DNA of 64,000 bases, taken from the NCBI RefSeq assembly GCF_002283365.1, contig NZ_MQWD01000001.1, positions 2,592,771 to 2,656,770 of the forward strand, written 5' to 3'. Position numbers and translations under genes: made by a program. The notes beneath the pieces were generated by a model that made no database searches, was not told the DNA's origin, and saw only the letters and a program-made list of their open reading frames with translations. How positions within the stretch are numbered: the first letter of the stretch is position 1; every line of letters begins with the position of its first letter. Positions 1-64,000 of this stretch are shown here, one piece after another. Source of the DNA: Rubrivirga marina. Its GTDB lineage: Bacteria; Bacteroidota; Rhodothermia; Rhodothermales; Rubricoccaceae.

Positions 1-620
1 CGCACTCGCGTCGCCAGGCCTTCCGGAAGCTCAACGACAAGGCGGCCGTCAAGCGGCTCTACGACGAGGTGGCTCCCGAGGTCGGCGACCGGCCCGGCGG
101 CTACGTCCGGATCGTGAAGCTCGGCCAGCGGGCCGGCGACGCGGCCGAGATGGCCGTCGTCGAGCTCGTCGACTTCAACGACGTCCAGCCGGAGGGCACG
201 GGCGGTTCCAAGAAGCGGACGCGTCGCGGTGGCGGCGGCGGTCGCCGGCGGAGCAAGTCCTCGACCCCGGCCGCCTCGACCCCGGCCGCCTCGACGCCGA
301 CGGAGGCCGCCCCGGCCCCGTCGACCGAGCCCGCCGAGGCGGAGCCGGTCGAGGAGACGCCCGCAGACGAGACGACGGCGGAGGCCCCGGCCTCCGAGGA
401 GTCGCCCGTCACGGACGCTCCCGCCGAGGACGCGCCTGAGAACCCGAAGGCCGAGGCCGCCGGCAGCGACGCTGCCACGCCCGACCCGGCCGGCGCCGTC
501 CAGGTCCCGCCGCACGCCGACGAGCACCCGGACGCCGCCCAGGGCGCACCGACCCAGACCGGCGAGCCCGGCCCGGGCGCCGACGCCGAGAACCTCGGCC
601 GGAGCCACGACAACCGCTAA
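1..620 (+). CDS. rplQ: 50S ribosomal protein L17, C-terminal part, with a long low-complexity tail
   Basis: The gene enters from the left edge; the reading frame begins at base 3. The first ~60 residues match the end of bacterial L17, with the [13 protein letters not shown] segment and the [13 protein letters not shown] end of the fold. L17 is a large-subunit protein near the peptide exit tunnel. In most bacteria it stops about here. This copy continues with a Lys/Arg/Gly-rich stretch ([14 protein letters not shown]) and then about 120 residues made almost only of Ala, Pro, Glu, Thr and Ser, including a TPAAS repeat encoded by a 15-bp duplication. The tail is probably disordered. L17 normally ends an rpoA-rplQ operon, which agrees with the strong hairpin that follows. 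Confidence 0.9.
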
Positions 621-666
621 GGCGATCGCCTGACGCGCTGGCGTTCGCCGCCAGGCGCACGGTCCC

Positions 667-698
667 GCGGGGCCCCGTTCTTCGGAGCGGGGCCCCGC
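667..698 (+). terminator. Strong hairpin after rplQ
   Basis: GCGGGGCCCCG at 667-677 pairs perfectly with CGGGGCCCCGC at 688-698 across a 10-nt loop. It is followed by GTTCGTTCGTGT, which is T-richer than its surroundings but not a clean U-tract. It probably ends the ribosomal protein operon. Confidence 0.7.
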
Positions 699-768
699 GT
701 TCGTTCGTGTCCGCCACGGGAACGCCGCCGAGGTGGGCGGGGTGGGGGAGGGACGCGCGGGCTCTTCC

Positions 769-775
769 TACTTTG
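769..775 (+). promoter_or_regulatory. Candidate promoter -7 element (TACTTTG) for spoT
   Basis: TACTTTG fits the Bacteroidota -7 consensus TAnnTTTG. It lies 58 nt before the ATG at 827, downstream of a possible GTG at 707. If the promoter is real, translation must start at 827. Confidence 0.5.
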
Positions 776-826
776 CGGGCCCGATCGCTCGTCCCTGGGG
801 CGTTCTCACCGGACGCCGCCGCCCCC

Positions 827-3109
827 ATGATCCAGGCCTCCGCCGACCTCCACCGCCAGCTCGACGGCCTCGTCGTCGCGCCCGACTACGAGCGCCGCCT
901 CCGCGTGCTCTTGGAGCACTGCCAGCGGAATCTCCCCTCGGTCGACGAGGCCATGATCCGCCGCGCCTTCCGCGTGGCCTACTGGGCCCACCGCGACGAC
1001 CGCCGCGCCTCCGGTGAGCTCTACATCTCGCACCCCCTGGAGGTCGCGCTCATCGCGGCCAAGGACATCCGGATGGACGACGTGACCGTGGCGGCGGCGC
1101 TCCTCCACGACACGGTCGAGGACACGGACCTGTCGCTCGACCTCCTGGAGAGCGAGTTCGGCACCGAGGTCGCGCGGATCACCGATGGCGTGACCAAGAT
1201 CGGGAGCGTGTTCGAGAACCGGGCGCTCGGCCGGGCCGAGAACGTCCGGAAGCTCATGCTCTCGATGGCGTCGGACGTCCGCGTCATCCTGGTCAAGTTC
1301 GCCGACCGGCTCCACAACATGCGGACGCTCGTGGCGATGCCGACCGAGAAGCAGCTCCGCATCGCGGCCGAGACCGCGGACCTGTTCGCGCCGCTGGCGC
1401 ACCGGTTCGGGCTCCACGAGGTCAAGACGGAGCTCGAAGACCTCTCGCTGAAGTACCTCCAGCCCGAGGCCTACCGCGAGATCGCCGACGGGCTCAACGC
1501 CAAGCGCCGCCAGCGCGAGCGGTTCATCGAGCGGTTCATCGAGCCGCTCCGCGAGGAGCTGAAGGAAGCCGGGTTCGCCTTCGACATCTACGGCCGGCCG
1601 AAAAGCATCACGTCGATCTACAGCAAGATGAAGCGGCAGGGCGTCGGCCTCGACGAGGTCTACGACCTGTTCGCGATCCGCGTGATCCTTCACACGACGG
1701 GCAAGCAGGGCCGCGAGGACTGTTGGCGCGTCTACTCGACCGTCACGGCCAACTACCCCCCGGTCGACGGGCGGCACCGCGACTTCATCTCCAAGCCCAA
1801 GTCGAACGGGTACCAGAGCCTCCACGCGACGGTCATGACGCCGGAGGGCCGGCCGGTCGAGGTCCAGATCCGGACGCAGGAGATGCACGAGGTCGCCGAG
1901 CGCGGCGTCGCGGCCCACTGGAAGTACAAGGAGACGCCGGGAGGCGACGGCGCGGCCCCGGCCGGCGCCGGTGATGCCCGCGTGGACGAGCTCTACGCGT
2001 GGGTCCGCGACCTCCTCGAAAACCCCTCGCCCGACGACGCCGGCGAGTTCGTCCGCCAGTTCCAGCTCAACCTCTACGACGAGGAGATCTACGTCTTCAC
2101 GCCGGCCGGCGAGCTGGTCACGCTCCCGACCGGCGCCACGCCCGTCGACTTCGCCTTCCAGATCCACTCCGAGGTCGGGTTCCACTGCATCGGGGCGAAG
2201 GCCGATGGGAAGATGGTCCCGCTCAGCTACCGGCTCCAGTCGGGCGAGCAGGTCGAGATCCTGACGTCGAAGCGCCAGACGCCCAACCCCGACTGGGCCA
2301 CGTTCGTCGTCACCCACAAGGCGCAGGCGCGGATCCGCCACTGGATCAACGAGCGTCGGCGGAAGACGTCGGCGCACGGCCGGGACCTGCTAGACAAGAA
2401 GCTCGCCCGCGCCCACCTCGAGCCCGACGAGCAGGCCATCAACCGCCTCGCCGCCGACCTCAAGTTCGCCTCGACCCAGCAGCTGTTCTACGAGATCGGC
2501 TCCGGCAAGTACGACCCGGCCGACTTCGTGGCGGCGCTCAAGAAGGGCCTCCCCCCGGAGGCGCCCGAGTCGGACGTCCCCGAGGGCGTCTCGCCCGCCC
2601 TCCTGGAGGTCGACGAGATCGACTTCCGCGAGGACGCCCGCGAGCGCGTCGGCGGCCGGACGGCCCTCGTCATCGAGGGCGAGCGCCACACCGACCTCGC
2701 CGTCGAGTACGCTGCGTGCTGCGGTCCCATCCCCGGCGACGACGTGTTCGGGTTTCTCTCGCGGACCGGCGTCGTCAAGATCCACCGGAAGGGGTGCAAG
2801 AACGCGAACCACCTGTTCTCGGACCACGGCGAGCGCGTGATCCCGGTCGAGTGGAGCCGCCAAAAGGACGTCCAGTTCTCGGCCACGCTCCGCGTCGTCG
2901 GCGAGGACCGCGTCGGGATCGTGAGCGACATGACGGCCGTGATCTCGAAGAGCCTCAAGACCAACATCCGCTCGATCACCGTGACGTCCGAGGACGGGAT
3001 GTTCGAGGGGACCATCGTGCTCTACGTCAGCGACGTGAAGCAACTCCGGCGGATCATGAAGCGGCTGGGGCGGCTCGATGGGATCTACGGCGTGTACCGC
3101 GAGGAGTAG
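827..3109 (+). CDS. spoT: Bifunctional (p)ppGpp synthetase/hydrolase, RelA/SpoT family
   Basis: The 760-residue product has the full long-RSH order: HD hydrolase, synthetase, TGS, and a C-terminal ACT domain. The hydrolase HD pair is at residues 94-95 (LLHDTVEDT), so it should degrade (p)ppGpp. The synthetase part contains KSNGYQSLHATV and EVQIRTQEMHEVAERG. The RHRD motif at 316-319 matches the RxKD type of bifunctional Rel/SpoT rather than the ExDD type of RelA, so both activities are expected. The TGS domain begins near EEIYVFTPAGELVTLP, and the ACT domain (GEDRVGIVSDMTAVI) occupies the last ~75 residues. ATG 827 was chosen over an in-frame GTG at 707 because the upstream 40 residues are not family-like and a promoter element lies between them. 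No second synthetase is seen in the window. Confidence 0.96.
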   Translation: MIQASADLHRQLDGLVVAPDYERRLRVLLEHCQRNLPSVDEAMIRRAFRVAYWAHRDDRRASGELYISHPLEVALIAAKDIRMDDVTVAAALLHDTVEDTDLSLDLLESEFGTEVARITDGVTKIGSVFENRALGRAENVRKLMLSMASDVRVILVKFADRLHNMRTLVAMPTEKQLRIAAETADLFAPLAHRFGLHEVKTELEDLSLKYLQPEAYREIADGLNAKRRQRERFIERFIEPLREELKEAGFAFDIYGRPKSITSIYSKMKRQGVGLDEVYDLFAIRVILHTTGKQGREDCWRVYSTVTANYPPVDGRHRDFISKPKSNGYQSLHATVMTPEGRPVEVQIRTQEMHEVAERGVAAHWKYKETPGGDGAAPAGAGDARVDELYAWVRDLLENPSPDDAGEFVRQFQLNLYDEEIYVFTPAGELVTLPTGATPVDFAFQIHSEVGFHCIGAKADGKMVPLSYRLQSGEQVEILTSKRQTPNPDWATFVVTHKAQARIRHWINERRRKTSAHGRDLLDKKLARAHLEPDEQAINRLAADLKFASTQQLFYEIGSGKYDPADFVAALKKGLPPEAPESDVPEGVSPALLEVDEIDFREDARERVGGRTALVIEGERHTDLAVEYAACCGPIPGDDVFGFLSRTGVVKIHRKGCKNANHLFSDHGERVIPVEWSRQKDVQFSATLRVVGEDRVGIVSDMTAVISKSLKTNIRSITVTSEDGMFEGTIVLYVSDVKQLRRIMKRLGRLDGIYGVYREE

Positions 3110-3212
3110 GGGAATCCTTGGGTCTCGCGGTGGTATGTGCGTTATCGGCGCCTGGGGCGCTGGGGGAGGGGTGAAACTTTGACTCTGACCCGACGCAGTT
3201 CGTTGATCGGCG

Positions 3213-3220
3213 TAGGTTTG
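3213..3220 (+). promoter_or_regulatory. Promoter -7 element (TAGGTTTG) for the HU-like gene
   Basis: TAGGTTTG is a perfect match to TAnnTTTG. It sits in the most AT-rich part of the 224-bp gap between spoT and the HU-like gene. A TTTG also occurs at 3178-3181, but its 31-nt spacing is too long for a standard -33 box. The predicted leader to ATG 3334 is about 110 nt. Confidence 0.55.
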
Positions 3221-3333
3221 TGACTCTATTCCCCGATTCCAGGCTCCCCGTGCGGGCGGAGCCTATTCCCTGTGACAACCGGCCTCGCGCCCGCGTCGGT
3301 ATGTGCGCGGTGCGAGGCCACCTTCCCACCACG

Positions 3334-3723
3334 ATGGCTTCCAATTCCAACCGCACGCCGACCCTCACGAAGAAAGACGTCGCTCGCGAGGTCGCCGCGG
3401 CGTCCGGCGAACCGCTGTACAAGTGTGAGCCGTGGGTCCAGGCGACGATCGACGCCCTCCGAGACCTCATGGCCGGGGCCGACCCCGAGCTCCGCATCGA
3501 GCTCCGCGACTTCGGCGTCTTCGAGGTCAAGAAGACGAAGGCCAAGCCGAAGGCCCGCAACCCGAAGACGAACGAGACGGTCTTCATCCCGGCCCGCCGC
3601 AAGACGCACTTCAAGCCGGGCAAGAAGCTCCGCGAGACGCTCCAGGAGCCGCTCCAGGAACTCGGCTACGCGATCCCCGAGGGCAGCGCTGATCACCCCG
3701 CCAACCGGAAGCAGGCGGCCTGA
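3334..3723 (+). CDS. HU/IHF-family DNA-binding protein
   Basis: The 129-residue protein follows the HU fold: two helices (TLTKKDVAREVAAASG and a second helix ending TIDALRDLMA), then a beta arm. GVFEVKKTKAKPKARNPKTN is the usual FGxFxvxxrxxrxgRNP arm signature, followed by the FKPGKKLRE end of the fold. HU proteins bind and bend DNA as dimers and help compact the nucleoid. About 25 residues continue past the usual end. Upstream in-frame starts at 3220 and 3301 would add non-homologous residues, so ATG 3334 is preferred. It stands alone behind its own promoter. Confidence 0.9.
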   Translation: MASNSNRTPTLTKKDVAREVAAASGEPLYKCEPWVQATIDALRDLMAGADPELRIELRDFGVFEVKKTKAKPKARNPKTNETVFIPARRKTHFKPGKKLRETLQEPLQELGYAIPEGSADHPANRKQAA

Positions 3724-3803
3724 CCACGACGCGACGGCGAGGCCACCCCGCCCGCCTCGGTGACCCCGCGGCCCGCCAGCGAGACGCGTCGCCGGCGGGC
3801 CGC

Positions 3804-3810
3804 TAGCTTT
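3804..3810 (+). promoter_or_regulatory. Promoter -7 element (TAGCTTT) for ruvX, likely leaderless
   Basis: TAGCTTT begins 12 nt before ATG 3816. With the TA at about -12, transcription would begin at or next to the A of the ATG, which implies a leaderless mRNA. Confidence 0.55.
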
Positions 3811-3815
3811 CCGGC

Positions 3816-4250
3816 ATGGACCTCCCGCCCCGCGTGGCCGGGGTCGACTACGGCGCCCGTCGCGTCGGCGTCGCCCTGGCCGACCCGCTCCGTCTCGTCG
3901 CCCGCCCGCACGGGACGTTCGCGCCGGGCGCGGCGCTCGCTGAGCTGGCCCGGCTGGTGGACGAGGACGGCGTCGGCGTCATCGTCGTCGGGTGGCCGCT
4001 GACGGACGACGGGGCGGAGGGGCACGCCGTCGACCGCGTCCGGCCCTTTCTCGGGCGGCTTAAGAAGGCCGCGCCCAGCGCCGAGGTCGTCGTCCAGGAC
4101 GAGCGGGAGTCGTCGCGCCGCGCGCTCCGTGACCTCGTCGAGGCGGGCGTGTCGAAAAAGCGCCGCCGCCACAAAGGGACGCTCGACGCGGCCGCGGCGT
4201 GCGTCATCCTCCAGGACTGGCTGGATGAGCAGCGCTCTCCGTTCGGGTGA
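3816..4250 (+). CDS. ruvX: Putative pre-16S rRNA nuclease / Holliday junction resolvase-like protein RuvX (YqgF)
   Basis: The 144-residue protein has the RNase H-like YqgF fold. GVDYGARRVGVALAD at the N-terminus carries the first catalytic Asp (D11). VVGWPLTDDGAEG corresponds to the usual VGLPxxxDG motif. VVVQDERESSRRA and the late LDAAAACVILQDWL supply the remaining acidic positions. YqgF is known to be needed for processing the 5' end of 16S rRNA in E. coli; a recombination role is historical. The length is typical. It lies just upstream of def and has its own promoter 12 nt before the start. Confidence 0.93.
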   Translation: MDLPPRVAGVDYGARRVGVALADPLRLVARPHGTFAPGAALAELARLVDEDGVGVIVVGWPLTDDGAEGHAVDRVRPFLGRLKKAAPSAEVVVQDERESSRRALRDLVEAGVSKKRRRHKGTLDAAAACVILQDWLDEQRSPFG

Positions 4251-4300
4251 AGGGTGGGCTGAGACCCCGTCCGGCCGGGATCCTCAGCCCCGCACTGGGC

Positions 4301-4309
4301 TATCCTTTG
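4301..4309 (+). promoter_or_regulatory. Promoter -7 element (TATCCTTTG) for def
   Basis: TATCCTTTG lies 29 nt before ATG 4330. It is a TAnnTTTG-like element with one extra base. The position favours ATG 4330 over upstream in-frame codons. Confidence 0.5.
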
Positions 4310-4329
4310 CACCCGAACCGCGACACCCG

Positions 4330-4917
4330 ATGGTCCTCCCGATCTACGCCTACGGCCAACCCGTCCTCCGCGAGCGCGCGGCTGAGATCGAGTCTGACAG
4401 CCCCGAGCTTCAGGCGCTCATCGACGACATGATCGAGACGATGTCCGTAGCGCACGGCGCCGGCCTCGCCGCGCCCCAGGTCGGGCAGTCGATCCGCCTC
4501 TTCGTGGCCGACCTCACGTCGTACGCCGAGGACCTGGCCGAAGACAACGACGGGGAGGTGCCGGACTACGCGACGGGCCCGCTTGTCTTCATCAACCCGG
4601 AACTGGTCGTGGAGGAGGGGGCGCCGGAGATCGACATGGAGGAGGGGTGTCTCTCGATCCCGGACCTCCGGGAGACCATCTCCCGCCCGGACGCGTTGCG
4701 GATCCGGTTTCTGGACCGCCACTTCCAGCCGCACGAGTGGCCGGTCGAGGGGCCGCTCGCGCGCGTGATCCAGCACGAGACGGACCACCTCGACGGCGTC
4801 CTCTACCTCGACTACCTCTCGCCGCTCCGGCGCAAGTTCCTGGGCCGCCGGCTCAAGGCCATCGCCCGTGGGGAGTGCGAGGCCGAGTACCCGATGGCGT
4901 TCCGCGACGACGCCTGA
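4330..4917 (+). CDS. def: Peptide deformylase
   Basis: The 195-residue enzyme removes the formyl group from the N-terminal Met of new proteins. All three family motifs are present: GAGLAAPQVG, EEGCLSIPDL with the metal-binding Cys at about residue 107, and QHETDHLDG with the HExxH histidines at 149 and 153 and catalytic Glu at 150. An acidic insert (EDLAEDNDGEVPDYATG) sits between the first and second motifs, as in several Bacteroidota deformylases. The start at 4330 gives MVLPIYAYGQPVLR, the usual family beginning. The methionyl-tRNA formyltransferase gene is not in the window. Confidence 0.96.
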   Translation: MVLPIYAYGQPVLRERAAEIESDSPELQALIDDMIETMSVAHGAGLAAPQVGQSIRLFVADLTSYAEDLAEDNDGEVPDYATGPLVFINPELVVEEGAPEIDMEEGCLSIPDLRETISRPDALRIRFLDRHFQPHEWPVEGPLARVIQHETDHLDGVLYLDYLSPLRRKFLGRRLKAIARGECEAEYPMAFRDDA

Positions 4918-5013
4918 CGCGTCGGTTCGCTCGGTCGGCCCCGGCCCCGGCCCCGAGACCCTGGACCCCGCGCGGCGGGCCGGAGTAGGAGCGGCTCCCA
5001 CCCCTCAACCCCG

Positions 5014-5250
5014 ATGGCCGACTCCGAAAACATGGACGATCCCAAGGACCTCCGCGACCAGCGCCCCGATTACGTCGAGGACAAGTCGGGCTCCGGCGAC
5101 GTCGACGGGGAGGACCATTCCGAGGAGGAACAGCCGACCGTCGGGACCGACCCCCAGGACACCGGCGACACGGATGTGCAGAAGCCGCACGTGGAGCTCG
5201 ACGAGGACGCCGTGCGGGAGGCCGAGCGGGAGGGGAAGGGCTATCGGTAA
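5014..5250 (+). CDS. Small acidic hypothetical protein
   Basis: The 78-residue product is extremely rich in Asp and Glu, with no Cys, no hydrophobic segment and no domain I recognise. It is probably soluble and largely disordered. It sits between def and the ZIP transporter on the same strand. TAGGAGCG at 4986 lies 28 nt before the ATG, the same distance as the promoter-like elements of many neighbours, which supports it as a real gene. Function unknown. Confidence 0.6.
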   Translation: MADSENMDDPKDLRDQRPDYVEDKSGSGDVDGEDHSEEEQPTVGTDPQDTGDTDVQKPHVELDEDAVREAEREGKGYR

Positions 5251-5284
5251 GCGCGACCGTCGGCGCCGCGTCCGTCGGGCCCCT

Positions 5285-5292
5285 TAGACTCC
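5285..5292 (+). promoter_or_regulatory. Promoter -7 element (TAGACTCC) for the ZIP gene, likely leaderless
   Basis: TAGACTCC begins 12 nt before GTG 5297, the same close spacing as at ruvX and dprA. Confidence 0.4.
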
Positions 5293-5296
5293 GCCC

Positions 5297-6124
5297 GTGT
5301 CCGCACCGGTCGCCGCGCTCCTCTCCGTCCTCGCGATCTCGCTGGCCTCACTGGCCGGCGCGCTCACGCTGTCGCTCGGCCGCGCCCGGCTGGAGCGCGT
5401 GATCTTCCTCCTCGTGGCGTTCGCCGTCGGCGCGATGCTGGGGGGCGCGTTGCTCCACCTCATCCCGGAGAGCTACGAGGCGCTCGGTGGCGGGCCGAAG
5501 ACCGGTCTGCTCGTGCTCGCGGGCGTCGTCGCGTTCTTCGTACTCGAGAAGTTCCTCCACTGGCGCCATCAGCACGGGGCGCCGGAGGCGCTCGAGGGCG
5601 CGAGCGGCCACGTCCATCACGGGCACCATCACCACGGGCACGCCCACCTCGGCGCCGAGGCGGGGGGGGGCGCGGCGCCGTTCGCGCTCGTCAACCTCGT
5701 CGGGAGCGTGGCCCACAACGTGATCGACGGGGCCATCGTCGCGGCGGCCTACCTCGTCTCGATCCAGACCGGCGTGGTGACGACGCTGGCCGTGATGCTC
5801 CACGAGATCCCCCAGGAGATCGGCAACTTCGGCGTGCTCGTCTATGGCGGGTACCCGCCCCGGAAGGCGCTGATGTACAACTTCATCGCCGGGCTCGGCG
5901 GGCTGGTCGGCGCCGGCCTCGTGCTCCTGCTCGGGAGCGGCGTCGACGGCCTTGCCGACTACCTCCTCCCGATCACGGCGGGCGCGTTCCTCTACATCGC
6001 CGGCAGCGACCTCATCCCGGAGCTCAACCGCCGCCACAGCTACCCCGCCACGAAGGCCGTCGGCCAACTCGTGATGATGCTGCTCGGGATCGCGATCATG
6101 GCGCTGCCGTTGCTCTGGGAGTAG
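5297..6124 (+). CDS. ZIP-family divalent metal transporter
   Basis: The 275-residue membrane protein shows about eight hydrophobic segments. The metal-transporting helices carry HNVIDGAIVAA and LHEIPQEIGNF, matching the HNxxDG and HEIPQE signatures of ZIP helices IV and V. A cytoplasmic His-rich loop (HVHHGHHHHGHAHLG) precedes helix IV and is a typical metal-binding loop. ZIP proteins move zinc or other divalent metals toward the cytoplasm; the substrate cannot be read from sequence. The start is GTG. A run of nine G residues at 5662-5670 lies in the coding sequence just after the His loop, so slippage there would shift the frame. Confidence 0.93.
   Translation: MSAPVAALLSVLAISLASLAGALTLSLGRARLERVIFLLVAFAVGAMLGGALLHLIPESYEALGGGPKTGLLVLAGVVAFFVLEKFLHWRHQHGAPEALEGASGHVHHGHHHHGHAHLGAEAGGGAAPFALVNLVGSVAHNVIDGAIVAAAYLVSIQTGVVTTLAVMLHEIPQEIGNFGVLVYGGYPPRKALMYNFIAGLGGLVGAGLVLLLGSGVDGLADYLLPITAGAFLYIAGSDLIPELNRRHSYPATKAVGQLVMMLLGIAIMALPLLWE
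5662..5670 (+). repeat. Homopolymeric G9 tract inside the ZIP gene
   Basis: Nine consecutive G bases encode part of the Gly-Gly-Gly linker after the His-rich loop. Gain or loss of one G would truncate the protein before the metal-binding helices. Confidence 0.9.
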
Positions 6125-6151
6125 GGGCGCTCGTCAGGCGGCTCACGGGCC

Positions 6152-6808
6152 GTGAGGCGGGCGCGCCGCGTCCCATGCCACCGACTCCGCGAGCCCATCC
6201 TCACGCCCGACCTCCTGCTGGCCGCGTACCAGATCGGCGTCTTCCCGATGGCCGACGCCGACGGGTCGATCGCGTGGTATGCGCCGGACCCGCGCGCCGT
6301 CCTCCCGCTCGACGCGTTCCACGTGCCGAAAACGCTCGCCAAGACGGTCCGCCGTGGGGAGTTCGAGGTGGTGGTGGACCGGGACTTCGAGGGGACCATG
6401 CGCGCGTGCGGGGCGCCGGCGCCGGACCGACCGGAGACGTGGATCTCGGAGGAGATGGTCGAGGCCTACGTCGCGCTCCACGACCTCGGGTACGCCCACT
6501 CCGTGGAGTGCTGGCAGGACGGGGCGTTCGCGGGCGGGCTCTACGGCGTCGCGCTGCGGGGCGCGTTCTTCGGCGAGAGCATGGTGACGCGCGTCCGGGA
6601 CGCGTCGAAGGTGGCACTCGTGCACCTCGTCGAGCGGCTACGGGCGGGCGGGTACCAGCTCCTCGACACCCAGATGGCGACGCCTCACCTCGAGCGGTTC
6701 GGCGTGGTCGAGATCCCGCGCGAGACGTTCGAGCGCCGCCTCGGCCTCGCCCTCGCCGCCGAGGCCGACTGGGCCGCCATTGAGCGGACCGAGGGGGCGG
6801 ACCGGTAA
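6152..6808 (+). CDS. aat: Leucyl/phenylalanyl-tRNA--protein transferase
   Basis: The 218-residue enzyme transfers Leu or Phe from tRNA to the N-termini of proteins starting with Arg or Lys, marking them for ClpS/ClpAP under the N-degron rule. Recognisable parts are LLLAAYQIGVFPMADADG with WYAPDPRAVLP, AYVALHDLGYAHSVECW, GGLYGVALRGAFFGESMV and LLDTQMATPHLERFG, in family order. No in-frame ATG precedes the conserved core, so the GTG at 6152 is the likely start. It lies 27 nt after the ZIP gene and may be co-transcribed with it. Confidence 0.93.
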   Translation: MRRARRVPCHRLREPILTPDLLLAAYQIGVFPMADADGSIAWYAPDPRAVLPLDAFHVPKTLAKTVRRGEFEVVVDRDFEGTMRACGAPAPDRPETWISEEMVEAYVALHDLGYAHSVECWQDGAFAGGLYGVALRGAFFGESMVTRVRDASKVALVHLVERLRAGGYQLLDTQMATPHLERFGVVEIPRETFERRLGLALAAEADWAAIERTEGADR

Positions 6809-6856
6809 CACTCGGGCGCGTCGGGCGTTCACCCCTCCCGTCGCCCCGTCGCCCCG

Positions 6857-7840
6857 ATGCTCCGTCTCGTCCTCGCCCTCAGCCTGACCGCCCTCGGCGC
6901 AGCGTGCAGCTCCCGCCAGTCCGAGCCCGGGTTGCCCGCCTCGGTCGAGCGCGCGCCCGAGGCGGAGGTCCTCCCGGCGACGCCGCCGGTCTCGAACGCC
7001 GCCCCCGTGGTCGCGGCCGCTGCGGCCGACGCGCCCGCCGACACCGTCGAGGCCGCCGAGCAGGCGACGCGGGCCACCTTCCGGCAGATCCTGGACGACG
7101 CGGCGGCGCAGGACGTGGCCTCGCGGCCGTACGGCGAGATCGTCCAGTGGGTCGGCGAGCAACTCCTCGGCGTCCCGTACCGCGCCGGGATGCTCGACGC
7201 GCCCGCGTCCGAGACGCTCGTCGTTGACCTCACGGCGTTCGACTGTGTGCTCTACATCGAGAACGTCCTGTCGCTGGCGACGGCCATCGCGACGGGCGAG
7301 ACTAGCTACCAGGCCTACACCGACGGCGTCCGCACGCTGCGGTACCGCGACGGCGCGCTCGACGGCTACTGCTCACGGCTCCACTACTTCTCGGACTGGA
7401 TCCGCGACAACGAGCGCCGCGGCACCCTCCAGAACGTGACGCAGGCGATCGGCGGCCAGCCGTTCGAGAAGCGGCTGACGTTCATGGGCGAGCACCGCGA
7501 CGCGTACCCCAAGCTGGCCTCGGACTCGACCTACGCCTGCATCCTCGACATGGAGGCCTCGCTCGCCGGCACCGAACTGTTCTACGTCCCCCAGGATCGG
7601 ATCTCGACGGTCTACGACTCGCTCCGACCCGGCGACATCATCGCGACGGCCACGAGCATCGGCGGGCTCGACGTGACGCACACCGGGTTCGTTCACAAGA
7701 CGGACGCCCACACCGGGTTCATGCACGCCTCGCTCTCGTCGGACCGCGTCAAGATCTCCGACGACCTCCAGAGCTACGTCCAGGGGATTTCGAGCCAGGT
7801 CGGCGTCGTCGTCGTCCGCCCGCTGGACCCGCGGGGGTGA
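6857..7840 (+). CDS. DUF1460 lipoprotein, probable cell-wall amidase-like protein
   Basis: The 327-residue product starts with a lipoprotein signal (hydrophobic stretch ending LTALGAAC, Cys 17), so it should be lipid-anchored. An Ala/Pro-rich linker follows. The DUF1460 domain then shows VDLTAFDCVLYIENVLSLA, with the presumed nucleophile Cys in the family's conserved position, and the later GLDVTHTGFVHK with the partner His. DUF1460 proteins have an NlpC/P60-like papain fold and are considered N-acetylmuramoyl-L-alanine amidase-like. The precise substrate is unknown. The catalytic set looks intact. Confidence 0.85.
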   Translation: MLRLVLALSLTALGAACSSRQSEPGLPASVERAPEAEVLPATPPVSNAAPVVAAAAADAPADTVEAAEQATRATFRQILDDAAAQDVASRPYGEIVQWVGEQLLGVPYRAGMLDAPASETLVVDLTAFDCVLYIENVLSLATAIATGETSYQAYTDGVRTLRYRDGALDGYCSRLHYFSDWIRDNERRGTLQNVTQAIGGQPFEKRLTFMGEHRDAYPKLASDSTYACILDMEASLAGTELFYVPQDRISTVYDSLRPGDIIATATSIGGLDVTHTGFVHKTDAHTGFMHASLSSDRVKISDDLQSYVQGISSQVGVVVVRPLDPRG

Positions 7841-8007
7841 AGGAGCGAGAGGATCGGGAGCGGGGCGGTGCGGTCTGAGTCGAGCGCGTCTGCCAGTTCC
7901 CGGTTCCCCTTTCCCATCGCCGGCGAGCGCCGCGAGCCTCACGCTGTCTTCGTCGCGCACGGCCGGCCGTCTCGCCCGATCTTCGGGTGTCTCCCCACAC
8001 CACTGGC

Positions 8008-8988
8008 ATGGACCTCAAGCGCATCGGCGTGTTCACCTCGGGCGGCGACTCGCCCGGCATGAACGCGTGCATCCGGGCCTCGACGCGGCGCGCCATCGCC
8101 GAGGGCCTCGAGGTCATCGGGATCAAGCGGGGCTATGCGGGGATGATCGACGGCGACTACGTTGAGATGGACCGGCAGTCGGTCTCGAACATCCTCCAGC
8201 AGGGGGGCACGATCCTCAAGAGCGCGCGCTCGGAGCGGTTCCGGACGCCGGAGGGCCGCGCCGAGGCGGCCGCCAAGCTCCGCGAGGCCGGCATCGACGC
8301 GCTCGTCGCGATCGGCGGCGACGGGACGCTCCAGGGCGCGACGCACCTCGCCAACGAACACGGGATCGCCGTCGTCGGCTGCCCCGGGACGATCGACAAC
8401 GACCTGTTCGGGACGGACGAGACGATCGGGTTCGACACGGCGCTCAACACGGCGCTCGACTCGATCGACAAGATCCGCGACACGGCCGACGCCCACGACC
8501 GGCTGTTCCTCGTGGAGGTGATGGGCCGCGACACCGGGTTCATCGCGCTCGCGTGCGGCATCGGCGGCGGCGCCGAGCTCGTCCTCATCCCGGAGATGAT
8601 GACCGACGTCATCTCGATCAAGGACCGGATCCTGTCGCTGATGGCGGCCCAGAGCCGGTCGAGCATCGTGGTCGTGGCCGAGGGCGACGAGCTTGGCGGG
8701 GCCCACCGGATCCGCCAGGCGCTCGCCGAGGACCCGGCGTTCGACCGGATCGACACGCGCGTGTCGGTCCTCGGCCACATCCAGCGCGGCGGCTCGCCGA
8801 CGGCCCGCGACCGCGTCCTGGCCTCCCGCCTCGGCGCAGCGGCCGTCGAGGCGCTCCTCGAAGGCCACGACGGTGTGATGGTCGGCATCGTGAACAACGA
8901 CCTCAAGCTGACGCCGATGCGCAACGTGTGGGCGCGGAAGAAGGACGTCGACTACGACCTCCTCCAACTCACGGCGCTCCTCAGCTAG
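8008..8988 (+). CDS. pfkA: ATP-dependent 6-phosphofructokinase
   Basis: The 326-residue enzyme catalyses the committed step of glycolysis. It has the family motifs in order: GGDSPGMNACI, IGGDGTLQGA, CPGTIDNDL with the catalytic Asp, and VEVMGRDTGFIA. GGDGT rather than GGDD indicates use of ATP, not pyrophosphate. HIQRGGSPTARDRVLASRLG near the C-terminus is the usual substrate and effector site segment. ATG 8008 gives the typical MDLKRIGVFTSGG start. The 167-bp gap upstream holds nothing I can identify. A palindromic hairpin separates it from the convergent hydrolase-like gene. Confidence 0.96.
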   Translation: MDLKRIGVFTSGGDSPGMNACIRASTRRAIAEGLEVIGIKRGYAGMIDGDYVEMDRQSVSNILQQGGTILKSARSERFRTPEGRAEAAAKLREAGIDALVAIGGDGTLQGATHLANEHGIAVVGCPGTIDNDLFGTDETIGFDTALNTALDSIDKIRDTADAHDRLFLVEVMGRDTGFIALACGIGGGAELVLIPEMMTDVISIKDRILSLMAAQSRSSIVVVAEGDELGGAHRIRQALAEDPAFDRIDTRVSVLGHIQRGGSPTARDRVLASRLGAAAVEALLEGHDGVMVGIVNNDLKLTPMRNVWARKKDVDYDLLQLTALLS

Positions 8989-9002
8989 CGGCCCGACCTC
9001 GT

Positions 9003-9022
9003 CGGCCTCGGCGCCGAGGCCG
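9003..9022. terminator. Palindrome copy 1 between convergent genes (CGGCCTCGGCGCCGAGGCCG)
   Basis: A perfect 20-bp palindrome centred at 9012/9013 lies in the 40-bp gap between pfkA and the minus-strand hydrolase-like gene. Flanking bases (gacc...ggtc) can extend the stem. There is no U-tract. It probably works as a bidirectional terminator and is one of five related copies. Confidence 0.6.
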
Positions 9023-9028
9023 GCGGGG

Positions 9029-10354
9029 TCACCGGACGACCACGAGCGGTCGGGCGGTGCGCTCCGTCCCGGCCGTCAGCACGATCCGGTACGCGCCGGG
9101 CGCGAGGGCGGAGACGTCGAACACCGCACGGGTCTCGCCGCGCGGGCGGGGCCCCTCGACGAGCACCGCCACGCGTCGGCCAAGAGCGTCGACGACCGTG
9201 AGGGCGACCGCCTCGGGCGCGTCGAGGGCAAAGCCGACGGAGACGAGGGAACGGGCCGGGTTCGGGGCGGGAGGATGGAGGCGAAGGGCCGGAGCGGGAG
9301 ATGCGCCAGTGGCGACGGGCGCCGCGAACGCCTCGCGGACGAGTCCACGGAGCGCGACGTAGGTCGGCACGACGTCGGCGAGCGTGCCGCGGGTGATCAG
9401 GACGCCCCCGAGGCCCGCCTCCAGGTCGATCCACGGCGCGACGCCGGTCTCGCTAAGTGCACTGGCCACTCGCAGCGAGCTGTCGAGGCGGAGGTCCTCA
9501 CGCCACACGCCGAGGCCGTAGCGGATCACCTCCGACGGGGCTCGCTCGGGGTAGGCGTCCATCACCGGCCCGTACGGTGTCGCGACGAACGCGGCGCCGG
9601 CGGTCTGGTCAGAGAGGATCGTCTCGACGGTTTCTGAGGCGAGGATCTGCTCGCCGTCGGAGAGGCCGCCACCGAGCATCATCTCGAGGAAGGCGGCGAG
9701 GTCGTCGGCCGTGCCGCTCGCGCCGCGGGCGATGCCGGGGTTGCGGGAGCTGTCGTAGGCCGTGCCGACGAGCCCGAGCGGGCCGGCGAGGACGTCTCCG
9801 AAGAGGGCCGTCCACCGCCGCCCGGTCTGGAGCTCGGCCATCCGCGCCGCGAGGTGGAGCGAGGCGTCGCCGTGGGCGAACGCGGCGCCCGGCTCCGCGA
9901 CGAGGTCGAGCGTCACGACGTCGTCGACGCACGCCGGGAGCGTCGTCGCCGGGTCATTCAGGCAGGCGGGGGCGTCGACGCCCAGGCCGGTGGGGAAGCC
10001 GGAGACGTGGGCGGCGAGCTGGCGGACCGTCACACCGCGCTTGTCCCCCTCGGTGTCCGGAAAGAAGCTGGCGAGCGGGGTGTCGAGGTCGAGCGTCCGG
10101 TTCGCGTCGAGGGCCGCGAGGACGGCGCCGGACAGCCACGACGTCGTGGTCCCGAGCGGGACGACCTCTCCGAGGGCGCCGTCGCCGTACGCCGCGCGGT
10201 AGCGGACCGTGTCGGCGTCGACCACCACGAGGACGGCGCCGCCGCCGAGCGCCACCAGGGAGTCGGTGAGGAGCGCGTCGATGGCGCTCGCGTCCTGCGC
10301 CGCGCTTGGGCCAGCACCGAACCACAGAGCGAGGAGGGCGGAGGCGAGGCGCAT
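9029..10354 (-). CDS. Secreted serine-hydrolase (beta-lactamase) fold protein with degenerate active site and T9SS-like sorting domain
   Basis: The 441-residue product has a Sec signal peptide ending ...GPSAAQ. A beta-lactamase/penicillin-binding-protein-like domain follows to about residue 350, recognisable from AVLAALDANRTLDLDTPL and the later TVRQLAAHVSGFPTG. The catalytic residues are replaced: at the SxxK site the sequence is TTTS (residues 69-72), and at the YxN site it is HGD. The last ~85 residues (PPAPNPARSLVSVGFAL ... DALGRRVAVL ... LAPGAYRIVL) form a Por-type/FlgD-like sorting domain, implying export and surface display. It lies 44 nt downstream of the RsbW-like gene and may be in the same unit. 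A binding or scaffold role is more likely than catalysis. Confidence 0.8.
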   Translation of the reverse strand: MRLASALLALWFGAGPSAAQDASAIDALLTDSLVALGGGAVLVVVDADTVRYRAAYGDGALGEVVPLGTTTSWLSGAVLAALDANRTLDLDTPLASFFPDTEGDKRGVTVRQLAAHVSGFPTGLGVDAPACLNDPATTLPACVDDVVTLDLVAEPGAAFAHGDASLHLAARMAELQTGRRWTALFGDVLAGPLGLVGTAYDSSRNPGIARGASGTADDLAAFLEMMLGGGLSDGEQILASETVETILSDQTAGAAFVATPYGPVMDAYPERAPSEVIRYGLGVWREDLRLDSSLRVASALSETGVAPWIDLEAGLGGVLITRGTLADVVPTYVALRGLVREAFAAPVATGASPAPALRLHPPAPNPARSLVSVGFALDAPEAVALTVVDALGRRVAVLVEGPRPRGETRAVFDVSALAPGAYRIVLTAGTERTARPLVVVR

Positions 10355-10398
10355 GGCGGGCGGGGGCTGGCCGGTGGACGCGGTTCCCGCCCTCGGGC

Positions 10399-10812
10399 TT
10401 ACTCCCGTTCGACCGTCATCCGGACCTCGTTCGTCCCGCGGTCCCAGCGGTAGGCCAGGTCGTCGACGAGCCGGCGGATGAGGTGGAGGCCGTAGCCGTG
10501 CTCGGAGTGCTTCTGAACGACCTCCTGGGCCGGCGTCGCCGGCGCCGACGTCGGGTCGAACCGGATGCCGCGGTAGCGGATCACGACGGTCAGCCGGCCT
10601 CGGCCGGGCGCGCCGCGGACGACGACGTGCCCGCCGTCGGTCATCCCGTGCTCGATGGCGTTTGCCACCGCCTCGTCGACGGCGAGCTGGAGGCGGCGCG
10701 CGCGCGCGTCGCCGAGGCCGGCCGCCTCGGCCCACACGCCGACGCGGCGCCGCACCCGGGCCAGCTCGGCCGTGTCGCCGCGCACGCGCATGCTATGGGC
10801 CTCCGCGCCCAT
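10399..10812 (-). CDS. RsbW-like anti-sigma factor / serine kinase (GHKL ATPase)
   Basis: The 137-residue protein has the small GHKL fold of RsbW/SpoIIAB. The N-box LAVDEAVANAIEHG (Glu 47, Asn 51) and the G2-like EHGYGLHLIRRLVDDLAY are conserved. In the G1 box the expected D-x-G-x-x-F reads Y80-R-G-I-R-F: the Asp that normally contacts adenine is Tyr. Such kinases phosphorylate a STAS antagonist or bind a sigma factor. Its start overlaps the STAS stop codon (TAATG), which suggests translational coupling. No sigma factor gene is nearby, so the output target is unknown. An in-frame ATG at codon 8 is an alternative start. Confidence 0.87.
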   Translation of the reverse strand: MGAEAHSMRVRGDTAELARVRRRVGVWAEAAGLGDARARRLQLAVDEAVANAIEHGMTDGGHVVVRGAPGRGRLTVVIRYRGIRFDPTSAPATPAQEVVQKHSEHGYGLHLIRRLVDDLAYRWDRGTNEVRMTVERE

Positions 10813-11177
10813 TAGGCGCCCTCGAAGGACGTGACGGCGCCCTCGACCGTCTCGTGCATGTCGAACACCGTCGGGAAGCCGAGGAGGTCGAACACCTCGA
10901 ACACCCGCTCCGGGAGGGCCGCGATCTTGAGGTCACCGCCCCCGTCGCGCGCCGGCTCCACGAACGCCATGAACACGCCGAGGCCGGCCGACGACACGTA
11001 GTCGAGCCCGGACCCGTCGGCGACGAGCCGGGCGTCGCCGTCGTCGAGGCAGGCCTGGAGCGCGGCCTCGAAGTCGGGCGCCGTGTGGGCGTCGAGCTCG
11101 CCGCGGAGGGCGAGGACGCGGACGGGCGCCTCGGGCGTGCCGGTGCGGCGGTCGAAGGAGACGGAGAAATGGCTCAT
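10812..11177 (-). CDS. STAS-domain anti-sigma factor antagonist (RsbV/SpoIIAA-like)
   Basis: The 121-residue single-domain protein has the STAS pattern: RVLALRGELDAHTAPDFEAAL, then a buried strand ending in GLDYVSSAGLGVFMAF. Ser 62/63 occupy the loop whose Ser is phosphorylated by the partner kinase in SpoIIAA and RsbV. When dephosphorylated the protein should bind the RsbW-like kinase and free its target. It lies 24 nt after the SpoIIE phosphatase gene and overlaps the kinase gene, so all three parts of a partner switch are together. Confidence 0.92.
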   Translation of the reverse strand: MSHFSVSFDRRTGTPEAPVRVLALRGELDAHTAPDFEAALQACLDDGDARLVADGSGLDYVSSAGLGVFMAFVEPARDGGGDLKIAALPERVFEVFDLLGFPTVFDMHETVEGAVTSFEGA

Positions 11178-11201
11178 CGGGTCGGGTGTAGTCGGGCGAA
11201 G

Positions 11202-13403
11202 TCAGACCGGGAGGTCGGGGTCGGCGGGGAAGGCCGCGCGCTCCGTGACCGGCGGGCCGTCGGAGACGTCGGCGGGCTCGACGGGCTCGCCGCGGCCGGT
11301 CCACCGGAGCAAGACGAACGTCGTGTCGTCGTCGGGCTCGTCGCTGCCGGACCACGCGCGGTGCTCGGCCAGGAGGAGGTCGCGGAGGTCGAGCGCGCCG
11401 ACGTGGGCGTGCTGCTCCACGAACGCCGCGAGGCGGTCGTAGCCATACTCCTGGCCTTGGGCGTCGCGGGCTTCGGTGAGGCCGTCGGTGTAGAGGAGGA
11501 GCGTGTCGCCGGGGGCCAGCTTCACGCACTGCTCGCGGAGCGTCTTGCGGAACGTGGCCCCGGCCCGGTCGAGGCCGATGGCGAGCCCGTCGCCGCGGAG
11601 GAGCCAGCGCCCGCCGTCGGGCCGCTGGCGGTCGCGGACGAGCACGGCCGGCGTGTGCCCTGCGCGGGCGAGGGCGAGCGTCCCCTCGCGGGCGTCGACG
11701 ACGGCGTAGACGGCGCTCGCGAACACGCCGCGGCCGAGCGACGGCGCGAGCGCGTCGTTGGCGCCGGCCAGGAGCTCGCCCGGCGACCGCGTGAGGCGGC
11801 TGCCGGCCTGGAACACCCCTTTCAACTCGGCCATGTAGAACGCGGCCGGCGTGCCCTTGCCCGAGACGTCGGCCACCATCACCCCGACGCAGTCGTCGCC
11901 GATCCGGACGACGTCGTAGTAGTCGCCGCCGACCTCGCGGGCCGGGCGTTCGGCCGCGGCCAGCTCCAGGCCCTCGACCTCGGGGAGCGACTGGGGGAAG
12001 AGCCGTTTCTGCACCTCCCTCGCCAGCGACAGCTCGCGGGCGAGGCGCTCGCGCTCGAGCGCGTCGGCGAACAGGTCGGCGTGGGAGAGCGAGAGGGCGG
12101 CCTGGCCGGCGAACGTCTCGAGCGCGGCGAGGTCGTCAGGTTCGAAGGCGTCGGCGGTCGTGCGGGCCACGAGCAGGACGCCTCGCGTGAGCCCGCCGGG
12201 GCCGTCGATGGACGAGGCGCCGAGCGGGAGCGTGACGAGGCTGGCGACGCCATCGCCTGGCCGAGCGCGGACGCGGTGGTCGGCCTCGGCGTGGGAGAGG
12301 ACGAGCGCGCCGTCGGCCTCAGCCGCGGCGCGGTACAGGGCGTCCGCGTCGGCGGCCCGCGTCGCGGCGTCCAGCGTCAGTCCCGAGGCGGCCACGACCG
12401 TCGGCCGGATGTTGCCGTGGGAGGGGTCCGTCAGCGCGACCCACGCCGCGTCGCCGAGCCGGGCGTCGACGGGGCCGCGGGCGATGGCGGCCGCCAGTTC
12501 CGCCCGGTCGAGGACGCGGCCGGAAAGGTCGGCGAGCGAGCGGAGCGCCCGGCGCTCGCCGGCCCGCTGGTCTTGGGCCGCCGCCGTCGAGAGCCCGAAC
12601 AGGAGCGAGAGGGCCGTCGCCAAGCCGTACAGCGCGCCGAAGACGGTGACGGACAGCACGAGCGCCGCGAGCGACCGGCTCAGCACGGCGGTGTACGGGA
12701 AGTCCGGGATCCGCCCGGTCCCGTCGCCGACGGGCAGCGCGCCCGGTCCACCGAACTGAACGTAGAGGAGGGCCACCATCGTGGCCGACAACCCCAACGC
12801 GAGGGCGCCGGCGGCGACCCGGTGCCGGCGCGCGAGGTCGCTGATCCATCGCTGTCGGAGAGCGAGCGCGACGCCCGCCAACACGGACGCGGCCCCGAAC
12901 ACGGCCATCGCCGTCGGCACGTAGACCACCAGCGGCCGCCCGGCGACCGTCAGCGCGGTGAGGACGGTGAGGCCGAGGAAAGTGGCCCACAGGAGGAGCG
13001 TCGACCGGCGGCGGCCGTGGAGCGCGAGCGGCCGGAGTGAGGCCAGGAGCGTCGCTCCGAGCGCGGCCTCGGAGGTCCCGAGGACCGCGGCCCAGACGAC
13101 CGTAAGGGTCCGGTCGGGGAGCCCGGTCTTGGGGTCGATGTACCCGTCGAACCCCGCGCCGACCGCGAGGGTCAGGACGAGGACGCCGAGCCCGAGGCCG
13201 AACGGGACGGCGAGGCTCCGAAGCGGGCCCGTTCGGCCGCCGGTCCCGGCAAGCGCGAAGTACAGCGCCGCGGCCGCTCCAACGGCGAGCACGTCGAGGC
13301 CGATCGCGGCGGCCAGCCCGGCCGCGGCCCCGCCGGTGACGGCCGCCCCCCGGGCGGCGGCCACCACGGCCAGGCCGAGGACCGCGCCGACGCCCAGCGA
13401 CAC
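11202..13403 (-). CDS. Membrane-bound PP2C (SpoIIE/RsbU) phosphatase with GAF-like domain
   Basis: About 733 residues. The N-terminal ~300 residues hold seven to nine hydrophobic helices (for example VLGLAVVAAARG and LLLWATFLGLTVLTALTVAG) and probably sense a signal in or at the membrane. A GAF-like segment follows (about 320-460), then a linker (LARELSLAREVQKRLFPQSL) typical of RsbU-type proteins. The SpoIIE domain has intact metal sites: REVGGDYYDVV, VMVADVSGKG, LLLYTDGLTEARD and DEPDDDTTFVLL. It should dephosphorylate the downstream STAS protein. The start is uncertain: GTG 13403 is the first standard start codon in frame, with in-frame CTG codons further up. A long frame extending upstream overlaps the divergent gene and is not believed. 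Confidence 0.88.
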   Translation of the reverse strand: MSLGVGAVLGLAVVAAARGAAVTGGAAAGLAAAIGLDVLAVGAAAALYFALAGTGGRTGPLRSLAVPFGLGLGVLVLTLAVGAGFDGYIDPKTGLPDRTLTVVWAAVLGTSEAALGATLLASLRPLALHGRRRSTLLLWATFLGLTVLTALTVAGRPLVVYVPTAMAVFGAASVLAGVALALRQRWISDLARRHRVAAGALALGLSATMVALLYVQFGGPGALPVGDGTGRIPDFPYTAVLSRSLAALVLSVTVFGALYGLATALSLLFGLSTAAAQDQRAGERRALRSLADLSGRVLDRAELAAAIARGPVDARLGDAAWVALTDPSHGNIRPTVVAASGLTLDAATRAADADALYRAAAEADGALVLSHAEADHRVRARPGDGVASLVTLPLGASSIDGPGGLTRGVLLVARTTADAFEPDDLAALETFAGQAALSLSHADLFADALERERLARELSLAREVQKRLFPQSLPEVEGLELAAAERPAREVGGDYYDVVRIGDDCVGVMVADVSGKGTPAAFYMAELKGVFQAGSRLTRSPGELLAGANDALAPSLGRGVFASAVYAVVDAREGTLALARAGHTPAVLVRDRQRPDGGRWLLRGDGLAIGLDRAGATFRKTLREQCVKLAPGDTLLLYTDGLTEARDAQGQEYGYDRLAAFVEQHAHVGALDLRDLLLAEHRAWSGSDEPDDDTTFVLLRWTGRGEPVEPADVSDGPPVTERAAFPADPDLPV

Positions 13404-13519
13404 GCGCCGGGGGGCGGTGGCCAGCAGGGCGCGGAACGCGCGTCGGGTGGTGGGCAGCGGGGAGGACAGGGCGGGGCGGGCGGCGAACCGCTGTGTTCGG
13501 TCGCGGGAGCGCGGGGTTG

Positions 13520-13527
13520 CGAATATA
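13520..13527 (-). promoter_or_regulatory. Candidate -7 element (TATATTCG) for the partner-switch operon
   Basis: On the minus strand TATATTCG matches TAnnTTTG in all but one position. It is a conspicuous AT patch in the divergent gap, pointing toward the phosphatase gene. The leader would be about 110 nt if GTG 13403 is the start. Confidence 0.4.
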
Positions 13528-13598
13528 TCCGGGCTGCGGACAGCCCCGGGCAACCCCGACGGCTGCCTCCCGTAGCGCCCGAACTCCCCCGGATTCCC

Positions 13599-15488
13599 GT
13601 GCGCACTGTCCTCTCCCGCCTCTTCCTCGTCGGCCTCCTCGGGGTCGCCATCTTCGCCGTCATCCGCTTCGCGGACGGGACCGGCCGCGCCGTGGTCGAT
13701 CTCACGAGCCCCGACGTCGACGACCTCGAGCACGAGGCCTTCCGGATCGATGCGCCGGGGACGTTCGCCGTCGACGCGGCGGGGTCTTACGAAGAGGTGT
13801 CGGGCGGCCCGTCCGACACGACGCTCGCGGCCTACGGCTGGCTCGTCCGCCGCTCCGACGGCGCCATCGTGTGGAAGCTTTCCGGGCGGCGGCCCGAGCG
13901 GGGGACCCTCGTCACGGTCAACGACACGATCCGACTCGGGCCCGGGACCTACGACGCGTACTTCACCGCCTACGGCGACCCGCTCGTCCGCCAGCCCGGC
14001 CCGCGCGACGGGTCGCTCGGCGAGCGGATCCGGGCGTTCCTCAGCCGCGGCGGGCGGTCCTGGGTGGGCGACGCCGGACGCTGGCGGCTCATCCTGCGCG
14101 GCCTCGACGCGCCCGCCCGCGAGGCCGAGACTGGCGGCCTCGGCGACCCCGCCGAGGCGGACGCCCCCGAGGACTCGACCTTCCTGTGGCAGGCCCTCGG
14201 CGTCCGCAGCCGCCAGCGGCGGGAGGAGATCCTCCACGTCACGGCGCCCGCCCGCGTCGCCGTCCGCACCGTGACCGAGATCACCGACGGCGTCGTGGCC
14301 GACCGCGCGTCGATCGTCCGGCTCGGGGGCCGCGACACCGTGTGGACCGTCCCCGCCCGGGGCACCTGGGCTGGCGGATCGCTCAAGAATCGGATCGTTG
14401 AGGACGAGGTCGAGCTCCAGCCGGGCCTGTACCGCGTCGCCTTCGAGGCCGACCGGTCGCACGCCTACGGCGACTGGACGGCGAACCCGCCGCTCGTCCC
14501 GTGGTCCTGGGGGGTGTCGGTCCGCCGCGCCACGCCCGATCAGGCCGTCGCCCGGCTCGACCCCTCGGCGCTCGACCTCCCACAGATCGCCGCGTTCGAC
14601 TGCGTCGGTTCGGACCAAGAGTTAGAGGCCGTGTTCACGACGGCCCAGCCGCTCGACGTCCTCCTCGTGGCCGTCGGCGAGATCACGTCGGGGTCGCGCT
14701 ACGACTACGCCACGCTTGAGGTCGAGGGGGAAGACGGCGACTGGGACGAGGTCTGGGAGATGCGCGACGACCTCGAGCCGGCCGGCGGCGACGACAAGAA
14801 CAAGCGGGCGACCGCCGCGCTCTCGCTCGACCCGGGCACGTATCGGCTCCTCTACGAGACCGACGGGTCGCACGACTGCAGCGACGGCTACAACGGCGGC
14901 GGCGGCCCCGACGAGCCGCTGTGGGGCGCCGTGCTCTACGCCCTCGACCCCGATCTCGACGTCGCGTCCCTCGACGTCCAGGTCGTCGAACCCTCGGAGC
15001 CGGTCTCCAGCGGTGGCGCCCTCGCCCTGCCCGACGCGGGCCGGCTTCTCGCGCGGATCGACTCGGTGGGCAACGATGAGGACCACCGCGTCACGTTCCA
15101 GCTCGATGCGGGGACGGAGGTGCTCGTCGTGGCCCAGGGCGAGATGTCCGACGAGGTCGAGTACGACTTCGCCCGGATCGAGACGACGTCGGGCCGCGAG
15201 GTCTGGAGGATGTCGTGGCAGAACACGGTCCCGGCCGGCGACGCCTTTTTCCACCGCCGCTTCGAGGGGACGGTCCCGCTTGCTCCGGGGACGTACGTGC
15301 TCCACTACGAGTCCGACGGCAGCCGCTCTTTCGGCGACTTCGGGCCGAGCAGCGACGTGCTCTGGGGCGCCCACGTCTACGCGCCAGACGCTCCTGCCCC
15401 AGAGGCCCCGGCCGCCGACACGCCGATGCCGCCACCGCCTCCGGCCCCACCTGCTCCCGCGCCGGAGACGCCGACCTCGGACGTCTAG
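13599..15488 (+). CDS. Large exported hypothetical protein with four repeated modules
   Basis: The 629-residue product begins with a hydrophobic segment (FLVGLLGVAIFAVIRFA) that is either a signal or a membrane anchor. The rest is predicted extracytoplasmic. Four copies of a module end in a related strand: LGPGTYDAYFTAYGD (~residue 113), LQPGLYRVAFEADRSHAYGD (~272), LDPGTYRLLYETDGSH (~410) and LAPGTYVLHYESDGSRSFGD (~562). Copies 2 to 4 are followed by WSWGVSVR, LWGAVLYA or LWGAHVYA. The C-terminus is a Pro/Ala-rich tail. The module looks like a beta-sandwich of the carbohydrate- or protease-associated type, but I do not recognise the family. TAGCGCCC lies 26 nt before the GTG start. Confidence 0.75.
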   Translation: MRTVLSRLFLVGLLGVAIFAVIRFADGTGRAVVDLTSPDVDDLEHEAFRIDAPGTFAVDAAGSYEEVSGGPSDTTLAAYGWLVRRSDGAIVWKLSGRRPERGTLVTVNDTIRLGPGTYDAYFTAYGDPLVRQPGPRDGSLGERIRAFLSRGGRSWVGDAGRWRLILRGLDAPAREAETGGLGDPAEADAPEDSTFLWQALGVRSRQRREEILHVTAPARVAVRTVTEITDGVVADRASIVRLGGRDTVWTVPARGTWAGGSLKNRIVEDEVELQPGLYRVAFEADRSHAYGDWTANPPLVPWSWGVSVRRATPDQAVARLDPSALDLPQIAAFDCVGSDQELEAVFTTAQPLDVLLVAVGEITSGSRYDYATLEVEGEDGDWDEVWEMRDDLEPAGGDDKNKRATAALSLDPGTYRLLYETDGSHDCSDGYNGGGGPDEPLWGAVLYALDPDLDVASLDVQVVEPSEPVSSGGALALPDAGRLLARIDSVGNDEDHRVTFQLDAGTEVLVVAQGEMSDEVEYDFARIETTSGREVWRMSWQNTVPAGDAFFHRRFEGTVPLAPGTYVLHYESDGSRSFGDFGPSSDVLWGAHVYAPDAPAPEAPAADTPMPPPPPAPPAPAPETPTSDV

Positions 15489-15537
15489 GGCACCGCGGTG
15501 GACGGGTGGCGTTGACCCCGCCCGTCCCCCCGTGCCC

Positions 15538-16389
15538 GTGCCCGATACCCTCCGCCTGACCCTCGCCGTCCCCGACGACGGCACCCGCGAGCCGCTCCTC
15601 GCCGACCTCGCCGACCTCGGCTTCGACGCCTTCGAGGAGGAGCCGGACGCGCTCGTGGCCTACGCCCCGGCCCCGCGGTGGGACGGCCCGGCGCGCGAGG
15701 CCGTCGGCGCGCTCCTCCGCCAGCGCGGCCTGACCGCGGCGGCGTTCCGTGAGGAGGTGGTCCCCGACCAGGACTGGAACGCGCGGTGGGAGGCGAGCCT
15801 GCAGCCCATCGAGGCCGGCCCGTTCGTCGTCGCCCCGTCGTGGACCGAGGTGCCGCCCGACGCCGGCGGAGCGACCGTGCTTCGCATCGACCCGAAGATG
15901 GCGTTCGGGACGGGCTATCACGAGACGACGCGGATCTGTCTCCGCCTCCTCGCCGACGCCGTGCCCGAGGCGGGCCGGGTGCTCGACGTCGGCACGGGCA
16001 CGGGGGTCCTCGCGATCGCCGCGCTCCGCCTCGGGGCCGCCTCCGCCGTCGGCGTCGACGTCGACCCGTGGAGCGTCACGAACGGGCGGGACAACGCCGC
16101 CCTGAACGGCGTCGCCGACGCGTTCGACGTGCGCGAGGGCTCGGTCGAGACGGTGCCGGAGACCGGGTTCGACCTCGTCATCGCCAACATCATCTCGTCG
16201 ATCCTCGACCCTCTCCTTCCCGGCCTCCTCGAGCGGGCCCCCCCGTCCGCCTCGGCGATCCTCTCGGGGCTGCTGGCGTCGGAGCGGGACCGGTTCGTCG
16301 ATCGGCTGGCGGGCGAGGGGTTCGACCTCGTCGCCGAGGCGGCCGAGAACGAGTGGTGGGGCGGCCTCTGGCGGCGGGCGGAAGCATGA
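15538..16389 (+). CDS. prmA: Ribosomal protein L11 methyltransferase
   Basis: The ~283-residue enzyme trimethylates ribosomal protein L11 using S-adenosylmethionine. The N-terminal substrate domain includes VVPDQDWNARWEASLQP, a strong PrmA marker. The Rossmann domain has DPKMAFGTGYHETTRICL, the SAM-binding VLDVGTGTGVLAIAALRLGA, VDVDPWSVTNGRDNAALNG, and the catalytic-loop motif VIANIISSIL in place of the usual NILxxxL. The length is typical. Two in-frame GTG codons (15532 and 15538) could start it; no ATG is available. It overlaps the following phosphatase gene by ATGA. Confidence 0.94.
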   Translation: MPDTLRLTLAVPDDGTREPLLADLADLGFDAFEEEPDALVAYAPAPRWDGPAREAVGALLRQRGLTAAAFREEVVPDQDWNARWEASLQPIEAGPFVVAPSWTEVPPDAGGATVLRIDPKMAFGTGYHETTRICLRLLADAVPEAGRVLDVGTGTGVLAIAALRLGAASAVGVDVDPWSVTNGRDNAALNGVADAFDVREGSVETVPETGFDLVIANIISSILDPLLPGLLERAPPSASAILSGLLASERDRFVDRLAGEGFDLVAEAAENEWWGGLWRRAEA

Positions 16390-17273
16390 GAGTGTGCGCC
16401 ATCGACGTCGGGACGAACACCGTCATGAGCGTCGTCGCTGATGTGAGGGACGGGCGGCTGACGGTCGTCGAGGACGAGGAGCGGTTCGCCCGCCTCGGGC
16501 AGGGCGTGGACGCGAGCGGGCGGCTGGCGCCGGAGGCCATCGACCGCGTGCTGGACCGGCTGGCCGCGGCGCAGGCGACGGCCGAGCGGCTCGGCGCCGA
16601 GCGGGTCGTCATCGGGGCGACGAGCGCGAGCCGGGACGCCGCGAACGTCGGCGAGCTCCGGGGGCGGGTGCGCGACGACCTGGGGCTGGACTACCGCGTG
16701 ATCTCGGGCGAGGAAGAGGCGGAGGCCTCGTTCCGCGGGGCACTCGCCCTGCTCCCCGACGTCGACGCCGCGCTCGTGGTCGACGTCGGCGGCGGGTCGA
16801 CGGAGGTCGCGCTCGGGACGAGGGCGGAGGGCGTCATGCGGCGGCAGAGCGTCGATGTGGGGAGCGTCCGCCTCACCGAACGCCGCTTTTCGGAGCGCCC
16901 TCCGTCGGACGGCGCCGTCGAGGCTGCCCAGGCGGACGCCGAGGCGGCGTATGCCGCGGTCGGGTTCGAGAGGGGAGGGGTCCCGCTCGTGGCGACGGGC
17001 AGCGTCGGCCGCCTCGTGGCGCGCCTGGTCGGGGCGACGGACCGCGTGTCCGCCGCCGCGCTCCGCGAGTGGCGCGACCGGCTGCTGGCGCTCACGCCCG
17101 ACGAGGCGCTGGCCATTTCTCCCGACGTGCTCGCGGGCCGGGAGGACGTGGCCGCGGCGGCCCTCCTCCTGCTCGACGCCGTCCTCGCCCGCTTCGGCGC
17201 CGACGCCTACGTCCCGACGACGGGTGGCCTCCGCCACGGCCTCGCGCTCGCCGAGGCGGACCGGGCCGGCTGA
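16386..17273 (+). CDS. Ppx/GppA-family phosphatase
   Basis: The 295-residue protein has the ASKHA fold of exopolyphosphatase/guanosine pentaphosphate phosphatase: CAIDVGTNTVMSVVADV (phosphate 1), IGATSASRDAANV, VISGEEEAEASFRGAL, and VVDVGGGSTEVALG (phosphate 2). It is about 300 residues, the short single-unit form lacking the C-terminal HD part of E. coli Ppx. It may hydrolyse polyphosphate or pppGpp, which would connect it to the SpoT in this window, though that is inference. The start overlaps the prmA stop (ATGA). Confidence 0.9.
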   Translation: MRVCAIDVGTNTVMSVVADVRDGRLTVVEDEERFARLGQGVDASGRLAPEAIDRVLDRLAAAQATAERLGAERVVIGATSASRDAANVGELRGRVRDDLGLDYRVISGEEEAEASFRGALALLPDVDAALVVDVGGGSTEVALGTRAEGVMRRQSVDVGSVRLTERRFSERPPSDGAVEAAQADAEAAYAAVGFERGGVPLVATGSVGRLVARLVGATDRVSAAALREWRDRLLALTPDEALAISPDVLAGREDVAAAALLLLDAVLARFGADAYVPTTGGLRHGLALAEADRAG

Positions 17274-17355
17274 GCGGCATTTCGCCGCATCTCTCCCCAC
17301 GGCGCCGGAACCGGGGGGCATCCTCCCGGTCCCCACCGAAACGACTCCCGCTCCC

Positions 17356-18216
17356 ATGGCCGCCCCGAACGACGCCCCCAAGCCGACCGCCCCGCGCGGC
17401 GTGTCGCAGGTCACCAACTTCATCGCCGTCGCCTCGGGGAAGGGCGGGGTGGGGAAGAGCACCGTCGCCGCCAACCTCGCCGCCGCGCTCGCCGCGTCCG
17501 GCGCGAAGGTGGGCCTGCTCGACGCCGACGTGTACGGGCCGAGCGTGCCGCTCATGTTCGGCGTCCCCGCGGACGAAAAGCCGCGGCTCAACGACGAGCG
17601 CCACATCGTCCCGCTCGTCCGCTACGGCGTCAAGCTCCTCTCGATGGGCTTCCTCGTCGACGACTCGAACGCCGTGATCTGGCGCGGGCCGATGGTGTCG
17701 AGCGCCGTGCGCCAGTTCCTCGGGCAGGCCGCGTGGGGCGAGCTCGACCACCTCATCATCGACCTGCCGCCGGGCACGGGCGACATCCAGCTCACGCTCG
17801 TCCAAACCGTTCCGCTGACGGGCGCCGTCGTCGTGTCCACGCCGCAACCGGTCGCTCTCGCCGACGCCCGGAAGGCCGTCAAGATGTTCGAGAACGTCCA
17901 CGTTCCGGTCCTCGGCGTGGTCGAGAACATGGCATACTTCACGCCGCCGGACCTCCCGGACCGGAAGTACTACCTCTTCGGCGAGGCCGGCGCTCAGAAG
18001 CTGGCGGCGGAACTCGACGTGCCGGTCCTGGGCGAGGTCCCGATCGAGCAGGCGGCCCGCGAGGCCGGAGACAACGGGACGCCCGTCGTCCTCGCCGAGC
18101 CCGAGAGCGCGACGGCGCAGGCCTTTCGCCAGATGGCCGAGCGCGTCGTCACGGAGGTCGAGCGCCGCAACGCCGACGCGCCGCCGACGCAGCCCATTGA
18201 GATTCTGTACAAGTAG
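17356..18216 (+). CDS. Mrp/NBP35-family Fe-S cluster carrier ATPase
   Basis: The 286-residue P-loop protein carries the deviant Walker A ASGKGGVGKSTVAANLA, LLDADVYGPSVPLMFG (switch I) and IIDLPPGTGDIQLTL (Walker B region), all diagnostic of Mrp/ApbC. The usual CxxC that holds the bridging cluster is absent; MAYFTPPDLPDRKYYLFG is found there, as is common in Bacteroidota homologues. The N-terminal DUF59 domain of longer forms is also missing. It probably helps deliver Fe-S clusters. The NifU-type scaffold gene follows 95 nt later. Confidence 0.92.
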   Translation: MAAPNDAPKPTAPRGVSQVTNFIAVASGKGGVGKSTVAANLAAALAASGAKVGLLDADVYGPSVPLMFGVPADEKPRLNDERHIVPLVRYGVKLLSMGFLVDDSNAVIWRGPMVSSAVRQFLGQAAWGELDHLIIDLPPGTGDIQLTLVQTVPLTGAVVVSTPQPVALADARKAVKMFENVHVPVLGVVENMAYFTPPDLPDRKYYLFGEAGAQKLAAELDVPVLGEVPIEQAAREAGDNGTPVVLAEPESATAQAFRQMAERVVTEVERRNADAPPTQPIEILYK

Positions 18217-18286
18217 CCGGCCGAGGTAGGACTGGCGGCCCCCACTGCGTCTCATTGGCGCATCACGCCGGGCCCCTGCCCGGTGG

Positions 18287-18294
18287 TATCTTCC
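18287..18294 (+). promoter_or_regulatory. Candidate -7 element (TATCTTCC) for the NifU-type gene
   Basis: TATCTTCC lies 25 nt before ATG 18312, in line with the preferred 25-31 nt spacing in this window. Confidence 0.4.
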
Positions 18295-18311
18295 GGCTCC
18301 CCCCCGCGGAC

Positions 18312-18587
18312 ATGGCAGACGACCCGACTCTCGACCCCGCCGACCCCGCGCTCCGCCAACGGATTGAGGAGACGCTGGACGCCATCCGGCCCTACCTCAT
18401 GGCCGACGGCGGCAGCGTGCGCCTTCAGGGCGTGACCGACGACATGGTCGTCGAGCTCCAGCTCCTCGGCGCCTGCGGCACGTGCCCCATGAGCATGATG
18501 ACGCTCCGGGCCGGCATCGAGCAGGCCATCCGGCGCGCGGTCCCCGAGATCACGCGCGTCGAGGCCGTCGCCCCGGCTGCCGCCTAG
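18312..18587 (+). CDS. NifU C-terminal domain Fe-S scaffold protein
   Basis: The 91-residue protein is a stand-alone NifU C-terminal domain. RIEETLDAIRPYLMADGGSV and LLGACGTCPMSMMTLRAGIE are the family signatures, with the CxxC that binds a 4Fe-4S cluster shared by a dimer. It assembles or passes clusters to target proteins. Its position behind the Mrp ATPase suggests that both work in Fe-S delivery. ATG 18312 was chosen because upstream residues are not conserved in character and a promoter-like element precedes it. Confidence 0.93.
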   Translation: MADDPTLDPADPALRQRIEETLDAIRPYLMADGGSVRLQGVTDDMVVELQLLGACGTCPMSMMTLRAGIEQAIRRAVPEITRVEAVAPAAA

Positions 18588-18671
18588 TCCGCCTCGGTCG
18601 GTCGCTCGGCCGTGTTCGCTAACAATCGGCTGCCGCCTGGCGGCCGACCCGCGTCGACTCACCCCGACCCG

Positions 18672-19394
18672 ATGGCCCTTGAGACTGCGGGCGCTGCCGA
18701 CGAGCGCCAGCCGGAACCGCGCCGGCTCCACCACATCACGCGGATCGACATCGAGCCGTCCGAGGCCCACCCGCGCCGTCACCCGACCCACGGGTGGCAG
18801 GTCCGCGCGCGGCGCGACGGCAAGCGCCTGTCGAAGTTCTTCGCCGACGCGAAGCACGACGGCCGCGAGGGCGCGCTCGACGAGGCCCTGGCCTACCGCG
18901 ACCGACTGCTCGACTCCATCCCCGACGAGCCCCAGAAGCCGCGAAAGGCCTGGAGCAACACGGGCGTCGTGGGCCTCTCGGTGCGCGAGAAGGACGAGGG
19001 CCCGACGCCGAAGCTGTACGTTCAGCTCAACTGGGTGAACGCCGACGGCAAGCGGAAGGCCGGGTCGTACTCGGTCGAGAAGTGGGGCCTCCGACGGGCG
19101 CTCTGGAACGGGTGCCTCAAGCTGTACCGCGAGCGGCAGGCGGCGGGTTACCCCGTCGAGGAGCCGCACGTCATGTTCGCCCGAGCCCAGGAGCCGTTCC
19201 AGGACCAGATCGCCGAGGAGATCCGGACGGAGCGGGCCGCCGAGCGCGCCAAGGCCGAGCGCGCCGAGGTCGAGCAGGCCGCGGTGGAGACGCCAGCGGC
19301 GCGACCGGAGCCGCGCCGGTTCGAGAGCCGCGCGGACGCGCTCGCCCATGAGGAGGCCACGATGCGCCGGCTCGAGGACGCCCTCTTCAGCTAG
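18672..19394 (+). CDS. Protein with two tandem AP2-like DNA-binding segments
   Basis: The 240-residue product has no signal or membrane segment. Residues ~20-75 (ITRIDIEPSE ... GWQVRARRDGKRLSKFF ... DEALAYRDRLL) resemble an AP2/ERF-type three-strand sheet plus helix. Residues ~95-160 (TGVVGLSVREKDEG ... LYVQLNWVNADGKRKAGSYS ... GLRRALWNGCLKLYRER) look like a second, diverged copy. The last 70 residues form a Glu/Ala/Arg-rich helix, possibly a coiled coil. Similar bacterial proteins are often called AP2 or pathogenesis-related factor-like and are thought to bind DNA. The assignment is by fold pattern only. It may be a standalone regulator. Confidence 0.55.
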   Translation: MALETAGAADERQPEPRRLHHITRIDIEPSEAHPRRHPTHGWQVRARRDGKRLSKFFADAKHDGREGALDEALAYRDRLLDSIPDEPQKPRKAWSNTGVVGLSVREKDEGPTPKLYVQLNWVNADGKRKAGSYSVEKWGLRRALWNGCLKLYRERQAAGYPVEEPHVMFARAQEPFQDQIAEEIRTERAAERAKAERAEVEQAAVETPAARPEPRRFESRADALAHEEATMRRLEDALFS

Positions 19395-19522
19395 GTCCGC
19401 CTCGGCGGAGTCGAGGGGCGCGGGGACCGTGCGGTCGGGACGCACCGTCGGTGATCCCCGGCCGCGTCCCGACGGGTGCCCGAGGCGGACCGGATCGGCG
19501 CGTGTCGGCGAGGGGCGTGGAC

Positions 19523-19558
19523 AAAAAGAGGGCCGCCCCGAACGGATCGGAGCGGCCC
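19523..19558 (-). terminator. Intrinsic terminator for the FKBP gene (minus strand)
   Basis: Read on the minus strand, a GC stem (GGGCCGC/GCGGCCC, 19530-19536 with 19552-19558, extended by short inner pairs) is followed by a TTTTT run from 19527 to 19523. This is a classical rho-independent signal 30 nt after the FKBP stop codon. Confidence 0.75.
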
Positions 19559-19587
19559 CGGTCGGAGCGCGCGGCGGCGCGGTAGCG

Positions 19588-20550
19588 CTACGGTTGCGGC
19601 GGGAGCGCCGGCTGCCCGCCCGGCCCGAAGGCCCCCGGCGGCGGCGTCATGTTGAGGACCTCGACGAGCGTGAGCTCGAACTGGAGCGCCGAGTTCGGCG
19701 GGATGCCGCCCTGGCCGCCGCGGCCCGGCTGGCCGAGGACGCCGTAGGCCTGCGCCGGCGGGAGGTAGACCGTCCGCGTCTCGCCCTCCTGCATGTCGAG
19801 GAGCGCGTCGCGGAAGCCCGGGACCACCTGCCCGACGGCGAACACGGCCGGCTCCTCGCCGGACTCGTCGAACACCTCGCCGTTCGCGAACTGGCCGCGG
19901 TAGCGGACCGCCACGCGGTCGCCCGGCGACGGGCTCGCGCCCTCGCCCTCCGTCTCGACCGAGTAGAGCACGCCGGTGTCGCCGAGCCGATGGACGCCCT
20001 GGCGGGCCGCGACGGCCGTCAGGAAGGAGTCGGCCGTGACGGCGTTGGCCTGGATCTCGCCGAGGCGGCGGCGCGCCTGGTCGTCGGTCCGGGCCTGGGC
20101 GCGGAGCTGGCGGATCGCCATCGAGTCCTCGACGACGGCCTGGGCCGCCTGGAACTGCTCCACGGAGATCCGCGCCGAGTCGCCGGCGAGGCCGGAACGG
20201 ACGCCGGCCAGGAAGAGGTCGCGGTCGAGCGTGTCGAGCGTGTCCTGCGCCAGCTGGAGCCCGTACTGGAGCCCGAGCGCGTAGGCGATCTCGACCGAGT
20301 CGCCGCGGAGCCCGGCGTTGAACCCGTCGACGAATCGGTCGAAGCTGAACGACGAGTCCTGCTGGAGGAACTGCTGGGCCGACTGGAAGCCGACGTTGTA
20401 CGAGACCTGCTCGAACGGCGAGCCGTTGGCGATGTCGTCGAGGTCGGCCGAGCCGGAGGCGCCGGAGCCGGCGCCCTCGCAGCCCGCGAGAGCCGTCAGG
20501 CCGGCGAAGCCAACCAGCACAGCGGCGAGGGGGAGAAAGCGGAGGGTCAT
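19588..20550 (-). CDS. FKBP-type peptidyl-prolyl cis-trans isomerase lipoprotein
   Basis: The 320-residue product has a lipoprotein signal (VGFAGLTALAGC, Cys 24). An N-terminal FKBP_N-like helical dimerisation region follows (VSYNVGFQSAQQFLQ, and a duplicated FxxGxxxGL pattern). The C-terminal FKBP domain contains GDRVAVRYRGQFANGEVFDES, VVPGFRDALLDMQEGE and LPPAQAYGVLGQPG, then IPPNSALQFELTLVEV. It resembles the FkpA/Mip group, which folds proteins in the cell envelope. A Gly/Pro-rich tail ends the protein. A promoter-like element lies 31 nt before the ATG and a terminator follows. Confidence 0.93.
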   Translation of the reverse strand: MTLRFLPLAAVLVGFAGLTALAGCEGAGSGASGSADLDDIANGSPFEQVSYNVGFQSAQQFLQQDSSFSFDRFVDGFNAGLRGDSVEIAYALGLQYGLQLAQDTLDTLDRDLFLAGVRSGLAGDSARISVEQFQAAQAVVEDSMAIRQLRAQARTDDQARRRLGEIQANAVTADSFLTAVAARQGVHRLGDTGVLYSVETEGEGASPSPGDRVAVRYRGQFANGEVFDESGEEPAVFAVGQVVPGFRDALLDMQEGETRTVYLPPAQAYGVLGQPGRGGQGGIPPNSALQFELTLVEVLNMTPPPGAFGPGGQPALPPQP

Positions 20551-20573
20551 GGAGGGATTCCGTGGGGAGTCGG

Positions 20574-20581
20574 TGAAGCTA
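20574..20581 (-). promoter_or_regulatory. Candidate -7 element (TAGCTTCA) for the FKBP gene
   Basis: On the minus strand TAGCTTCA lies 31 nt before the ATG at 20550. Confidence 0.45.
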
Positions 20582-20749
20582 CCGGGGCCGCGCTGGGGGC
20601 GTTGTGACGCTTCGGGGAATGCTCCCGAGCGATCGGTCACCCCGATCCGACCGCGCGGCGGCCGTCCCACCCACCGGCCTCGGCTCCCTCGCGGACGCGA
20701 CCGAGGCGGGCGGAGCGGGGCCTCACGGCACCTTCGCGGCCGGCGCGGG

Positions 20750-20757
20750 TAGCTTGG
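20750..20757 (+). promoter_or_regulatory. Candidate -7 element (TAGCTTGG) for metG
   Basis: TAGCTTGG lies 27 nt before ATG 20777, in the divergent gap shared with the FKBP gene. Confidence 0.5.
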
Positions 20758-20776
20758 CCGCCCCCTCTGCGCCGCC

Positions 20777-22912
<2,136 letters not shown>

Positions 22913-22918
22913 CCTCCT

Positions 22919-22938
22919 CCGCCTCGGCGCCGAGGCGG
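22919..22938. terminator. Palindrome copy 2 between convergent genes (CCGCCTCGGCGCCGAGGCGG)
   Basis: A perfect 20-bp palindrome lies in the 32-bp gap between metG and the convergent lipoprotein gene. The stem extends outward through CTCCT/AGGAG with a one-base bulge (22914-22944). It is probably a bidirectional terminator. Confidence 0.65.
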
Positions 22939-22944
22939 GAGGAG

Positions 22945-23430
22945 CTAGAACGACACGTCGAACCGGCCACCCGAGACCTCGACGGTCGCCCCACTCGCGT
23001 TCCGGGCCGAGAAGGCGAACGTGCCCTCGGCCGAGTCGTCGGAGACCGCCGTGACGGTCAGCGTGCCGCTCGTGGCGACGTAGACCTCGTCGCTCTGGTC
23101 GTTCGGGTCCTCGGTCCGACGCGCGAAGGCGGCCGTCGCCACGTCGTTGCTCAAGTCGTACGAGCGGAGGTCGTCGCTGGGGAGCGCGAGCGTGATGATC
23201 TCCTGGTCGTTCTGCGACACCACGTTGTCGGCCCCGACGATCGTCAGCGTCCCGGATTCGCGGTCGACGCGGACGCAGGTGCCGGAGAACGAATCGCCGC
23301 TCACGGTCGCGCGCACCGTGCCGCTGTCGGCGTAGCCGCTGGCCTGACACGCGGCGTCGTCGACGGCGTCGCTGACGGCGTCGCAGGCGGGGAGCGTGAG
23401 GACGGCGAGGAGCAGGAGGGCAGGGCGCAT
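22945..23430 (-). CDS. Small lipoprotein of unknown function
   Basis: The 161-residue protein starts with a lipoprotein signal (LLLLAVLTLPAC, Cys 16). The remainder looks all-beta, with regular strands such as GTVRATVSGDSFSGTCVRV, GTLTIVGAD and GTLTVTAVSDDSAEGTFAFS. This pattern resembles the small beta-barrel-like lipoproteins (DUF6252 type) common in Bacteroidota, but I cannot name a function. Two Cys in the mature part may form a disulfide. It converges on metG. Confidence 0.75.
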   Translation of the reverse strand: MRPALLLLAVLTLPACDAVSDAVDDAACQASGYADSGTVRATVSGDSFSGTCVRVDRESGTLTIVGADNVVSQNDQEIITLALPSDDLRSYDLSNDVATAAFARRTEDPNDQSDEVYVATSGTLTVTAVSDDSAEGTFAFSARNASGATVEVSGGRFDVSF

Positions 23431-23588
23431 GTCGGGGGGAGGGGAAGTTCGGAGGCCGTCGAACCCACCCCCGCGTCGGAAGTGCCCCGCGCTCCCGGTC
23501 GATGCGGAAACGTCCCTCCCACTCGCGGACGGAGATGGAGCATGGCGCGAGCGAATCGGACAGGACCTTTCGCCGGCGCGGGCGGCGC

Positions 23589-23596
23589 TAGGTTCT
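23589..23596 (+). promoter_or_regulatory. Candidate -7 element (TAGGTTCT) for the M1 peptidase gene
   Basis: TAGGTTCT lies 28 nt before ATG 23617 and supports that start over in-frame upstream codons. Confidence 0.5.
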
Positions 23597-23616
23597 TGGA
23601 TCCGTCTCTTCTCTCC

Positions 23617-25323
23617 ATGCGCCGACTCCTCCTCGTCACCGCCCTCGCGACCGCCGCCAGCGCTCAGCCGGGCGATCCCGGCGTCAACGACTCCGGCCTC
23701 CCGCTCCTCCCTGAGCAGGCCGCCATCGACGTGACCTACGTCGAGCTCGACCTCGCCGTCGACGCCGACGGCCGCACGATCGCCGGGACGGCGACGACCG
23801 AGGCCCGCGTCGTCCAGCCCACGTCCGAACTGGTTTTCGACCTCGACGCGCCCCTCGCGATCTCCGCGGTGGAGGAGGTCGGGTACGTCGTGGGGAGCGG
23901 GCAGGAGGTGGCGCTCGCCCGAGGCTTCGCTCGCGACGGCAACCGGTTCCGCGTCGACCTGGGGCGGACGGCCCAGCCGGGCGAGGGGCTCCGGATCCGC
24001 GTGGCCTATGGGGGCACGCCCCGCGTGGCGCCGAATCCGCCGTGGGAGGGAGGGTTCACCTGGGCCGAGACCGCCGACGGTCAGCCGTGGGTGGCGGTGA
24101 GCTGCCAGATGAACGGAGCCGACCTCTGGTGGCCCGCCAAGGATCATCCGTCCGACGAGCCCGACTCGGTCCGCGTGTCGCTGACGGTCCCGGCCGAGCT
24201 CCGCGCGATCTCGAACGGCGTCTGGGAGGGGCGCGTGGAGAACGGCGACGGGACGGCGACCGAGACGTGGGCCACGACGCAGCCGATCAACAACTACGGC
24301 GTCTCGTTCGGGATCGGGCCGTACGAGGTGGTCGAGGCGGAGTACGAGAGCCCGGCGGGGTGGGGCCAGGCCGTCCCGTTCTTCGTCCTGCCGGACCGCG
24401 TGGCCGACGCCGAACGCCAACTCCCCGGCTTCCTCGACGCGCTCGCCTTCCTCGAGCGGACGTACGGCCCGTACGCCTGGCGCGCCGACGGCTACAAGGT
24501 CCTCCACACGCCGTACCTCGGGATGGAGCACCAGACGCTTGTGGCCTACGGCTCGGAGTTCGGGGACAACGCCTATGGGTTCGACTGGCTCCACTTCCAC
24601 GAACTCGCCCATGAGTGGTGGGCCAACCTCGGGACCGCGCCCGACTGGCGCGACTTCTGGGTCCACGAGTCGTTCGCCAACTACTCGGAGGCGCTCTACG
24701 CCGAGGACCTCGCCCGCCGCCGGTCCGGCGACGAGGCCGCCGAGGCGGCCTACCTCGCGTACCTCGCCGGCACGCGCGGCGGCATCGTCAACCGGATCCC
24801 GCTCGCGCCGCGCGAGACGCGCACGACGCAGTACATGTACGGCGCCCAGCGCGGCGGCAACCCCGACATCTACGTCAAGGGCGGCTGGCTCCTCCACACG
24901 CTCCGCGGGCTGATCGACGACGACGAGCGGTTTTTCGCGGCGATGCGCTCGATCCTCTACCCGTCAGAGCAGGCCGAGGCGATCACCGACGGCCGGCAGG
25001 CCCGGTTCGTCTCGACCGACGACGTGCTCGCGGCGTTCTCGCGGGCGTCGGGCCGCGATCTGTCGGGCGTGTTCGAGGTCTACATCCGCCAGCCGGAGCT
25101 CCCGCGGCTCGCCGTCGAGCGCGGGGACGGGGAGGCGACGATCCGGTGGGTGCTGCCCGAGGCCGTCGCCGATGTCGCCTTCGACGTGCCGGTCTGGGTC
25201 TCGGTCGACGGCCGCCGCCAGCGCGTCGCGATGGCGGGCGGGGTGGGGACCGTCGCCGCCGCGTCCGGCGCCGACCTCGTGCTCGACCCCGATGGGCGGC
25301 TCCTCTTCGCGCCGACGGAGTAG
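23617..25323 (+). CDS. Secreted M1-family metallopeptidase (aminopeptidase)
   Basis: The 568-residue product has a short Sec signal (LLLVTALATAASAQ). The N-terminal beta domain is typical of M1 enzymes (VTYVELDLAVDADGRTIAGTA). The substrate-recognition motif reads LGMEHQT, the form common in Bacteroidota instead of GAMEN. The zinc site is intact: HELAH with His 328, Glu 329 and His 332, then Glu 351 in HESFANYSEALY, 18 residues on. KGGWLLHTLRGLI is also family-like. It probably releases N-terminal residues from peptides in the periplasm or outside the cell. The next gene begins 16 nt after its stop but has its own promoter-like element. Confidence 0.94.
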   Translation: MRRLLLVTALATAASAQPGDPGVNDSGLPLLPEQAAIDVTYVELDLAVDADGRTIAGTATTEARVVQPTSELVFDLDAPLAISAVEEVGYVVGSGQEVALARGFARDGNRFRVDLGRTAQPGEGLRIRVAYGGTPRVAPNPPWEGGFTWAETADGQPWVAVSCQMNGADLWWPAKDHPSDEPDSVRVSLTVPAELRAISNGVWEGRVENGDGTATETWATTQPINNYGVSFGIGPYEVVEAEYESPAGWGQAVPFFVLPDRVADAERQLPGFLDALAFLERTYGPYAWRADGYKVLHTPYLGMEHQTLVAYGSEFGDNAYGFDWLHFHELAHEWWANLGTAPDWRDFWVHESFANYSEALYAEDLARRRSGDEAAEAAYLAYLAGTRGGIVNRIPLAPRETRTTQYMYGAQRGGNPDIYVKGGWLLHTLRGLIDDDERFFAAMRSILYPSEQAEAITDGRQARFVSTDDVLAAFSRASGRDLSGVFEVYIRQPELPRLAVERGDGEATIRWVLPEAVADVAFDVPVWVSVDGRRQRVAMAGGVGTVAAASGADLVLDPDGRLLFAPTE

Positions 25324-25328
25324 CGCGC

Positions 25329-25336
25329 TATCCTTG
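25329..25336 (+). promoter_or_regulatory. Candidate -7 element (TATCCTTG), likely leaderless
   Basis: TATCCTTG begins 11 nt before ATG 25340, just after the stop codon of the peptidase gene. The spacing predicts a start at or near the ATG. Confidence 0.45.
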
Positions 25337-25339
25337 ACG

Positions 25340-26017
25340 ATGCGCCTCGCCGTCCTCGCGTTCGCTCTGTCCGCCTCGGCGGCCGCTCAGCCCGACCCGC
25401 TGGCCGCCCTCGCCGACGCGCTCGGCGGGCGGGCGCGGATCGACGCGGTCGAGACCCTCGAGGTCCGGTCGCGGACGCGCGCGACGGTGGGGGAGGCGAC
25501 CGTCACCGTCCGCTCGACGCTGGCCGTGGAGTTTCCCGACGCCGCTCGCTGGACCGCGAAGACCGACGGTCCCGAGCGCGCGACGTGGCTGGACGGCGAG
25601 GCCGGTCGCGTGGCGGCTGGCGACTCGGTCCGAGCGCTCCCCGAGGCGGCCGTGGACGCGCTCCAGGCTGCGCTCTGGCTCCGCCCGCTGGTTCTCGCCG
25701 CCCGCCGCGCCGAGCTCTCGGCCGAGGCCCTGGGCGCCGATCTCCTCCGCGTCGACGTGCCCGGCCGTCGGGATCCGCTCATCATCGGGCTCGACGACGC
25801 CGGACGGCCCGCGCGGATCACGACGTTCCGCCGGCAGGGGGGGCGCCGCGAGTACGTCGAGGTCGTCCTCCGCGACTACCGCGAGGTCGACGGCGTGTTC
25901 GTGCCGCACCGCGTCCGCCAGGCCGTCGGCGGTGTGGTCACCGGGGTGACCACGGTCGAGTCCGTGCGCCTCGGGGCCGCGTTGGAGGGGGCGCCGTTCG
26001 GCGCCGGGGGCGGCTGA
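25340..26017 (+). CDS. Periplasmic hypothetical protein, LolA/LolB-like pattern
   Basis: The 225-residue product has a clean signal peptide (LAVLAFALSASAAAQ). The mature part starts DPLAALADALGGRARIDAVETLEVRS and continues as an all-beta protein with DYREVDGVFVPHRVRQ near the end. This N-terminal helix-plus-sheet pattern is shared by many exported proteins of the outer-membrane lipoprotein-sorting type, but the similarity is weak and the function is unknown. It follows the M1 peptidase gene closely. A run of nine G bases starts just after its stop. Confidence 0.72.
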   Translation: MRLAVLAFALSASAAAQPDPLAALADALGGRARIDAVETLEVRSRTRATVGEATVTVRSTLAVEFPDAARWTAKTDGPERATWLDGEAGRVAAGDSVRALPEAAVDALQAALWLRPLVLAARRAELSAEALGADLLRVDVPGRRDPLIIGLDDAGRPARITTFRRQGGRREYVEVVLRDYREVDGVFVPHRVRQAVGGVVTGVTTVESVRLGAALEGAPFGAGGG

Positions 26018-26018
26018 C

Positions 26019-26027
26019 GGGGGGGGG
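26019..26027 (+). repeat. Intergenic G9 tract
   Basis: Nine consecutive G bases lie immediately after the stop codon of the preceding gene, 77 nt before the DUF3047 gene. Confidence 0.85.
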
Positions 26028-26103
26028 CGGCGGCGTCCTACAGCCGGGTGGAATCGGCGCCGGAGCCGGCTCGTTTCTCTCCAGACGCCATCCGACACCT
26101 TCC

Positions 26104-26823
26104 ATGCCCCGACTCCGACCTCTCGCGCTCGCCGCGCTCGTCCTCGGCCTGACCGCCTTCGCGCCCGGCGACTACGTCGTCGCGTCGTTCTCCAACATGT
26201 CGCCCGGCGGGACGATCAACGGTTGGGAGACGATGAGCTTGGGAGACGCGCCTCGGAGCAACTACGCGCTCGTCCGCGACGGCGGCTCAACCGTCGTCAA
26301 GGGCCAGGCCGACGGGTCGGCCTCGGGCCTCGTCCGGCGCATCGCCATCGATGCCGCTCGGTTCCCGGTCCTCACGTGGCGCTGGAAGGCCGACAACGTG
26401 ATCGCGGGCGGCGACATCCGGCGCCGCGGCGGCGACGACTACCCGGCCCGGATCTACGTCACGTTCGACTACGACCCCGGCGACCTCTCCTTCGGCGACC
26501 GCCTGAAGTACCGCGCCCTCCGCGCGCTGGGCTACGACGACATCCCCGTCCGCGCCCTCAGTTACGTCTGGGCCAACCAGTCCGGCGAGACGGCGATCGT
26601 GCCGAACGCGTTCACCGACTGGGTCCAGATGGTGCCCGTACGGAGCGGCTCCGCCGGCCTCGGCGAGTGGCATACGGAGCGCCGCGACCTCATCCGCGAC
26701 TATCGCGCGGCGTTTGGCGAGGACCCGCCGCCGATCTCGGGCGTCGCCATCATGACCGACGCCGACAACACCGGCGGCGCGGCCACGGCCTACTTCGGCG
26801 ACATCCGCCTGACGACGCGCTAG
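26104..26823 (+). CDS. Exported DUF3047-family protein
   Basis: The 239-residue protein begins with a signal peptide (PLALAALVLGLTAFA). The mature part matches the DUF3047 pattern: FPVLTWRWKADNVI ... DDYPARIYVTFDYDP ... ALSYVWANQ, and a late VAIMTDADNTGGAATAYFGDI. DUF3047 has a jelly-roll-like fold of unknown function. It is likely periplasmic. It lies between two other exported or DNA-related genes and is not clearly part of an operon. Confidence 0.85.
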   Translation: MPRLRPLALAALVLGLTAFAPGDYVVASFSNMSPGGTINGWETMSLGDAPRSNYALVRDGGSTVVKGQADGSASGLVRRIAIDAARFPVLTWRWKADNVIAGGDIRRRGGDDYPARIYVTFDYDPGDLSFGDRLKYRALRALGYDDIPVRALSYVWANQSGETAIVPNAFTDWVQMVPVRSGSAGLGEWHTERRDLIRDYRAAFGEDPPPISGVAIMTDADNTGGAATAYFGDIRLTTR

Positions 26824-26875
26824 CGGACGGGTGCCGGACGCGCCCCCGCCGGGACTCCGTTCGGGCGGGTCGCGC

Positions 26876-26883
26876 TAGGTTCG
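26876..26883 (+). promoter_or_regulatory. Promoter -7 element (TAGGTTCG) for dprA, likely leaderless
   Basis: TAGGTTCG begins 11 nt before ATG 26887. It matches TAnnTTTG at all but one position and predicts a leaderless message. Confidence 0.5.
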
Positions 26884-26886
26884 GGC

Positions 26887-28038
26887 ATGGCCGACCTGTT
26901 CGCATCGGAATCCACGCCGGAACTCGACCTGCCCGATGGGGCGGAGCGGCGGGCGCTCGTGGCCCTGTCGTTGGTGCCGGGCGTCGGGCCGGGGCGCGTG
27001 CTCGCGTTGCTGGCGGCGTTGGGCAGCGCGAACGCGGTGATGCGCGCGCCCGTCGGCCGGCTCGTCCGTGCCGAGGGCGTCGGGCGCCAGACCGCCGAGG
27101 CGATCCGCGCGTGGGACGACTGGCCCTCCGTCGACGCCCAGTTCCGCCGGGCTGCGTCCGTCGGGGCTCGGCTGGTGGCGCTCTCGGACCCCGAGTACCC
27201 GGACCTCCTTCGCCGGATCTACGACCCGCCATCGCACCTCTGGGTCCGCGGGCGGCTCACCGAGGCGGACGACCTCGCGGTGGCGATCGTCGGGACGCGG
27301 CGGGCGAGCGACTACGGCCGGCGAGTCGCGGAGGCGTTCGCAGGCGACCTCGTCGCCGCGGGCGTCACCGTGGTCAGCGGGCTGGCGTACGGCGTCGACG
27401 TGGCCGCGCACCGCGCGGCGCTCGCGGCAGGCGGGCGGACGATCGCCGTCCTCGGCTCGGGCGTCGATCGGATCTACCCGTCGCGGCACGCCCCGGTCGT
27501 CCGCCAGATCCTGGAGCGTGACGCTGGGGCCGTCGTCTCGGAGTTCCCCCTGGGCGCGGCGCCGGACGCCGCCAACTTCCCACGCCGCAACCGGGTCGTC
27601 TCCGGCCTCTGCCGCGCGACGGTCGTGGCCGAGGCGTTCGAGACCGGCGGGGCGCTGCTGACCGCAGGGATCGCCCTCGAGCAGAACCGCGAGGTGTTCG
27701 CCGTGCCCGCCTCGGTGTTCACGGAGGCGGGGGGGACGAACCGCCAGATCCAGCGCGGGGAAGCGGCCCTGGCCACGTCGGCTGTCGACGTGCTCGACGC
27801 CATCGCGCCCCAACTCGAGACGCCGAAGGCGTTGCCCATACGGCCTGAAGAGCCCGAGCTCCCACTCAACCGCGTCGAGCAGCGCCTTGTCGACGTGCTT
27901 ACGACCGAGCCACGCCCGCTCGACGCCGTCTGCGTCGACGCCGACCTCGACGCATCGACGGCGCTCGTGTACCTGCTCCAACTCGAGTTCCGAGGGGTCG
28001 TCCGCCAGCTCCAAGGGAAGCAGTTCGCGCGGACGTAG
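26887..28038 (+). CDS. dprA: DNA-processing protein DprA
   Basis: The 383-residue protein loads RecA on incoming single-stranded DNA in natural transformation. Three parts are seen: an N-terminal helix-hairpin-helix/SAM-like region (LSLVPGVGPGRVLALLAALG), a Rossmann-like DNA-binding domain (VAIVGTRRASDYGRRVAEAFA, VVSGLAYGVDVAAHRAAL, TIAVLGSGVDRIYPSRH, FPRRNRVVSGL), and a C-terminal winged-helix domain (LNRVEQRLVDVL). The conserved GTR and SG-A-GID-type segments are intact. No other competence genes lie in the window. Confidence 0.96.
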   Translation: MADLFASESTPELDLPDGAERRALVALSLVPGVGPGRVLALLAALGSANAVMRAPVGRLVRAEGVGRQTAEAIRAWDDWPSVDAQFRRAASVGARLVALSDPEYPDLLRRIYDPPSHLWVRGRLTEADDLAVAIVGTRRASDYGRRVAEAFAGDLVAAGVTVVSGLAYGVDVAAHRAALAAGGRTIAVLGSGVDRIYPSRHAPVVRQILERDAGAVVSEFPLGAAPDAANFPRRNRVVSGLCRATVVAEAFETGGALLTAGIALEQNREVFAVPASVFTEAGGTNRQIQRGEAALATSAVDVLDAIAPQLETPKALPIRPEEPELPLNRVEQRLVDVLTTEPRPLDAVCVDADLDASTALVYLLQLEFRGVVRQLQGKQFART

Positions 28039-28116
28039 GGCCCTCGTCGGGAGGCGCATCGGTACCTCCCCGAGCGGTCCGTGGGGCGCTGGAGGAACGG
28101 CAGCCGAACCGCTCCG

Positions 28117-28124
28117 TAGGCTCG
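28117..28124 (+). promoter_or_regulatory. Candidate -7 element (TAGGCTCG) for the EEP-family gene
   Basis: TAGGCTCG lies 26 nt before GTG 28143. Confidence 0.4.
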
Positions 28125-28142
28125 GCCCCTCTCTTTGGCCCC

Positions 28143-29273
28143 GTGACCGCGATCCGCATCACCTTGACCGTCCTCGCGGTCGCCCTCGTCCTCGCGACCG
28201 TGTTGCCCCTCGTCCGGTCGTCGGAGTGGTGGGTCCGGATGTTCGACTTCCCGCGGATGCAGATCGCCGCCGCGGCGGTCGTCGTGCTCGTGCTCTACGC
28301 CGCGTTCGACCTCTGGCTCGGCGAGCCGAACACCTGGGAGTGGGGGCTCCTCGTGGCGCTGGCCGTGGCGACGGCGTATCAGGTCGTCCGGATGGTGCCG
28401 TACACGCCGCTCCACTCGGTCCAGACGATCGGTGCCGACCCCGTCCTCGCAGACTCGTCGCGCCGCTTCCGGTTCGTCGTGTCGAACGTGCTGATGGAAA
28501 ACCGCGACGGCGACCGCTGGCTCGACGTCATGCGCGAGGCCGACCCCGACGTGATCGCGGCCGTTGAGACCGACGCGTGGTGGGCCGAGACGGCGCGGGC
28601 CCTCGCCGACGACTACCCGCACTACGTCGAGGTCCCGCAGGACGACACGTACGGGATGCTGGTCTACTCCAAGCTGCCGCTGTCGGAGACCGAAGTGCGC
28701 CACCTCGTCGAGCCAGAGGTCCCGAGCCTCTTCACGTCGGTCGAGCTCCGCTCCGGCGAGTCGGTGTCGCTCGTCGTCCTCCACCCGCGGCCGCCGCGGC
28801 CCGACATCCAGCAGGACTCCGAGCTCCGCGACGCCGAGCTCGTGCTCGCCGGCCGCGACGTGGCCCAGCACGACGGCCCGGTCGTCGTCGGCGGGGACCT
28901 CAACGACGTGGCGTGGAGCCACACGACGAGCCTCTTTCAGGAGCTCTCCGGCCTCCTCGACCCGCGCGTGGGCCGCGGCACGTTCTCGACCTTCCACGCT
29001 GACCACTGGTGGCTCCGCTACCCGCTCGACCACGTCTTCCACTCGGAGCACTTCGCTCTCCGCGAGCTCCGGCGGCTCGGCAACGTCGGGAGCGACCACT
29101 TCCCAATCCTCATCGAGCTCGAGCTGAACCCGGCCGTCCAGCCCCTCCAGGAGGCGCCCGAGGCGGAGCAGGAGGACGTCGAGGAGGGGCGCCACATGGT
29201 CGAGGAGGCGGAGCGGATGAAGGCCGAGGAGACGCCCGAAGATCACCGCGAGCGGGTCCGGGAGGACCAATGA
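28143..29273 (+). CDS. Membrane-anchored endonuclease/exonuclease/phosphatase-family protein
   Basis: The 376-residue product has three N-terminal membrane helices, then an EEP (DNase I-like) domain facing outside. The domain shows FVVSNVLMENRD, DPDVIAAVETD with the metal-binding Glu, VVVGGDLNDVAWS with the catalytic Asp-Asn pair, and NVGSDHFPI with the final catalytic Asp-His. The layout matches a common bacterial membrane EEP family whose substrate is unknown. The last ~60 residues are a charged Glu-rich tail. The start is GTG. Confidence 0.9.
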   Translation: MTAIRITLTVLAVALVLATVLPLVRSSEWWVRMFDFPRMQIAAAAVVVLVLYAAFDLWLGEPNTWEWGLLVALAVATAYQVVRMVPYTPLHSVQTIGADPVLADSSRRFRFVVSNVLMENRDGDRWLDVMREADPDVIAAVETDAWWAETARALADDYPHYVEVPQDDTYGMLVYSKLPLSETEVRHLVEPEVPSLFTSVELRSGESVSLVVLHPRPPRPDIQQDSELRDAELVLAGRDVAQHDGPVVVGGDLNDVAWSHTTSLFQELSGLLDPRVGRGTFSTFHADHWWLRYPLDHVFHSEHFALRELRRLGNVGSDHFPILIELELNPAVQPLQEAPEAEQEDVEEGRHMVEEAERMKAEETPEDHRERVREDQ

Positions 29274-29354
29274 GGGGCGAGGGGCGGCGTCTGGAAAGTT
29301 CCGGACGTCTTCGGCACGGCGCCCTGGCGGCTCCGGCGGGCGCCTGGCATCTTG

Positions 29355-29410
29355 CTCCTCCGCTCCTCCGCTCCTCCGCTCCTCCGCTCCTCCGCTCCTC
29401 CGCTCCTCCG
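29355..29410 (+). repeat. Tandem repeat: seven perfect copies of CTCCTCCG before the aminotransferase gene
   Basis: Seven identical 8-bp units end two bases before GTG 29413. They occupy the position of the leader and proximal promoter. No interruption or mismatch is present, as expected for a repeat that still slips. Each unit contains CCTCC, the same as the 16S rRNA anti-Shine-Dalgarno sequence. Confidence 0.97.
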
Positions 29411-29412
29411 CT

Positions 29413-30561
29413 GTGACCCTCGACGCCTACCGCGACCTGTTCGACGTCTCCGCGGACGGCGCGTACCTCGACCACGCGGCGACGGGCGTGCTCGGGCGGC
29501 ACGTCACGGACGCCGTCGGCGACTACCTCGAGGGACGGGCGGGGCGCATCGACGGGCGGTCGCCGAACAACTTCCCGGCCGACCTCGACCGGATCGAGCG
29601 AGCGCGCCGGCGGGCCGCGGACCTGGTCGGCGTGCCGGTCGAGTGGGTCGCGATGGTCCCGAACACCTCGTACGGGCTGAACCTCCTCGTCCAAGGGCTC
29701 GACTGGATGCCGGGCGATCGGGTGGCCGTCCCCGGGTGCGAGTTCCCCGCCAACCTGCTCCCGTGGCTCGGCCTGGCCGACCTCGGCGTCGAGGTGGACC
29801 GGGTCGCGCACCGCGACGGCGTGTTCTCGGTCGACGACGTCGCCGCGGCGATCCGGCCCGAGACGCGCGTCGTGGCGGTCTCGGCGGTCCAGTTCCTGTC
29901 CGGCTTTCGGTGCGACCTAGAGGCGATCGCCGCGCTGTGCCGCGACCGCGGCGTGCTGTTGGCCGTCGACGCCATCCAGGCGGTCGGCGCCGTCCGCCTC
30001 GACGCGGGCGCGCTCGGGATCGACCTGCTGGCGACGGGCGGCCACAAGTGGCTCGGGGCGATGCAGGGGGCCGGCTTCGTGGCTGTCGCGCCCGATCTGA
30101 TGGAGCGCCTCCGGCCGATGCGCGGCTGGCTCAACGGGCCCGTCGACTGGGACGACTTCGACGCGATCTCGACCGACCTCCACCCGGACGCGACCCGCTT
30201 CCACGTCGGCACGATGCCGACGGCCGGGCTCTACGCGCTCGACGCCGCGCTCGGCGCGATCCTCGGGGTGGGTCCGGACGCCATCGAACGGGCCGCGCTC
30301 GCCAACGCGGCCCGCCTCGGGGACGGGTTGGAGCGTCTCGGGTACGACCGAGTCGGGCCGCAGGGGGAGCCGAGGTCCGGCATCGTCACCGTCCGCGCCG
30401 ACGACCCCGAGGGGCTCCATGCCCACCTCGTCGAGCGCGGTGTGACCTGCTCGTTGCGGAGCCGGCTCGTTCGGTTCGCCGCCCACGCCCAGACGCGTCC
30501 CGAGGCGGTCGACCTCGCGCTCGACGCCGTCGCTTCCTTCAGCCGCCCCGTCGCTGCATGA
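29413..30561 (+). CDS. Class V aminotransferase-fold PLP enzyme (cysteine desulfurase/epimerase-like)
   Basis: The 382-residue protein has the class V fold: YLDHAATGVLGRHV at the start, the PLP-binding LAVDAIQAVGAVRLD with conserved Asp, and the Schiff-base Lys in ATGGHKWLGAMQGAG. The C-terminal part lacks the Cys-bearing loop of NifS/SufS desulfurases, so it is closer to the isopenicillin N epimerase-like branch. The true substrate is unknown. The GTG start lies two bases after an eight-base tandem repeat. The stop overlaps the rluD start (ATGA), so both are probably expressed together. Confidence 0.87.
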   Translation: MTLDAYRDLFDVSADGAYLDHAATGVLGRHVTDAVGDYLEGRAGRIDGRSPNNFPADLDRIERARRRAADLVGVPVEWVAMVPNTSYGLNLLVQGLDWMPGDRVAVPGCEFPANLLPWLGLADLGVEVDRVAHRDGVFSVDDVAAAIRPETRVVAVSAVQFLSGFRCDLEAIAALCRDRGVLLAVDAIQAVGAVRLDAGALGIDLLATGGHKWLGAMQGAGFVAVAPDLMERLRPMRGWLNGPVDWDDFDAISTDLHPDATRFHVGTMPTAGLYALDAALGAILGVGPDAIERAALANAARLGDGLERLGYDRVGPQGEPRSGIVTVRADDPEGLHAHLVERGVTCSLRSRLVRFAAHAQTRPEAVDLALDAVASFSRPVAA

Positions 30562-31634
30562 GCCAGGAGCCCGACAAGATCGAGACGATCATCGAACTCG
30601 ACGTCCCGCCGGGCCAGTCGCCCGTTCGGCTCGACGTCTACATCACCGACAAGACGGCGAACGCGACGCGCTCGAAGGTCCAGCGCGGCATCAAGGACGG
30701 CAACGTCGACGTCAACGGCGAGACGGTCACGAAGGTCTCGACCCCGGTCCAGCCCGGCGACCACATCGTGTGCCGCGTGATGCGTCCGCCCCCGATCGAA
30801 GTCGTCCCGGAGGACATTCCGCTCGACGTCGTCTACGAGGACGACACGCTCCTCGTGGTCAACAAGCCGGCCGGGATGGTCGTCCACCCGGCCTACGGGC
30901 ACCGCTCGGGGACGCTCATCAACGCGCTCCTCCACCACGTCGGCGCCGGCCCGCTCGCGGCCGACGACGTCGAGGACTCCGACGACGACGACGTCGGGCT
31001 GGCGACGGCGACGGCCGGGCCGCGCTTCGACGGGGACCCGACGATTCGGCCGGGCCTCGTCCACCGGCTCGACAAGGACACGACGGGGCTGATGGTGGTC
31101 GCCAAGACGGACATCGCCGCCGCCCATCTGGGTCAGCAGTTCGCCGAGCGGACGATCGAGCGGCGCTACCTCGCCCTCGTCTGGGGGGGGCTCGACGGCC
31201 CCGGCCGGGTCGAGGGCTGGCTCGGGCGGAGCCCCCGCGACCGGAAGAAGATGTCGGTGCGCCCGGAGGGGGAGGGGAAGTGGGCCGCCACGACCTACGA
31301 GCCTGTCGAGTCGTTTGCCCACACGGCCCTCGTGCGCTTCAAACTCGAGACCGGACGGACGCACCAGATCCGCGTCCACGCGGCCTCCGTCGGGCACCCC
31401 GTCTTCGGCGACACGACCTACGGCGGGGACCGGATCGTCTACGGATCGGCCGAGGGGTCACGGAAGGCGTTCGTCCGGAACCTCTTCTCCCGCCTCGGTC
31501 CCCGGCAGGCTCTTCATGCGGCGACGTTGGGGTTCGTCCACCCCGACACGGGAGACGTGCATTCATTCGAGGCGCCCCTCCCCGACGACATGGCTTGGGT
31601 GGTCGGTCGTCTTCGGGGGGTCGAGCCCGGCTGA
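30558..31634 (+). CDS. rluD: 23S rRNA pseudouridine synthase, RluD-like
   Basis: The 358-residue enzyme has an N-terminal S4 RNA-binding domain (RLDVYITDKTANATRSKVQRGIKDGNVDVNG region) and a catalytic RluA/RluD-type domain. The catalytic Asp is in the invariant GLVHRLDKDTTGLMVVAK. VVNKPAGMVVHPAYG, ERRYLALVWG and TGRTHQIRVHAASVGHPVFGD are further family motifs. RluD converts uridines in helix 69 of 23S rRNA. The Lys-Asn-rich insertion usual at residues ~135-150 is replaced by an acidic stretch. A run of eight G bases (31183-31190) lies in the coding sequence. It overlaps the aminotransferase gene by ATGA, placing it downstream of the eight-base repeat. Confidence 0.92.
   Translation: MSQEPDKIETIIELDVPPGQSPVRLDVYITDKTANATRSKVQRGIKDGNVDVNGETVTKVSTPVQPGDHIVCRVMRPPPIEVVPEDIPLDVVYEDDTLLVVNKPAGMVVHPAYGHRSGTLINALLHHVGAGPLAADDVEDSDDDDVGLATATAGPRFDGDPTIRPGLVHRLDKDTTGLMVVAKTDIAAAHLGQQFAERTIERRYLALVWGGLDGPGRVEGWLGRSPRDRKKMSVRPEGEGKWAATTYEPVESFAHTALVRFKLETGRTHQIRVHAASVGHPVFGDTTYGGDRIVYGSAEGSRKAFVRNLFSRLGPRQALHAATLGFVHPDTGDVHSFEAPLPDDMAWVVGRLRGVEPG
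31183..31190 (+). repeat. Homopolymeric G8 tract inside rluD
   Basis: Eight consecutive G bases encode Trp-Gly-Gly in the middle of the catalytic domain. Confidence 0.85.
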
Positions 31635-31653
31635 TCGGGCAGGGGGGCGTGAT

Positions 31654-31676
31654 CCCGCCCGTCGCCGGGCGGCGGG
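31654..31676 (+). terminator. Possible hairpin after rluD
   Basis: CCGCCCG (31655-31661) pairs with CGGGCGG (31666-31672) across a TCGC loop, 20 nt after the rluD stop. No U-tract follows, so this is a weak call. Confidence 0.35.
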
Positions 31677-31697
31677 ACCCCGGATGCGGGGTGCTGG

Positions 31698-31705
31698 TAC
31701 CTACC
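31698..31705 (+). promoter_or_regulatory. Weak candidate -7 element (TACCTACC) for the PtsN-like gene
   Basis: TACCTACC lies 27 nt before ATG 31725. The match is partial but the spacing is the preferred one. Confidence 0.3.
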
Positions 31706-31724
31706 GGCGCCCCGCATCATCCGC

Positions 31725-32198
31725 ATGACTGACATCCCTCGGCTCGCCGACCTCCTCGCTCCCGACCGTGTGGCGGTCCGCGTGTCGGTGGCGACGCGGG
31801 AAGAGGCCGTGGACATCGCCGTCGGCCTGCTCGCCGACTGTCCCTCCGTCGTCGACCCCGCCCGCCTGGCGGCCGACGTGGAGGGCCGGGAGGCGCTCAT
31901 GTCGACCGGAGTAGGGGAGGGTCTGGCCCTTCCGCACGCCCGGACGTCGGCCGTGACGTCGACCGTCGCCACGCTCTGCACGCTCGCGGTCCCGGTGGAT
32001 TGGGACGCGCACGACGGCGCGCCCGTCGACCTCGTCCTCCTCTTCGCGGGGCCCGAGGCGGCGCGGGCGACGCACGTCCGTCTGCTGGCGCATCTGTCGC
32101 GCGTGTTGAGCGCGGCCAAGGTCCGCCATCGCATCGCCGAGGCGGAGACCCCGGAGGCGCTGGTGGCCGCCGTCGTGGAGGCCGAGGCGAACGTGTAG
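31725..32198 (+). CDS. PTS EIIA-type (PtsN-like) regulatory protein
   Basis: The 157-residue single-domain protein has the fructose/mannitol EIIA fold. GREALMSTGVGEGLALPHARTS contains the phospho-acceptor His in the invariant PHA motif. VDLVLLFAGPEAARATHVRLLAHLSRVL is the second conserved block. There is no permease domain, so it belongs to the PtsN class that regulates rather than transports. No EI or HPr gene is seen in the window. It precedes hisS. Confidence 0.88.
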   Translation: MTDIPRLADLLAPDRVAVRVSVATREEAVDIAVGLLADCPSVVDPARLAADVEGREALMSTGVGEGLALPHARTSAVTSTVATLCTLAVPVDWDAHDGAPVDLVLLFAGPEAARATHVRLLAHLSRVLSAAKVRHRIAEAETPEALVAAVVEAEANV

Positions 32199-32282
32199 GC
32201 CCGTCGGGTCGGATTTCGCAGAGTGCGCGTGTCGACGCGCGCGGTCCCGCCGGACCTTCCGGTCCCATCTGCCCGCCTCCGC

Positions 32283-33578
32283 ATGGCTTATCAGACGATC
32301 CGCGGCACGTTCGACGTCCTCCCCGACGCTCACAGCTCGGGCGGCTCCGAGATCCCCGGCTCGTCCGCGTGGCGCCACGTCGAGGGCGTGGTCCGCGGCG
32401 TGATGGAGCGGTTCGCGTTCGAGGAGGTCCGGACGCCCGTAATCGAGCCGCTCGAGCTCGTCGCGCGCGGCGTCGGCGGGACGACGGACATCGTGCAGAA
32501 GGAGATGTTTACGGTCGAGCGGACGAAGGAGACGTACGTCCTCCGCCCCGAAGTCACGGCGCCGGTCATGCGGGCGTACCTCCAGCACCACCTCGACCAG
32601 CGCGGCGGGGCCCAGCGGCTGTACTACCTCGGGCCGTGCTTCCGCGCCGAGCGTCCGCAGAAGGGTCGGTTCCGCCAGTTCCACCAGTTCGGGACCGAGC
32701 TCCTCGGTTCCGACGACCCGCGCGCGGACGCCGAGGTCATCGCCAACATGCGGGCGGTCTACGACGCGTTCGGGGTCACGAATACGCGGCTCCGCCTCAA
32801 CACCCTCGGCGACGCCGCCGACCGCCCGGCCTACCGCGACGCCCTCCGCCAGTACTTCGAGCCCCACGCCGACGTCCTCTCGGACACGTCCCGCCAGCGG
32901 CTGGAGACGAACCCGCTCCGGATCCTCGACACGAAGGATCCCGATGAGCGCGCGCTTCTCGCTGACGCACCCAAGCTCCCGGACTTCGTAGGCGACGAAG
33001 CTCTCGCCCACTACGAGACGGTCAAGACGCTCCTCGACGGCCTCGGCGTCCCGTACGTCGAGGACCCCCTGCTCGTCCGCGGCCTCGACTACTACACGCG
33101 GACTGTGTTCGAGCTGGAGTCCGACGCGCTCGGCGCCCAGGGCGCGTTGTGCGCAGGGGGGCGCTACGACGGGCTCGCGCAGGCCGTGGGGAGCAAGCGT
33201 CCGGTGCCGGCGGTCGGCTACGCAGCCGGGATCGAGCGGCTGTTCATTGCCCTCGAGGACGAGGGCTACGCGTTCCCCGCGCCGCCGCGGCCCGACGTCT
33301 TCCTCGTCTGCCTCGGTGACGCCGCCGAGGCGGCCGGGTTCGGGATCGCCCAGACGCTCCGCCAGGCCGGCCTCGCCGTCGACTTCGCGCTCGGCGGCCG
33401 CTCGATGAAGGCCCAGATGAAGGCCGCCGACCGCTCGCAGGCGGGCTACTCTGTCATCCTCGGGGAGGACGAGCTCGCGCAGGGCGTGGCCCAGGTCCGC
33501 GACCTCGGCGAGAGCGAGCAGCGGGCCGTCCCCATCGGCCGGCTGGCGGTCGAGCTCGTCCGCGAGACGGCGGCGTAA
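32283..33578 (+). CDS. hisS: Histidyl-tRNA synthetase
   Basis: The 431-residue class II synthetase charges tRNA-His. It has IRGTFDVLPD at the start, motif 2 as YYLGPCFRAERPQKGRFRQFHQFG, the His-specific LVRGLDYYTRTVFE, and motif 3 within VGYAAGIERLFIALE. A C-terminal anticodon-binding alpha/beta domain follows (DVFLVCLGDAAEAAGFGIAQ ... SMKAQMKAADRSQAGYSVILG). ATG 32283 gives the usual start. It follows the PtsN-like gene and precedes lgt. Confidence 0.96.
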   Translation: MAYQTIRGTFDVLPDAHSSGGSEIPGSSAWRHVEGVVRGVMERFAFEEVRTPVIEPLELVARGVGGTTDIVQKEMFTVERTKETYVLRPEVTAPVMRAYLQHHLDQRGGAQRLYYLGPCFRAERPQKGRFRQFHQFGTELLGSDDPRADAEVIANMRAVYDAFGVTNTRLRLNTLGDAADRPAYRDALRQYFEPHADVLSDTSRQRLETNPLRILDTKDPDERALLADAPKLPDFVGDEALAHYETVKTLLDGLGVPYVEDPLLVRGLDYYTRTVFELESDALGAQGALCAGGRYDGLAQAVGSKRPVPAVGYAAGIERLFIALEDEGYAFPAPPRPDVFLVCLGDAAEAAGFGIAQTLRQAGLAVDFALGGRSMKAQMKAADRSQAGYSVILGEDELAQGVAQVRDLGESEQRAVPIGRLAVELVRETAA

Positions 33579-33611
33579 CCCGTTCGCACCCCGGGGCGTC
33601 TCGGCGTCCGC

Positions 33612-33619
33612 TAGCTTCC
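33612..33619 (+). promoter_or_regulatory. Candidate -7 element (TAGCTTCC) for lgt
   Basis: TAGCTTCC lies 27 nt before ATG 33639, just after hisS. Confidence 0.5.
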
Positions 33620-33638
33620 CGCGACTCTCCTCCGCCCG

Positions 33639-34616
33639 ATGTACCCCCGGATCAGCGACCTCACGCGCGACCTCTTCGGCTTCGAACTGCCGGTCCCGCT
33701 CTACTCGTTCGGCCTCATGGTGGCCGTCGCCATCCTCGTCGCGACGGCCATGACCCGGATCGAGGTCGACCGCCGGTACGCGCTCGGGTGGATGTCGGCC
33801 GTCCGCGCGAAGGTGAAGGACGCGAAGGGGCGCGAGAAGGTGGCGCTCACGAGCCCGTCGGCGCTCTTGTGGAACATGGCGCTGATGGCCGGCTTCTTCG
33901 GCGTCGTCGGCGCCAAGCTGTTCCACATCATCGACTACTGGGACGAGTTCACGGCCGACCCGCTCGGGATGATCTTTTCCGGGTCCGGGCTGACGGTCTA
34001 CGGCGGCATCCTGCTCGGCTCCGTCGTCATTCTGTGGTACGCCAAGAAGAAGGGCGTCAGCCGCGCCCACCTCGCCGACGCCGCGGCGCCAGGCCTGCTG
34101 TTCGCCTACGGCATCGGGCGGATCGGGTGCTACCTCTCCGGCGACGGTGACTGGGGCGTGTGCTCGCAGCTCGAGGACAAGCCCGGCTGGATTCCGTCGT
34201 GGCTGTGGAGCGAGACGTTTCCGCGCAACATGCTCGGGCAGATGGACCCCGTCGTGTACAACGCCACGCAGCGGGGGGCCGAGTGCACGCTCGCCAGCCC
34301 CGACGGCGTGTATCCGACGATGCTCTACGAGTTCGCGATGGCGGCCGTGCTCGCCGGCGTCCTCTGGATGCTGCGCAAGAACCCGTTCCAGGCCGGCTGG
34401 CTGATCTCGCTCTACCTCGTGTTCGCGGGCCTCGAGCGGTTCCTGATTGAGTTCATCCGCGTCAACCCGGAGGCCGCGTTCGGGATGCCACAGTCGCAGC
34501 TGATCTCCATCGGCTTCGTTCTGGCCGGGCTCGTCGGCCTCGCCCTCACGACGCGGCGGCGGACCGACGACACGACGCCCGACGCCGAACCGGCCGCGGC
34601 GACCGCCACGGCATGA
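33639..34616 (+). CDS. lgt: Phosphatidylglycerol--prolipoprotein diacylglyceryl transferase
   Basis: The 325-residue inner-membrane protein has seven predicted helices and attaches diacylglycerol to the Cys of prolipoproteins. Family motifs include PVPLYSFGLMVAVAILVA near the start, GLTVYGGILLG, the signature GRIGCYLSGDGDWG with the essential Arg and Gly, and DGVYPTMLYEFAMA. Two periplasmic inserts make it somewhat longer than the E. coli enzyme. Several lipoproteins in this window would be its substrates. Its stop overlaps the start of the thioredoxin-like gene (ATGA). Confidence 0.95.
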   Translation: MYPRISDLTRDLFGFELPVPLYSFGLMVAVAILVATAMTRIEVDRRYALGWMSAVRAKVKDAKGREKVALTSPSALLWNMALMAGFFGVVGAKLFHIIDYWDEFTADPLGMIFSGSGLTVYGGILLGSVVILWYAKKKGVSRAHLADAAAPGLLFAYGIGRIGCYLSGDGDWGVCSQLEDKPGWIPSWLWSETFPRNMLGQMDPVVYNATQRGAECTLASPDGVYPTMLYEFAMAAVLAGVLWMLRKNPFQAGWLISLYLVFAGLERFLIEFIRVNPEAAFGMPQSQLISIGFVLAGLVGLALTTRRRTDDTTPDAEPAAATATA

Positions 34617-35182
34617 GGCGCGCGGCCCTCGCCGTCGCGCTCGTGGCCTGCGGCGCTTCCGCCCAGCCGCCTCGGGTCACGTCCGTCGACGTGGCTTCGG
34701 CCACCTCGGGCGACGACTCGACCGAGGTGGAGCGAGTCGCCATGCCGGCCTTCGCGTTCCCGTCGCTCGCCGACCCGGCGGTGGTCTACACCCCGGACCG
34801 CTTCGCGGGTCGGTTCGTGCTCATCGACTTCTGGGCCTCGTGGTGTGTGCCGTGCCACGCTGAGATCCCGCGCATCGCGGCGGTCCACGAGGCGTTCGGC
34901 GACCGGCTCGACGTCCTCAGCGTCTCGCTGGACCTGTACCCGGACGACGCCGAGGCCTTCCGCCAGCGCGTCGCGCCGATGCCGTGGCTCCACGGCTTCG
35001 TGGGCGAGGAGTTCGACCACCCGTCCGTGGCGGCCTTCGGCGTCGACCGGCTCCCGGCCGCCGTCCTCCTCGGCCCCGACGGAACGATCCGCGCGCGCGG
35101 CGGGGCGCTCCGACGCGACCTCCTCTGGCCGACCATCGAACGTGAGCTCGGCCAGGAGCGACCCGACGCCGATGCACCCTGA
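34613..35182 (+). CDS. TlpA/ResA-like exported thioredoxin-fold protein
   Basis: The 189-residue product has a short signal (AALAVALVACGASAQ). The thioredoxin-like domain carries the redox motif WCVPC in LIDFWASWCVPCHAEIPRI and the cis-Pro loop RLPAAVLLGPDG. TlpA/ResA proteins reduce disulfides in the envelope, for example during cytochrome c maturation. It overlaps lgt at its start and the PLP decarboxylase gene at its end, so the three are probably one transcription unit. Confidence 0.9.
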   Translation: MRRAALAVALVACGASAQPPRVTSVDVASATSGDDSTEVERVAMPAFAFPSLADPAVVYTPDRFAGRFVLIDFWASWCVPCHAEIPRIAAVHEAFGDRLDVLSVSLDLYPDDAEAFRQRVAPMPWLHGFVGEEFDHPSVAAFGVDRLPAAVLLGPDGTIRARGGALRRDLLWPTIERELGQERPDADAP

Positions 35183-36575
35183 CCCGCTCGACCTGATCCG
35201 CCAGGGTTACGCCGCGCTCGACGCGTGGGAGGCCGGCTTCGGTGCGGTCGAGGCCCACCCCAGCCTCGGCGTCGACGCGGACCGTCTCGGCGCGGCCGTC
35301 GAGGAGTACCTCGGGAGATTGACGGCGCCGCCGCGCGGGGAGACGCCGGGGATGTACCCGTTCGGTCACCCGCGCTACGCCGGGCAGATGCTGAAGCCGC
35401 CGCACCCGGTCGCGCTCGCGGCCTATGCCATCGCGGCCCGCATCAACCCGAACAACCACGCCCTCGACGGCGGCCCGCCGACGAGCGAGATGGAGAAGGA
35501 GGTCGTCGCCGGCCTCGCGGCGATGTTCGGGTTCGCGTCCCCGCTCGGGCACCTCACGGGTGGGGGGACGGTCGCGAACCTCGAAGCGCTGTTCATCGCG
35601 CGGGAGGAGACGGGCGGAAAGGCCGTCGCCGTGAGCCGCGAGGGCCACTTCACGCACGCCCGAATGGCCGGTGTCCTGGACGTCGACTGCGCCGTCGTGG
35701 CCTCCGACGACGCGGGCCGGATGGACCTCGACGCGCTCGAAGATGTGCTCCGAAGAGGGGACGTCGGCACGGTCGTGCTGACGGCGGCCACGACCGGCCT
35801 CGGCGCCGTCGACCCGATCGCGGAGGCCATCCCGTTGTGCCGGCGCTACGGCGCCCGCGTCCACGTCGACGCCGCGTACGGCGGGTTCTTTCGGCTGCTG
35901 GCAGACGCCGCCGACGCGCCCGTCGGCTTCCCGGCCGAGCACTTCCGCGCGATCGCCGAGGCGGACTCGGTCGTGGTCGACCCGCACAAGCACGGGCTCC
36001 AGCCGTACGGCTGCGGCGCCGTCCTCTTCGCCGACCCGGCCGTCGGGCGGCACTACCGCCACGACTCGCCTTACACCTACTTCACCTCGACCGACCTCCA
36101 CCTCGGGGAGATCAGCCTGGAGTGCTCGCGCCCCGGGGCCGCCGCCGGCGCGCTCTGGCTCACGTTAAAGGCCCTTCCGCTGGCGTCGGACGACGGGCTC
36201 GGCCCGATCCTCGCCGCCGGCCTCCGCGCTGCCCGCGCCTTCTACGGAGAAGTCCGGGCCTCGGAGCACCTCGCGCCGATCCTCGCCCCGGAGACCGACA
36301 TCGTCGTCTACGCACCCGAGGCGGACACCCTCGACCGGCTCGACGCCCGATCCGCCGCCGTCTTTCAGCAGGCGATGGACGATCCCGACGATCCCGTCTT
36401 CGTCGGCCTCTACCGCCTCGGCGCCGACCGTCTTCGCCGTCGGTTCCCGGCCCTCGGCGGCGACGCGCCGGCCGCGCGCGTGCTCCGGAGCGTCCTCATG
36501 AAGCCCGAGCACGAGGCCTGGGCGACGCGTCTCGTCGCCCGCCTCGACGGGCTCGCGGGCCCCCTCGGCGGCTGA
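35172..36575 (+). CDS. Group II pyridoxal-dependent decarboxylase family protein
   Basis: The 467-residue protein has the group II decarboxylase fold. Recognisable parts are GHLTGGGTVANLEALFIAR (phosphate and PLP binding), HVDAAYGGFFRLL with the PLP-binding Asp, and the Schiff-base Lys in VVVDPHKHGLQPYGCGAVLF. The usual HxW after Lys is replaced by HGLQPYGCG, so it is not a standard glutamate or aromatic decarboxylase. The substrate is unknown; aspartate or a related amino acid is possible. ATG 35172 lies 10 nt inside the preceding gene. Confidence 0.85.
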   Translation: MHPDPLDLIRQGYAALDAWEAGFGAVEAHPSLGVDADRLGAAVEEYLGRLTAPPRGETPGMYPFGHPRYAGQMLKPPHPVALAAYAIAARINPNNHALDGGPPTSEMEKEVVAGLAAMFGFASPLGHLTGGGTVANLEALFIAREETGGKAVAVSREGHFTHARMAGVLDVDCAVVASDDAGRMDLDALEDVLRRGDVGTVVLTAATTGLGAVDPIAEAIPLCRRYGARVHVDAAYGGFFRLLADAADAPVGFPAEHFRAIAEADSVVVDPHKHGLQPYGCGAVLFADPAVGRHYRHDSPYTYFTSTDLHLGEISLECSRPGAAAGALWLTLKALPLASDDGLGPILAAGLRAARAFYGEVRASEHLAPILAPETDIVVYAPEADTLDRLDARSAAVFQQAMDDPDDPVFVGLYRLGADRLRRRFPALGGDAPAARVLRSVLMKPEHEAWATRLVARLDGLAGPLGG

Positions 36576-36646
36576 CGGCGGGCCGACAATTGCCCGGGAA
36601 TGCGTCCGCGGCGGGTTGCGGGGAGGCCGCCCAGCCGGGACTTTGC

Positions 36647-36694
36647 GATCACCCGATCACCCGATCACCCGATCACCCGATCACCCGATCACCC
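36647..36694 (+). repeat. Tandem repeat: six perfect copies of GATCACCC before rlmB
   Basis: Six identical 8-bp units end one base before ATG 36696, and the GAT of a would-be seventh unit forms part of the start codon region (GATGG). Every unit holds a GATC site. An in-frame ATG at 36600 runs through the array, so a start there would be frameshifted by any change of copy number. Confidence 0.97.
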
Positions 36695-36695
36695 G

Positions 36696-37475
36696 ATGGC
36701 CCACTCCGACTCCCGCACCGACGTCCTCGCCGGCCGGCACCCCGTCCGCGACGCGCTCGACCTCGCCGACGGCCGGATCGAGAAGGTGTACCTCCAGAAG
36801 GGCGTCCACGGGAGCGCCATCGACGGGATCCGTCGCGCGGCGAAGGCGGCCGGCGTGCCGGTCCAGATGGTGCCCAAGCCGAAAGTCGACGGCCTCGCGC
36901 CCCAGGCCGAGCACCAGGGCGTCGTGGCCGTCGTCGCGCCCGTCGCCTACGCCGACCTCGACGACATGCTGGCCGGCATCGCGCCGACGCTCGACGTGGT
37001 CCGCGAGACCAAGCCCGTCCTGATCGCGCTCGATGAGGTCGAGGACCCTCGCAACTTCGGGGCGATCCTTCGGAGCGCCGTCGCCGCCGGCACCGCCGGC
37101 GCTGTGGTGCCCGAGCGGCGGATGGCCCCGCTTTCGGCCGTCGCCATCAAGGCGAGCGCCGGGACGGCCCTCCAGATCCCCGTCGCCCGCGTGGCGAACC
37201 TCGTCGACGCGATCCAGCAGCTCAAGGAGCGCGGCTACTGGGTCGTCGGTCTGGCCGACGACGCGGAGGGCGACAAGGCCACGACCGTCTGGACGTACGA
37301 CTGGGACCGGCCCGTCGTGATCGTGGTGGGGAACGAGGGGAGCGGGCTCCGTCCCGGCGTCCGTGCGGCGTGCGACGCCCTCGCGTCGATCCCGATGCGC
37401 GGGCCGGTCGAGTCGCTCAACGCGAGCGTCGCCGCCGGGATCGCCCTGTTCGCGGCCGTCAAGGACCGGGACTGA
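36696..37475 (+). CDS. rlmB: 23S rRNA (guanosine-2'-O-)-methyltransferase RlmB-like (TrmH/SpoU family)
   Basis: The 259-residue protein has the N-terminal substrate-binding domain (LAGRHPVRDALDLADGRIEKVY) and the SPOUT knot domain. The three SpoU motifs are present: LDEVEDPRNFGAILRSA, VVIVVGNEGSGLRP and IPMRGPVESLNASVAAGI. The order and length fit RlmB, which methylates the ribose of G2251 in 23S rRNA; a related TrmH-family target cannot be ruled out. ATG 36696 follows an eight-base tandem repeat directly. It ends at a convergent junction with a palindrome. Confidence 0.92.
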   Translation: MAHSDSRTDVLAGRHPVRDALDLADGRIEKVYLQKGVHGSAIDGIRRAAKAAGVPVQMVPKPKVDGLAPQAEHQGVVAVVAPVAYADLDDMLAGIAPTLDVVRETKPVLIALDEVEDPRNFGAILRSAVAAGTAGAVVPERRMAPLSAVAIKASAGTALQIPVARVANLVDAIQQLKERGYWVVGLADDAEGDKATTVWTYDWDRPVVIVVGNEGSGLRPGVRAACDALASIPMRGPVESLNASVAAGIALFAAVKDRD

Positions 37476-37481
37476 CCTCCT

Positions 37482-37501
37482 CCGCCTCGGCGTCGAGGCG
37501 G
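37482..37501. terminator. Palindrome copy 3 between convergent genes (CCGCCTCGGCGTCGAGGCGG)
   Basis: This copy of the shared 20-bp palindrome differs by one base (GCGTC for GCGCC), which still allows a G-U pair in RNA. It begins 7 nt after the rlmB stop codon. Confidence 0.6.
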
Positions 37502-37509
37502 GCGGAGTC

Positions 37510-37545
37510 AAAAAAACGGCGGGGTGACCCGAGGCCACCCCGCCG
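37510..37545 (-). terminator. Intrinsic terminator for the minus-strand gene at 37647
   Basis: CGGCGGGGTG (37517-37526) pairs perfectly with CACCCCGCCG (37536-37545) across nine bases. On the minus strand the stem is followed by a run of seven T (37516-37510). It is a textbook rho-independent terminator about 100 nt past the stop. Confidence 0.85.
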
Positions 37546-37646
37546 ATCCCTCTGTGGGCTGCGGTCCGGAGACCGGGCCCGGTTCTCACCCAACCCTGGG
37601 GAGATTCGTCGGACGCGCGGTGGAGGAGGCCGCGTGCCCGGGCGCG

Positions 37647-37895
37647 CTAGGAGCGGCGCCGGAGGCCGTAGACGATCTTGCGGATCGTGTCGAACTGGAG
37701 GTACGGGTGCTGCTCACGGAGCTCCTCGATCGCCTCGTAGGCGGGGACATCCTTGTTCCGCATGGTCTTGAACTGCCTGCGGATCTTATAGTCGCGGACG
37801 CCCTTCTCGTTGAGCAACTTGTGCTCTTCGAGCACCTGATAGATCTCGTCGGGGACGAGGTCGCCGAGGGGGTTAAAGTCGGACGTGATCTCCAT
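37647..37895 (-). CDS. Small conserved-looking hypothetical protein
   Basis: The 82-residue product is charged and helical, with no signal. DLVPDEIYQVLEEHKLLNEKGVRDYKIRRQF and the end HPYLQFDTIRKIVYGLRRR suggest a small helical, possibly nucleic-acid-binding protein, but I do not recognise a family. A GTG at 37940 could add 15 residues; ATG 37895 is preferred because a TACCGTCG element at 37934-37927 would lie inside the longer form. A strong terminator follows the gene. Confidence 0.65.
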   Translation of the reverse strand: MEITSDFNPLGDLVPDEIYQVLEEHKLLNEKGVRDYKIRRQFKTMRNKDVPAYEAIEELREQHPYLQFDTIRKIVYGLRRRS

Positions 37896-37997
37896 GGAGA
37901 CGCGGGGGGCTGTCGGTGTGTCTGCAACGACGGTAGCCACGGGCTCCGGGTCAAACCGAGTGCACTGCCCGAACGGTCGGAAGGCGGGACTGAATGG

Positions 37998-38393
37998 TTA
38001 GAGCCCAGGCTCCGACGGGGGCCGCACGCCCGTCTCGACCCGGGCCCATGACTCGACGTCCACCCATCGGCGCCCCCCTCGTGACCGGAGCCGCCCGACC
38101 GCCAACAGCCGGTCCTCGACCTCGAGGTCGCCCGCCTCGGGGAAGACGAGGGCGACCGCGTCGCCCCCCGTTTCGAGCCAGACGTCGTCACCGGGGCCGA
38201 TCTGCGTCACGGTCCCCTCGAGCGACACCTCGACGCGGCGGCCTCGCACCGAGACCGTGTCGAGCGTCGTCGCCGTGACGTCGGGGAGCGCCACGCGCTC
38301 CCGAAACGGGCCCGACTCGCGGATCAGGAGGGCGGCCCCGAGCGCGAGGCCGCCGAGGCCGAGGACGCTGGCCAGGACCGCCTTGCCGCTCAC
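37998..38393 (-). CDS. Membrane-anchored small beta protein, unknown
   Basis: The 131-residue product starts with one hydrophobic helix (AVLASVLGLGGLALGAALLI). The rest is a single beta-rich domain (VSVRGRRVEVSLEGTVTQIGPGDDVWLE ... RLLAVGRLRSRGGRRWVDVESWARV) that reads like a small OB-type barrel. No function can be assigned. It overlaps the upstream flippase-like gene by ATGA and is probably expressed with it. Confidence 0.7.
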   Translation of the reverse strand: MSGKAVLASVLGLGGLALGAALLIRESGPFRERVALPDVTATTLDTVSVRGRRVEVSLEGTVTQIGPGDDVWLETGGDAVALVFPEAGDLEVEDRLLAVGRLRSRGGRRWVDVESWARVETGVRPPSEPGL

Positions 38394-39424
38394 GCCTCGA
38401 CGGCCTCCGCCTTGTCGATGTCAGCCTCGGTGTGGGTGAGCGCGCTCAGCGACGTGCCCTGGACGGCGACCGCCAGCACGCCGAGGACGCAGTAGAACAC
38501 GACGCCGGCCGCGTGCACGAGGAGCGCGTAGGTCGCGGCCGGCGTCACGGCCACGCCGAACAGGAGCGTCAGCGCCTGGACCGTCGCGTAGTGGAACGAG
38601 CCCGTCCCGCCCGGCGCCGGCAGCGCCATCCCGATCCCGCCGACGGCCATCACGGCCCACGCCTCGACCGGCCCGAGCCCGTACGCGGCGTCCATCCCGA
38701 GGAGCCGGAAGGGGAGGTCCGACATCAGCCCGTAGCTGAGCCAGAGGAGGACGGTCGAGAGGATGATCAGGCCGGGGCGGCCCGTCCGCGTGACCGACGC
38801 GAGCCCGTCGCGGAACTGCGCGAGGAGCGCCCCGATCCGTCCGCTCCGCCGGAGCAGGAGCCCGACGGCGAGGGCGCCGAGGCCCGCCACCAGCACGACC
38901 CCGAGGCCGATCGCCCAGAGCGGGACGGCGAGCGCGCCCACGAGCGTCTCGCGGGCCTGCCCGAGGATGCCGCCCACGCGGTCGCCGTAGAGCAGGAGCA
39001 CGGACAACAGCGCGATCGCCAGCATGATCACGTCGAGGATCCGCTCGGCGACGACGGTCCCGAGCACGGACGTGAACGGGACGTCCGCCTGGCGCGACAC
39101 GTTCGCCGTCCGCGCGACCTCGCCGAGGCGGGGCGCCGCGTAGTTGACGAGGTACCCGATGGCCACCGACGCCGACGTGAGCGTGAGCGGCACGCGCTCC
39201 GTGCGCCCGGGCAGGGCGTCGATCAGCATCCCCCAGCGCCACGCACGGAGGGCGACCGACGCGAGCCCGACGCCGACGAATGGCACCATCCAGCCCCACT
39301 CGCCGTCGGCGAGGGCGTCGGCGACGGCGCCGAGGTCGGCGTTGCGGAGGGCCAGCCACAGGAGGAGGGCGCCCAGGCCGAGGCTCAGGAGGAGCGAGAG
39401 GAGGCGTTTGGTCTGGTCCTTCAT
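38390..39424 (-). CDS. Flippase-like / lysylphosphatidylglycerol synthase TM-domain membrane protein
   Basis: The 344-residue protein has about eight membrane helices and the pattern of the UPF0104/LPG_synthase_TM family: RAWRWGMLIDALPG early, INYAAPRLGEVAR-like VNYAAPRLGEVARTAN, VVAERILDVIMLAIAL, and ALPAPGGTGSFHYATVQALTL near the end. Members are proposed lipid or glycolipid flippases (AglD-like). It lacks the C-terminal aminoacyl-transferase domain of MprF. The precise lipid is unknown. Confidence 0.88.
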   Translation of the reverse strand: MKDQTKRLLSLLLSLGLGALLLWLALRNADLGAVADALADGEWGWMVPFVGVGLASVALRAWRWGMLIDALPGRTERVPLTLTSASVAIGYLVNYAAPRLGEVARTANVSRQADVPFTSVLGTVVAERILDVIMLAIALLSVLLLYGDRVGGILGQARETLVGALAVPLWAIGLGVVLVAGLGALAVGLLLRRSGRIGALLAQFRDGLASVTRTGRPGLIILSTVLLWLSYGLMSDLPFRLLGMDAAYGLGPVEAWAVMAVGGIGMALPAPGGTGSFHYATVQALTLLFGVAVTPAATYALLVHAAGVVFYCVLGVLAVAVQGTSLSALTHTEADIDKAEAVEA

Positions 39425-39503
39425 TCAAGCACGTGGGCGCGGGGCCGCGCACCGGCGGCCCCGCGCCCAACGTCGCTGTGGCGGGAGGGTTCGTCCGTGA
39501 GGA

Positions 39504-40136
39504 TCAGCGGAGGTCGACGACCTCGGTGCCCGACGGCGCGTCGAACCGGAACGTCGAGGCGGGCAGCGACACGTTCCGCTGGACGTCGCGGAGGTCGAAG
39601 GCGAGCGTCCCGCCGTTCGTGTCGTGGACGCGCACGCGGGTCGGGACGGCGTCGGAGGAGCGGACGTAGAGCGTCGCGTCGCGGACCGACATGCCCGACT
39701 GACGGGGCCGGAGCGTCAGCACGTCGTGCTGGACGCCGCCGATCGTGGCCTTCGTGGCGCCGGTCACTCGGAATACCTCGAGGTAGTCCGTGAACAGCTG
39801 GCCGACCGAGAAGCCGACGCGCGTGAGCTCGTAGTCCTGGACCACGACCTGCTCGTCGTCGCGGGAGTACGACCACAGCGTGCCGCCGTCGGTGACGAGG
39901 ACCTGATGTCCGAGGTCGAGCCGGAACGCGTCGCGGCGGACGGAGAGGGTGCCGCGGAGCTGCTGCCCGCCGGCGGTCTGGACGAACGAGGCGCGGAGGG
40001 AGGAGAGCGCGCCGTAGCGCTCCTGGAGCCGCTGGGCCACCGCCTCGGGCGTCTGGGCCTGGACCTGTCCAGCGAGGAGGACGGCCGCGAGCAGGGTCAG
40101 CAGGCCGAGGGGGCGGAAGGGTACCGAGTGGGTCAT
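39504..40136 (-). CDS. lolA: Outer-membrane lipoprotein carrier protein LolA-like
   Basis: The 210-residue protein has a signal peptide (LLTLLAAVLLAGQVQAQ). The mature part begins TPEAVAQRLQERYGALSSLRASFVQT, the standard LolA start, and continues with GTLSVRRDAFRLDLGHQVLVTDGGTLW and the last-strand features of the half-barrel. LolA ferries lipoproteins across the periplasm. The length matches. ATG 40136 was chosen because it begins the signal peptide. The flippase-like gene starts 79 nt downstream. Confidence 0.9.
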   Translation of the reverse strand: MTHSVPFRPLGLLTLLAAVLLAGQVQAQTPEAVAQRLQERYGALSSLRASFVQTAGGQQLRGTLSVRRDAFRLDLGHQVLVTDGGTLWSYSRDDEQVVVQDYELTRVGFSVGQLFTDYLEVFRVTGATKATIGGVQHDVLTLRPRQSGMSVRDATLYVRSSDAVPTRVRVHDTNGGTLAFDLRDVQRNVSLPASTFRFDAPSGTEVVDLR

Positions 40137-40239
40137 GGTGGTGGGGGGAGTGTCCGATAAACGGGGGACTGACGTGGATCGTTCAAGGGGCGTGCCGCGT
40201 CCCGGGCTGTGACGGCAACGCCACACATTCGCGACATCC

Positions 40240-40707
40240 ATGGCCCTCACGATCGTCTCCGGTGGACAGAGCGGGGTCGATCGCGCCGCGCTCGACGCGG
40301 CGATGGCGCTCGGACTGGACGTCGTCGGCTGGTGCCCCGCACACCGCTGGGCCGAAGACGGGCCGATCCCGGGCCGCTACCCGCTCCGCGAGACGCCCTC
40401 CGCCGATCCCGCCGAGCGGACGCGTTGGAACGTCCGCGACAGCGACGCGACGCTCGTGGTCGCCCCGGCCGCGCCGTCGGGCGGCACGGCGCTCACCCTC
40501 GAGGTCGCCCATGACCTCGGCCGGCCGCGTCTTGTGGTCCCGCCCGACCCCGACCGCCTCGGTGAGGCCGCGGACTGGGCCGCCCACGTGGTGCCCGAGG
40601 CGGGCCGGCTCAACGTAGCGGGGCCGCGCGAGAGCGAGGCGCCGGGCGTGTACGTTGCCGCCCGCGCGTGGCTGACCGACCTCTTCACGCGGCTCCGTCA
40701 GCGCTGA
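40240..40707 (+). CDS. YpsA/SLOG-type putative molybdenum carrier protein
   Basis: The 155-residue protein begins with IVSGGQSGVDRAALDAAMALGL, the nucleotide-binding signature of the putative molybdenum carrier/YpsA group of the SLOG superfamily. CPAHRWAEDGPIPGRYPLRE and SDATLVVAPAAPSGGTALT are also family-typical. The family name is historical and the ligand is unproven. No molybdopterin gene is nearby. Its last ten bases overlap the end of the convergent gene. Confidence 0.87.
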   Translation: MALTIVSGGQSGVDRAALDAAMALGLDVVGWCPAHRWAEDGPIPGRYPLRETPSADPAERTRWNVRDSDATLVVAPAAPSGGTALTLEVAHDLGRPRLVVPPDPDRLGEAADWAAHVVPEAGRLNVAGPRESEAPGVYVAARAWLTDLFTRLRQR

Positions 40708-41141
40708 CGAGGCGCCCGGATGGTCAACGACCGCGAGTCGCGGTCGAACCGGAATTCGACGTCGGCCTCTCCCAATCGACCCGTCGACCGGACCTGGTCC
40801 GCCGTGTAGAACCCGTCCGCGCCTGGAGGTCCGAGCTCGGCCCGCATGCCGTCGGCCATGCGGTCGAAGTCGTCGTACGCCATCGGGGCGGCGACGGCGT
40901 CGAGCGCTGCGAGCACGCCGCCCCGCACGTGGACGTAGATCGCCGACACGTCGCGGTCGCCCCCTCGCCAGAGCAGCGTGCCGGCCTTGCCGACGACGTG
41001 CCCCGAGTCCGGCGCCGCGAGCCCGACCTTCGCCTCGCTCCACGGACGCCCGAGGAGCGGGAGTACCGTGTCGGGGTCGAACTCGGACGCCTGAGCGAGC
41101 GCCGGGGTCGTAAGGACAGCGAAGAGGAGGAGCCAGCGCAT
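40698..41141 (-). CDS. Exported hypothetical protein
   Basis: The 147-residue product has a signal peptide (LLLFAVLTTPALAQ). The mature part (VLPLLGRPWSEAKVGLAAPDSG ... FYTADQVRSTGRLGEADVEFRFDRDSRSLTI) seems to be a small alpha/beta domain that I cannot place. It lies downstream of the hisF/membrane-protein genes and overlaps the YpsA-like gene tail to tail by 10 bp, leaving no room for a separate terminator. Confidence 0.68.
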   Translation of the reverse strand: MRWLLLFAVLTTPALAQASEFDPDTVLPLLGRPWSEAKVGLAAPDSGHVVGKAGTLLWRGGDRDVSAIYVHVRGGVLAALDAVAAPMAYDDFDRMADGMRAELGPPGADGFYTADQVRSTGRLGEADVEFRFDRDSRSLTIRAPRQR

Positions 41142-41166
41142 CGATTCCGGGGGCGAGGCTCCGAAG

Positions 41167-41490
41167 CTACTCGCCGTCGACGAACCGCTCACCGCGGCGA
41201 CGGAGGCCCCGGCCGAGGCGCTCTTCGTAGAGGTCCTCGCCATTGCGGAGGCGCCGGTACGCCGTCCACAGCACGAGCCCGACGAGCAGGGCGCCGCCCA
41301 GCGTCACGGCGAGCACCGGGAGCCAGTACGAGTGGTCGAACGCGCCCTGCACCCAGTCCGGCTGCTTCAGGCGGACGTCGGGGTTCGCCCAGGCAGCCCA
41401 CCCGAGGTAGGCGCCCGCAGCGACGAGGAAGCCGACGACCGCACCGATGGCGAGTCGTAGGAGCCGGACGCCGAGGCTCGTCTCGTTCAT
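41167..41490 (-). CDS. Small two-helix membrane protein downstream of hisF
   Basis: The 107-residue product has two clear membrane helices ([22 protein letters not shown] and [22 protein letters not shown]) joined by a ~30-residue loop. The C-terminus is highly charged and should be cytoplasmic. No family is recognised. Its start overlaps the hisF stop by ATGA, so it is translated with the histidine genes though it has no evident role in that pathway. Confidence 0.7.
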
Positions 41491-42260
41491 GACGCGGCGG
41501 GGCGGACGGGGACGCCGGCCTCGGCGAGGTGCGCCTTGGCCTCGGCGACCGTGACCTCGCGGAAGTGGAACATCGAGGCGGCGAGGACGGCGTCGGCGCG
41601 GCCCTCCGTGAGCCCCTCGGCGAGGTGGTCGAGCGTGCCGGCCCCACCCGACGCGATGACCGGCACGTCCACGACGGCGTCGAGCGCGCGGAGGAGGTCG
41701 AGGTCGTAGCCGATCTTCGTCCCGTCGCGGTCCATGCTCGTCACCAGCAGCTCGCCGGCGCCGAGGCGGGCGCCCTCGGCGGCCCACGCCACGGCGTCCC
41801 GGCCCGTTGGCTTCCGGCCGCCGTGCGTAAACACCTCCCAGCCGCTCGCCGTCGTGCCGGTCCGCTTCGCGTCGATGGCGAGCACGACGCACTGGGCGCC
41901 GAACGCGTCGGCCGCGCGCGTCAGGAGGTCGGGGTCGGCGAGCGCGGCCGAGTTGATGGCCACCTTGTCCGCCCCCGCCTCGAGCAGGTTGCGGACGTCC
42001 TCGACGGTGCGGACCCCGCCGCCGACCGTCAGCGGGATGAACACCTCGTCGGCCGCACGGCGGATCGTGTCGTAGAGCGTCGCCCGCCCCTCGTGCGTTG
42101 CCGTGATGTCGAGGAACACGACCTCGTCGGCGCCAGAGGCGTCGTAGAACCGGGCCTGCTCGACCGGGTCGCCGGCGTCGACGAGGTCGACGAACTGGAC
42201 GCCCTTCACGACGCGCCCGTCGTGGATGTCGAGGCAGGGGACGATGCGCTTGGCAAGCAT
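41487..42260 (-). CDS. hisF: Imidazole glycerol phosphate synthase, cyclase subunit
   Basis: The 257-residue (beta-alpha)8 barrel makes imidazole glycerol phosphate and AICAR with HisH. Both catalytic Asp residues are present: [20 protein letters not shown] (Asp 11) and [12 protein letters not shown] (Asp 130 region). The phosphate-binding loops [13 protein letters not shown] and [14 protein letters not shown] are intact. ATG 42260 begins the canonical sequence. It follows hisA after 75 bp. Confidence 0.96.
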
Positions 42261-42335
42261 GGGAATGGGAACTGGAGAGGCGGGGACGGGCAGAACGCGG
42301 GGCAATGGATCTGCCATGCCCCGGTGCCCGTCTCC

Positions 42336-43130
42336 CTATTTGCCCTTCAACGCCAGCCGGGCCGTGGAGAAGCGCTCGAGGTCGACCTCGTTCTTGCGGT
42401 GCCAGCACCAGAACTGCTGGCAGGGGAATCGATTCTCGTAGAGCGCGCGCCCCACGATGACGGAATCGACGCCCGAGGCCTCGACGGCTTGGAGCGCCAG
42501 GAGGTCCTTGTAGTCGCCGACGCCGCCGGAGGCCGTGAGGTGGGCCTTGTCGAGCTGCTCCGCGAGCTCCCGGTACGCCTCAATGTTGGGGCCTTCGAGC
42601 GTCCCGTCGCGGCTGATGTCGGTGTAGACGAACCGGCGGACGCCGCGGCGCTCCATGTCGAGCGCGAGGTCGACGGCGTCGACGCCGGACCCGGCCTCCC
42701 AGCCCTCCGTCATCACCTCGCCGTCGTGCGCGTCGATCCCGACGACCACGCGGCTAGCGCCGAACCGCTCGATCACCTCGCTCACGAGGTCTGGATCGCG
42801 GACGGCCGCCGTGCCCATCACGACGCGGTAGACGCCGAGGTCAAGCATCGCCTGGACATCGTCGAGGGTCCGGATGCCACCGCCGACCTGGACCGGGACG
42901 TCGAGCGTCTCGGCGATCTGGGCGATGACGGCTCGGTTGTCGCTGACTTCGTCCGCCGTGGTCCGCGCCGCGTCGAGGTCGACGAGGTGGAGGACCTTCG
43001 CGTTCATCACCCGCCACAGCTTGGCCATCCGGACGGGGTCGTCGAAGTAGACGGTCTCGTCCTCGTAGCGCCCCTGGCGGAGCCGGACGCACCGGCCGTC
43101 GCGGAGGTCGATGGCGGGGATGACGAGCAT
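42336..43130 (-). CDS. hisA: ProFAR isomerase
   Basis: The 264-residue barrel enzyme isomerises ProFAR to PRFAR, the substrate of HisFH. MLVIPAIDLRDGRCVRLRQG carries the first catalytic Asp; VPVQVGGGIRTLDDV, FVYTDISRDGTLEGPN with the second Asp, and LTASGGVGDYKDL complete the family pattern. A C-terminal extension (CQQFWCWHRKNEVDLERF) of about 20 residues is unusual. Its start overlaps the hisH stop (TGATG). Confidence 0.95.
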   Translation of the reverse strand: MLVIPAIDLRDGRCVRLRQGRYEDETVYFDDPVRMAKLWRVMNAKVLHLVDLDAARTTADEVSDNRAVIAQIAETLDVPVQVGGGIRTLDDVQAMLDLGVYRVVMGTAAVRDPDLVSEVIERFGASRVVVGIDAHDGEVMTEGWEAGSGVDAVDLALDMERRGVRRFVYTDISRDGTLEGPNIEAYRELAEQLDKAHLTASGGVGDYKDLLALQAVEASGVDSVIVGRALYENRFPCQQFWCWHRKNEVDLERFSTARLALKGK

Positions 43131-43768
43131 CAGACGGGGGCCGTGGTGGGGGAGGGCGTCCAGGACGCGAACCTACGCAGCATCGCGAGCCCCGCGCGGG
43201 CGCTCTTCTCCGGGTGGAACTGGACGCCGACCACGTTCGCCCGCCCGACGACCGCGGGCACCTCGGCGCCGTAGTCGACGGTCGCGACGACGTCCGTCGG
43301 GTCGGCGGGCGCGGCGTGGTACGAGTGGACGAAGTAGACCCAGTCGTCTCCCTCGACGATCGGGTGCGGGCGCTGCGGTCGGAGCCGGTTCCAGCCCATG
43401 TGCGGCACCTTCAGGCGGCGCCCATCGGCCTCGGCGTCCCGGGCGAAGCGGACGACCCGGCCCGGGAGAAGCCCGAGGCCGGCGTGCTCGCCGCGCTCTT
43501 CGGAGGCGTCGAATAGGAGCTGCATCCCGACGCACACGCCGAGGAGCGGGACGCCGGCCTCGGCGCGCTGGCGGACGAGGTCGAACAGCCCGCGTGCGCG
43601 GAGCTCGGCCGCGCAGGCCCCGAACGCGCCGACGCCCGGCAGCACGAGGCGCTCGGCCTCGGCAATCCGGTCGGCGTCGTCGGTGCGGACGGCCTCGACG
43701 CCGGCCGCGGCGAACGCTTTGGCCAGCGACCGGAGGTTGCCGATGCCGTAGTCGATGAGGGTGGTCAT
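43130..43768 (-). CDS. hisH: Imidazole glycerol phosphate synthase, glutaminase subunit
   Basis: The 212-residue class I glutamine amidotransferase supplies ammonia to HisF. The triad is complete: the nucleophile Cys in LLGVCVGMQLLFD, and the His and Glu in VVGVQFHPEKSA. MTTLIDYGIGNLRSLAKAF is the standard start. It is the first gene of the minus-strand hisH-hisA-hisF group and lies divergently from the sensor kinase gene. The remaining his genes are elsewhere. Confidence 0.96.
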   Translation of the reverse strand: MTTLIDYGIGNLRSLAKAFAAAGVEAVRTDDADRIAEAERLVLPGVGAFGACAAELRARGLFDLVRQRAEAGVPLLGVCVGMQLLFDASEERGEHAGLGLLPGRVVRFARDAEADGRRLKVPHMGWNRLRPQRPHPIVEGDDWVYFVHSYHAAPADPTDVVATVDYGAEVPAVVGRANVVGVQFHPEKSARAGLAMLRRFASWTPSPTTAPV

Positions 43769-43880
43769 GGACCTATGGAACGGCACGGACGGGGCGGGGT
43801 GCGCGGTCGCGAGGCGCTTCCCCCATTCTTCGCCCGGGCGGTTCGACGTGCCAATGAGCACGAGGGGTCGGCCGCAACGC

Positions 43881-43888
43881 TAGATTTC
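43881..43888 (+). promoter_or_regulatory. Promoter -7 element (TAGATTTC) for the sensor kinase gene
   Basis: TAGATTTC lies 27 nt before ATG 43908 and is one of the closer matches to TAnnTTTG in the window. Confidence 0.5.
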
Positions 43889-43907
43889 CCAACGGTCTTG
43901 ACGGCCC

Positions 43908-46769
43908 ATGCCCATCCTCCGACGCGCCCTTCTCGCCGCCTGCCTCGCGGTCGCGCTCGCCGACGCGCAGCCGGCTTTCGACACGCTCACGCGCGTCGAC
44001 GGGTTGCCGTCGGACTTCGTTCAGGCGGTCTATCAGGACCGGTTCGGCTTCCTCTGGTTCGGGACCGACGCCGGGCTCGCCCGCTACGACGGCCGTCGCG
44101 TCGTCCCGTTCACGGCCGACGACGGGCTGCCCGACCCGTTCGTCTACGCCATTGGGGAGGACGGCGACGGGACGCTCTGGGTCGGGACGTTCCGGGGACT
44201 CGCCCGGCGCGAGGGCGGCGGCTTCGCGGAGGTCGAGACGCCGTTCGGGGACGATCCGGTCCTGAGTGTGTCGCAGGGGCCGGCTGGCGAACTCCTGATC
44301 CGGACGGGGACGCACGCCGCGCTCCGCCGCGGCGGTGGATGGCGCGTCCTCCCCGTGGGCGAGGGGAGTGGGTGGGCCGGCGCGATCCCCCTCCCCGACG
44401 GCTCCATCGCCACCTCCCACCGGGTCGGTCCCACCGACGACGACGCGTGGGAGCTCCGCGCCTTCCCCGCCGGTGGCGGCCCGCCGACGCCGGTCGCGTC
44501 GCCCGAGGGCGTCGTCGGGCCCCGCTGGCTGTCCGAGGCCGGCGACGGGCTGACGTTCTGCGCCGGGCTCGAGGGCGTGGCGCTGGGGCGGATCAAGCTG
44601 GACCGGTTCGTGGCCGAGGCCGTCTACCCGCTCACGCGCGCCCGTCGTGTCGTGCTCGGCTCTCAGGGCGAGGTGTACGCCGTCGGCGACAACGGCGGCG
44701 TGTGGGTCGCCGACGCGCCCGATACGGAGCCAGTCCTCCTGAGCCCCCTCCGCGGCCAGGACCTCATCGTCGACCGCGAGGGCGGCGTGTGGGTCGGGAC
44801 GTTCGGGCAGGGCGTGCTCCGGCTCGCGGGCCGCCACGTCGAGCGGCTGACCGAGGACCCCACGCTCCGACTGACTGCGGCCGACGGGGTGGTGTGGGCG
44901 ACCGGCCGCGACGGCCTCGTCCGCGTGGACGCACGGACGAGGGTGGTCCAGAGAAACGCGTTTCGGGAGGGCCTCCGTGAGGTCGCGCCCGCGCGGAGGG
45001 GGGTCATCGTCACGAGAGGCGCGAGCGCCTACGCGCTCTCCGACCCGATGGCCCCTCTCGGAGTCCTGGTGGCAGAAGATCCCGGCTGGATCTCGGGCAT
45101 CGACGCGCGGACCGATACGCTTTGGGTGTCCGGCTACGGTTCGGGCGTCGTCCGCCAGTGGAGCACGACGCGGGACACGATCCGCGCGGACGACGGCCTC
45201 GGCACCGACATGGTCGAAGGCCTCGTTCGCACGCGTCGCGGCGTCTGGGCGCTGACGCGCTCGAACGGTGCGGCGCTCCTCCGGGGCCGTCGCGTGACGA
45301 CCGTGGACCGGGTCGCTGGCCTGCCCTCGTCGGCGGTCTACGCGGTCGCCGAGGCTCGAGACGGAACCGTTTGGTTCGGCACCGATCGTGGCCTCGGGCA
45401 GTGGGACGGGGCGCGCGCTCGCGCCGTCGGCGAGGAAGCGTTGGGACGGCAGAGGATCCTGGCCGTGTTCGAGCGCCCGGCCGACCGCGGGGCCGTCTAC
45501 GCCATCGGCGACCGCGGGCTCTATCGCGCCGAGGCGGAGCATGTCCGGCCGCTCGGCGCTGTGCTCTATGGGGCCGCATCGCGCGCCTCGATCAACGACG
45601 CGGCGTACTCGGCGGCGAGCGATCGGCTGTTCCTCGCCACGTCCGCGGGCCTCGTGTCCGTCGACCTCGCGCGGATCCCGAACGCGACGACGCCGCCGCA
45701 GGTGGCCCTCCTCAGCGTCCGCGTGGACGACGCGGTCCGGGCGCTCGGCGGGGCGCCGCTCGGCGGCGACCGCGTCTCGATGCCGGCCGGACGGCACCGG
45801 GTCGAGGTCCAATTCGCGGCGCTCCTCTACAGCGGCGCGGCCGTCGTCGAGTACCGCGTCGGGCGGGGGCCGTGGGAGCGGACCGGCCCCGAGCACCGCG
45901 TCGTGTTCTCCGACCTCGGGGCGGGCGACCACGTCGTCGAGGCGCGCGCGGTGGGGCCGGACGGGGCGCGCTCGGCCGAGGTGGCCCGGCTCACGCTCGC
46001 CGTCGCGCCGCGGTGGTGGGAGCGCCCGCCGGTCGTGCTCGGGCTCGTCGCTCTCGCGCTCCTCGCGTTCGGGGCGGCCGTCCGGAGTCTGTCGCAGCGG
46101 CGGCTCCGGCGCGAGGTCGAGCGGCTCGAGGTGGAGCGGCGTGTCCAGGACGAGCGCGAGCGGATCAGTCGCGACCTCCACGACCACGTCGGGGCGCAAC
46201 TGTCGTCGCTGCTCGCCGGCGTCGAACTGGCGAAGCTGGCGCGGCGCGCGCGCGGCGGCGGCGCCTCGGCCGACCCGCTGGAGGCCGTCGAGTCCGACGC
46301 CCGCGAGACGATCCGGCAGCTCCGCGAGACGATCTGGGCGCTCCACGACGAGACCCTCACGGCTGGCGCGTTCTGCCACCGGCTCGACGCCTACGCCAAG
46401 AGCCGGGTGAAGGGCCGCATCGGGACCGTGTCCGTGGTTTGCGAGGGGAGCGCAGAGCGCGAACTGCCTCCCGTGTTGGCGCTGTCCCTGTACCGCGTGG
46501 CGCAGGAGGCGATTACGAACGCGCTGAAGCACTCGGGCGCTCAGACTCTGACCGTCCGGCTTCGCCCCGAGGACGCCTCCGTCGTGCTCGTGATCGAAGA
46601 CGACGGGACGTTCGTGGAGCCGGCGGGCGGTGACGGGCTCTCCGGCTTCGGCCTGGGCTCGATGCGCACGCGCGCCGAACGGCTCGGGGGGACGTTCGAC
46701 CTCGCCACCGAGGCGGGCACGCGCGTTCGGGTTCGCGTGCCACTGGACGCCCGGCCCTCCCCGGCGTAG
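43908..46769 (+). CDS. Two-component sensor histidine kinase with exported beta-propeller and Y_Y_Y domain
   Basis: The 953-residue protein has a signal peptide, then about 600 residues of Reg_prop propeller repeats (GLPSDFVQAVYQDRFGFLWFGT, GLPSSAVYAVAEARDGTVWFG). A Y_Y_Y immunoglobulin-like domain follows, ending with YRVGRGPWERTG ... FSDLGAGDHVVEARA. One membrane helix lies near residue 705. The cytoplasmic HisKA_3 segment ERISRDLHDHVGAQLSSLL has the phospho-acceptor His 758. The HATPase N-box (YRVAQEAITNALKHS) and G box (GFGLGSMRTRAERLGG) are intact. It belongs to the NarX/LuxR-partner class. The signal is unknown. Confidence 0.94.
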   Translation: MPILRRALLAACLAVALADAQPAFDTLTRVDGLPSDFVQAVYQDRFGFLWFGTDAGLARYDGRRVVPFTADDGLPDPFVYAIGEDGDGTLWVGTFRGLARREGGGFAEVETPFGDDPVLSVSQGPAGELLIRTGTHAALRRGGGWRVLPVGEGSGWAGAIPLPDGSIATSHRVGPTDDDAWELRAFPAGGGPPTPVASPEGVVGPRWLSEAGDGLTFCAGLEGVALGRIKLDRFVAEAVYPLTRARRVVLGSQGEVYAVGDNGGVWVADAPDTEPVLLSPLRGQDLIVDREGGVWVGTFGQGVLRLAGRHVERLTEDPTLRLTAADGVVWATGRDGLVRVDARTRVVQRNAFREGLREVAPARRGVIVTRGASAYALSDPMAPLGVLVAEDPGWISGIDARTDTLWVSGYGSGVVRQWSTTRDTIRADDGLGTDMVEGLVRTRRGVWALTRSNGAALLRGRRVTTVDRVAGLPSSAVYAVAEARDGTVWFGTDRGLGQWDGARARAVGEEALGRQRILAVFERPADRGAVYAIGDRGLYRAEAEHVRPLGAVLYGAASRASINDAAYSAASDRLFLATSAGLVSVDLARIPNATTPPQVALLSVRVDDAVRALGGAPLGGDRVSMPAGRHRVEVQFAALLYSGAAVVEYRVGRGPWERTGPEHRVVFSDLGAGDHVVEARAVGPDGARSAEVARLTLAVAPRWWERPPVVLGLVALALLAFGAAVRSLSQRRLRREVERLEVERRVQDERERISRDLHDHVGAQLSSLLAGVELAKLARRARGGGASADPLEAVESDARETIRQLRETIWALHDETLTAGAFCHRLDAYAKSRVKGRIGTVSVVCEGSAERELPPVLALSLYRVAQEAITNALKHSGAQTLTVRLRPEDASVVLVIEDDGTFVEPAGGDGLSGFGLGSMRTRAERLGGTFDLATEAGTRVRVRVPLDARPSPA

Positions 46770-46826
46770 GGGAGAGCGAGAACCGGCGCTAGCGGCGACC
46801 TTGTCACACGTTCCCGCACCCGCCCC

Positions 46827-47504
46827 ATGTCCAGTCCCATCCGCGTCGCCGTCGTCGAGGACCACGCCGGCCTTCGCGAGCGGCTCGTCCAGCAGCTCGC
46901 GTTCTTCGACGAGGTCGAGCTCGTCCTCGTGTCGGAGAGCGGCGACGCGTTCCTCGCTGACCTCGCCGTCCGCGAGCGGAGTGGCGCCCCGACGCCCGAC
47001 GTCGTGCTCATGGACATCGAGATGCCGGGCCGCGACGGGATCGCGACGACGGCCGAGCTCAAGAAGACGTGGCCGTCGATGGAAGTCCTCATCCTCACGG
47101 TCTACGAGGACGAGGACCGGATCTTCGCGGCCGTCCAGGCCGGCGCGAGCGGGTACCTCCTCAAGGACGCCGGGCCCGACGCCGTCGTCCGGGCCGTCGG
47201 CGAGATCGCGCAGGGCGGGGCGCCGACGTCGCCGCTCGTGGCGCGGAAGCTGCTCGGGTACGTCCGCCAGCAGCAGGACGACGCCCGGCGCTCGGCCGAG
47301 ACCGCCGAGGCCCTCCGCCTCACGCCCCGCGAGACCGACGTGCTGACCCGCCTCGTAGAGGACGACACCGAGGCCGGCATCGCCGATTCGCTCGGTGTGA
47401 GTCCTCACACCATCAGGACCCACGTCAAGAACCTCTACGCCAAGCTCCAGGTCCACAGCCGCGCGCAGGCCGTCCGGGCCGCCTTCGAGCGCGGACTTGT
47501 CTAG
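46827..47504 (+). CDS. NarL/LuxR-family response regulator
   Basis: The 225-residue protein has a receiver domain with phospho-acceptor Asp 63 (VVLMDIEMPGRDG), the acidic pair at 11-12, and the conserved Lys in GYLLKDAGPD. A GerE/LuxR helix-turn-helix follows (LTPRETDVLTRLVEDD ... GVSPHTIRTHVKNLYAKLQV). It lies 57 bp behind the HisKA_3 sensor gene and is certainly its cognate partner by class and position. Target genes are unknown. TAGCGGCG at 46790 is a weak promoter candidate. Confidence 0.95.
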   Translation: MSSPIRVAVVEDHAGLRERLVQQLAFFDEVELVLVSESGDAFLADLAVRERSGAPTPDVVLMDIEMPGRDGIATTAELKKTWPSMEVLILTVYEDEDRIFAAVQAGASGYLLKDAGPDAVVRAVGEIAQGGAPTSPLVARKLLGYVRQQQDDARRSAETAEALRLTPRETDVLTRLVEDDTEAGIADSLGVSPHTIRTHVKNLYAKLQVHSRAQAVRAAFERGLV

Positions 47505-47594
47505 TTCTTCGCGGGATAGGGCGCCTGAGTGCGCGGCGGTTTTGTCCTGAGCCGTACCATACTCCAACCGCTCCACGCCCCAGGCGTGAGCGAT

Positions 47595-47632
47595 GCGGGG
47601 CCGGGTGCCTGTGGTGGGACGCCCGGCCCCGC
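47595..47632 (+). terminator. Strong hairpin downstream of the response regulator
   Basis: GCGGGGCCGGG (47595-47605) pairs perfectly with CCCGGCCCCGC (47622-47632). There is no U-tract. The 272-bp gap to ftsK otherwise holds only palindrome copy 4 and no gene that I can support. Confidence 0.5.
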
Positions 47633-47751
47633 CCCTGTGTCCGGCTGGTTCGCCGGCGTGGCGGCACCAAGGCGACGGGGGGCGACGGCCGGCAGGCGCG
47701 GTCGGTGAGTCCTCGGACGACCGTCGCCCGCGGAGCGAGGTCGGGGGCTCT

Positions 47752-47769
47752 CGCCTCGGCGCCGAGGCG
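47752..47769. terminator. Palindrome copy 4 between convergent genes (CGCCTCGGCGCCGAGGCG)
   Basis: A perfect 18-bp palindrome with the shared core lies 8 bp before the ftsK stop codon, between the response regulator and ftsK. Confidence 0.6.
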
Positions 47770-47776
47770 GAAGGGG

Positions 47777-50380
47777 CTACGCCTCCACGTCGGCCCCCTC
47801 GGCCTCGGCGCCGTGGAGGTGGGCGTCGAGCGCGAACTCGTCCGGGATCAGGACCTCGCGCGCCTTCGACCCCTCGAACGGCCCGACGATGCCGGCGTCC
47901 TCGAGCTGGTCGACGAGCCGGGCCGCGCGCGTGTAGCCGACCGACAGCTTCCGCTGGAGGAGCGAGACCGAGCCCTGCTGGCTCCGCACGATGACCTTCG
48001 CCGCGTCCTCGAACAGGTCGTCGCGGTCCTCCGACGAGTCGCCGGCCGAGCCCGCGGGCGTGTCGCTGCCGGCCTCCATCGGCGGGAGGAGGTACGGGCC
48101 GGCGCCCTCCTGGCCCGCGATGAAGCCGGCCACGGCGTCGACCTCGTCGGTCGAGACGAACGGGCCCTGGAGGCGCGTCAGGCGGCTGCCGTTCATGTAG
48201 AGGAGGTCGCCGTTGCCGACGAGCTGCTGCGCGCCGCCGCCGTCGATGATCGTCCGCGAGTCGATCTTCGACGACGTCTGGTAGGCCATCCGGGAGGGGA
48301 AGTTGGCCTTGATGAGGCCCGTGATGACGTCGACCGAGGGTCGCTGCGTGGCGAGGACGAGGTGGATCCCGACGGCGCGGGCCATCTGCGCGAGCCGAGC
48401 GATCGGTGCCTCGACCTCCTTCGCCGACGTCATCATGAGGTCGGCCAGCTCGTCGACGATGACGACGATGTAGGGGAGGTGGCGGTGGTCCTCGCCGAGC
48501 TCCTCGAGCTTGCCGGTGGCGAACTTCTTGTTGTAGTCGTCGATGCCGCGGACGCCGGCCTCGGCGAGGAGGTCGTAGCGGAGCTCCATCTCGCGCTCGC
48601 AGCTCCGGAGCACGGCCGCGGCCTCGTTGAAGTCCGTGATGATCGGGTCGTCGGCGTCCTCGGGCATCGCCGTGAAGTGGTTCAGGAGCTCGGCGTAGCC
48701 GTTGAGCTCGATCTTCTTCGGGTCGACCATCACGAACTTGAGGTCGGCCGGGTGCTTGGCGTAGAGGAGCCCGACGACGAGGGCGTTGACGCCGACCGAC
48801 TTGCCCGAGCCGGTCGCGCCGGCGACGAGGAGGTGGGGCATCTTGGCGAGGTCCTCCATGAACACCTCGCCCTCGATCGTCTTCCCGATGGGCGCCGGGA
48901 GGGCCATCTTCCCGCTCCGGGCCGCGTCGCGGAACTTGGCCGTGGCCAACAACTGCCGGAGGCGGACCATCTCGCGCGTCCGGTTCGGGATCTCGACGCC
49001 GATCGAGCTCTTCCCCGGGATCGGCGCGATGATGCGGATGCCGGGCGCGGCGAGCGCCATCGCGAGGTCGTCCTCCAGCGACGTGATCCGGCTGATCTTG
49101 ACGCCGGCGGCCGGCGTGAGCTCGTAGCGCGTGACCGTCGGCCCGACGACGGCCTCGATGGCGTCGATCTCAATGTTGTAGGTCTCGAGCTTGTCGAGGA
49201 GGATCTGCTTGTTGTCCTCAATCTCCTCGAAGTCGACCTCCTGGTCCGAGTCGGACTCTTCGAGGAGCTCGATGGATGGAAACTGGTAGGGGAGGGAGGC
49301 CGCGTCGGGGGTGGCGGCGCGGGCGGCGTCGAGGTCGGCCGGCGCCTCTTCCTTGGGGCCGGTGACGTGGAACGCCGGGCCGTCGCCGCGCTCGCTGCTC
49401 ACGAGCTCGTCGAGGAGCGGGTCGTCGGCGTCGACCGGCGTGAGCTCGGGCGCGGCCTTGGGCCTGACGTTCGAGAACGGCGCCTCCGGTTCCTTCGGCG
49501 CGGGTGCCGAGGCGGCCGGGGCCGGAGTGGGCGTGCGGGTCGGCGCGGGTGGGAGCGGCGGGGCAGAGGGCTTCGCGGCCTTCTTCGCCTCGCGCTCCTT
49601 CTGGGCGGCCTCGCGCTGCTCCGCACGGGCGGCGATCGCCTCCGCGCGGGCCTGCGCCCGGAGCTGCTTCCGCTCGGCCGCGCCGACGCGGTAGCTCGCC
49701 CACGACTCCGTCAGGCCCGACTTCAGGCTCGTCACGGCGCCCTCGGCCCGGTCGAGCGACGTCTGAATGTCCCGGTCCCACACGAGGAGGAGCGTGACGA
49801 GGACGGCCACGAGGAGCACGATGAACGACCCGACGGGCTTGAGCACGCTCGTAAGCCACCCCGCGATGCCGATCCCGAGGTCGCCGCTGAACGCCGCGAG
49901 GTCGGTGTCGAGCTGAGCGTCGAACCATCCAAAAAAGCAGGCCAGGAAGAGCGCGCCGGCCAGCGAGAGCCCGGTGAGCGTGGGCAGGAAGACCGGCGTC
50001 TTTTGCCGGAGCAGGACCCAGCCCCACGCCAGGAGCGCTACGATCGGCAGGAGCACCGGGTAGCCGACGAGGCCCGACACGAGCGCCCGCGCCAGCGTCG
50101 CGCCGACGAAGCCGAGGAGGTTGTCGAACCGGTTGTCGCCGGGGTCGACGAGGTTCTCCCAGTTCTCGTCCGCCAGCCGGACGTCGTCGGCCGCCGAGAA
50201 CGTCACGACGGCGAGGCCCGCCAGCACGGCGAGCGCGAGGAGGAGGATGCCGAGGATCTCCTGCTTGCGCTGGCGGGAGAACCCGGCCGCGGCCTTCGTC
50301 TTGGACGACGTCCGCTTCTTGCTTCGGGATCGGGTGGTGCTCACGGACGTGGGGGGACGAACGGCCGAGCGACGCCCCAC
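47777..50380 (-). CDS. ftsK: DNA translocase FtsK
   Basis: The 867-residue protein segregates chromosome ends at division. Four membrane helices lie in the first ~210 residues. A long Lys/Ala/Pro-rich linker follows. The motor domain has Walker A (LLVAGATGSGKSVGVNALV), Walker B (YIVVIVDELADLMM) and LATQRPSVDVITGLIKANFPSR. The C-terminal gamma winged helix that reads KOPS is present (SVSLLQRKLSVGYTRAARLVDQLEDAGIVG). The start is GTG 50380, with TACCTTCA 29 nt upstream; GTG 50344, giving MSTTRSRSKKR, is the main alternative. The length is normal for a short-linker FtsK. Confidence 0.95.
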   Translation of the reverse strand: MGRRSAVRPPTSVSTTRSRSKKRTSSKTKAAAGFSRQRKQEILGILLLALAVLAGLAVVTFSAADDVRLADENWENLVDPGDNRFDNLLGFVGATLARALVSGLVGYPVLLPIVALLAWGWVLLRQKTPVFLPTLTGLSLAGALFLACFFGWFDAQLDTDLAAFSGDLGIGIAGWLTSVLKPVGSFIVLLVAVLVTLLLVWDRDIQTSLDRAEGAVTSLKSGLTESWASYRVGAAERKQLRAQARAEAIAARAEQREAAQKEREAKKAAKPSAPPLPPAPTRTPTPAPAASAPAPKEPEAPFSNVRPKAAPELTPVDADDPLLDELVSSERGDGPAFHVTGPKEEAPADLDAARAATPDAASLPYQFPSIELLEESDSDQEVDFEEIEDNKQILLDKLETYNIEIDAIEAVVGPTVTRYELTPAAGVKISRITSLEDDLAMALAAPGIRIIAPIPGKSSIGVEIPNRTREMVRLRQLLATAKFRDAARSGKMALPAPIGKTIEGEVFMEDLAKMPHLLVAGATGSGKSVGVNALVVGLLYAKHPADLKFVMVDPKKIELNGYAELLNHFTAMPEDADDPIITDFNEAAAVLRSCEREMELRYDLLAEAGVRGIDDYNKKFATGKLEELGEDHRHLPYIVVIVDELADLMMTSAKEVEAPIARLAQMARAVGIHLVLATQRPSVDVITGLIKANFPSRMAYQTSSKIDSRTIIDGGGAQQLVGNGDLLYMNGSRLTRLQGPFVSTDEVDAVAGFIAGQEGAGPYLLPPMEAGSDTPAGSAGDSSEDRDDLFEDAAKVIVRSQQGSVSLLQRKLSVGYTRAARLVDQLEDAGIVGPFEGSKAREVLIPDEFALDAHLHGAEAEGADVEA

Positions 50381-50401
50381 GCAGATACGTGGAGCCGTCG
50401 T

Positions 50402-50409
50402 GAAGGTAC
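50402..50409 (-). promoter_or_regulatory. Candidate -7 element (TACCTTCA) for ftsK
   Basis: On the minus strand TACCTTCA lies 29 nt before GTG 50380, which fits the preferred spacing and favours that start. Confidence 0.4.
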
Positions 50410-50452
50410 GACAAGGCGGGCCCGCCCTTGGGCGACGGGCTCAGACAAGGGG

Positions 50453-51187
50453 TTAGGCCGCGTCGGCGACGAGCCGATTGTCGCGGTAGACGGGCAGCAC
50501 GTCGGAGGCGTCGAGGCGGGCGCAGAGGGCCACGTCGTCGCCGGCGCCGAGGGCGACGAGGCGCCGGGTGTGGTCGGCGCCGAAGAGGGCGCGAGCCAGG
50601 TCGTCGCGGGCGCCGCGGTAGAGGCCGTGCGCGATCCGCGCGCCGTCGTTGAGCGGCGGGGCCGACGGGTGGTCGATGAGGCGGTCCACCAGGAGACCCG
50701 CGCAGAGGGCGTCTTCGAGCGAGACGCGCCCCTCCCAGCCGGCGCAGAGGACCACGGCGTCGAGCCCGTCGTCCAGCGCGCGATGGAGGAAGGCGGCGGA
50801 CGCCCCCGCGTTGACGAGCGCGCCCATCGCCAGTCGAGCCGCGCCGCGCGCCCGGACGAGCGCGGCCGTCCCGTTCGTCGTCGTCAGCACGACCGTCTTG
50901 CCGGCCACGGCCGCCTCGGTGTACTCGCGGGGGGAGTTGCCGAGCGCGAACCCGGCCAGCTTCTCGCCGCCTCGCTCGCCGCCGAGGACGGACACGTCCC
51001 GGTCGAGCGTCGCCGCGAGGCGGCCAGCCTCGCCCTTGTCGGCCACGGGGATCACGGCGCGGGCGCCGTTCTGGAGCGCCGTCACGACCGTCGTCGAGGC
51101 GCGGAGGACGTCGACCACGAGGACCGCGCGGCCGTCGAACGCCTCGGCGTCGAGCCCGGCCGGCGAGAGGGCGACGGAGAGGCTCAC
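50453..51187 (-). CDS. comB: 2-phosphosulfolactate phosphatase
   Basis: The 244-residue protein matches ComB: VLVVDVLRASTTVVTALQNGA, VSVLGGERGGEKLAGFALGNSPREY, VVLTTTNGTAALVRA and VLCAGWEGRVSLEDALCAG are the family blocks. ComB removes phosphate from 2-phosphosulfolactate, known from coenzyme M synthesis in methanogens; bacterial copies make sulfolactate or have an unsettled role. ComA and other sulfonate genes are not in the window. Its GTG start overlaps the gcvT stop (GTGA), so it is translated with gcvT. Confidence 0.9.
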   Translation of the reverse strand: MSLSVALSPAGLDAEAFDGRAVLVVDVLRASTTVVTALQNGARAVIPVADKGEAGRLAATLDRDVSVLGGERGGEKLAGFALGNSPREYTEAAVAGKTVVLTTTNGTAALVRARGAARLAMGALVNAGASAAFLHRALDDGLDAVVLCAGWEGRVSLEDALCAGLLVDRLIDHPSAPPLNDGARIAHGLYRGARDDLARALFGADHTRRLVALGAGDDVALCARLDASDVLPVYRDNRLVADAA

Positions 51188-52299
51188 GAGGCCTTGTGGA
51201 ACGGCGGCTTCGTCACGACCGCCGGCAGCACGCGTCCGCGGACCGAGACGCCGAGCTCCGTGCCCAGGGCCGTGTAGGCCGGGTCGTTCGGTACGAACCC
51301 GAGCGCGACGCCCTTCCCGAGCGTCGGCGACTGGCTCCCGCTCGTGACGATGCCGATCTCGTTCTCGTCGCGGTCCACGATCGGGTACCCGGCGCGGGGA
51401 ATCCCTCGGCCCTCGACCACCAGGCCGACCAGCTTGCGCGGGATCCTGTCGGCCTTCTGCTGGGCGAGCGCGTCGCGGCCCACGAAGTCGGCGGCGTCGG
51501 GCTTGACGACCCAGCCGAGGCCCGCCTCCAGCGGCGTCGTGTCGGGGTCGAGCTCGTGCCCATAGAGGCAGTAGCCCGCCTCCAGGCGGAGCGTGTCGCG
51601 AGCGCCGAGCCCGGCCGGCGTCGCCCCCGCCTCGACGAGCGCATCCCACGCGCGGCCGGCGGCCTCCGGGGAGAGGTAGAGCTCCAGTCCCGACTCCCCC
51701 GTGTAGCCGGTGTGCGAGACGATCGCCCGCTCGGCGCCGAACACCGCACCGGTGTCCATCGGCCGGAAGTGGTAGTAGGGGACGTTCGAGACGTCGAGGC
51801 CCGTCGCCCTCTGGAACACATCGAACGCCGTCGGTCCCTGGAGTGCGAGGAGCGCCCAGTCGTCCGACTCGTTCTCCAGCGTCGCGTCGAGCCCGGCCCG
51901 CTCCGCCTCGGTCGAGACGTGGGCCCAGTCGCCCTCGATGTTGGCCGCGTTGACGACGAGAAGCACGTCGTCGTCGGCGAGGCGGTAGACGAGGAGGTCG
52001 TCGACGGCGCCGCCGGCCTCGTGGCAGAGCACAGCGTACTGCGCCTGGCCGTCCGACAGCTTCGATACGTCGTTCGTCACGAGCCGCTGGACGAGCGCGA
52101 GCGCGCTCGGCCCGCGGACCCTGAACTCGCCCATGTGGCTCACGTCGAACAGCCCGGCCGCCTCGCGGACGGCGCGGTGCTCGTCGAGGATGCCGGTGTA
52201 CTGGATGGGCATGTCCCAGCCGCCGAACGGGGCCATCTTGGCGCCCGCGGCGAGGTGCCGGTCGTGGAGTGGGGTGGTGCGGAGGGGGGCGTCGGTCAT
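51184..52299 (-). CDS. gcvT: Glycine cleavage system T protein (aminomethyltransferase)
   Basis: The 371-residue protein transfers the methylene group from the H protein to tetrahydrofolate. Family motifs: LHDRHLAAGAKMAPFGGWDMPIQY, GLFDVSHMGEFRVRGP, GAVDDLLVYRLADDDVLLVVNAAN with the catalytic Asp, SHTGYTGESGLELYL, and DTLRLEAGYCLYGHELD. ATG 52299 is preferred over an upstream ATG-like start at 52335 because a promoter element lies between them. The H and P protein genes are elsewhere. Confidence 0.96.
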   Translation of the reverse strand: MTDAPLRTTPLHDRHLAAGAKMAPFGGWDMPIQYTGILDEHRAVREAAGLFDVSHMGEFRVRGPSALALVQRLVTNDVSKLSDGQAQYAVLCHEAGGAVDDLLVYRLADDDVLLVVNAANIEGDWAHVSTEAERAGLDATLENESDDWALLALQGPTAFDVFQRATGLDVSNVPYYHFRPMDTGAVFGAERAIVSHTGYTGESGLELYLSPEAAGRAWDALVEAGATPAGLGARDTLRLEAGYCLYGHELDPDTTPLEAGLGWVVKPDAADFVGRDALAQQKADRIPRKLVGLVVEGRGIPRAGYPIVDRDENEIGIVTSGSQSPTLGKGVALGFVPNDPAYTALGTELGVSVRGRVLPAVVTKPPFHKAS

Positions 52300-52319
52300 G
52301 GGGGCGTGGCGGGGCACGC

Positions 52320-52327
52320 GGAAGGTA
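52320..52327 (-). promoter_or_regulatory. Candidate -7 element (TACCTTCC) for gcvT
   Basis: On the minus strand TACCTTCC lies 28 nt before ATG 52299. Confidence 0.45.
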
Positions 52328-52434
52328 CGGGGCAAGTCGAGGGTGCCGTCGTCGTTCGGCGGCGCTTCTGGCCGTTAGGCAACTTCTCGATCGGTGCCGG
52401 CGTGCAACGGCTCCCCTCACCACCCGCCCCTCCC

Positions 52435-52593
52435 ATGGCTGGCAGCCTCTTTTCTGTCTTCATCGTCCTCGCGGTCGTCGCGCTCGTCGCGGCGCTCCTC
52501 GGCTTCCGCGGGGTTGCCGGACTCTCGGCGAACTTCGCCAAGATCGCCCTCGTCGCCGCCGTCATCCTGTTCGTGCTGGCGTTCATCTTCTAG
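52435..52593 (+). CDS. Small DUF1328/YtjA-like membrane protein
   Basis: The 52-residue protein is made of two short membrane helices (SLFSVFIVLAVVALVAALLGF and AKIALVAAVILFVLAFIF) around a GVAGLSANFAK turn. This is the DUF1328 pattern (YtjA family), small inner-membrane proteins of unknown, possibly stress-related, role. It is monocistronic, with a textbook terminator 20 nt after its stop, which supports it as a real gene. Confidence 0.88.
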   Translation: MAGSLFSVFIVLAVVALVAALLGFRGVAGLSANFAKIALVAAVILFVLAFIF

Positions 52594-52612
52594 CGCGGCG
52601 TTCCGTCTGCAA

Positions 52613-52647
52613 CGGCGTCCGGGCTTCGGTCCGGGCGCCGTTTTTTT
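52613..52647 (+). terminator. Intrinsic terminator after the DUF1328 gene
   Basis: GGCGTCCGG pairs with CCGGGCGCC around a CTTCGG-type loop (52614-52639), followed by seven T (52641-52647). It is the clearest plus-strand rho-independent terminator in the window. Confidence 0.9.
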
Positions 52648-52840
52648 ATGGGACCGCCACCGCCGGTTCGCCATGCCCCCGCCTCGTCACGGCCTTCGCT
52701 CTCCCCACGTTGGTGGGACGTGCCCCCGGTGGATCCGATGTGGCGGCGTGCCCCCCGGACCTCCGCGGAGACCTCCCGAGGTAGCCCCAGTCACTCCTCG
52801 CGCGGCCGGCCCGCACCGGACGGCGGCGACCTCCGAGGCG

Positions 52841-53098
52841 ATGGAGTCGGCCTTCGGCCTCGTCGGAGTCAGCACGCGGATCTTCTCGGAGGACGCCGAC
52901 CGGGCGGAGGCGCCCACCGCCAGCCTCGATCGGGTCCAGGCAATCCGTTTCGACGCCGTGACCGACCGCCGGCCGGAGTACGCTCAGCCGGGCGTGAGCG
53001 GGCAGGTCACGCTCGACGACGGAACAACGCTCCCGCTCTCGGTTACGGTGCTTCGTCCCTCCGGCCCCGATCCCGTCCTCGCCGTCCCCCCAGGTTAG
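52841..53098 (+). CDS. Short hypothetical protein before the YhdH-like gene
   Basis: The 85-residue product has no signal or recognisable domain. A segment such as GVSGQVTLDDGTTLPLSVTVL reads like two beta strands, suggesting a small beta domain. Its stop (TAG 53096-53098) abuts the next ATG with no gap. Codon usage resembles real genes only moderately, and an open frame on the opposite strand covers the same bases. If it is not real, the 505 bp between 52594 and 53098 hold only the terminator. Confidence 0.4.
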   Translation: MESAFGLVGVSTRIFSEDADRAEAPTASLDRVQAIRFDAVTDRRPEYAQPGVSGQVTLDDGTTLPLSVTVLRPSGPDPVLAVPPG

Positions 53099-54088
53099 AT
53101 GCCTCGCGCCCTCGTCCTCCAGTCCGCCGCCGACCCGGAGCCCACCGTCACCGAGGTGGACCGGGCCGATCTCCCCGACGGCGACGTGCTCCTCGACGTC
53201 TTGCACTCCAGCCTCAACTACAAGGACGGACTGGCCGTCACGGGGAAGGGGAAGATCGTCCGCGGTGACTTCCCGTTCGTGCCGGGCATCGACGTGGCCG
53301 GGACCGTGGCCGAGTCCGCCTCGGACGCGTGGCAGGCCGGCGACCGCGTCGTGCTGACGGGGTGGGGTACCGGGGAGGACCGCTGGGGCGGGTTCGCGGA
53401 ACAGGCCCGCTCGTCGGCCGAGCACCTCGTTGCGCTCCCCGACGGCCTCTCGGCCGAGGACGCGATGTGGATCGGGACGGCCGGCTTCACCGCCATGCTG
53501 AGCGTGCTCGCCCTCGAGGACCACGGCGTCGACGCCGGCGACGGGCCGATCGCGGTGACCGGCGCCTCTGGCGGCGTCGGGTCCATCGCGACGGCGCTGC
53601 TGGCGGCGGCCGGCTACGAGGTCCACGCCGTGACCGGGACCGAGACCGCACACGACTACCTCCGCGGGCTCGGGGCGAGCGAGATCCTCGGCCGCGAGGC
53701 GCTCTCCGACGACGCGGGCGGACCGATGCAGAAGGGGGTCTGGGCGGGTGCCGTCGACTCGGTCGGCGGGACGACGCTGGCGACGCTCCTCGCCCAATCA
53801 AAGCGGCACGCGTGCGTCGCCGCCTGCGGCCTCGCGGGCGGGCCGAGCCTGAACACGACCGTCTTCCCCTTCATCCTCCGCGGCGTCACGCTCGCCGGCA
53901 TCGACTCGAACACCGCGCCGACGGCGCTCCGCGAGGAGGCCTGGAGCCGGCTGGCAGAGGCCGTCCGCACCGGCGCCCTCGCGGACGTGAAGCGGACCGT
54001 GATCGGCCTCGGCGACGTCCCCGAGTGGAGCGAGCGGATCGTGGCAGGCGAGACCGTCGGCCGCGTCGTCGTCGACGTCCGCCGCTGA
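53099..54088 (+). CDS. YhdH/AcuI-type zinc-free quinone oxidoreductase (acrylyl-CoA reductase family)
   Basis: The 329-residue medium-chain dehydrogenase has the YhdH/AcuI features: SSLNYKDGLAVTGKGKIVR, FPFVPGIDVAGTVAES, GWGTGEDRWGGFAEQA, the NADPH-binding VTGASGGVGSIATALLAAAGYEV, and GIDSNTAP at the end. No structural or catalytic zinc ligands are seen. AcuI reduces acryloyl-CoA to propionyl-CoA; the name is by family only. It abuts the FAD oxidoreductase gene (TGATG), so the two are translationally coupled. Confidence 0.92.
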   Translation: MPRALVLQSAADPEPTVTEVDRADLPDGDVLLDVLHSSLNYKDGLAVTGKGKIVRGDFPFVPGIDVAGTVAESASDAWQAGDRVVLTGWGTGEDRWGGFAEQARSSAEHLVALPDGLSAEDAMWIGTAGFTAMLSVLALEDHGVDAGDGPIAVTGASGGVGSIATALLAAAGYEVHAVTGTETAHDYLRGLGASEILGREALSDDAGGPMQKGVWAGAVDSVGGTTLATLLAQSKRHACVAACGLAGGPSLNTTVFPFILRGVTLAGIDSNTAPTALREEAWSRLAEAVRTGALADVKRTVIGLGDVPEWSERIVAGETVGRVVVDVRR

Positions 54089-55254
54089 TGGCGACCGTCT
54101 CGCTCTGGCAGCGGCCCGCGCGTGTCGAGGCCGACGTCGCGATCGTCGGCGGCGGCGTCATCGGAACGGCGACGGCGTGGGCGCTCCGCCGACTCGCCCC
54201 CGACCTCCGCGTCGCGATCCTCGAGGCCGAGCGGCTGGCGCATGGGGCGAGCGGCCGGAACGCAGGGTTCTTGCTGCTCGGCACGGCGTCAGATTACGCG
54301 TCTGCGGTCGAGCAGTACGGCCGCGACGCCGCGCGGCAGATCTGGGCGTTCACGGCCGAGGCCTTCCGCCTCGCCGCCGAGGTGGGCGAGGCCGAGGACG
54401 TGGGATTCGCGCACACGGGGTCTGTTATTGCAGCTGCGTCCGACACAGACGCTGCCCGCCTTCGCCGGTCCCGTGCGCTGCTGGCGGAGGACGGAGTGGA
54501 GACCCAGTGGTGGGACGAGGCCGACATCGACGACGAGATGGGTGGATTGGGGTTTCCTGGCGCTCTGTTCGTGCCGGAGGGCGGAGCCATCGACCCGGCC
54601 CGACTCGTGCGCGCGCTGGCGAGGCTGAGCGACGCCCAGGTCTACGAGAACTGGCGGGTTGAGGGCGTCGAGTCCGAGGGCGGGCGCGTTCGGCTGGTGG
54701 CGGAGGGCGGGGGAGAGGCGGTCGCCGACCGCGTCCTCCTGGCGACGAACGCCTTTCTGCCCCGACTGCTGCCCGGCCTCTCACACGTCGTACGGCCCGT
54801 CCGCGCGCAGATGCTGGCGACGGCGCCCGCCCCGCCGACGCTCGACGCGCCCGTCTACTCGCACGAGGGCTACTTCTACGTCCGCCAACGGGCCGACGGC
54901 CGCGTGCTCCTCGGCGGCGCCCGCCACCTCCACCGCGACGCCGAGGTGGGCTATGACGACGCGACGACCGAGGCGCTTCAGGCGAGCCTGGGCGACTACC
55001 TCGCCACCCACTTCCCCACGCTGGCGGGCGTCCCGGTCGAGCGCCGCTGGTCCGGCACGATGGGGTTCAGCCCCGACGGCCTGCCCTGTCTCGGCGCCGT
55101 CCCGGGCGTTCCCGGCGCCCGGTTCGCCGCCGGCTTCACGGGCCACGGGATGGGCTACGCCCTCCGCTTCGGCGTTCTCGCCGCCCGGACGCTCCTCGGC
55201 GAATCCGACGACGCCCTCGATCTGTTCCATGCCGACCGGTTGATGAGCGGATGA
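54088..55254 (+). CDS. FAD-dependent amine/amino-acid oxidoreductase (DAO family)
   Basis: The 388-residue protein has the N-terminal FAD motif DVAIVGGGVIGTATAWALRR with LEAERLAHGASGRNAGFLL, the typical GRN-G flavin loop of the DadA/glycine oxidase group. A later GTMGFSPDGLPCLGAVPGV and GHGMGYALRFGVLAA complete the second FAD contact. It probably oxidises an amine or amino acid; the substrate is not predictable. It starts within the stop of the preceding reductase gene (TGATG), suggesting a two-step pathway. Confidence 0.91.
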   Translation: MATVSLWQRPARVEADVAIVGGGVIGTATAWALRRLAPDLRVAILEAERLAHGASGRNAGFLLLGTASDYASAVEQYGRDAARQIWAFTAEAFRLAAEVGEAEDVGFAHTGSVIAAASDTDAARLRRSRALLAEDGVETQWWDEADIDDEMGGLGFPGALFVPEGGAIDPARLVRALARLSDAQVYENWRVEGVESEGGRVRLVAEGGGEAVADRVLLATNAFLPRLLPGLSHVVRPVRAQMLATAPAPPTLDAPVYSHEGYFYVRQRADGRVLLGGARHLHRDAEVGYDDATTEALQASLGDYLATHFPTLAGVPVERRWSGTMGFSPDGLPCLGAVPGVPGARFAAGFTGHGMGYALRFGVLAARTLLGESDDALDLFHADRLMSG

Positions 55255-55320
55255 AGCCCGACCGGGCTAGACTGCCGCACGCCGATCCGCGTTCTTCCCC
55301 CCGATCCAGCCTCCCACCCC

Positions 55321-56010
55321 ATGGACCTCACCTATCGCACCCCGGTCGCCGCGCTCGGCGACGACGCCCGGGCCGCGTTCCTCACGCGGACCTACGCGCA
55401 CCTCCTGGGTGCCATCCTGCTGTTCGCGCTCATCGAGGTGTTCCTCTTCACCTCGGGCCTCGCGTACCCGATGGCCCAGGCGATGCTCGGCGTCAGCTGG
55501 CTCCTCGTGCTCGGCGGGTTCGTCATCGTGAGCTGGTTCGCGTCGTCTGCGGCGGCGCGGGCCGAGTCGAAGGCGGCGCAGTACGGCGCGCTCGGCGCGT
55601 TCGTGCTCGCCGAGGCCGTCATCTTCGTCCCGCTCCTCGTCATGGCCGAGCTCTCGGTCGGCGGCGGCGTGATCGCGAGCGCGGCGTGGGTCACGCTCCT
55701 CGGCTTCTCGGCGCTCACGGCCATCGTGTTCTTCACCGGCAAGGACTTCTCGTTCCTCGGCGGCATCCTCAAGTGGGCGTTCGTCCTGGCCCTCGTCGCG
55801 ATCGTGGCCGGCGTGCTGTTCGGGTTCAACCTCGGCACGTGGTTCTCGGTCGCCATGATCGGCCTGGCCGGCGCGGCGATCCTCTACGACACGTCGAAGG
55901 TGCTCCACCATTATCCCGAGGACCGCTACGTCTCGGCCGCGCTCGAGCTCTTTGCCTCTATGGCGCTGATGTTCTGGTACGTCCTGCGCCTCTTCATGAG
56001 CCGCGACTAG
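55321..56010 (+). CDS. Bax inhibitor-1/YccA-family membrane protein
   Basis: The 229-residue protein has seven membrane helices. FLTRTYAHLLGAILLFALIE starts the family region; GFSALTAIVFFTGKDFSFLGGIL and a late AAILYDTSKVLHHYPEDRYVSAALELFAS contain the conserved YDT and D residues tied to pH-sensitive calcium leak in bacterial BI-1 (YetJ). The function in this organism is unknown. TAGACTGC lies 53 nt upstream. Confidence 0.92.
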   Translation: MDLTYRTPVAALGDDARAAFLTRTYAHLLGAILLFALIEVFLFTSGLAYPMAQAMLGVSWLLVLGGFVIVSWFASSAAARAESKAAQYGALGAFVLAEAVIFVPLLVMAELSVGGGVIASAAWVTLLGFSALTAIVFFTGKDFSFLGGILKWAFVLALVAIVAGVLFGFNLGTWFSVAMIGLAGAAILYDTSKVLHHYPEDRYVSAALELFASMALMFWYVLRLFMSRD

Positions 56011-56064
56011 GGGGGAAGGGGAATGGGTGAGGAGCCCCGACCCCGCCCGCCTCGCTCTCTCTCT

Positions 56065-56096
56065 GCGCCCCGCTCGGCCTCGGTCGGGCGGGGCGC
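56065..56096 (+). terminator. Hairpin after the BI-1 gene
   Basis: GCGCCCCGC (56065-56073) pairs with GCGGGGCGC (56088-56096) across a 14-nt loop. It is followed by CTCATTGG, not a U-tract, so it is a probable but non-classical terminator. Confidence 0.5.
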
Positions 56097-56189
56097 CTCA
56101 TTGGTGGGGAGGCGTCTCGGTTGCCACTCTGTCAGTCCCCCTTTTTCCTGCCGGGGGAGCCCCCGACGTGGGCAGCGCGTTGACCTCGC

Positions 56190-56906
56190 ATGACGCGCCG
56201 CACCCGTGCCATCCTCATCTCCTCCGCCTCGCTGACCGCAGGCGCTGCGCTCGGCACGTGGCTGTGGAAGCGGTGGGGCTACCCCGTTCGCGCCGTCGAA
56301 CGCGACGTGCCGAAGGCGCCCGACCCGCCGCCGACGGCGGCCCCGCACGGCGAGCGTGAGCTCCAGCCCGAGGAGGCCGGCGTCGGTCCACGGTTCCACC
56401 GGCGGTACGAGGTCGACGTCGAGCGGACGACGAAGTCGCCGGAGGAGCTGATGTCGTGCATCGGCCAGGACATCCAGCACTACGTGCCGGACGAGATCGC
56501 CACGTTCGAGAAGACGACCGGGCAGGAGGGACGGCTCGCCGTCGGGGACGAGTTCGACATCCACATCCGGTCGCCGTGGGACGGGCCGGTCCGCGTGGTC
56601 GAGGTCGAGCCGCGGCGGTTCACGCTGGCCACGCTCGACGGGCACATGGAGGCCGGCCAGATCCGGTTCGAGGCGGGCGATCACCCGACCGAGGCGGGCG
56701 CCCTCCGCTTCTCCATCGAGTCGTGGGCCCGGAGCCGAGACGGCGCCGTCGACTTCGTCTACGACGGGCTCGGGCTCGCCAAGAAGGCCCAGCAGGGCAT
56801 GTGGACGTTCTTCTGCGAGCGCGTCGCCGAGGACTGCGGCCAAAAGATGGAGGAGGTCCGCGTCCTCACGGAGCGCGAGGAGACCGACGACGAAGACGAT
56901 GGCTGA
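56190..56906 (+). CDS. DUF1990-like membrane-anchored protein, paralogue A
   Basis: The 238-residue product begins with a hydrophobic helix (AILISSASLTAGAALGTWLW). The rest is a soluble domain including PVRVVEVEPRRFTLATLDGHMEAGQIRFE, which has the GHxExGxxxFE pattern of DUF1990. SIESWARSRDGAVDFVYDGLGLAKKAQQGMW follows. Function unknown; DUF1990 proteins may have a START/SRPBCC-like fold. It shares this pattern with the next gene and overlaps it by 8 bp, so they are a duplicated pair. Confidence 0.75.
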   Translation: MTRRTRAILISSASLTAGAALGTWLWKRWGYPVRAVERDVPKAPDPPPTAAPHGERELQPEEAGVGPRFHRRYEVDVERTTKSPEELMSCIGQDIQHYVPDEIATFEKTTGQEGRLAVGDEFDIHIRSPWDGPVRVVEVEPRRFTLATLDGHMEAGQIRFEAGDHPTEAGALRFSIESWARSRDGAVDFVYDGLGLAKKAQQGMWTFFCERVAEDCGQKMEEVRVLTEREETDDEDDG

Positions 56907-57666
56907 CGATCCGTTCTGGCACCGCGCCGTCCCCCGCCGGCCCGACTGGCGGCGCTACCACGACCGCCTCGACGCGGTCCGCGAGGCCCGCTACAACTTC
57001 GAGCTGTCGGACGACCACGAGTACTCCGAGGCCGACGGGTGGCGGCTCGATCACCACGAGGCCGAGCTTCCGCCCGAGCCGCCAGGCCCGCCGCTCCCCC
57101 CGGACGACGCGCGCGCCTCGTTCGCCATCGCCTGCGATCTCGTCCGCCACTACGCCTTCCCCGACCCCAGGCTCATCACGGGCATCTTCTCGCCCGACGA
57201 CCCGCTCCCCGGCCGGCCTATGCTCCTCCGGGCGCGGTTCCTCGGCGTCTCGTTCTGGTTCGGCGTCCGCGTCGGCGACGAGATCGACGAGGTCCGGACG
57301 ACCGACGCCGGCCCGGTCCACGCCTACGGGTTCGACTACGCGACGCTCGAGGGCCACTTCGAGATGGGCCAGATCACGTTCGAGATCCGGAAAACGGAGC
57401 GGACGGGCGCCGTCGACTTCCACATCGACGCGTTCTCGAAGCCTGACCGGATCCGCAACCCGTTCTACCGCATCGGCTTCAAGCTCTTCGGGAGGCACCT
57501 CCAGCTCAAGTTCGCCCGGTCGGCCAAGGAGCGGATGCAGCGGTTCGTGAGGGAAGAGCTGGAGGCCCGCGCGAAGGGGCGGCCCGCGACGCCGCACGAG
57601 ACGGTGGAGCCCACCCGGCCCGATGCCGAGGCGGCCGAGCAGATGGCGAGCACGCTGGAGGAGTAG
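56899..57666 (+). CDS. DUF1990 family protein, paralogue B
   Basis: The 255-residue protein has no signal or membrane anchor. FDYATLEGHFEMGQITFEIRKTERTGAVDF is a good match to DUF1990 and parallels the same region in the preceding gene. YAFPDPRLITGIFSPDDPLPGRPMLLRARFLGVSFWFGVRVGD is also family-like. The C-terminus is a charged helix. The two genes overlap, so a membrane-bound and a soluble partner may form a complex; that is inference. Confidence 0.8.
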   Translation: MADDPFWHRAVPRRPDWRRYHDRLDAVREARYNFELSDDHEYSEADGWRLDHHEAELPPEPPGPPLPPDDARASFAIACDLVRHYAFPDPRLITGIFSPDDPLPGRPMLLRARFLGVSFWFGVRVGDEIDEVRTTDAGPVHAYGFDYATLEGHFEMGQITFEIRKTERTGAVDFHIDAFSKPDRIRNPFYRIGFKLFGRHLQLKFARSAKERMQRFVREELEARAKGRPATPHETVEPTRPDAEAAEQMASTLEE

Positions 57667-57693
57667 GGGGCGCAACCTCGGCAGCGTCCCCCG

Positions 57694-57701
57694 TAGACTC
57701 T
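57694..57701 (+). promoter_or_regulatory. Candidate -7 element (TAGACTCT) for the NTF2-like gene
   Basis: TAGACTCT lies 28 nt before ATG 57722. Confidence 0.45.
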
Positions 57702-57721
57702 CCTCTCCTTCCTGACCCTCC

Positions 57722-58174
57722 ATGCGTCTCGCTCCGCTCGCGCTCGCCGCGCTCATCGCCCTCCCCGTCGCCGCCCAGGACACGCCCGAGGCGGCCGTCC
57801 AGGCCACCATCACGCAGCTCTTCGACGGGATGCGCGCCAAGGACACGACGGCCATCCGCGCCACCCTCCACCCCGAGGCCCGACTGATGACGACCGTCAA
57901 CCGCGACGGCCAGCGGTCCGTGCAGGAGGCCCCGATCGGCCAGTTCCTGGCCTCCATCGCCGGAGCGCCCGTCGACCTCGACGAGCAGATCCCCGACGAC
58001 TACCCCGTGATGGTCGACCACGGCCTCGCCGTCGCGTGGACGCCCTACGAGTTCTACGCCGGCGGCGAGTTCAGCCACTGCGGCACCAACGCGTTCCTCC
58101 TCGCCCTCGGCGACGACGGGTGGCAGGTCGTCCAGATCATGGACACGCGCCGCCGCGAGTGCGAGTCGGAATAG
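57722..58174 (+). CDS. Exported NTF2-like (SnoaL/DUF4440-type) protein
   Basis: The 150-residue product has a signal peptide (LAPLALAALIALPVAAQ). The domain AVQATITQLFDGMRAKDTTAIRATLHPEARLMT is the NTF2-like helix-turn-strand start, and AVAWTPYEFYAGGEFSHCGTNAFLLALGDDGWQVVQIMDTRR is the matching last sheet. Such proteins may be enzymes or ligand binders. No catalytic residue is certain. It is flanked by its own promoter-like element and by serC. Confidence 0.85.
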   Translation: MRLAPLALAALIALPVAAQDTPEAAVQATITQLFDGMRAKDTTAIRATLHPEARLMTTVNRDGQRSVQEAPIGQFLASIAGAPVDLDEQIPDDYPVMVDHGLAVAWTPYEFYAGGEFSHCGTNAFLLALGDDGWQVVQIMDTRRRECESE

Positions 58175-58258
58175 CGGGTCGGTGACGGCGGGGCCCGTGG
58201 ACGCGTGAACCCTTCGCCGGCTCGCACGTCCACAGGTCCCACGCCCCCGAGTCCGCCC

Positions 58259-59392
58259 ATGCTCGACCGCCCCGTCACGTACGACACGCCGCCGGCCGAC
58301 CTCAACCTCCGCCAGAACAACTTCTCCGCCGGCCCCGGCGCGCTGCCGACCGAGGTGCTGGAGGAGGTCCGCGACGACTTCCCCGTGTTCGCCGGCCTCG
58401 GCGCCTCGATCGTCGAGGTCAGCCACCGCTCGGGCGCCTACACCGAGATCCACGAGCGGGCGAAGTCCCGGCTGGCGTCGCTCCTCGGGCTCGGCGACGA
58501 CTGGCACGTCCTGTTCCTCCAGGGCGGCGCGTCGATGCAGTTCCACCAGGTGCCCCTCAACCTGATGCCGCGGGGCGGGACCGTGAGCTACCTCGACACA
58601 GGCTCCTGGAGCGCGAAGGCCATCAAGGAGGCCGAGATCGTGGCCCGCGACCGCGACGGCACGGTCACCGTCGCCGCCAGCAGCCGCGACGCGGACTACA
58701 CGTACATCCCGCGGCCCTCGGAGTGGACTGTCGACCCCGAGGCGGCCTACCTCCACTTCACGAGCAACAACACGATCTACGGCACCCAATTCCACGAGGA
58801 GCCGATCTGCGACGTCCCGCTCGTGTGCGACATGTCGTCGGACTTCCTCAGCCGACCGATCGACCCTAAGAAATACGGGCTGATCTACGCCGGGGCGCAG
58901 AAGAACATCGGCCCAGCTGGAGTCACCGCGGTCCTCGTCCGCGACGACGTGCTCCAGTCGCGCGCCGAGGGGCTCCCGACGATGCTCGACTACGGGACGC
59001 ACGCGGCCAAGCTGTTCAACACGCCGCCGGTGTTCGCGATCTACATCGTCGACAAGGTGCTCGGGTGGGTCGAGCGGCAAGGGGGCCTCAAGGGGATGGT
59101 CGAGCGGAACGAGGCCAAGGTGAGCCGGCTCTACGGCGCCCTCGACGCGAGCGACTTCTACCGGCCAACGGTTCGGGAGGACAGCCGCTCCCACATGAAC
59201 GTCACGTTCCGCCTGCCCAACGAGGACCTCGAGGCGCGATTCATTCAGGACGCCGCTCGCGAAGGGCTCCTCGCCCTCAAGGGCTACCGTACCGTCGGTG
59301 GCGTCCGGGCGTCGATCTACAACGCCGTCGAGCCCCGCTCGGTCGAGCTGCTGGTCGAGTTCATGCGCCGGTTCGAGGCGGCGTATGGCTAA
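58259..59392 (+). CDS. serC: Phosphoserine aminotransferase
   Basis: The 377-residue PLP enzyme converts 3-phosphohydroxypyruvate to phosphoserine in serine synthesis, and can act in vitamin B6 synthesis. NNFSAGPGALPTEVLEEV, FLQGGASMQFHQVPLNL, VCDMSSDFLSRPID, and the Schiff-base Lys in GLIYAGAQKNIGPAGVT are diagnostic. SHMNVTFRLPNEDLEARF and KGYRTVGGVRASIYNAV close the family pattern. ATG 58259 is preferred; an upstream GTG at 58205 would add a Pro/Ser-rich, non-conserved stretch. serA is not in the window. Confidence 0.96.
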   Translation: MLDRPVTYDTPPADLNLRQNNFSAGPGALPTEVLEEVRDDFPVFAGLGASIVEVSHRSGAYTEIHERAKSRLASLLGLGDDWHVLFLQGGASMQFHQVPLNLMPRGGTVSYLDTGSWSAKAIKEAEIVARDRDGTVTVAASSRDADYTYIPRPSEWTVDPEAAYLHFTSNNTIYGTQFHEEPICDVPLVCDMSSDFLSRPIDPKKYGLIYAGAQKNIGPAGVTAVLVRDDVLQSRAEGLPTMLDYGTHAAKLFNTPPVFAIYIVDKVLGWVERQGGLKGMVERNEAKVSRLYGALDASDFYRPTVREDSRSHMNVTFRLPNEDLEARFIQDAAREGLLALKGYRTVGGVRASIYNAVEPRSVELLVEFMRRFEAAYG

Positions 59393-59422
59393 GGTCGAGG
59401 AGGAGCTTTTTTTCTATCGACC
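59393..59422 (+). terminator. Possible terminator after serC
   Basis: GGTCGA (59393-59398) can pair with TCGACC (59417-59422), with seven T (59407-59413) in the loop region rather than after the stem. The area to about 59460 is unusually AT-rich. The call is weak. Confidence 0.3.
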
Positions 59423-59504
59423 CAGATTTCTGCCTATAAGAATCCGTTCGGCTCTTGATGGTGAGTCCTAGGGTCGGTAAGGTGGGGACTTCACTGGTCC
59501 TGCC

Positions 59505-59930
59505 ATGCTCGTGGTCTACGTCATCGGAGCTATCGTCGTCGGGGCCATCGCAGCTGTGGCGTTCAGGTCGCAGATGCGCGTTCGTCGGCGGAAGGAAGCG
59601 TTCGCCGCGATGGCGGAGCGCCTCGGTCAAGCCTACGACCCGTCGTCGTTCCCCACCGGGGCCGTGCTGCTCGTGTCGCCCCCTGGTCCTCCGGGCGAGG
59701 TGGCCATCGACGAGTCGGGACTCCACCTGCGCATCGGGCCGAGCGGGCTTCGGTTCGTGCCGTGGTCGGCGATCCAGAGCGTGATGCCCGTGGCGGGGGG
59801 CCGGAGCGCCGTCCGTGTGAGTCGGGTCGGGGCGGTGGTGGTGCCGGCGGCGCTGGGCCGACAGATCTGGGACCTCGCCGGGCGTGAGGGTGCGGCCAAG
59901 GCGGAACGGGCACGCGCCGCCCGCGTGTAG
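59505..59930 (+). CDS. Hypothetical membrane-anchored protein
   Basis: The 141-residue product starts with a membrane helix (LVVYVIGAIVVGAIAAVAFRS). A short basic stretch follows, then a domain including GEVAIDESGLHLRIGPSGLRFVPWSAIQSVMPV, which resembles a small PH-like or bPH domain as found in many membrane-associated bacterial proteins. No function is known. TAAGGTGG at 59478 lies 27 nt before the ATG. It sits between serC and topA. Confidence 0.65.
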   Translation: MLVVYVIGAIVVGAIAAVAFRSQMRVRRRKEAFAAMAERLGQAYDPSSFPTGAVLLVSPPGPPGEVAIDESGLHLRIGPSGLRFVPWSAIQSVMPVAGGRSAVRVSRVGAVVVPAALGRQIWDLAGREGAAKAERARAARV

Positions 59931-59984
59931 CCCCGCCCCGCCTCCAGACCCCGGCCATGCCAGAGGGTCGTCACCGGCGGGGGC

Positions 59985-59992
59985 TAGCTTGC
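59985..59992 (+). promoter_or_regulatory. Candidate -7 element (TAGCTTGC) for topA
   Basis: TAGCTTGC lies 42 nt before ATG 60027. Confidence 0.45.
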
Positions 59993-60026
59993 CCGGCTCG
60001 CCCGGTTCCCGGTACAGACCCCACCT

Positions 60027-62582
60027 ATGAAGCGCCTCGTCGTCGTCGAGTCCCCCACGAAGGCCCGCACGATCCGCAAGTTCCTCCCGCCCGGTTACCA
60101 GGTCGAGGCCTCGATGGGCCACGTCCGCGACCTCCCGTCGTCGGCCTCCGAGATCCCGAAGGCCGTCAAGAAGGAGAAATGGGCCCGCCTCGGCGTGAAT
60201 GTGGAGGAAGGCTTCGAACCGCTCTACGTCGTCCCCGCCGACAAGAAGAAGGTCGTCAAGCAGCTCAAGGACGCGCTCAAGGACGCCGACGAGCTGTACC
60301 TCGCGACGGATGAGGACCGCGAGGGCGAGTCGATCGGGTGGCACCTCCTGGAGGTGTTGAAGCCGAAGGTGCCGGTTCGCCGGATGGTGTTCCACGAGAT
60401 CACGAAGGAGGCCATCCTCAAGGCGCTCGACCAGACGCGCGAGCTCGACACGCGCCTCGTCGACGCCCAGGAGGCGCGCCGCGTCCTCGACCGGCTCGTG
60501 GGCTACTCCGTGTCGCCCGTCCTCTGGAAGAAGATCGCCCCGAAGCTCTCGGCCGGGCGCGTCCAGTCGGTCGCGGTTCGCGTTCTTGTGGAGCGCGAGT
60601 GGGAGCGGCTCGACTTCATCTCGGCCAGCTACTTCGACCTCTCGGCCACGCTGGAGCAGGGCGCCGTCCCGTTCGAGGCGAAGATGACCCACCTCGGCGA
60701 GGACCGGCTCGCCACGGGCAAGGACTTCGACGAGAAGACCGGGAAGCTCAAGGACCAGAGCGACGCGCTCGTACTCGGGGAGGAGCAGGCCACCGGGCTG
60801 GCGTCCCGTCTCAAGGACGCGGCGTGGCGCATCTCGGAAGTCGAGCAGAAAAAGGCCCGCCGCTCGCCTGCCGCGCCGTTCATCACCTCCACGCTCCAGC
60901 AGGAGGCCAACCGGAAGCTGGGCATGAGCGCCCGGCGGACGATGCAGACGGCCCAAAAGCTCTACGAGCAGGGCCACATCACGTACATGCGGACCGACTC
61001 GCCGATCCTCTCGACCGAGGCGGTCGTGGCGGCCCGCGGCGCCGTCGAGGCGCGCTATGGCAAGGAGTACCTCTCGCCGAAGCCGCGCCAGTACTCGGGC
61101 AAAGTCCGCAACGCGCAGGAGGCGCACGAGGCCATCCGCCCGGCCGGCACCGCGATGAAGACGCGCGACGAGCTCCGGCTCTCGGGCGACGAGGGCAAGC
61201 TCTACGACCTCATCTGGAAACGGACAGTCGCCAGCCAGATGGCGGAGGCCCGGCTCCTCCGCACGCGCGCCACGATCCTCGCCGCCGAGGGCACCGACGA
61301 CGAGTCGACGTTCCGGGCGACCGGCCAGGTCATCGAGTTCCCGGGCTTCTTCCGGGCCTACGTCGAGGGCAAGGACGACCCGACGGCCGCGCTCGACGAC
61401 CGCGACAGCCCGCTCCCGCCGCTCGTCGAGGGCGACACGCCAGGCTGCAAGGCCGTCGACGCCGTCGGCCATGAGACGAAGCCGCCGTCGCGCTACACCG
61501 ACGCCTCGCTCGTCCAGGCCCTCGAGAAGGCCGGCGTCGGGCGGCCGTCGACGTACGCGTCGATCATCGACACGGTCGTCCGCCGCGGGTACGTCATCCG
61601 CAATGGCAACCAGCTCGTCCCGACGTTTACCGGGATGGCGACGACGAACCTGCTGGCGAAGAACTTCGACCGGCTCGTCGACACCGACTTTACGGCGCGG
61701 ATGGAGGAGGAGCTCGACGAGATCGCCGATGGGACCGAGGAGCGCCGGCCGTACCTCGAGCGGTTCTTCAACGGGCCGGAGGGCCTCGAGAAGAAGGTCG
61801 AGGCGGGCGTCGAGACCATCGACCCCCGGGAGATCTCGACGATGCGCCACGTCAAGTGGGGCGATTACGAGGTGCGCGTCGGCCGCTACGGGCCGTATGC
61901 GGCGGCGCCCGACGGCTCGACGGCATCGCTCCCGCCGGAGCAGGCGCCGGCCGACCTCACCGAGGCCGACATCGCCGGGCTCATCGACGCCAACGACGAC
62001 GAGCGCCCGCTCGGCATCCACCCGGAGGCCGAGATGCCGGTCCTCCTCAAGTCCGGCCCATACGGCCCCTACGTCCAGCTCGGCGACGACGAGGAGAAGA
62101 AGCCGAAGCGGACGTCGCTGCCCAAGGGCACTGAGCCCGGCGACGTCGACCTCGACCTGGCCGTCCAACTCCTCAACCTCCCGCGGACGCTCGGTGAGCA
62201 CCCGGAGACGGGCAACCCGATCAAGGCGAACATCGGCCGGTATGGACCCTATGTCCAGCACGAGCGGACCTTCGCCAGCCTCAAACCGGCCGAGGGCGAC
62301 AACGTCCTGACCGTCGAGTTGGACCGCGCGCTCGAACTCATTGCGCAGAAGCGCCAGAAGTCGGCCCCGCTTCGGACGCTCGGCGCGCACCCGACCTCGG
62401 GCAAGCCGATCGACGTCTTCGAGGGCCGCTACGGCCCGTACGTTAAGCACGAGAAGACGAACGCGACGATCCCGAAGGACATGGACAAGGACGAGATCAC
62501 GCTCGAGCAGGCCGTGGAGCTCGTCAACGCGAAGGCCGCCAAGGGCGGCTCGAAGAAGGGCCGCAAGAAGAAGGCGTCCTAG
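60027..62582 (+). CDS. topA: DNA topoisomerase I
   Basis: The 851-residue type IA enzyme relaxes negative supercoils. The Toprim domain has VVVESPTKARTIRKFL with catalytic Glu and YLATDEDREGESIGWHL with the DxDxE metal site. The catalytic Tyr is residue 320 in ITYMRTDSPILS. LSAGRVQSVAVRVLVERE and VGRPSTYASIIDTV are further core motifs. The C-terminal third carries three Topo_C_Rpt repeats, each with a (R/S)-x-GPYVQ-type motif (GRYGPYAAA, GPYGPYVQLG, GRYGPYVQHE, GRYGPYVKHE). There are no Cys4 zinc fingers. It ends in a basic Lys-rich tail. Confidence 0.97.
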   Translation: MKRLVVVESPTKARTIRKFLPPGYQVEASMGHVRDLPSSASEIPKAVKKEKWARLGVNVEEGFEPLYVVPADKKKVVKQLKDALKDADELYLATDEDREGESIGWHLLEVLKPKVPVRRMVFHEITKEAILKALDQTRELDTRLVDAQEARRVLDRLVGYSVSPVLWKKIAPKLSAGRVQSVAVRVLVEREWERLDFISASYFDLSATLEQGAVPFEAKMTHLGEDRLATGKDFDEKTGKLKDQSDALVLGEEQATGLASRLKDAAWRISEVEQKKARRSPAAPFITSTLQQEANRKLGMSARRTMQTAQKLYEQGHITYMRTDSPILSTEAVVAARGAVEARYGKEYLSPKPRQYSGKVRNAQEAHEAIRPAGTAMKTRDELRLSGDEGKLYDLIWKRTVASQMAEARLLRTRATILAAEGTDDESTFRATGQVIEFPGFFRAYVEGKDDPTAALDDRDSPLPPLVEGDTPGCKAVDAVGHETKPPSRYTDASLVQALEKAGVGRPSTYASIIDTVVRRGYVIRNGNQLVPTFTGMATTNLLAKNFDRLVDTDFTARMEEELDEIADGTEERRPYLERFFNGPEGLEKKVEAGVETIDPREISTMRHVKWGDYEVRVGRYGPYAAAPDGSTASLPPEQAPADLTEADIAGLIDANDDERPLGIHPEAEMPVLLKSGPYGPYVQLGDDEEKKPKRTSLPKGTEPGDVDLDLAVQLLNLPRTLGEHPETGNPIKANIGRYGPYVQHERTFASLKPAEGDNVLTVELDRALELIAQKRQKSAPLRTLGAHPTSGKPIDVFEGRYGPYVKHEKTNATIPKDMDKDEITLEQAVELVNAKAAKGGSKKGRKKKAS

Positions 62583-62596
62583 CCCGACGACCCGCT

Positions 62597-62616
62597 CCGC
62601 CTCGGCGCCGAGGCGG
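62597..62616. terminator. Palindrome copy 5 between convergent genes (CCGCCTCGGCGCCGAGGCGG)
   Basis: A perfect 20-bp palindrome, identical to the copy after metG, lies in the 36-bp gap between topA and the convergent rsgA. Outer bases extend the stem by two pairs. Confidence 0.65.
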
Positions 62617-62618
62617 GG

Positions 62619-63659
62619 CTACTCGATCTCCTCGACGGGCTCGTCCGGGTCGTCCGGCCGGCCCTGCGTTCGCCACCGGGCTTGCTGCGAGGCGCGGTGG
62701 GACTCCTCGACGGTCTCCAGCATGGCGACGTAGCTGCCGTAGCGCTCCGGCGTGATCTCGTCGGCGTCGACGGCGGCCTGTACGGCGCAGCCCGGCTCGT
62801 GGACGTGGGTGCAGTTGGGGAAGCGGCAGTCGTCGAGGTAGGGGCGGAACTCGACGAAGTAGCCGCCGAGCTCCTCCGGCGCGAGGTCCCACAGGCCGAA
62901 CTCGCGGATGCCGGGCGTGTCCGCGACCCACCCGCCGCCGGCTTCGAGGAGCGTGGCGAACGTCGTCGTGTGACGGCCCTTCTGGGTCTTCTCGCCGATC
63001 TCGGAGGTGCGGAGGCCGAGGCCGGGCTCGACGCTGTTCAACAGGCTCGACTTGCCTACGCCGGACGGCCCGGCGACGACGCTGACGGCGCCCGCGAGGG
63101 CGGCACGGAACGTCTCGACCCCGCGGCCGGTCACGGCGCTCGTGAGGATGACGGGGTAGCCGAGGCCCTCGTAGAGCTCTTGCCAGAACGCCATCGCCTC
63201 CTCGGCCCGCTCGTTCCCATCGAGGAGGTCGGCCTTGTTGAGGAGGAGGCCGGCCGGGATGTGGCGCGTCTCGGCCGCCACCAAAAAGCGGTCGACGAAG
63301 CCGGGGTTCACCTTCGGCCCGAACGTGGACTGGACGCACCACGCGCGGTCGACGTTGGCGACGATGACGTGCTCGCGGACGGCACCACGCTTGCCAGGGG
63401 CGCGCCGGCTAAGCTGGTTCTCTCGCGGTTCGATGTCGGTGATGAACCCGGTCTCGTCGTCGCCGACGGTGAGCTTGACGCGGTCGCCGACGGCGAGCGG
63501 GTTCGTCTCGTCGATCTCGAGGGCGTCGAGGCGGAACCGACCGCGGATGCGGGCGCGGAGGTCCTCGCCGTCGTCCGTGCGGACGTCGTACCAGCTGCCG
63601 GTCGAACGGATGACGAGGCCGTGGCGGGTCTCGGGACTCGGGTCGGCGGCGTCGGTCAC
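62619..63659 (-). CDS. rsgA: Ribosome small-subunit-dependent GTPase A
   Basis: The 346-residue circularly permuted GTPase helps mature the 30S subunit. An N-terminal OB-like domain (GSWYDVRTDDGEDLRARIRGRF) is followed by the G4 motif LLNKADLLDG, then G1 as VVAGPSGVGKSSLLNSV, the switch segment KGRHTTTFA, and G3 as ADTPGIREFG. The C-terminal zinc site is CRFPNCTHVHEPGCAV. The start is GTG 63659, after which the protein reads MTDAADPSPETRHG. It is divergent from the last gene in the window. Confidence 0.95.
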   Translation of the reverse strand: MTDAADPSPETRHGLVIRSTGSWYDVRTDDGEDLRARIRGRFRLDALEIDETNPLAVGDRVKLTVGDDETGFITDIEPRENQLSRRAPGKRGAVREHVIVANVDRAWCVQSTFGPKVNPGFVDRFLVAAETRHIPAGLLLNKADLLDGNERAEEAMAFWQELYEGLGYPVILTSAVTGRGVETFRAALAGAVSVVAGPSGVGKSSLLNSVEPGLGLRTSEIGEKTQKGRHTTTFATLLEAGGGWVADTPGIREFGLWDLAPEELGGYFVEFRPYLDDCRFPNCTHVHEPGCAVQAAVDADEITPERYGSYVAMLETVEESHRASQQARWRTQGRPDDPDEPVEEIE

Positions 63660-63764
63660 AGGCGAAACTCTGGGGTGGGGGTCTCGTCCAACGCAGGCGG
63701 TGGGGACAGGCTCCGACGCTCGGACTCGTGCCCTCGCCCCCGCAGCACCGTTCCCCCCGATTCC

Positions 63765-64000
63765 ATGCCCACCGCCCCTCCCAAGCCCGACCCGTTCGAG
63801 GACGTCCGCGACGCGTTCAAGTCCCTCGGGACGTCCGAAAAGGCCGCGTTCGTCCTCGAGGCCACGTTCGAGACGATTGGTCAGGCGCTCTCCGAGACCG
63901 GCCGCCGCGCCGCGACGGTCCTCGACGACCTCGACATCGACGACTGGTTCCGCGCCCACGAGCCGGAGGACGTCGGCGCGCCGCCGCCCCCGCCGCCGGC
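63765..64000 (+). CDS. Hypothetical protein, truncated by the window edge
   Basis: The first 78 residues are visible. They are soluble and helical (DPFEDVRDAFKSLGTSEKAAFVLEATFETIGQALSETG), with an acidic segment (DDLDIDDWFRAHEPEDVG) and the start of a poly-Pro stretch at the edge. The helical part resembles small phasin-like or apolipoprotein-like segments, but no family is certain. ATG 63765 is the only good start. It lies divergent from rsgA, 105 bp away. Confidence 0.6.
   Translation, partial: MPTAPPKPDPFEDVRDAFKSLGTSEKAAFVLEATFETIGQALSETGRRAATVLDDLDIDDWFRAHEPEDVGAPPPPPP

What the first reader, a model, noticed from the sequence alone, without database searches (positions are those of the whole stretch)
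29355..36696. Perfect 8-bp tandem repeats abut the starts of two units that both encode 23S rRNA-modifying enzymes
Seven copies of CTCCTCCG end two bases before GTG 29413 (aminotransferase, then rluD by ATGA overlap). Six copies of GATCACCC end one base before ATG 36696 (rlmB). The unit sequences differ, so the arrays arose independently, yet both have 8-bp units, both are mismatch-free, and both sit in the leader or promoter position. Perfect short repeats of this kind expand and contract by strand slippage. Both downstream units carry a 23S rRNA modifier (pseudouridylation in helix 69; 2'-O-methylation of G2251). I infer a possible switch of ribosome modification state within a population. 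The repeats could alternatively be neutral.
Basis: partly seen in the sequence, partly recalled or inferred. Interest (0 to 1): 0.85.

Follow-up and report, generated by a model that had tools for sequence, protein, structure and literature searches.

The report
Repeat-filled gene leaders, genome-wide class
Two genes in this bacterium start right after a perfect run of an 8-letter repeat that fills the stretch between a predicted promoter and the start codon; the same layout, usually with other repeat letters, stands before many unrelated genes in its genus, so it likely tunes gene output in general rather than switching ribosome modification.

Summary
In detail: (CTCCTCCG)x7 at 29355-29410 and (GATCACCC)x6 at 36647-36694 are perfect, beyond chance, and abut GTG 29413 and ATG 36696. 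The reading is mostly wrong: the arrays belong to a genome-wide class. An open scan of 2.33 Mb from three species of the genus found 13 perfect 7-9 bp arrays of at least 4.5 copies. Eleven end within 3 nt of a start codon, one reaches it through interrupted copies, one runs off a contig. Most begin at a -7-like promoter end; units are C-rich on the mRNA strand, almost always with one G. The genes are mixed: holB, coaD, tsaD, aroK, queC, thyA, mscL, an amidase and others. Units at orthologous leaders differ: rlmB has GATCACCC here, a 9-bp unit in one sister species, no array in two others. The aminotransferase-rluD leader has an array only here (one sister unreadable). Two arrays in one 64-kb window are expected in about 0.6 windows per genome. 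Best explanation: slippage-expanded, nearly unstructured 5' leaders whose length would tune expression, as published for H. influenzae hmw1A. Neutral turnover is a close rival. Copy-number variation and effects on expression were not testable.

The parts
29346..29353 (+). predicted -7-like promoter end GGCATCTT, directly before array 1
   Evidence: sequence; 22 of 28 catalogued arrays match a post hoc 5-base motif of this kind at the promoter-side edge, against 2% in windows 12-60 bp further upstream
29354..29412 (+). array 1, perfect 8-bp repeat (CTCCTCCG)x7.4, filling the predicted leader
29413..30561 (+). class-V aminotransferase / cysteine-desulfurase-like protein, GTG start
   Evidence: Pfam PF00266 1.3e-42; orthologues
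30558..31634 (+). RluA-family pseudouridine synthase, RluD-like, overlapping the previous gene by ATGA
   Evidence: TIGR00005 above cut-off, RluD equivalog below cut-off; Pfam PF00849 and PF01479
36637..36645 (+). promoter-like GGGACTTTG directly before array 2 (weak: not a hit of the -7 motif)
   Evidence: sequence; one of the 6 misses of 28
36646..36697 (+). array 2, perfect 8-bp repeat (GATCACCC)x6.5, running into the start codon
36696..37475 (+). rlmB, 23S rRNA (guanosine-2251-2'-O)-methyltransferase
   Evidence: TIGR00186 202.2 bits against cut-off 160.15; matches in 9 of 9 family genomes
6837..6856 (+). short array of the same layout, (CCCGTCGC)x2.5, ending at ATG 6857 of an AmiA-like amidase gene

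Best explanation
Each array is a perfect 7-9 bp tandem repeat that fills the stretch between a predicted -7 promoter element and the start codon, one of a genome-wide class of likely slippage-expanded 5' leaders whose length would tune expression of the gene behind it. Shown: position, strand, C-rich and G-poor unit, perfect periodicity, different units at orthologous leaders, mixed downstream genes, low predicted RNA structure. Inferred: transcription starts at or just inside the array, so the leader RNA is almost all repeat. Inferred: translation here is of the Bacteroidetes kind, with no Shine-Dalgarno pairing and a need for an unstructured leader, which at about 72% G+C means C-rich and G-poor. 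Inferred: copies are gained and lost in steps of 7-9 nt by slippage, moving the leader between about 24 nt (ordinary) and 33-137 nt (arrays seen) and shifting output by degrees, not on and off; frame does not matter because the array lies before the start codon.
For: Open scan of 1.526 Mb of G000, 0.4 Mb of G008 and 0.4 Mb of G006: 13 perfect arrays of period 7-9 and at least 4.5 copies (5, 7 and 1). Of the 12 with the gene side on the contig, 11 end within 3 nt of a start codon; the tsaD array continues through two interrupted stretches up to its TTG. With pattern and orthologue finds the list is 31 arrays: 24 abut a start codon within 8 nt (tsaD counted with its interrupted copies), 3 lie further from the likely start, 2 abut a stop codon, 2 are cut by contig ends. 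The promoter-side motif is at the edge in 22 of 28, and in the two arrays found later (by eye). The 22 start-abutting arrays measured have C 0.59 (lowest 0.42), G 0.14 and folding energy -0.06 kcal/mol per nt, against -0.12 for 9 array-free orthologous leaders and -0.38 for 200 random 60-nt window pieces. Array-free leaders found by motif: median 24 nt, n 34, some false. Recurrence with different units in two species: rlmB, yceH/DUF480, shikimate kinase, and a metalloenzyme gene beside tsaD. Precedent: hmw1A heptamer repeats overlap the -10 box of P2, lie in its 5' UTR, and more copies lower expression (PMC8262952, abstract and one section read). Bacteroidetes lack Shine-Dalgarno sequences and use unstructured 5' UTRs (PMC3155529, abstract read).
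Against: No copy-number variation within a species, no transcript and no expression data were available. Two arrays abut stop codons instead of starts (L363, L369), which a leader function does not explain. Of 20 orthologous leaders of seven array genes read in the genus only 2 also carry an array, so whatever the array does is dispensable. The abutment on both sides may follow simply from the leader being short. The motif was defined after seeing the data, and 6 of 28 arrays miss it, the window's rlmB among them. Units are reused within G006 and G008, which slippage at each leader alone does not predict.
Confidence: 0.5

Rival explanations
1. Neutral: short C-rich leaders between promoter and start codon are one of the few places where slippage products are tolerated, and the arrays come and go without effect on fitness.
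For: Different units at orthologous leaders, and no array in 18 of 20 orthologous leaders; mixed gene functions; periods of 7-9 bp fit the abundance of heptamer repeats in bacteria noted in PMC4692102 (sections read).
Against: Intergenic DNA upstream of promoters should tolerate arrays as well, yet 26 of 31 abut an ORF boundary and most start at a -7-like motif. Unit composition is tight: exactly one G in 26 of 28 units. Arrays recur at four orthologous genes with different units.
Confidence: 0.35
2. G-quadruplex or other DNA structure on the G-rich template strand controls transcription, as considered for GGGNATC repeats of Xanthomonas and Nostoc.
For: The G-rich strand is the non-coding strand in the arrays before start codons and the coding strand in the two after stop codons, the geometry reported in PMC4692102. 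Array 2 has six GGG tracts.
Against: Array 1 has no GGG tract, nor do the amidase, TerB-like and G006 yceH arrays; 3 of the 13 arrays of the open scan lack GGG. The CCC patterns would bias a larger count. The authors of PMC4692102 found no role in gene regulation.
Confidence: 0.08
3. A dedicated switch of ribosome modification state through rluD and rlmB.
For: Both units carry a likely 23S rRNA modifier; tsaD, truA and queC are also array-led.
Against: The class is genome-wide and functionally mixed; the pairing is seen in one species only; two arrays in one window are within chance.
Confidence: 0.04
4. The arrays are parts of a species-specific intergenic repeat (a palindrome followed by an array) that spreads within a genome.
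For: The same unit recurs at several places in one genome: CCCGAAC at five listed places in G008, CCCGGAA at five in G005, CCCGTAC at five in G004, TCCCGCTC at four in G008. Short inverted repeats are visible upstream of several arrays in G006 and G008 (by eye).
Against: In G000 the nine catalogued arrays have nine different units; flanks were not aligned or tested for a shared element.
Confidence: 0.03

Closest known systems
Heptanucleotide repeats of hmw1A in nontypeable Haemophilus influenzae (PMC8262952)
   Same: short tandem array starting at the promoter's -10 box and lying in the 5' UTR; copy number outside the reading frame
   Different: an adhesin locus with one unit and a demonstrated dose effect; here many housekeeping genes, many units, no expression data
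GGGAATC / GGGGA(C/T)T repeats of Xanthomonas and Nostoc (PMC4692102)
   Same: genome-wide 7-bp class, mixed gene functions, G-rich on the non-coding strand close upstream of ORFs and on the coding strand close to stops, length and sequence variation between sister species
   Different: one consensus unit per lineage with a preference for four copies; here many units, about 5-20 copies, periods 7-9, tight fit between promoter motif and start codon
TAACTGA repeats of Beggiatoaceae, Cyanobacteria and some Bacteroidetes (PMC4679880)
   Same: heptamer arrays in Maribeggiatoa mostly ending a few nt before start codons, no functional theme, role in translation suggested by the author
   Different: a single unit, 2-6 copies per set in Maribeggiatoa; here the unit differs between most genes

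Membership tests
Contingency loci with promoter/5' UTR repeats (hmw1A type) | perfect short tandem repeat in promoter or 5' UTR | tested here: met
   promoter predicted by motif only
Contingency loci with promoter/5' UTR repeats (hmw1A type) | copy number varies within a species or population | not testable with these tools
   no second isolate or reads of the window's species at hand
Contingency loci with promoter/5' UTR repeats (hmw1A type) | copy number changes expression | not testable with these tools
   needs reporters or RNA and protein data
Contingency loci with promoter/5' UTR repeats (hmw1A type) | surface or host-interaction genes | tested here: not met
   downstream genes are mainly housekeeping enzymes
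GGGNATC quadruplex repeats (Xanthomonas/Nostoc) | one consensus G-rich unit with GGG tracts | tested here: not met
   23 distinct units among 28 entries; array 1 has no GGG
GGGNATC quadruplex repeats (Xanthomonas/Nostoc) | G-rich strand is non-coding upstream, coding downstream | tested here: met
   24 arrays at starts and 2 at stops
TAACTGA repeats | TAACTGA unit | tested here: not met
   units listed
TAACTGA repeats | array ends within a few nt of the start codon | tested here: met
   11 of 12 within 3 nt in the open scan, the twelfth through interrupted copies
Ribosome-modification switch | arrays specific to rRNA-modification units and kept in relatives | tested here: not met

The most novel reading that the evidence does not exclude
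A promoter-coupled process makes new 7-9 bp arrays exactly at transcription start regions, each from local leader sequence and nearly always with one G per unit, giving this genus a genome-wide set of evolvable volume knobs that re-form on the same housekeeping genes in different species, with RNA-modification genes over-represented.
Probability: 0.15. Interest if true: 0.8.

Novelty: new variant of a known kind. Interest (0 to 1): 0.5.

Why it matters
If the arrays tune expression, core genes such as tsaD, holB, coaD and thyA, some of them essential in well-studied bacteria (recalled), would be under repeat-length control, which is usually described for surface genes (recalled; also argued in PMC4692102). 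The changing units and the tight fit between promoter and start codon make a natural series for asking how leader length and composition set translation in bacteria that do not use Shine-Dalgarno pairing, and whether new arrays arise preferentially at transcription starts.

Tried and rejected
A link to 23S rRNA modification was tested by asking which genes in the genus carry arrays and was rejected as the main reading. A shared unit between the two window arrays was rejected. An excess of two-copy duplications of 7-12 bp in array-free leaders was looked for and not seen (0 of 21 leaders for each period), but the set is small. A first leader finder was dominated by coding false positives and was dropped (563 candidates). 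A quadruplex requirement was rejected because arrays without GGG exist. A resemblance of GATCACC and CTCC to the 16S rRNA 3' end was noticed from memory and not pursued. A survey of 60 genomes of the order with one pattern matched 9, of which 5 are among the 6 family genomes drawn, but the reversed control pattern also matched 9 of 60, so it says little about distribution outside the family. Of 19 rlmB upstream regions read, only L166, which is G008's own contig, shows an array. The scan of all 80 loci (1.14 Mb) found no other array at rlmB; it found a few elsewhere (L176, L209, L231, L245) that were not placed against genes. In the search loci of other genera of the family, arrays at L053 (G004) and L064 (G002) were not found next to a start codon that I could name. 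Other paper searches; listings only, apart from the four papers cited.
Full report
Check of the observation. Array 1 is (CTCCTCCG)x7 at 29355-29410 with the period running on to 29412, next to GTG 29413. Array 2 is (GATCACCC)x6 at 36647-36694 with the period running on into ATG 36696. Forty Markov versions of the window gave no array of 3.5 or more copies. Orthologues agree with both start codons. The first gene behind array 1 is a class-V aminotransferase, and the pseudouridine synthase behind it is RluA-family, RluD-like but under the RluD cut-off.

The class. I scanned 1,526,059 bases of the own genome (about 31%, window included), 400,000 of G008 and 400,000 of G006, both of the same genus, for any perfect tandem repeat. 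Part of the G008 and G006 samples was chosen around their rlmB. Thirteen arrays have period 7-9 and at least 4.5 copies: five in G000, seven in G008, one in G006. Twelve have the gene side on the contig. Of these, 11 end within 3 nt of a start codon of an open frame; the tsaD array of G008 is perfect for 11.7 copies and goes on through two interrupted stretches to the base before its TTG. The thirteenth begins a contig. Shorter arrays with the same layout occur too, for example three 7-bp copies abutting the start of a GlgE-like gene (L146) and 2.5 copies before ATG 6857 of the window, an AmiA-like gene. Repeats of other periods (mostly 6, 12, 15 and 21 bp) were also found and not classified.

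Pattern searches over the four genus genomes for CCC with period 8 and 7 (the second list was cut for G008) added more, of which I read those for which DNA was at hand. Loci fetched for orthologues added the yceH array of G006 and two more. The list is 31 arrays, counting the two contig ends C8 and C1 of G008, which carry the same unit with the gene side on one and the promoter side on the other, as one. Twenty-four abut a start codon within 8 nt. Three (DUF4230, EttA, UbiA) lie 33 to about 98 nt before the likely start, and their assignment is uncertain. Two abut stop codons, of a CNNM/CorC-type gene (L363) and of a transporter permease gene (L369). Two are cut by contig ends. G007 gave mostly poly-C runs in these patterns, likely assembly artefacts. 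One search lists at least seven further G008 arrays that I did not read.

Anatomy. At the promoter side, 22 of 28 arrays show a -7-like motif at the very edge, such as GGCACCTT, GGCATCTT or GTCAGATT, against 2% in windows 12-60 bp further up; the motif was defined after seeing the data, and the six misses include the window's rlmB array. Array-free leaders found by a longer form of this motif have a median of 24 nt and C 0.46, G 0.29 (34 leaders, some false). In 22 start-abutting arrays the mRNA strand averages C 0.59 and G 0.14, and lengths run from 33 to 137 nt. Of 28 unit entries (23 distinct after rotation), 26 have exactly one G, two have two, none has zero; in the 13 arrays of the open scan it is 12. 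Predicted folding is weak: -0.06 kcal/mol per nt against -0.38 for random window pieces, lengths not matched.

Turnover and recurrence. In the genus, rlmB has GATCACCC x6.5 in G000, TCCCGCTCG x9 in G008, and no array in G006 and G007. The aminotransferase leader has an array in G000, none in G006 and G008, and cannot be read in G007. The yceH leader (DUF480; the name yceH is recalled) has arrays of different units in G000 and G006, none in G007 and G008; the tsaD, holB, coaD and amidase leaders, array-led in one species, have none in the other three. That is 2 of 20 orthologous leaders, against 0.4 expected if 2% of leaders had arrays (assumed; P 0.06). Two further genes carry arrays of different units in two species: shikimate kinase in G006 and G008, and a 390-residue metalloenzyme gene beside tsaD, 7-bp unit in G000 and 8-bp unit in G006 (likely orthologous by length, family and place). 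So arrays arise and vanish between sister species, and they come back at some of the same genes.

Genes. Behind arrays stand YjbR, DUF480/YceH, an amidase, LMW-PTP, DUF4230, a D-Tyr-tRNA deacylase, a protein with a weak TerB match (below cut-off), MscL, DUF427, shikimate kinase (twice), TruA, thymidylate synthase, HolB, CoaD, TsaD, QueC, a WbqC-like protein and, less certainly, UbiA and EttA, and the metalloenzyme. The G008 C8/C1 gene has no Pfam match. Three of the first 20 modify RNA. Whether this is an excess depends on the background (P 0.004 at 1.6%, 0.08 at 5%, 0.21 at 8%, backgrounds assumed). The pair in the window needs no special cause: 0.6 windows with two arrays are expected per genome.

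Assembly. Four contig ends of G008 lie inside arrays, three of them with exactly 77 bp of array, a usual k-mer length of a common assembler (recalled); one search lists a fifth (C14). True copy numbers there are unknown, and copy numbers of the longer arrays should be read with care.

Mechanism. The best reading is a slippage-expanded, almost unstructured leader whose length tunes output. It rests on position, composition, recurrence and two published anchors: hmw1A, in which heptamer repeats overlap the -10 box of the main promoter, lie in the 5' UTR and lower expression as they lengthen, whether by transcription or later being unknown (PMC8262952, abstract and one results section read), and the lack of Shine-Dalgarno use with unstructured 5' UTRs in Bacteroidetes (PMC3155529, abstract read). 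That this genome belongs near that group rests on its matches to Rubricoccaceae and Rhodothermales records. The neutral reading is a close rival. The arrays at stop codons, the reuse of units in G006 and G008 and the tight one-G rule are not explained by either.

What is known. Genome-wide heptamer classes next to start codons are in print: TAACTGA repeats (PMC4679880, abstract and two sections read) and GGGNATC-type repeats (PMC4692102, abstract and two sections read), the latter with the same strand rule. What differs here is that the unit changes between most genes while period, strand, composition and borders stay the same.

Noticed in passing
L161 (G000:C1:1550001-1570000) 18130-18150: A 4-bp repeat (CCGA)x5.25 directly after an ATG that follows a GGTACCTT promoter-like motif, upstream of a deoxynucleoside kinase domain; if that ATG is the start, a 4-bp unit inside the frame would shift it, unlike the leader arrays.
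   Followed up: partly
L086 (G002) 3009-3130: In another genus of the family an RluA-family-like frame ends (TGA) inside the first units of a (GAAGGAT)x17.4 array, so an array sits at the 3' end of the gene (gene named by eye).
   Followed up: partly
L121 (G008:C1:400001-420000) 1964-2251: A divergent pair, shikimate kinase and tsaD, each with its own leader array (9-bp x8.3; 7-bp x about 20 with a 28-bp higher-order repeat); in G006 shikimate kinase is divergent to truA, again both with arrays (L368).
   Followed up: partly
L308, L357 and L369 (G006); L110, L121 and L371 (G008): Short inverted repeats (CACCTCGGCGCCGAGGTG-like in G006, GCTGGCGCCAGC-like in G008) stand before several arrays and may be a species-specific intergenic element (by eye).
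   Followed up: no
G007 contigs C92, C222, C327, C419, C656 and others: Long poly-C runs in contigs of G007, likely assembly artefacts; they make pattern counts in that genome unreliable.
   Followed up: no
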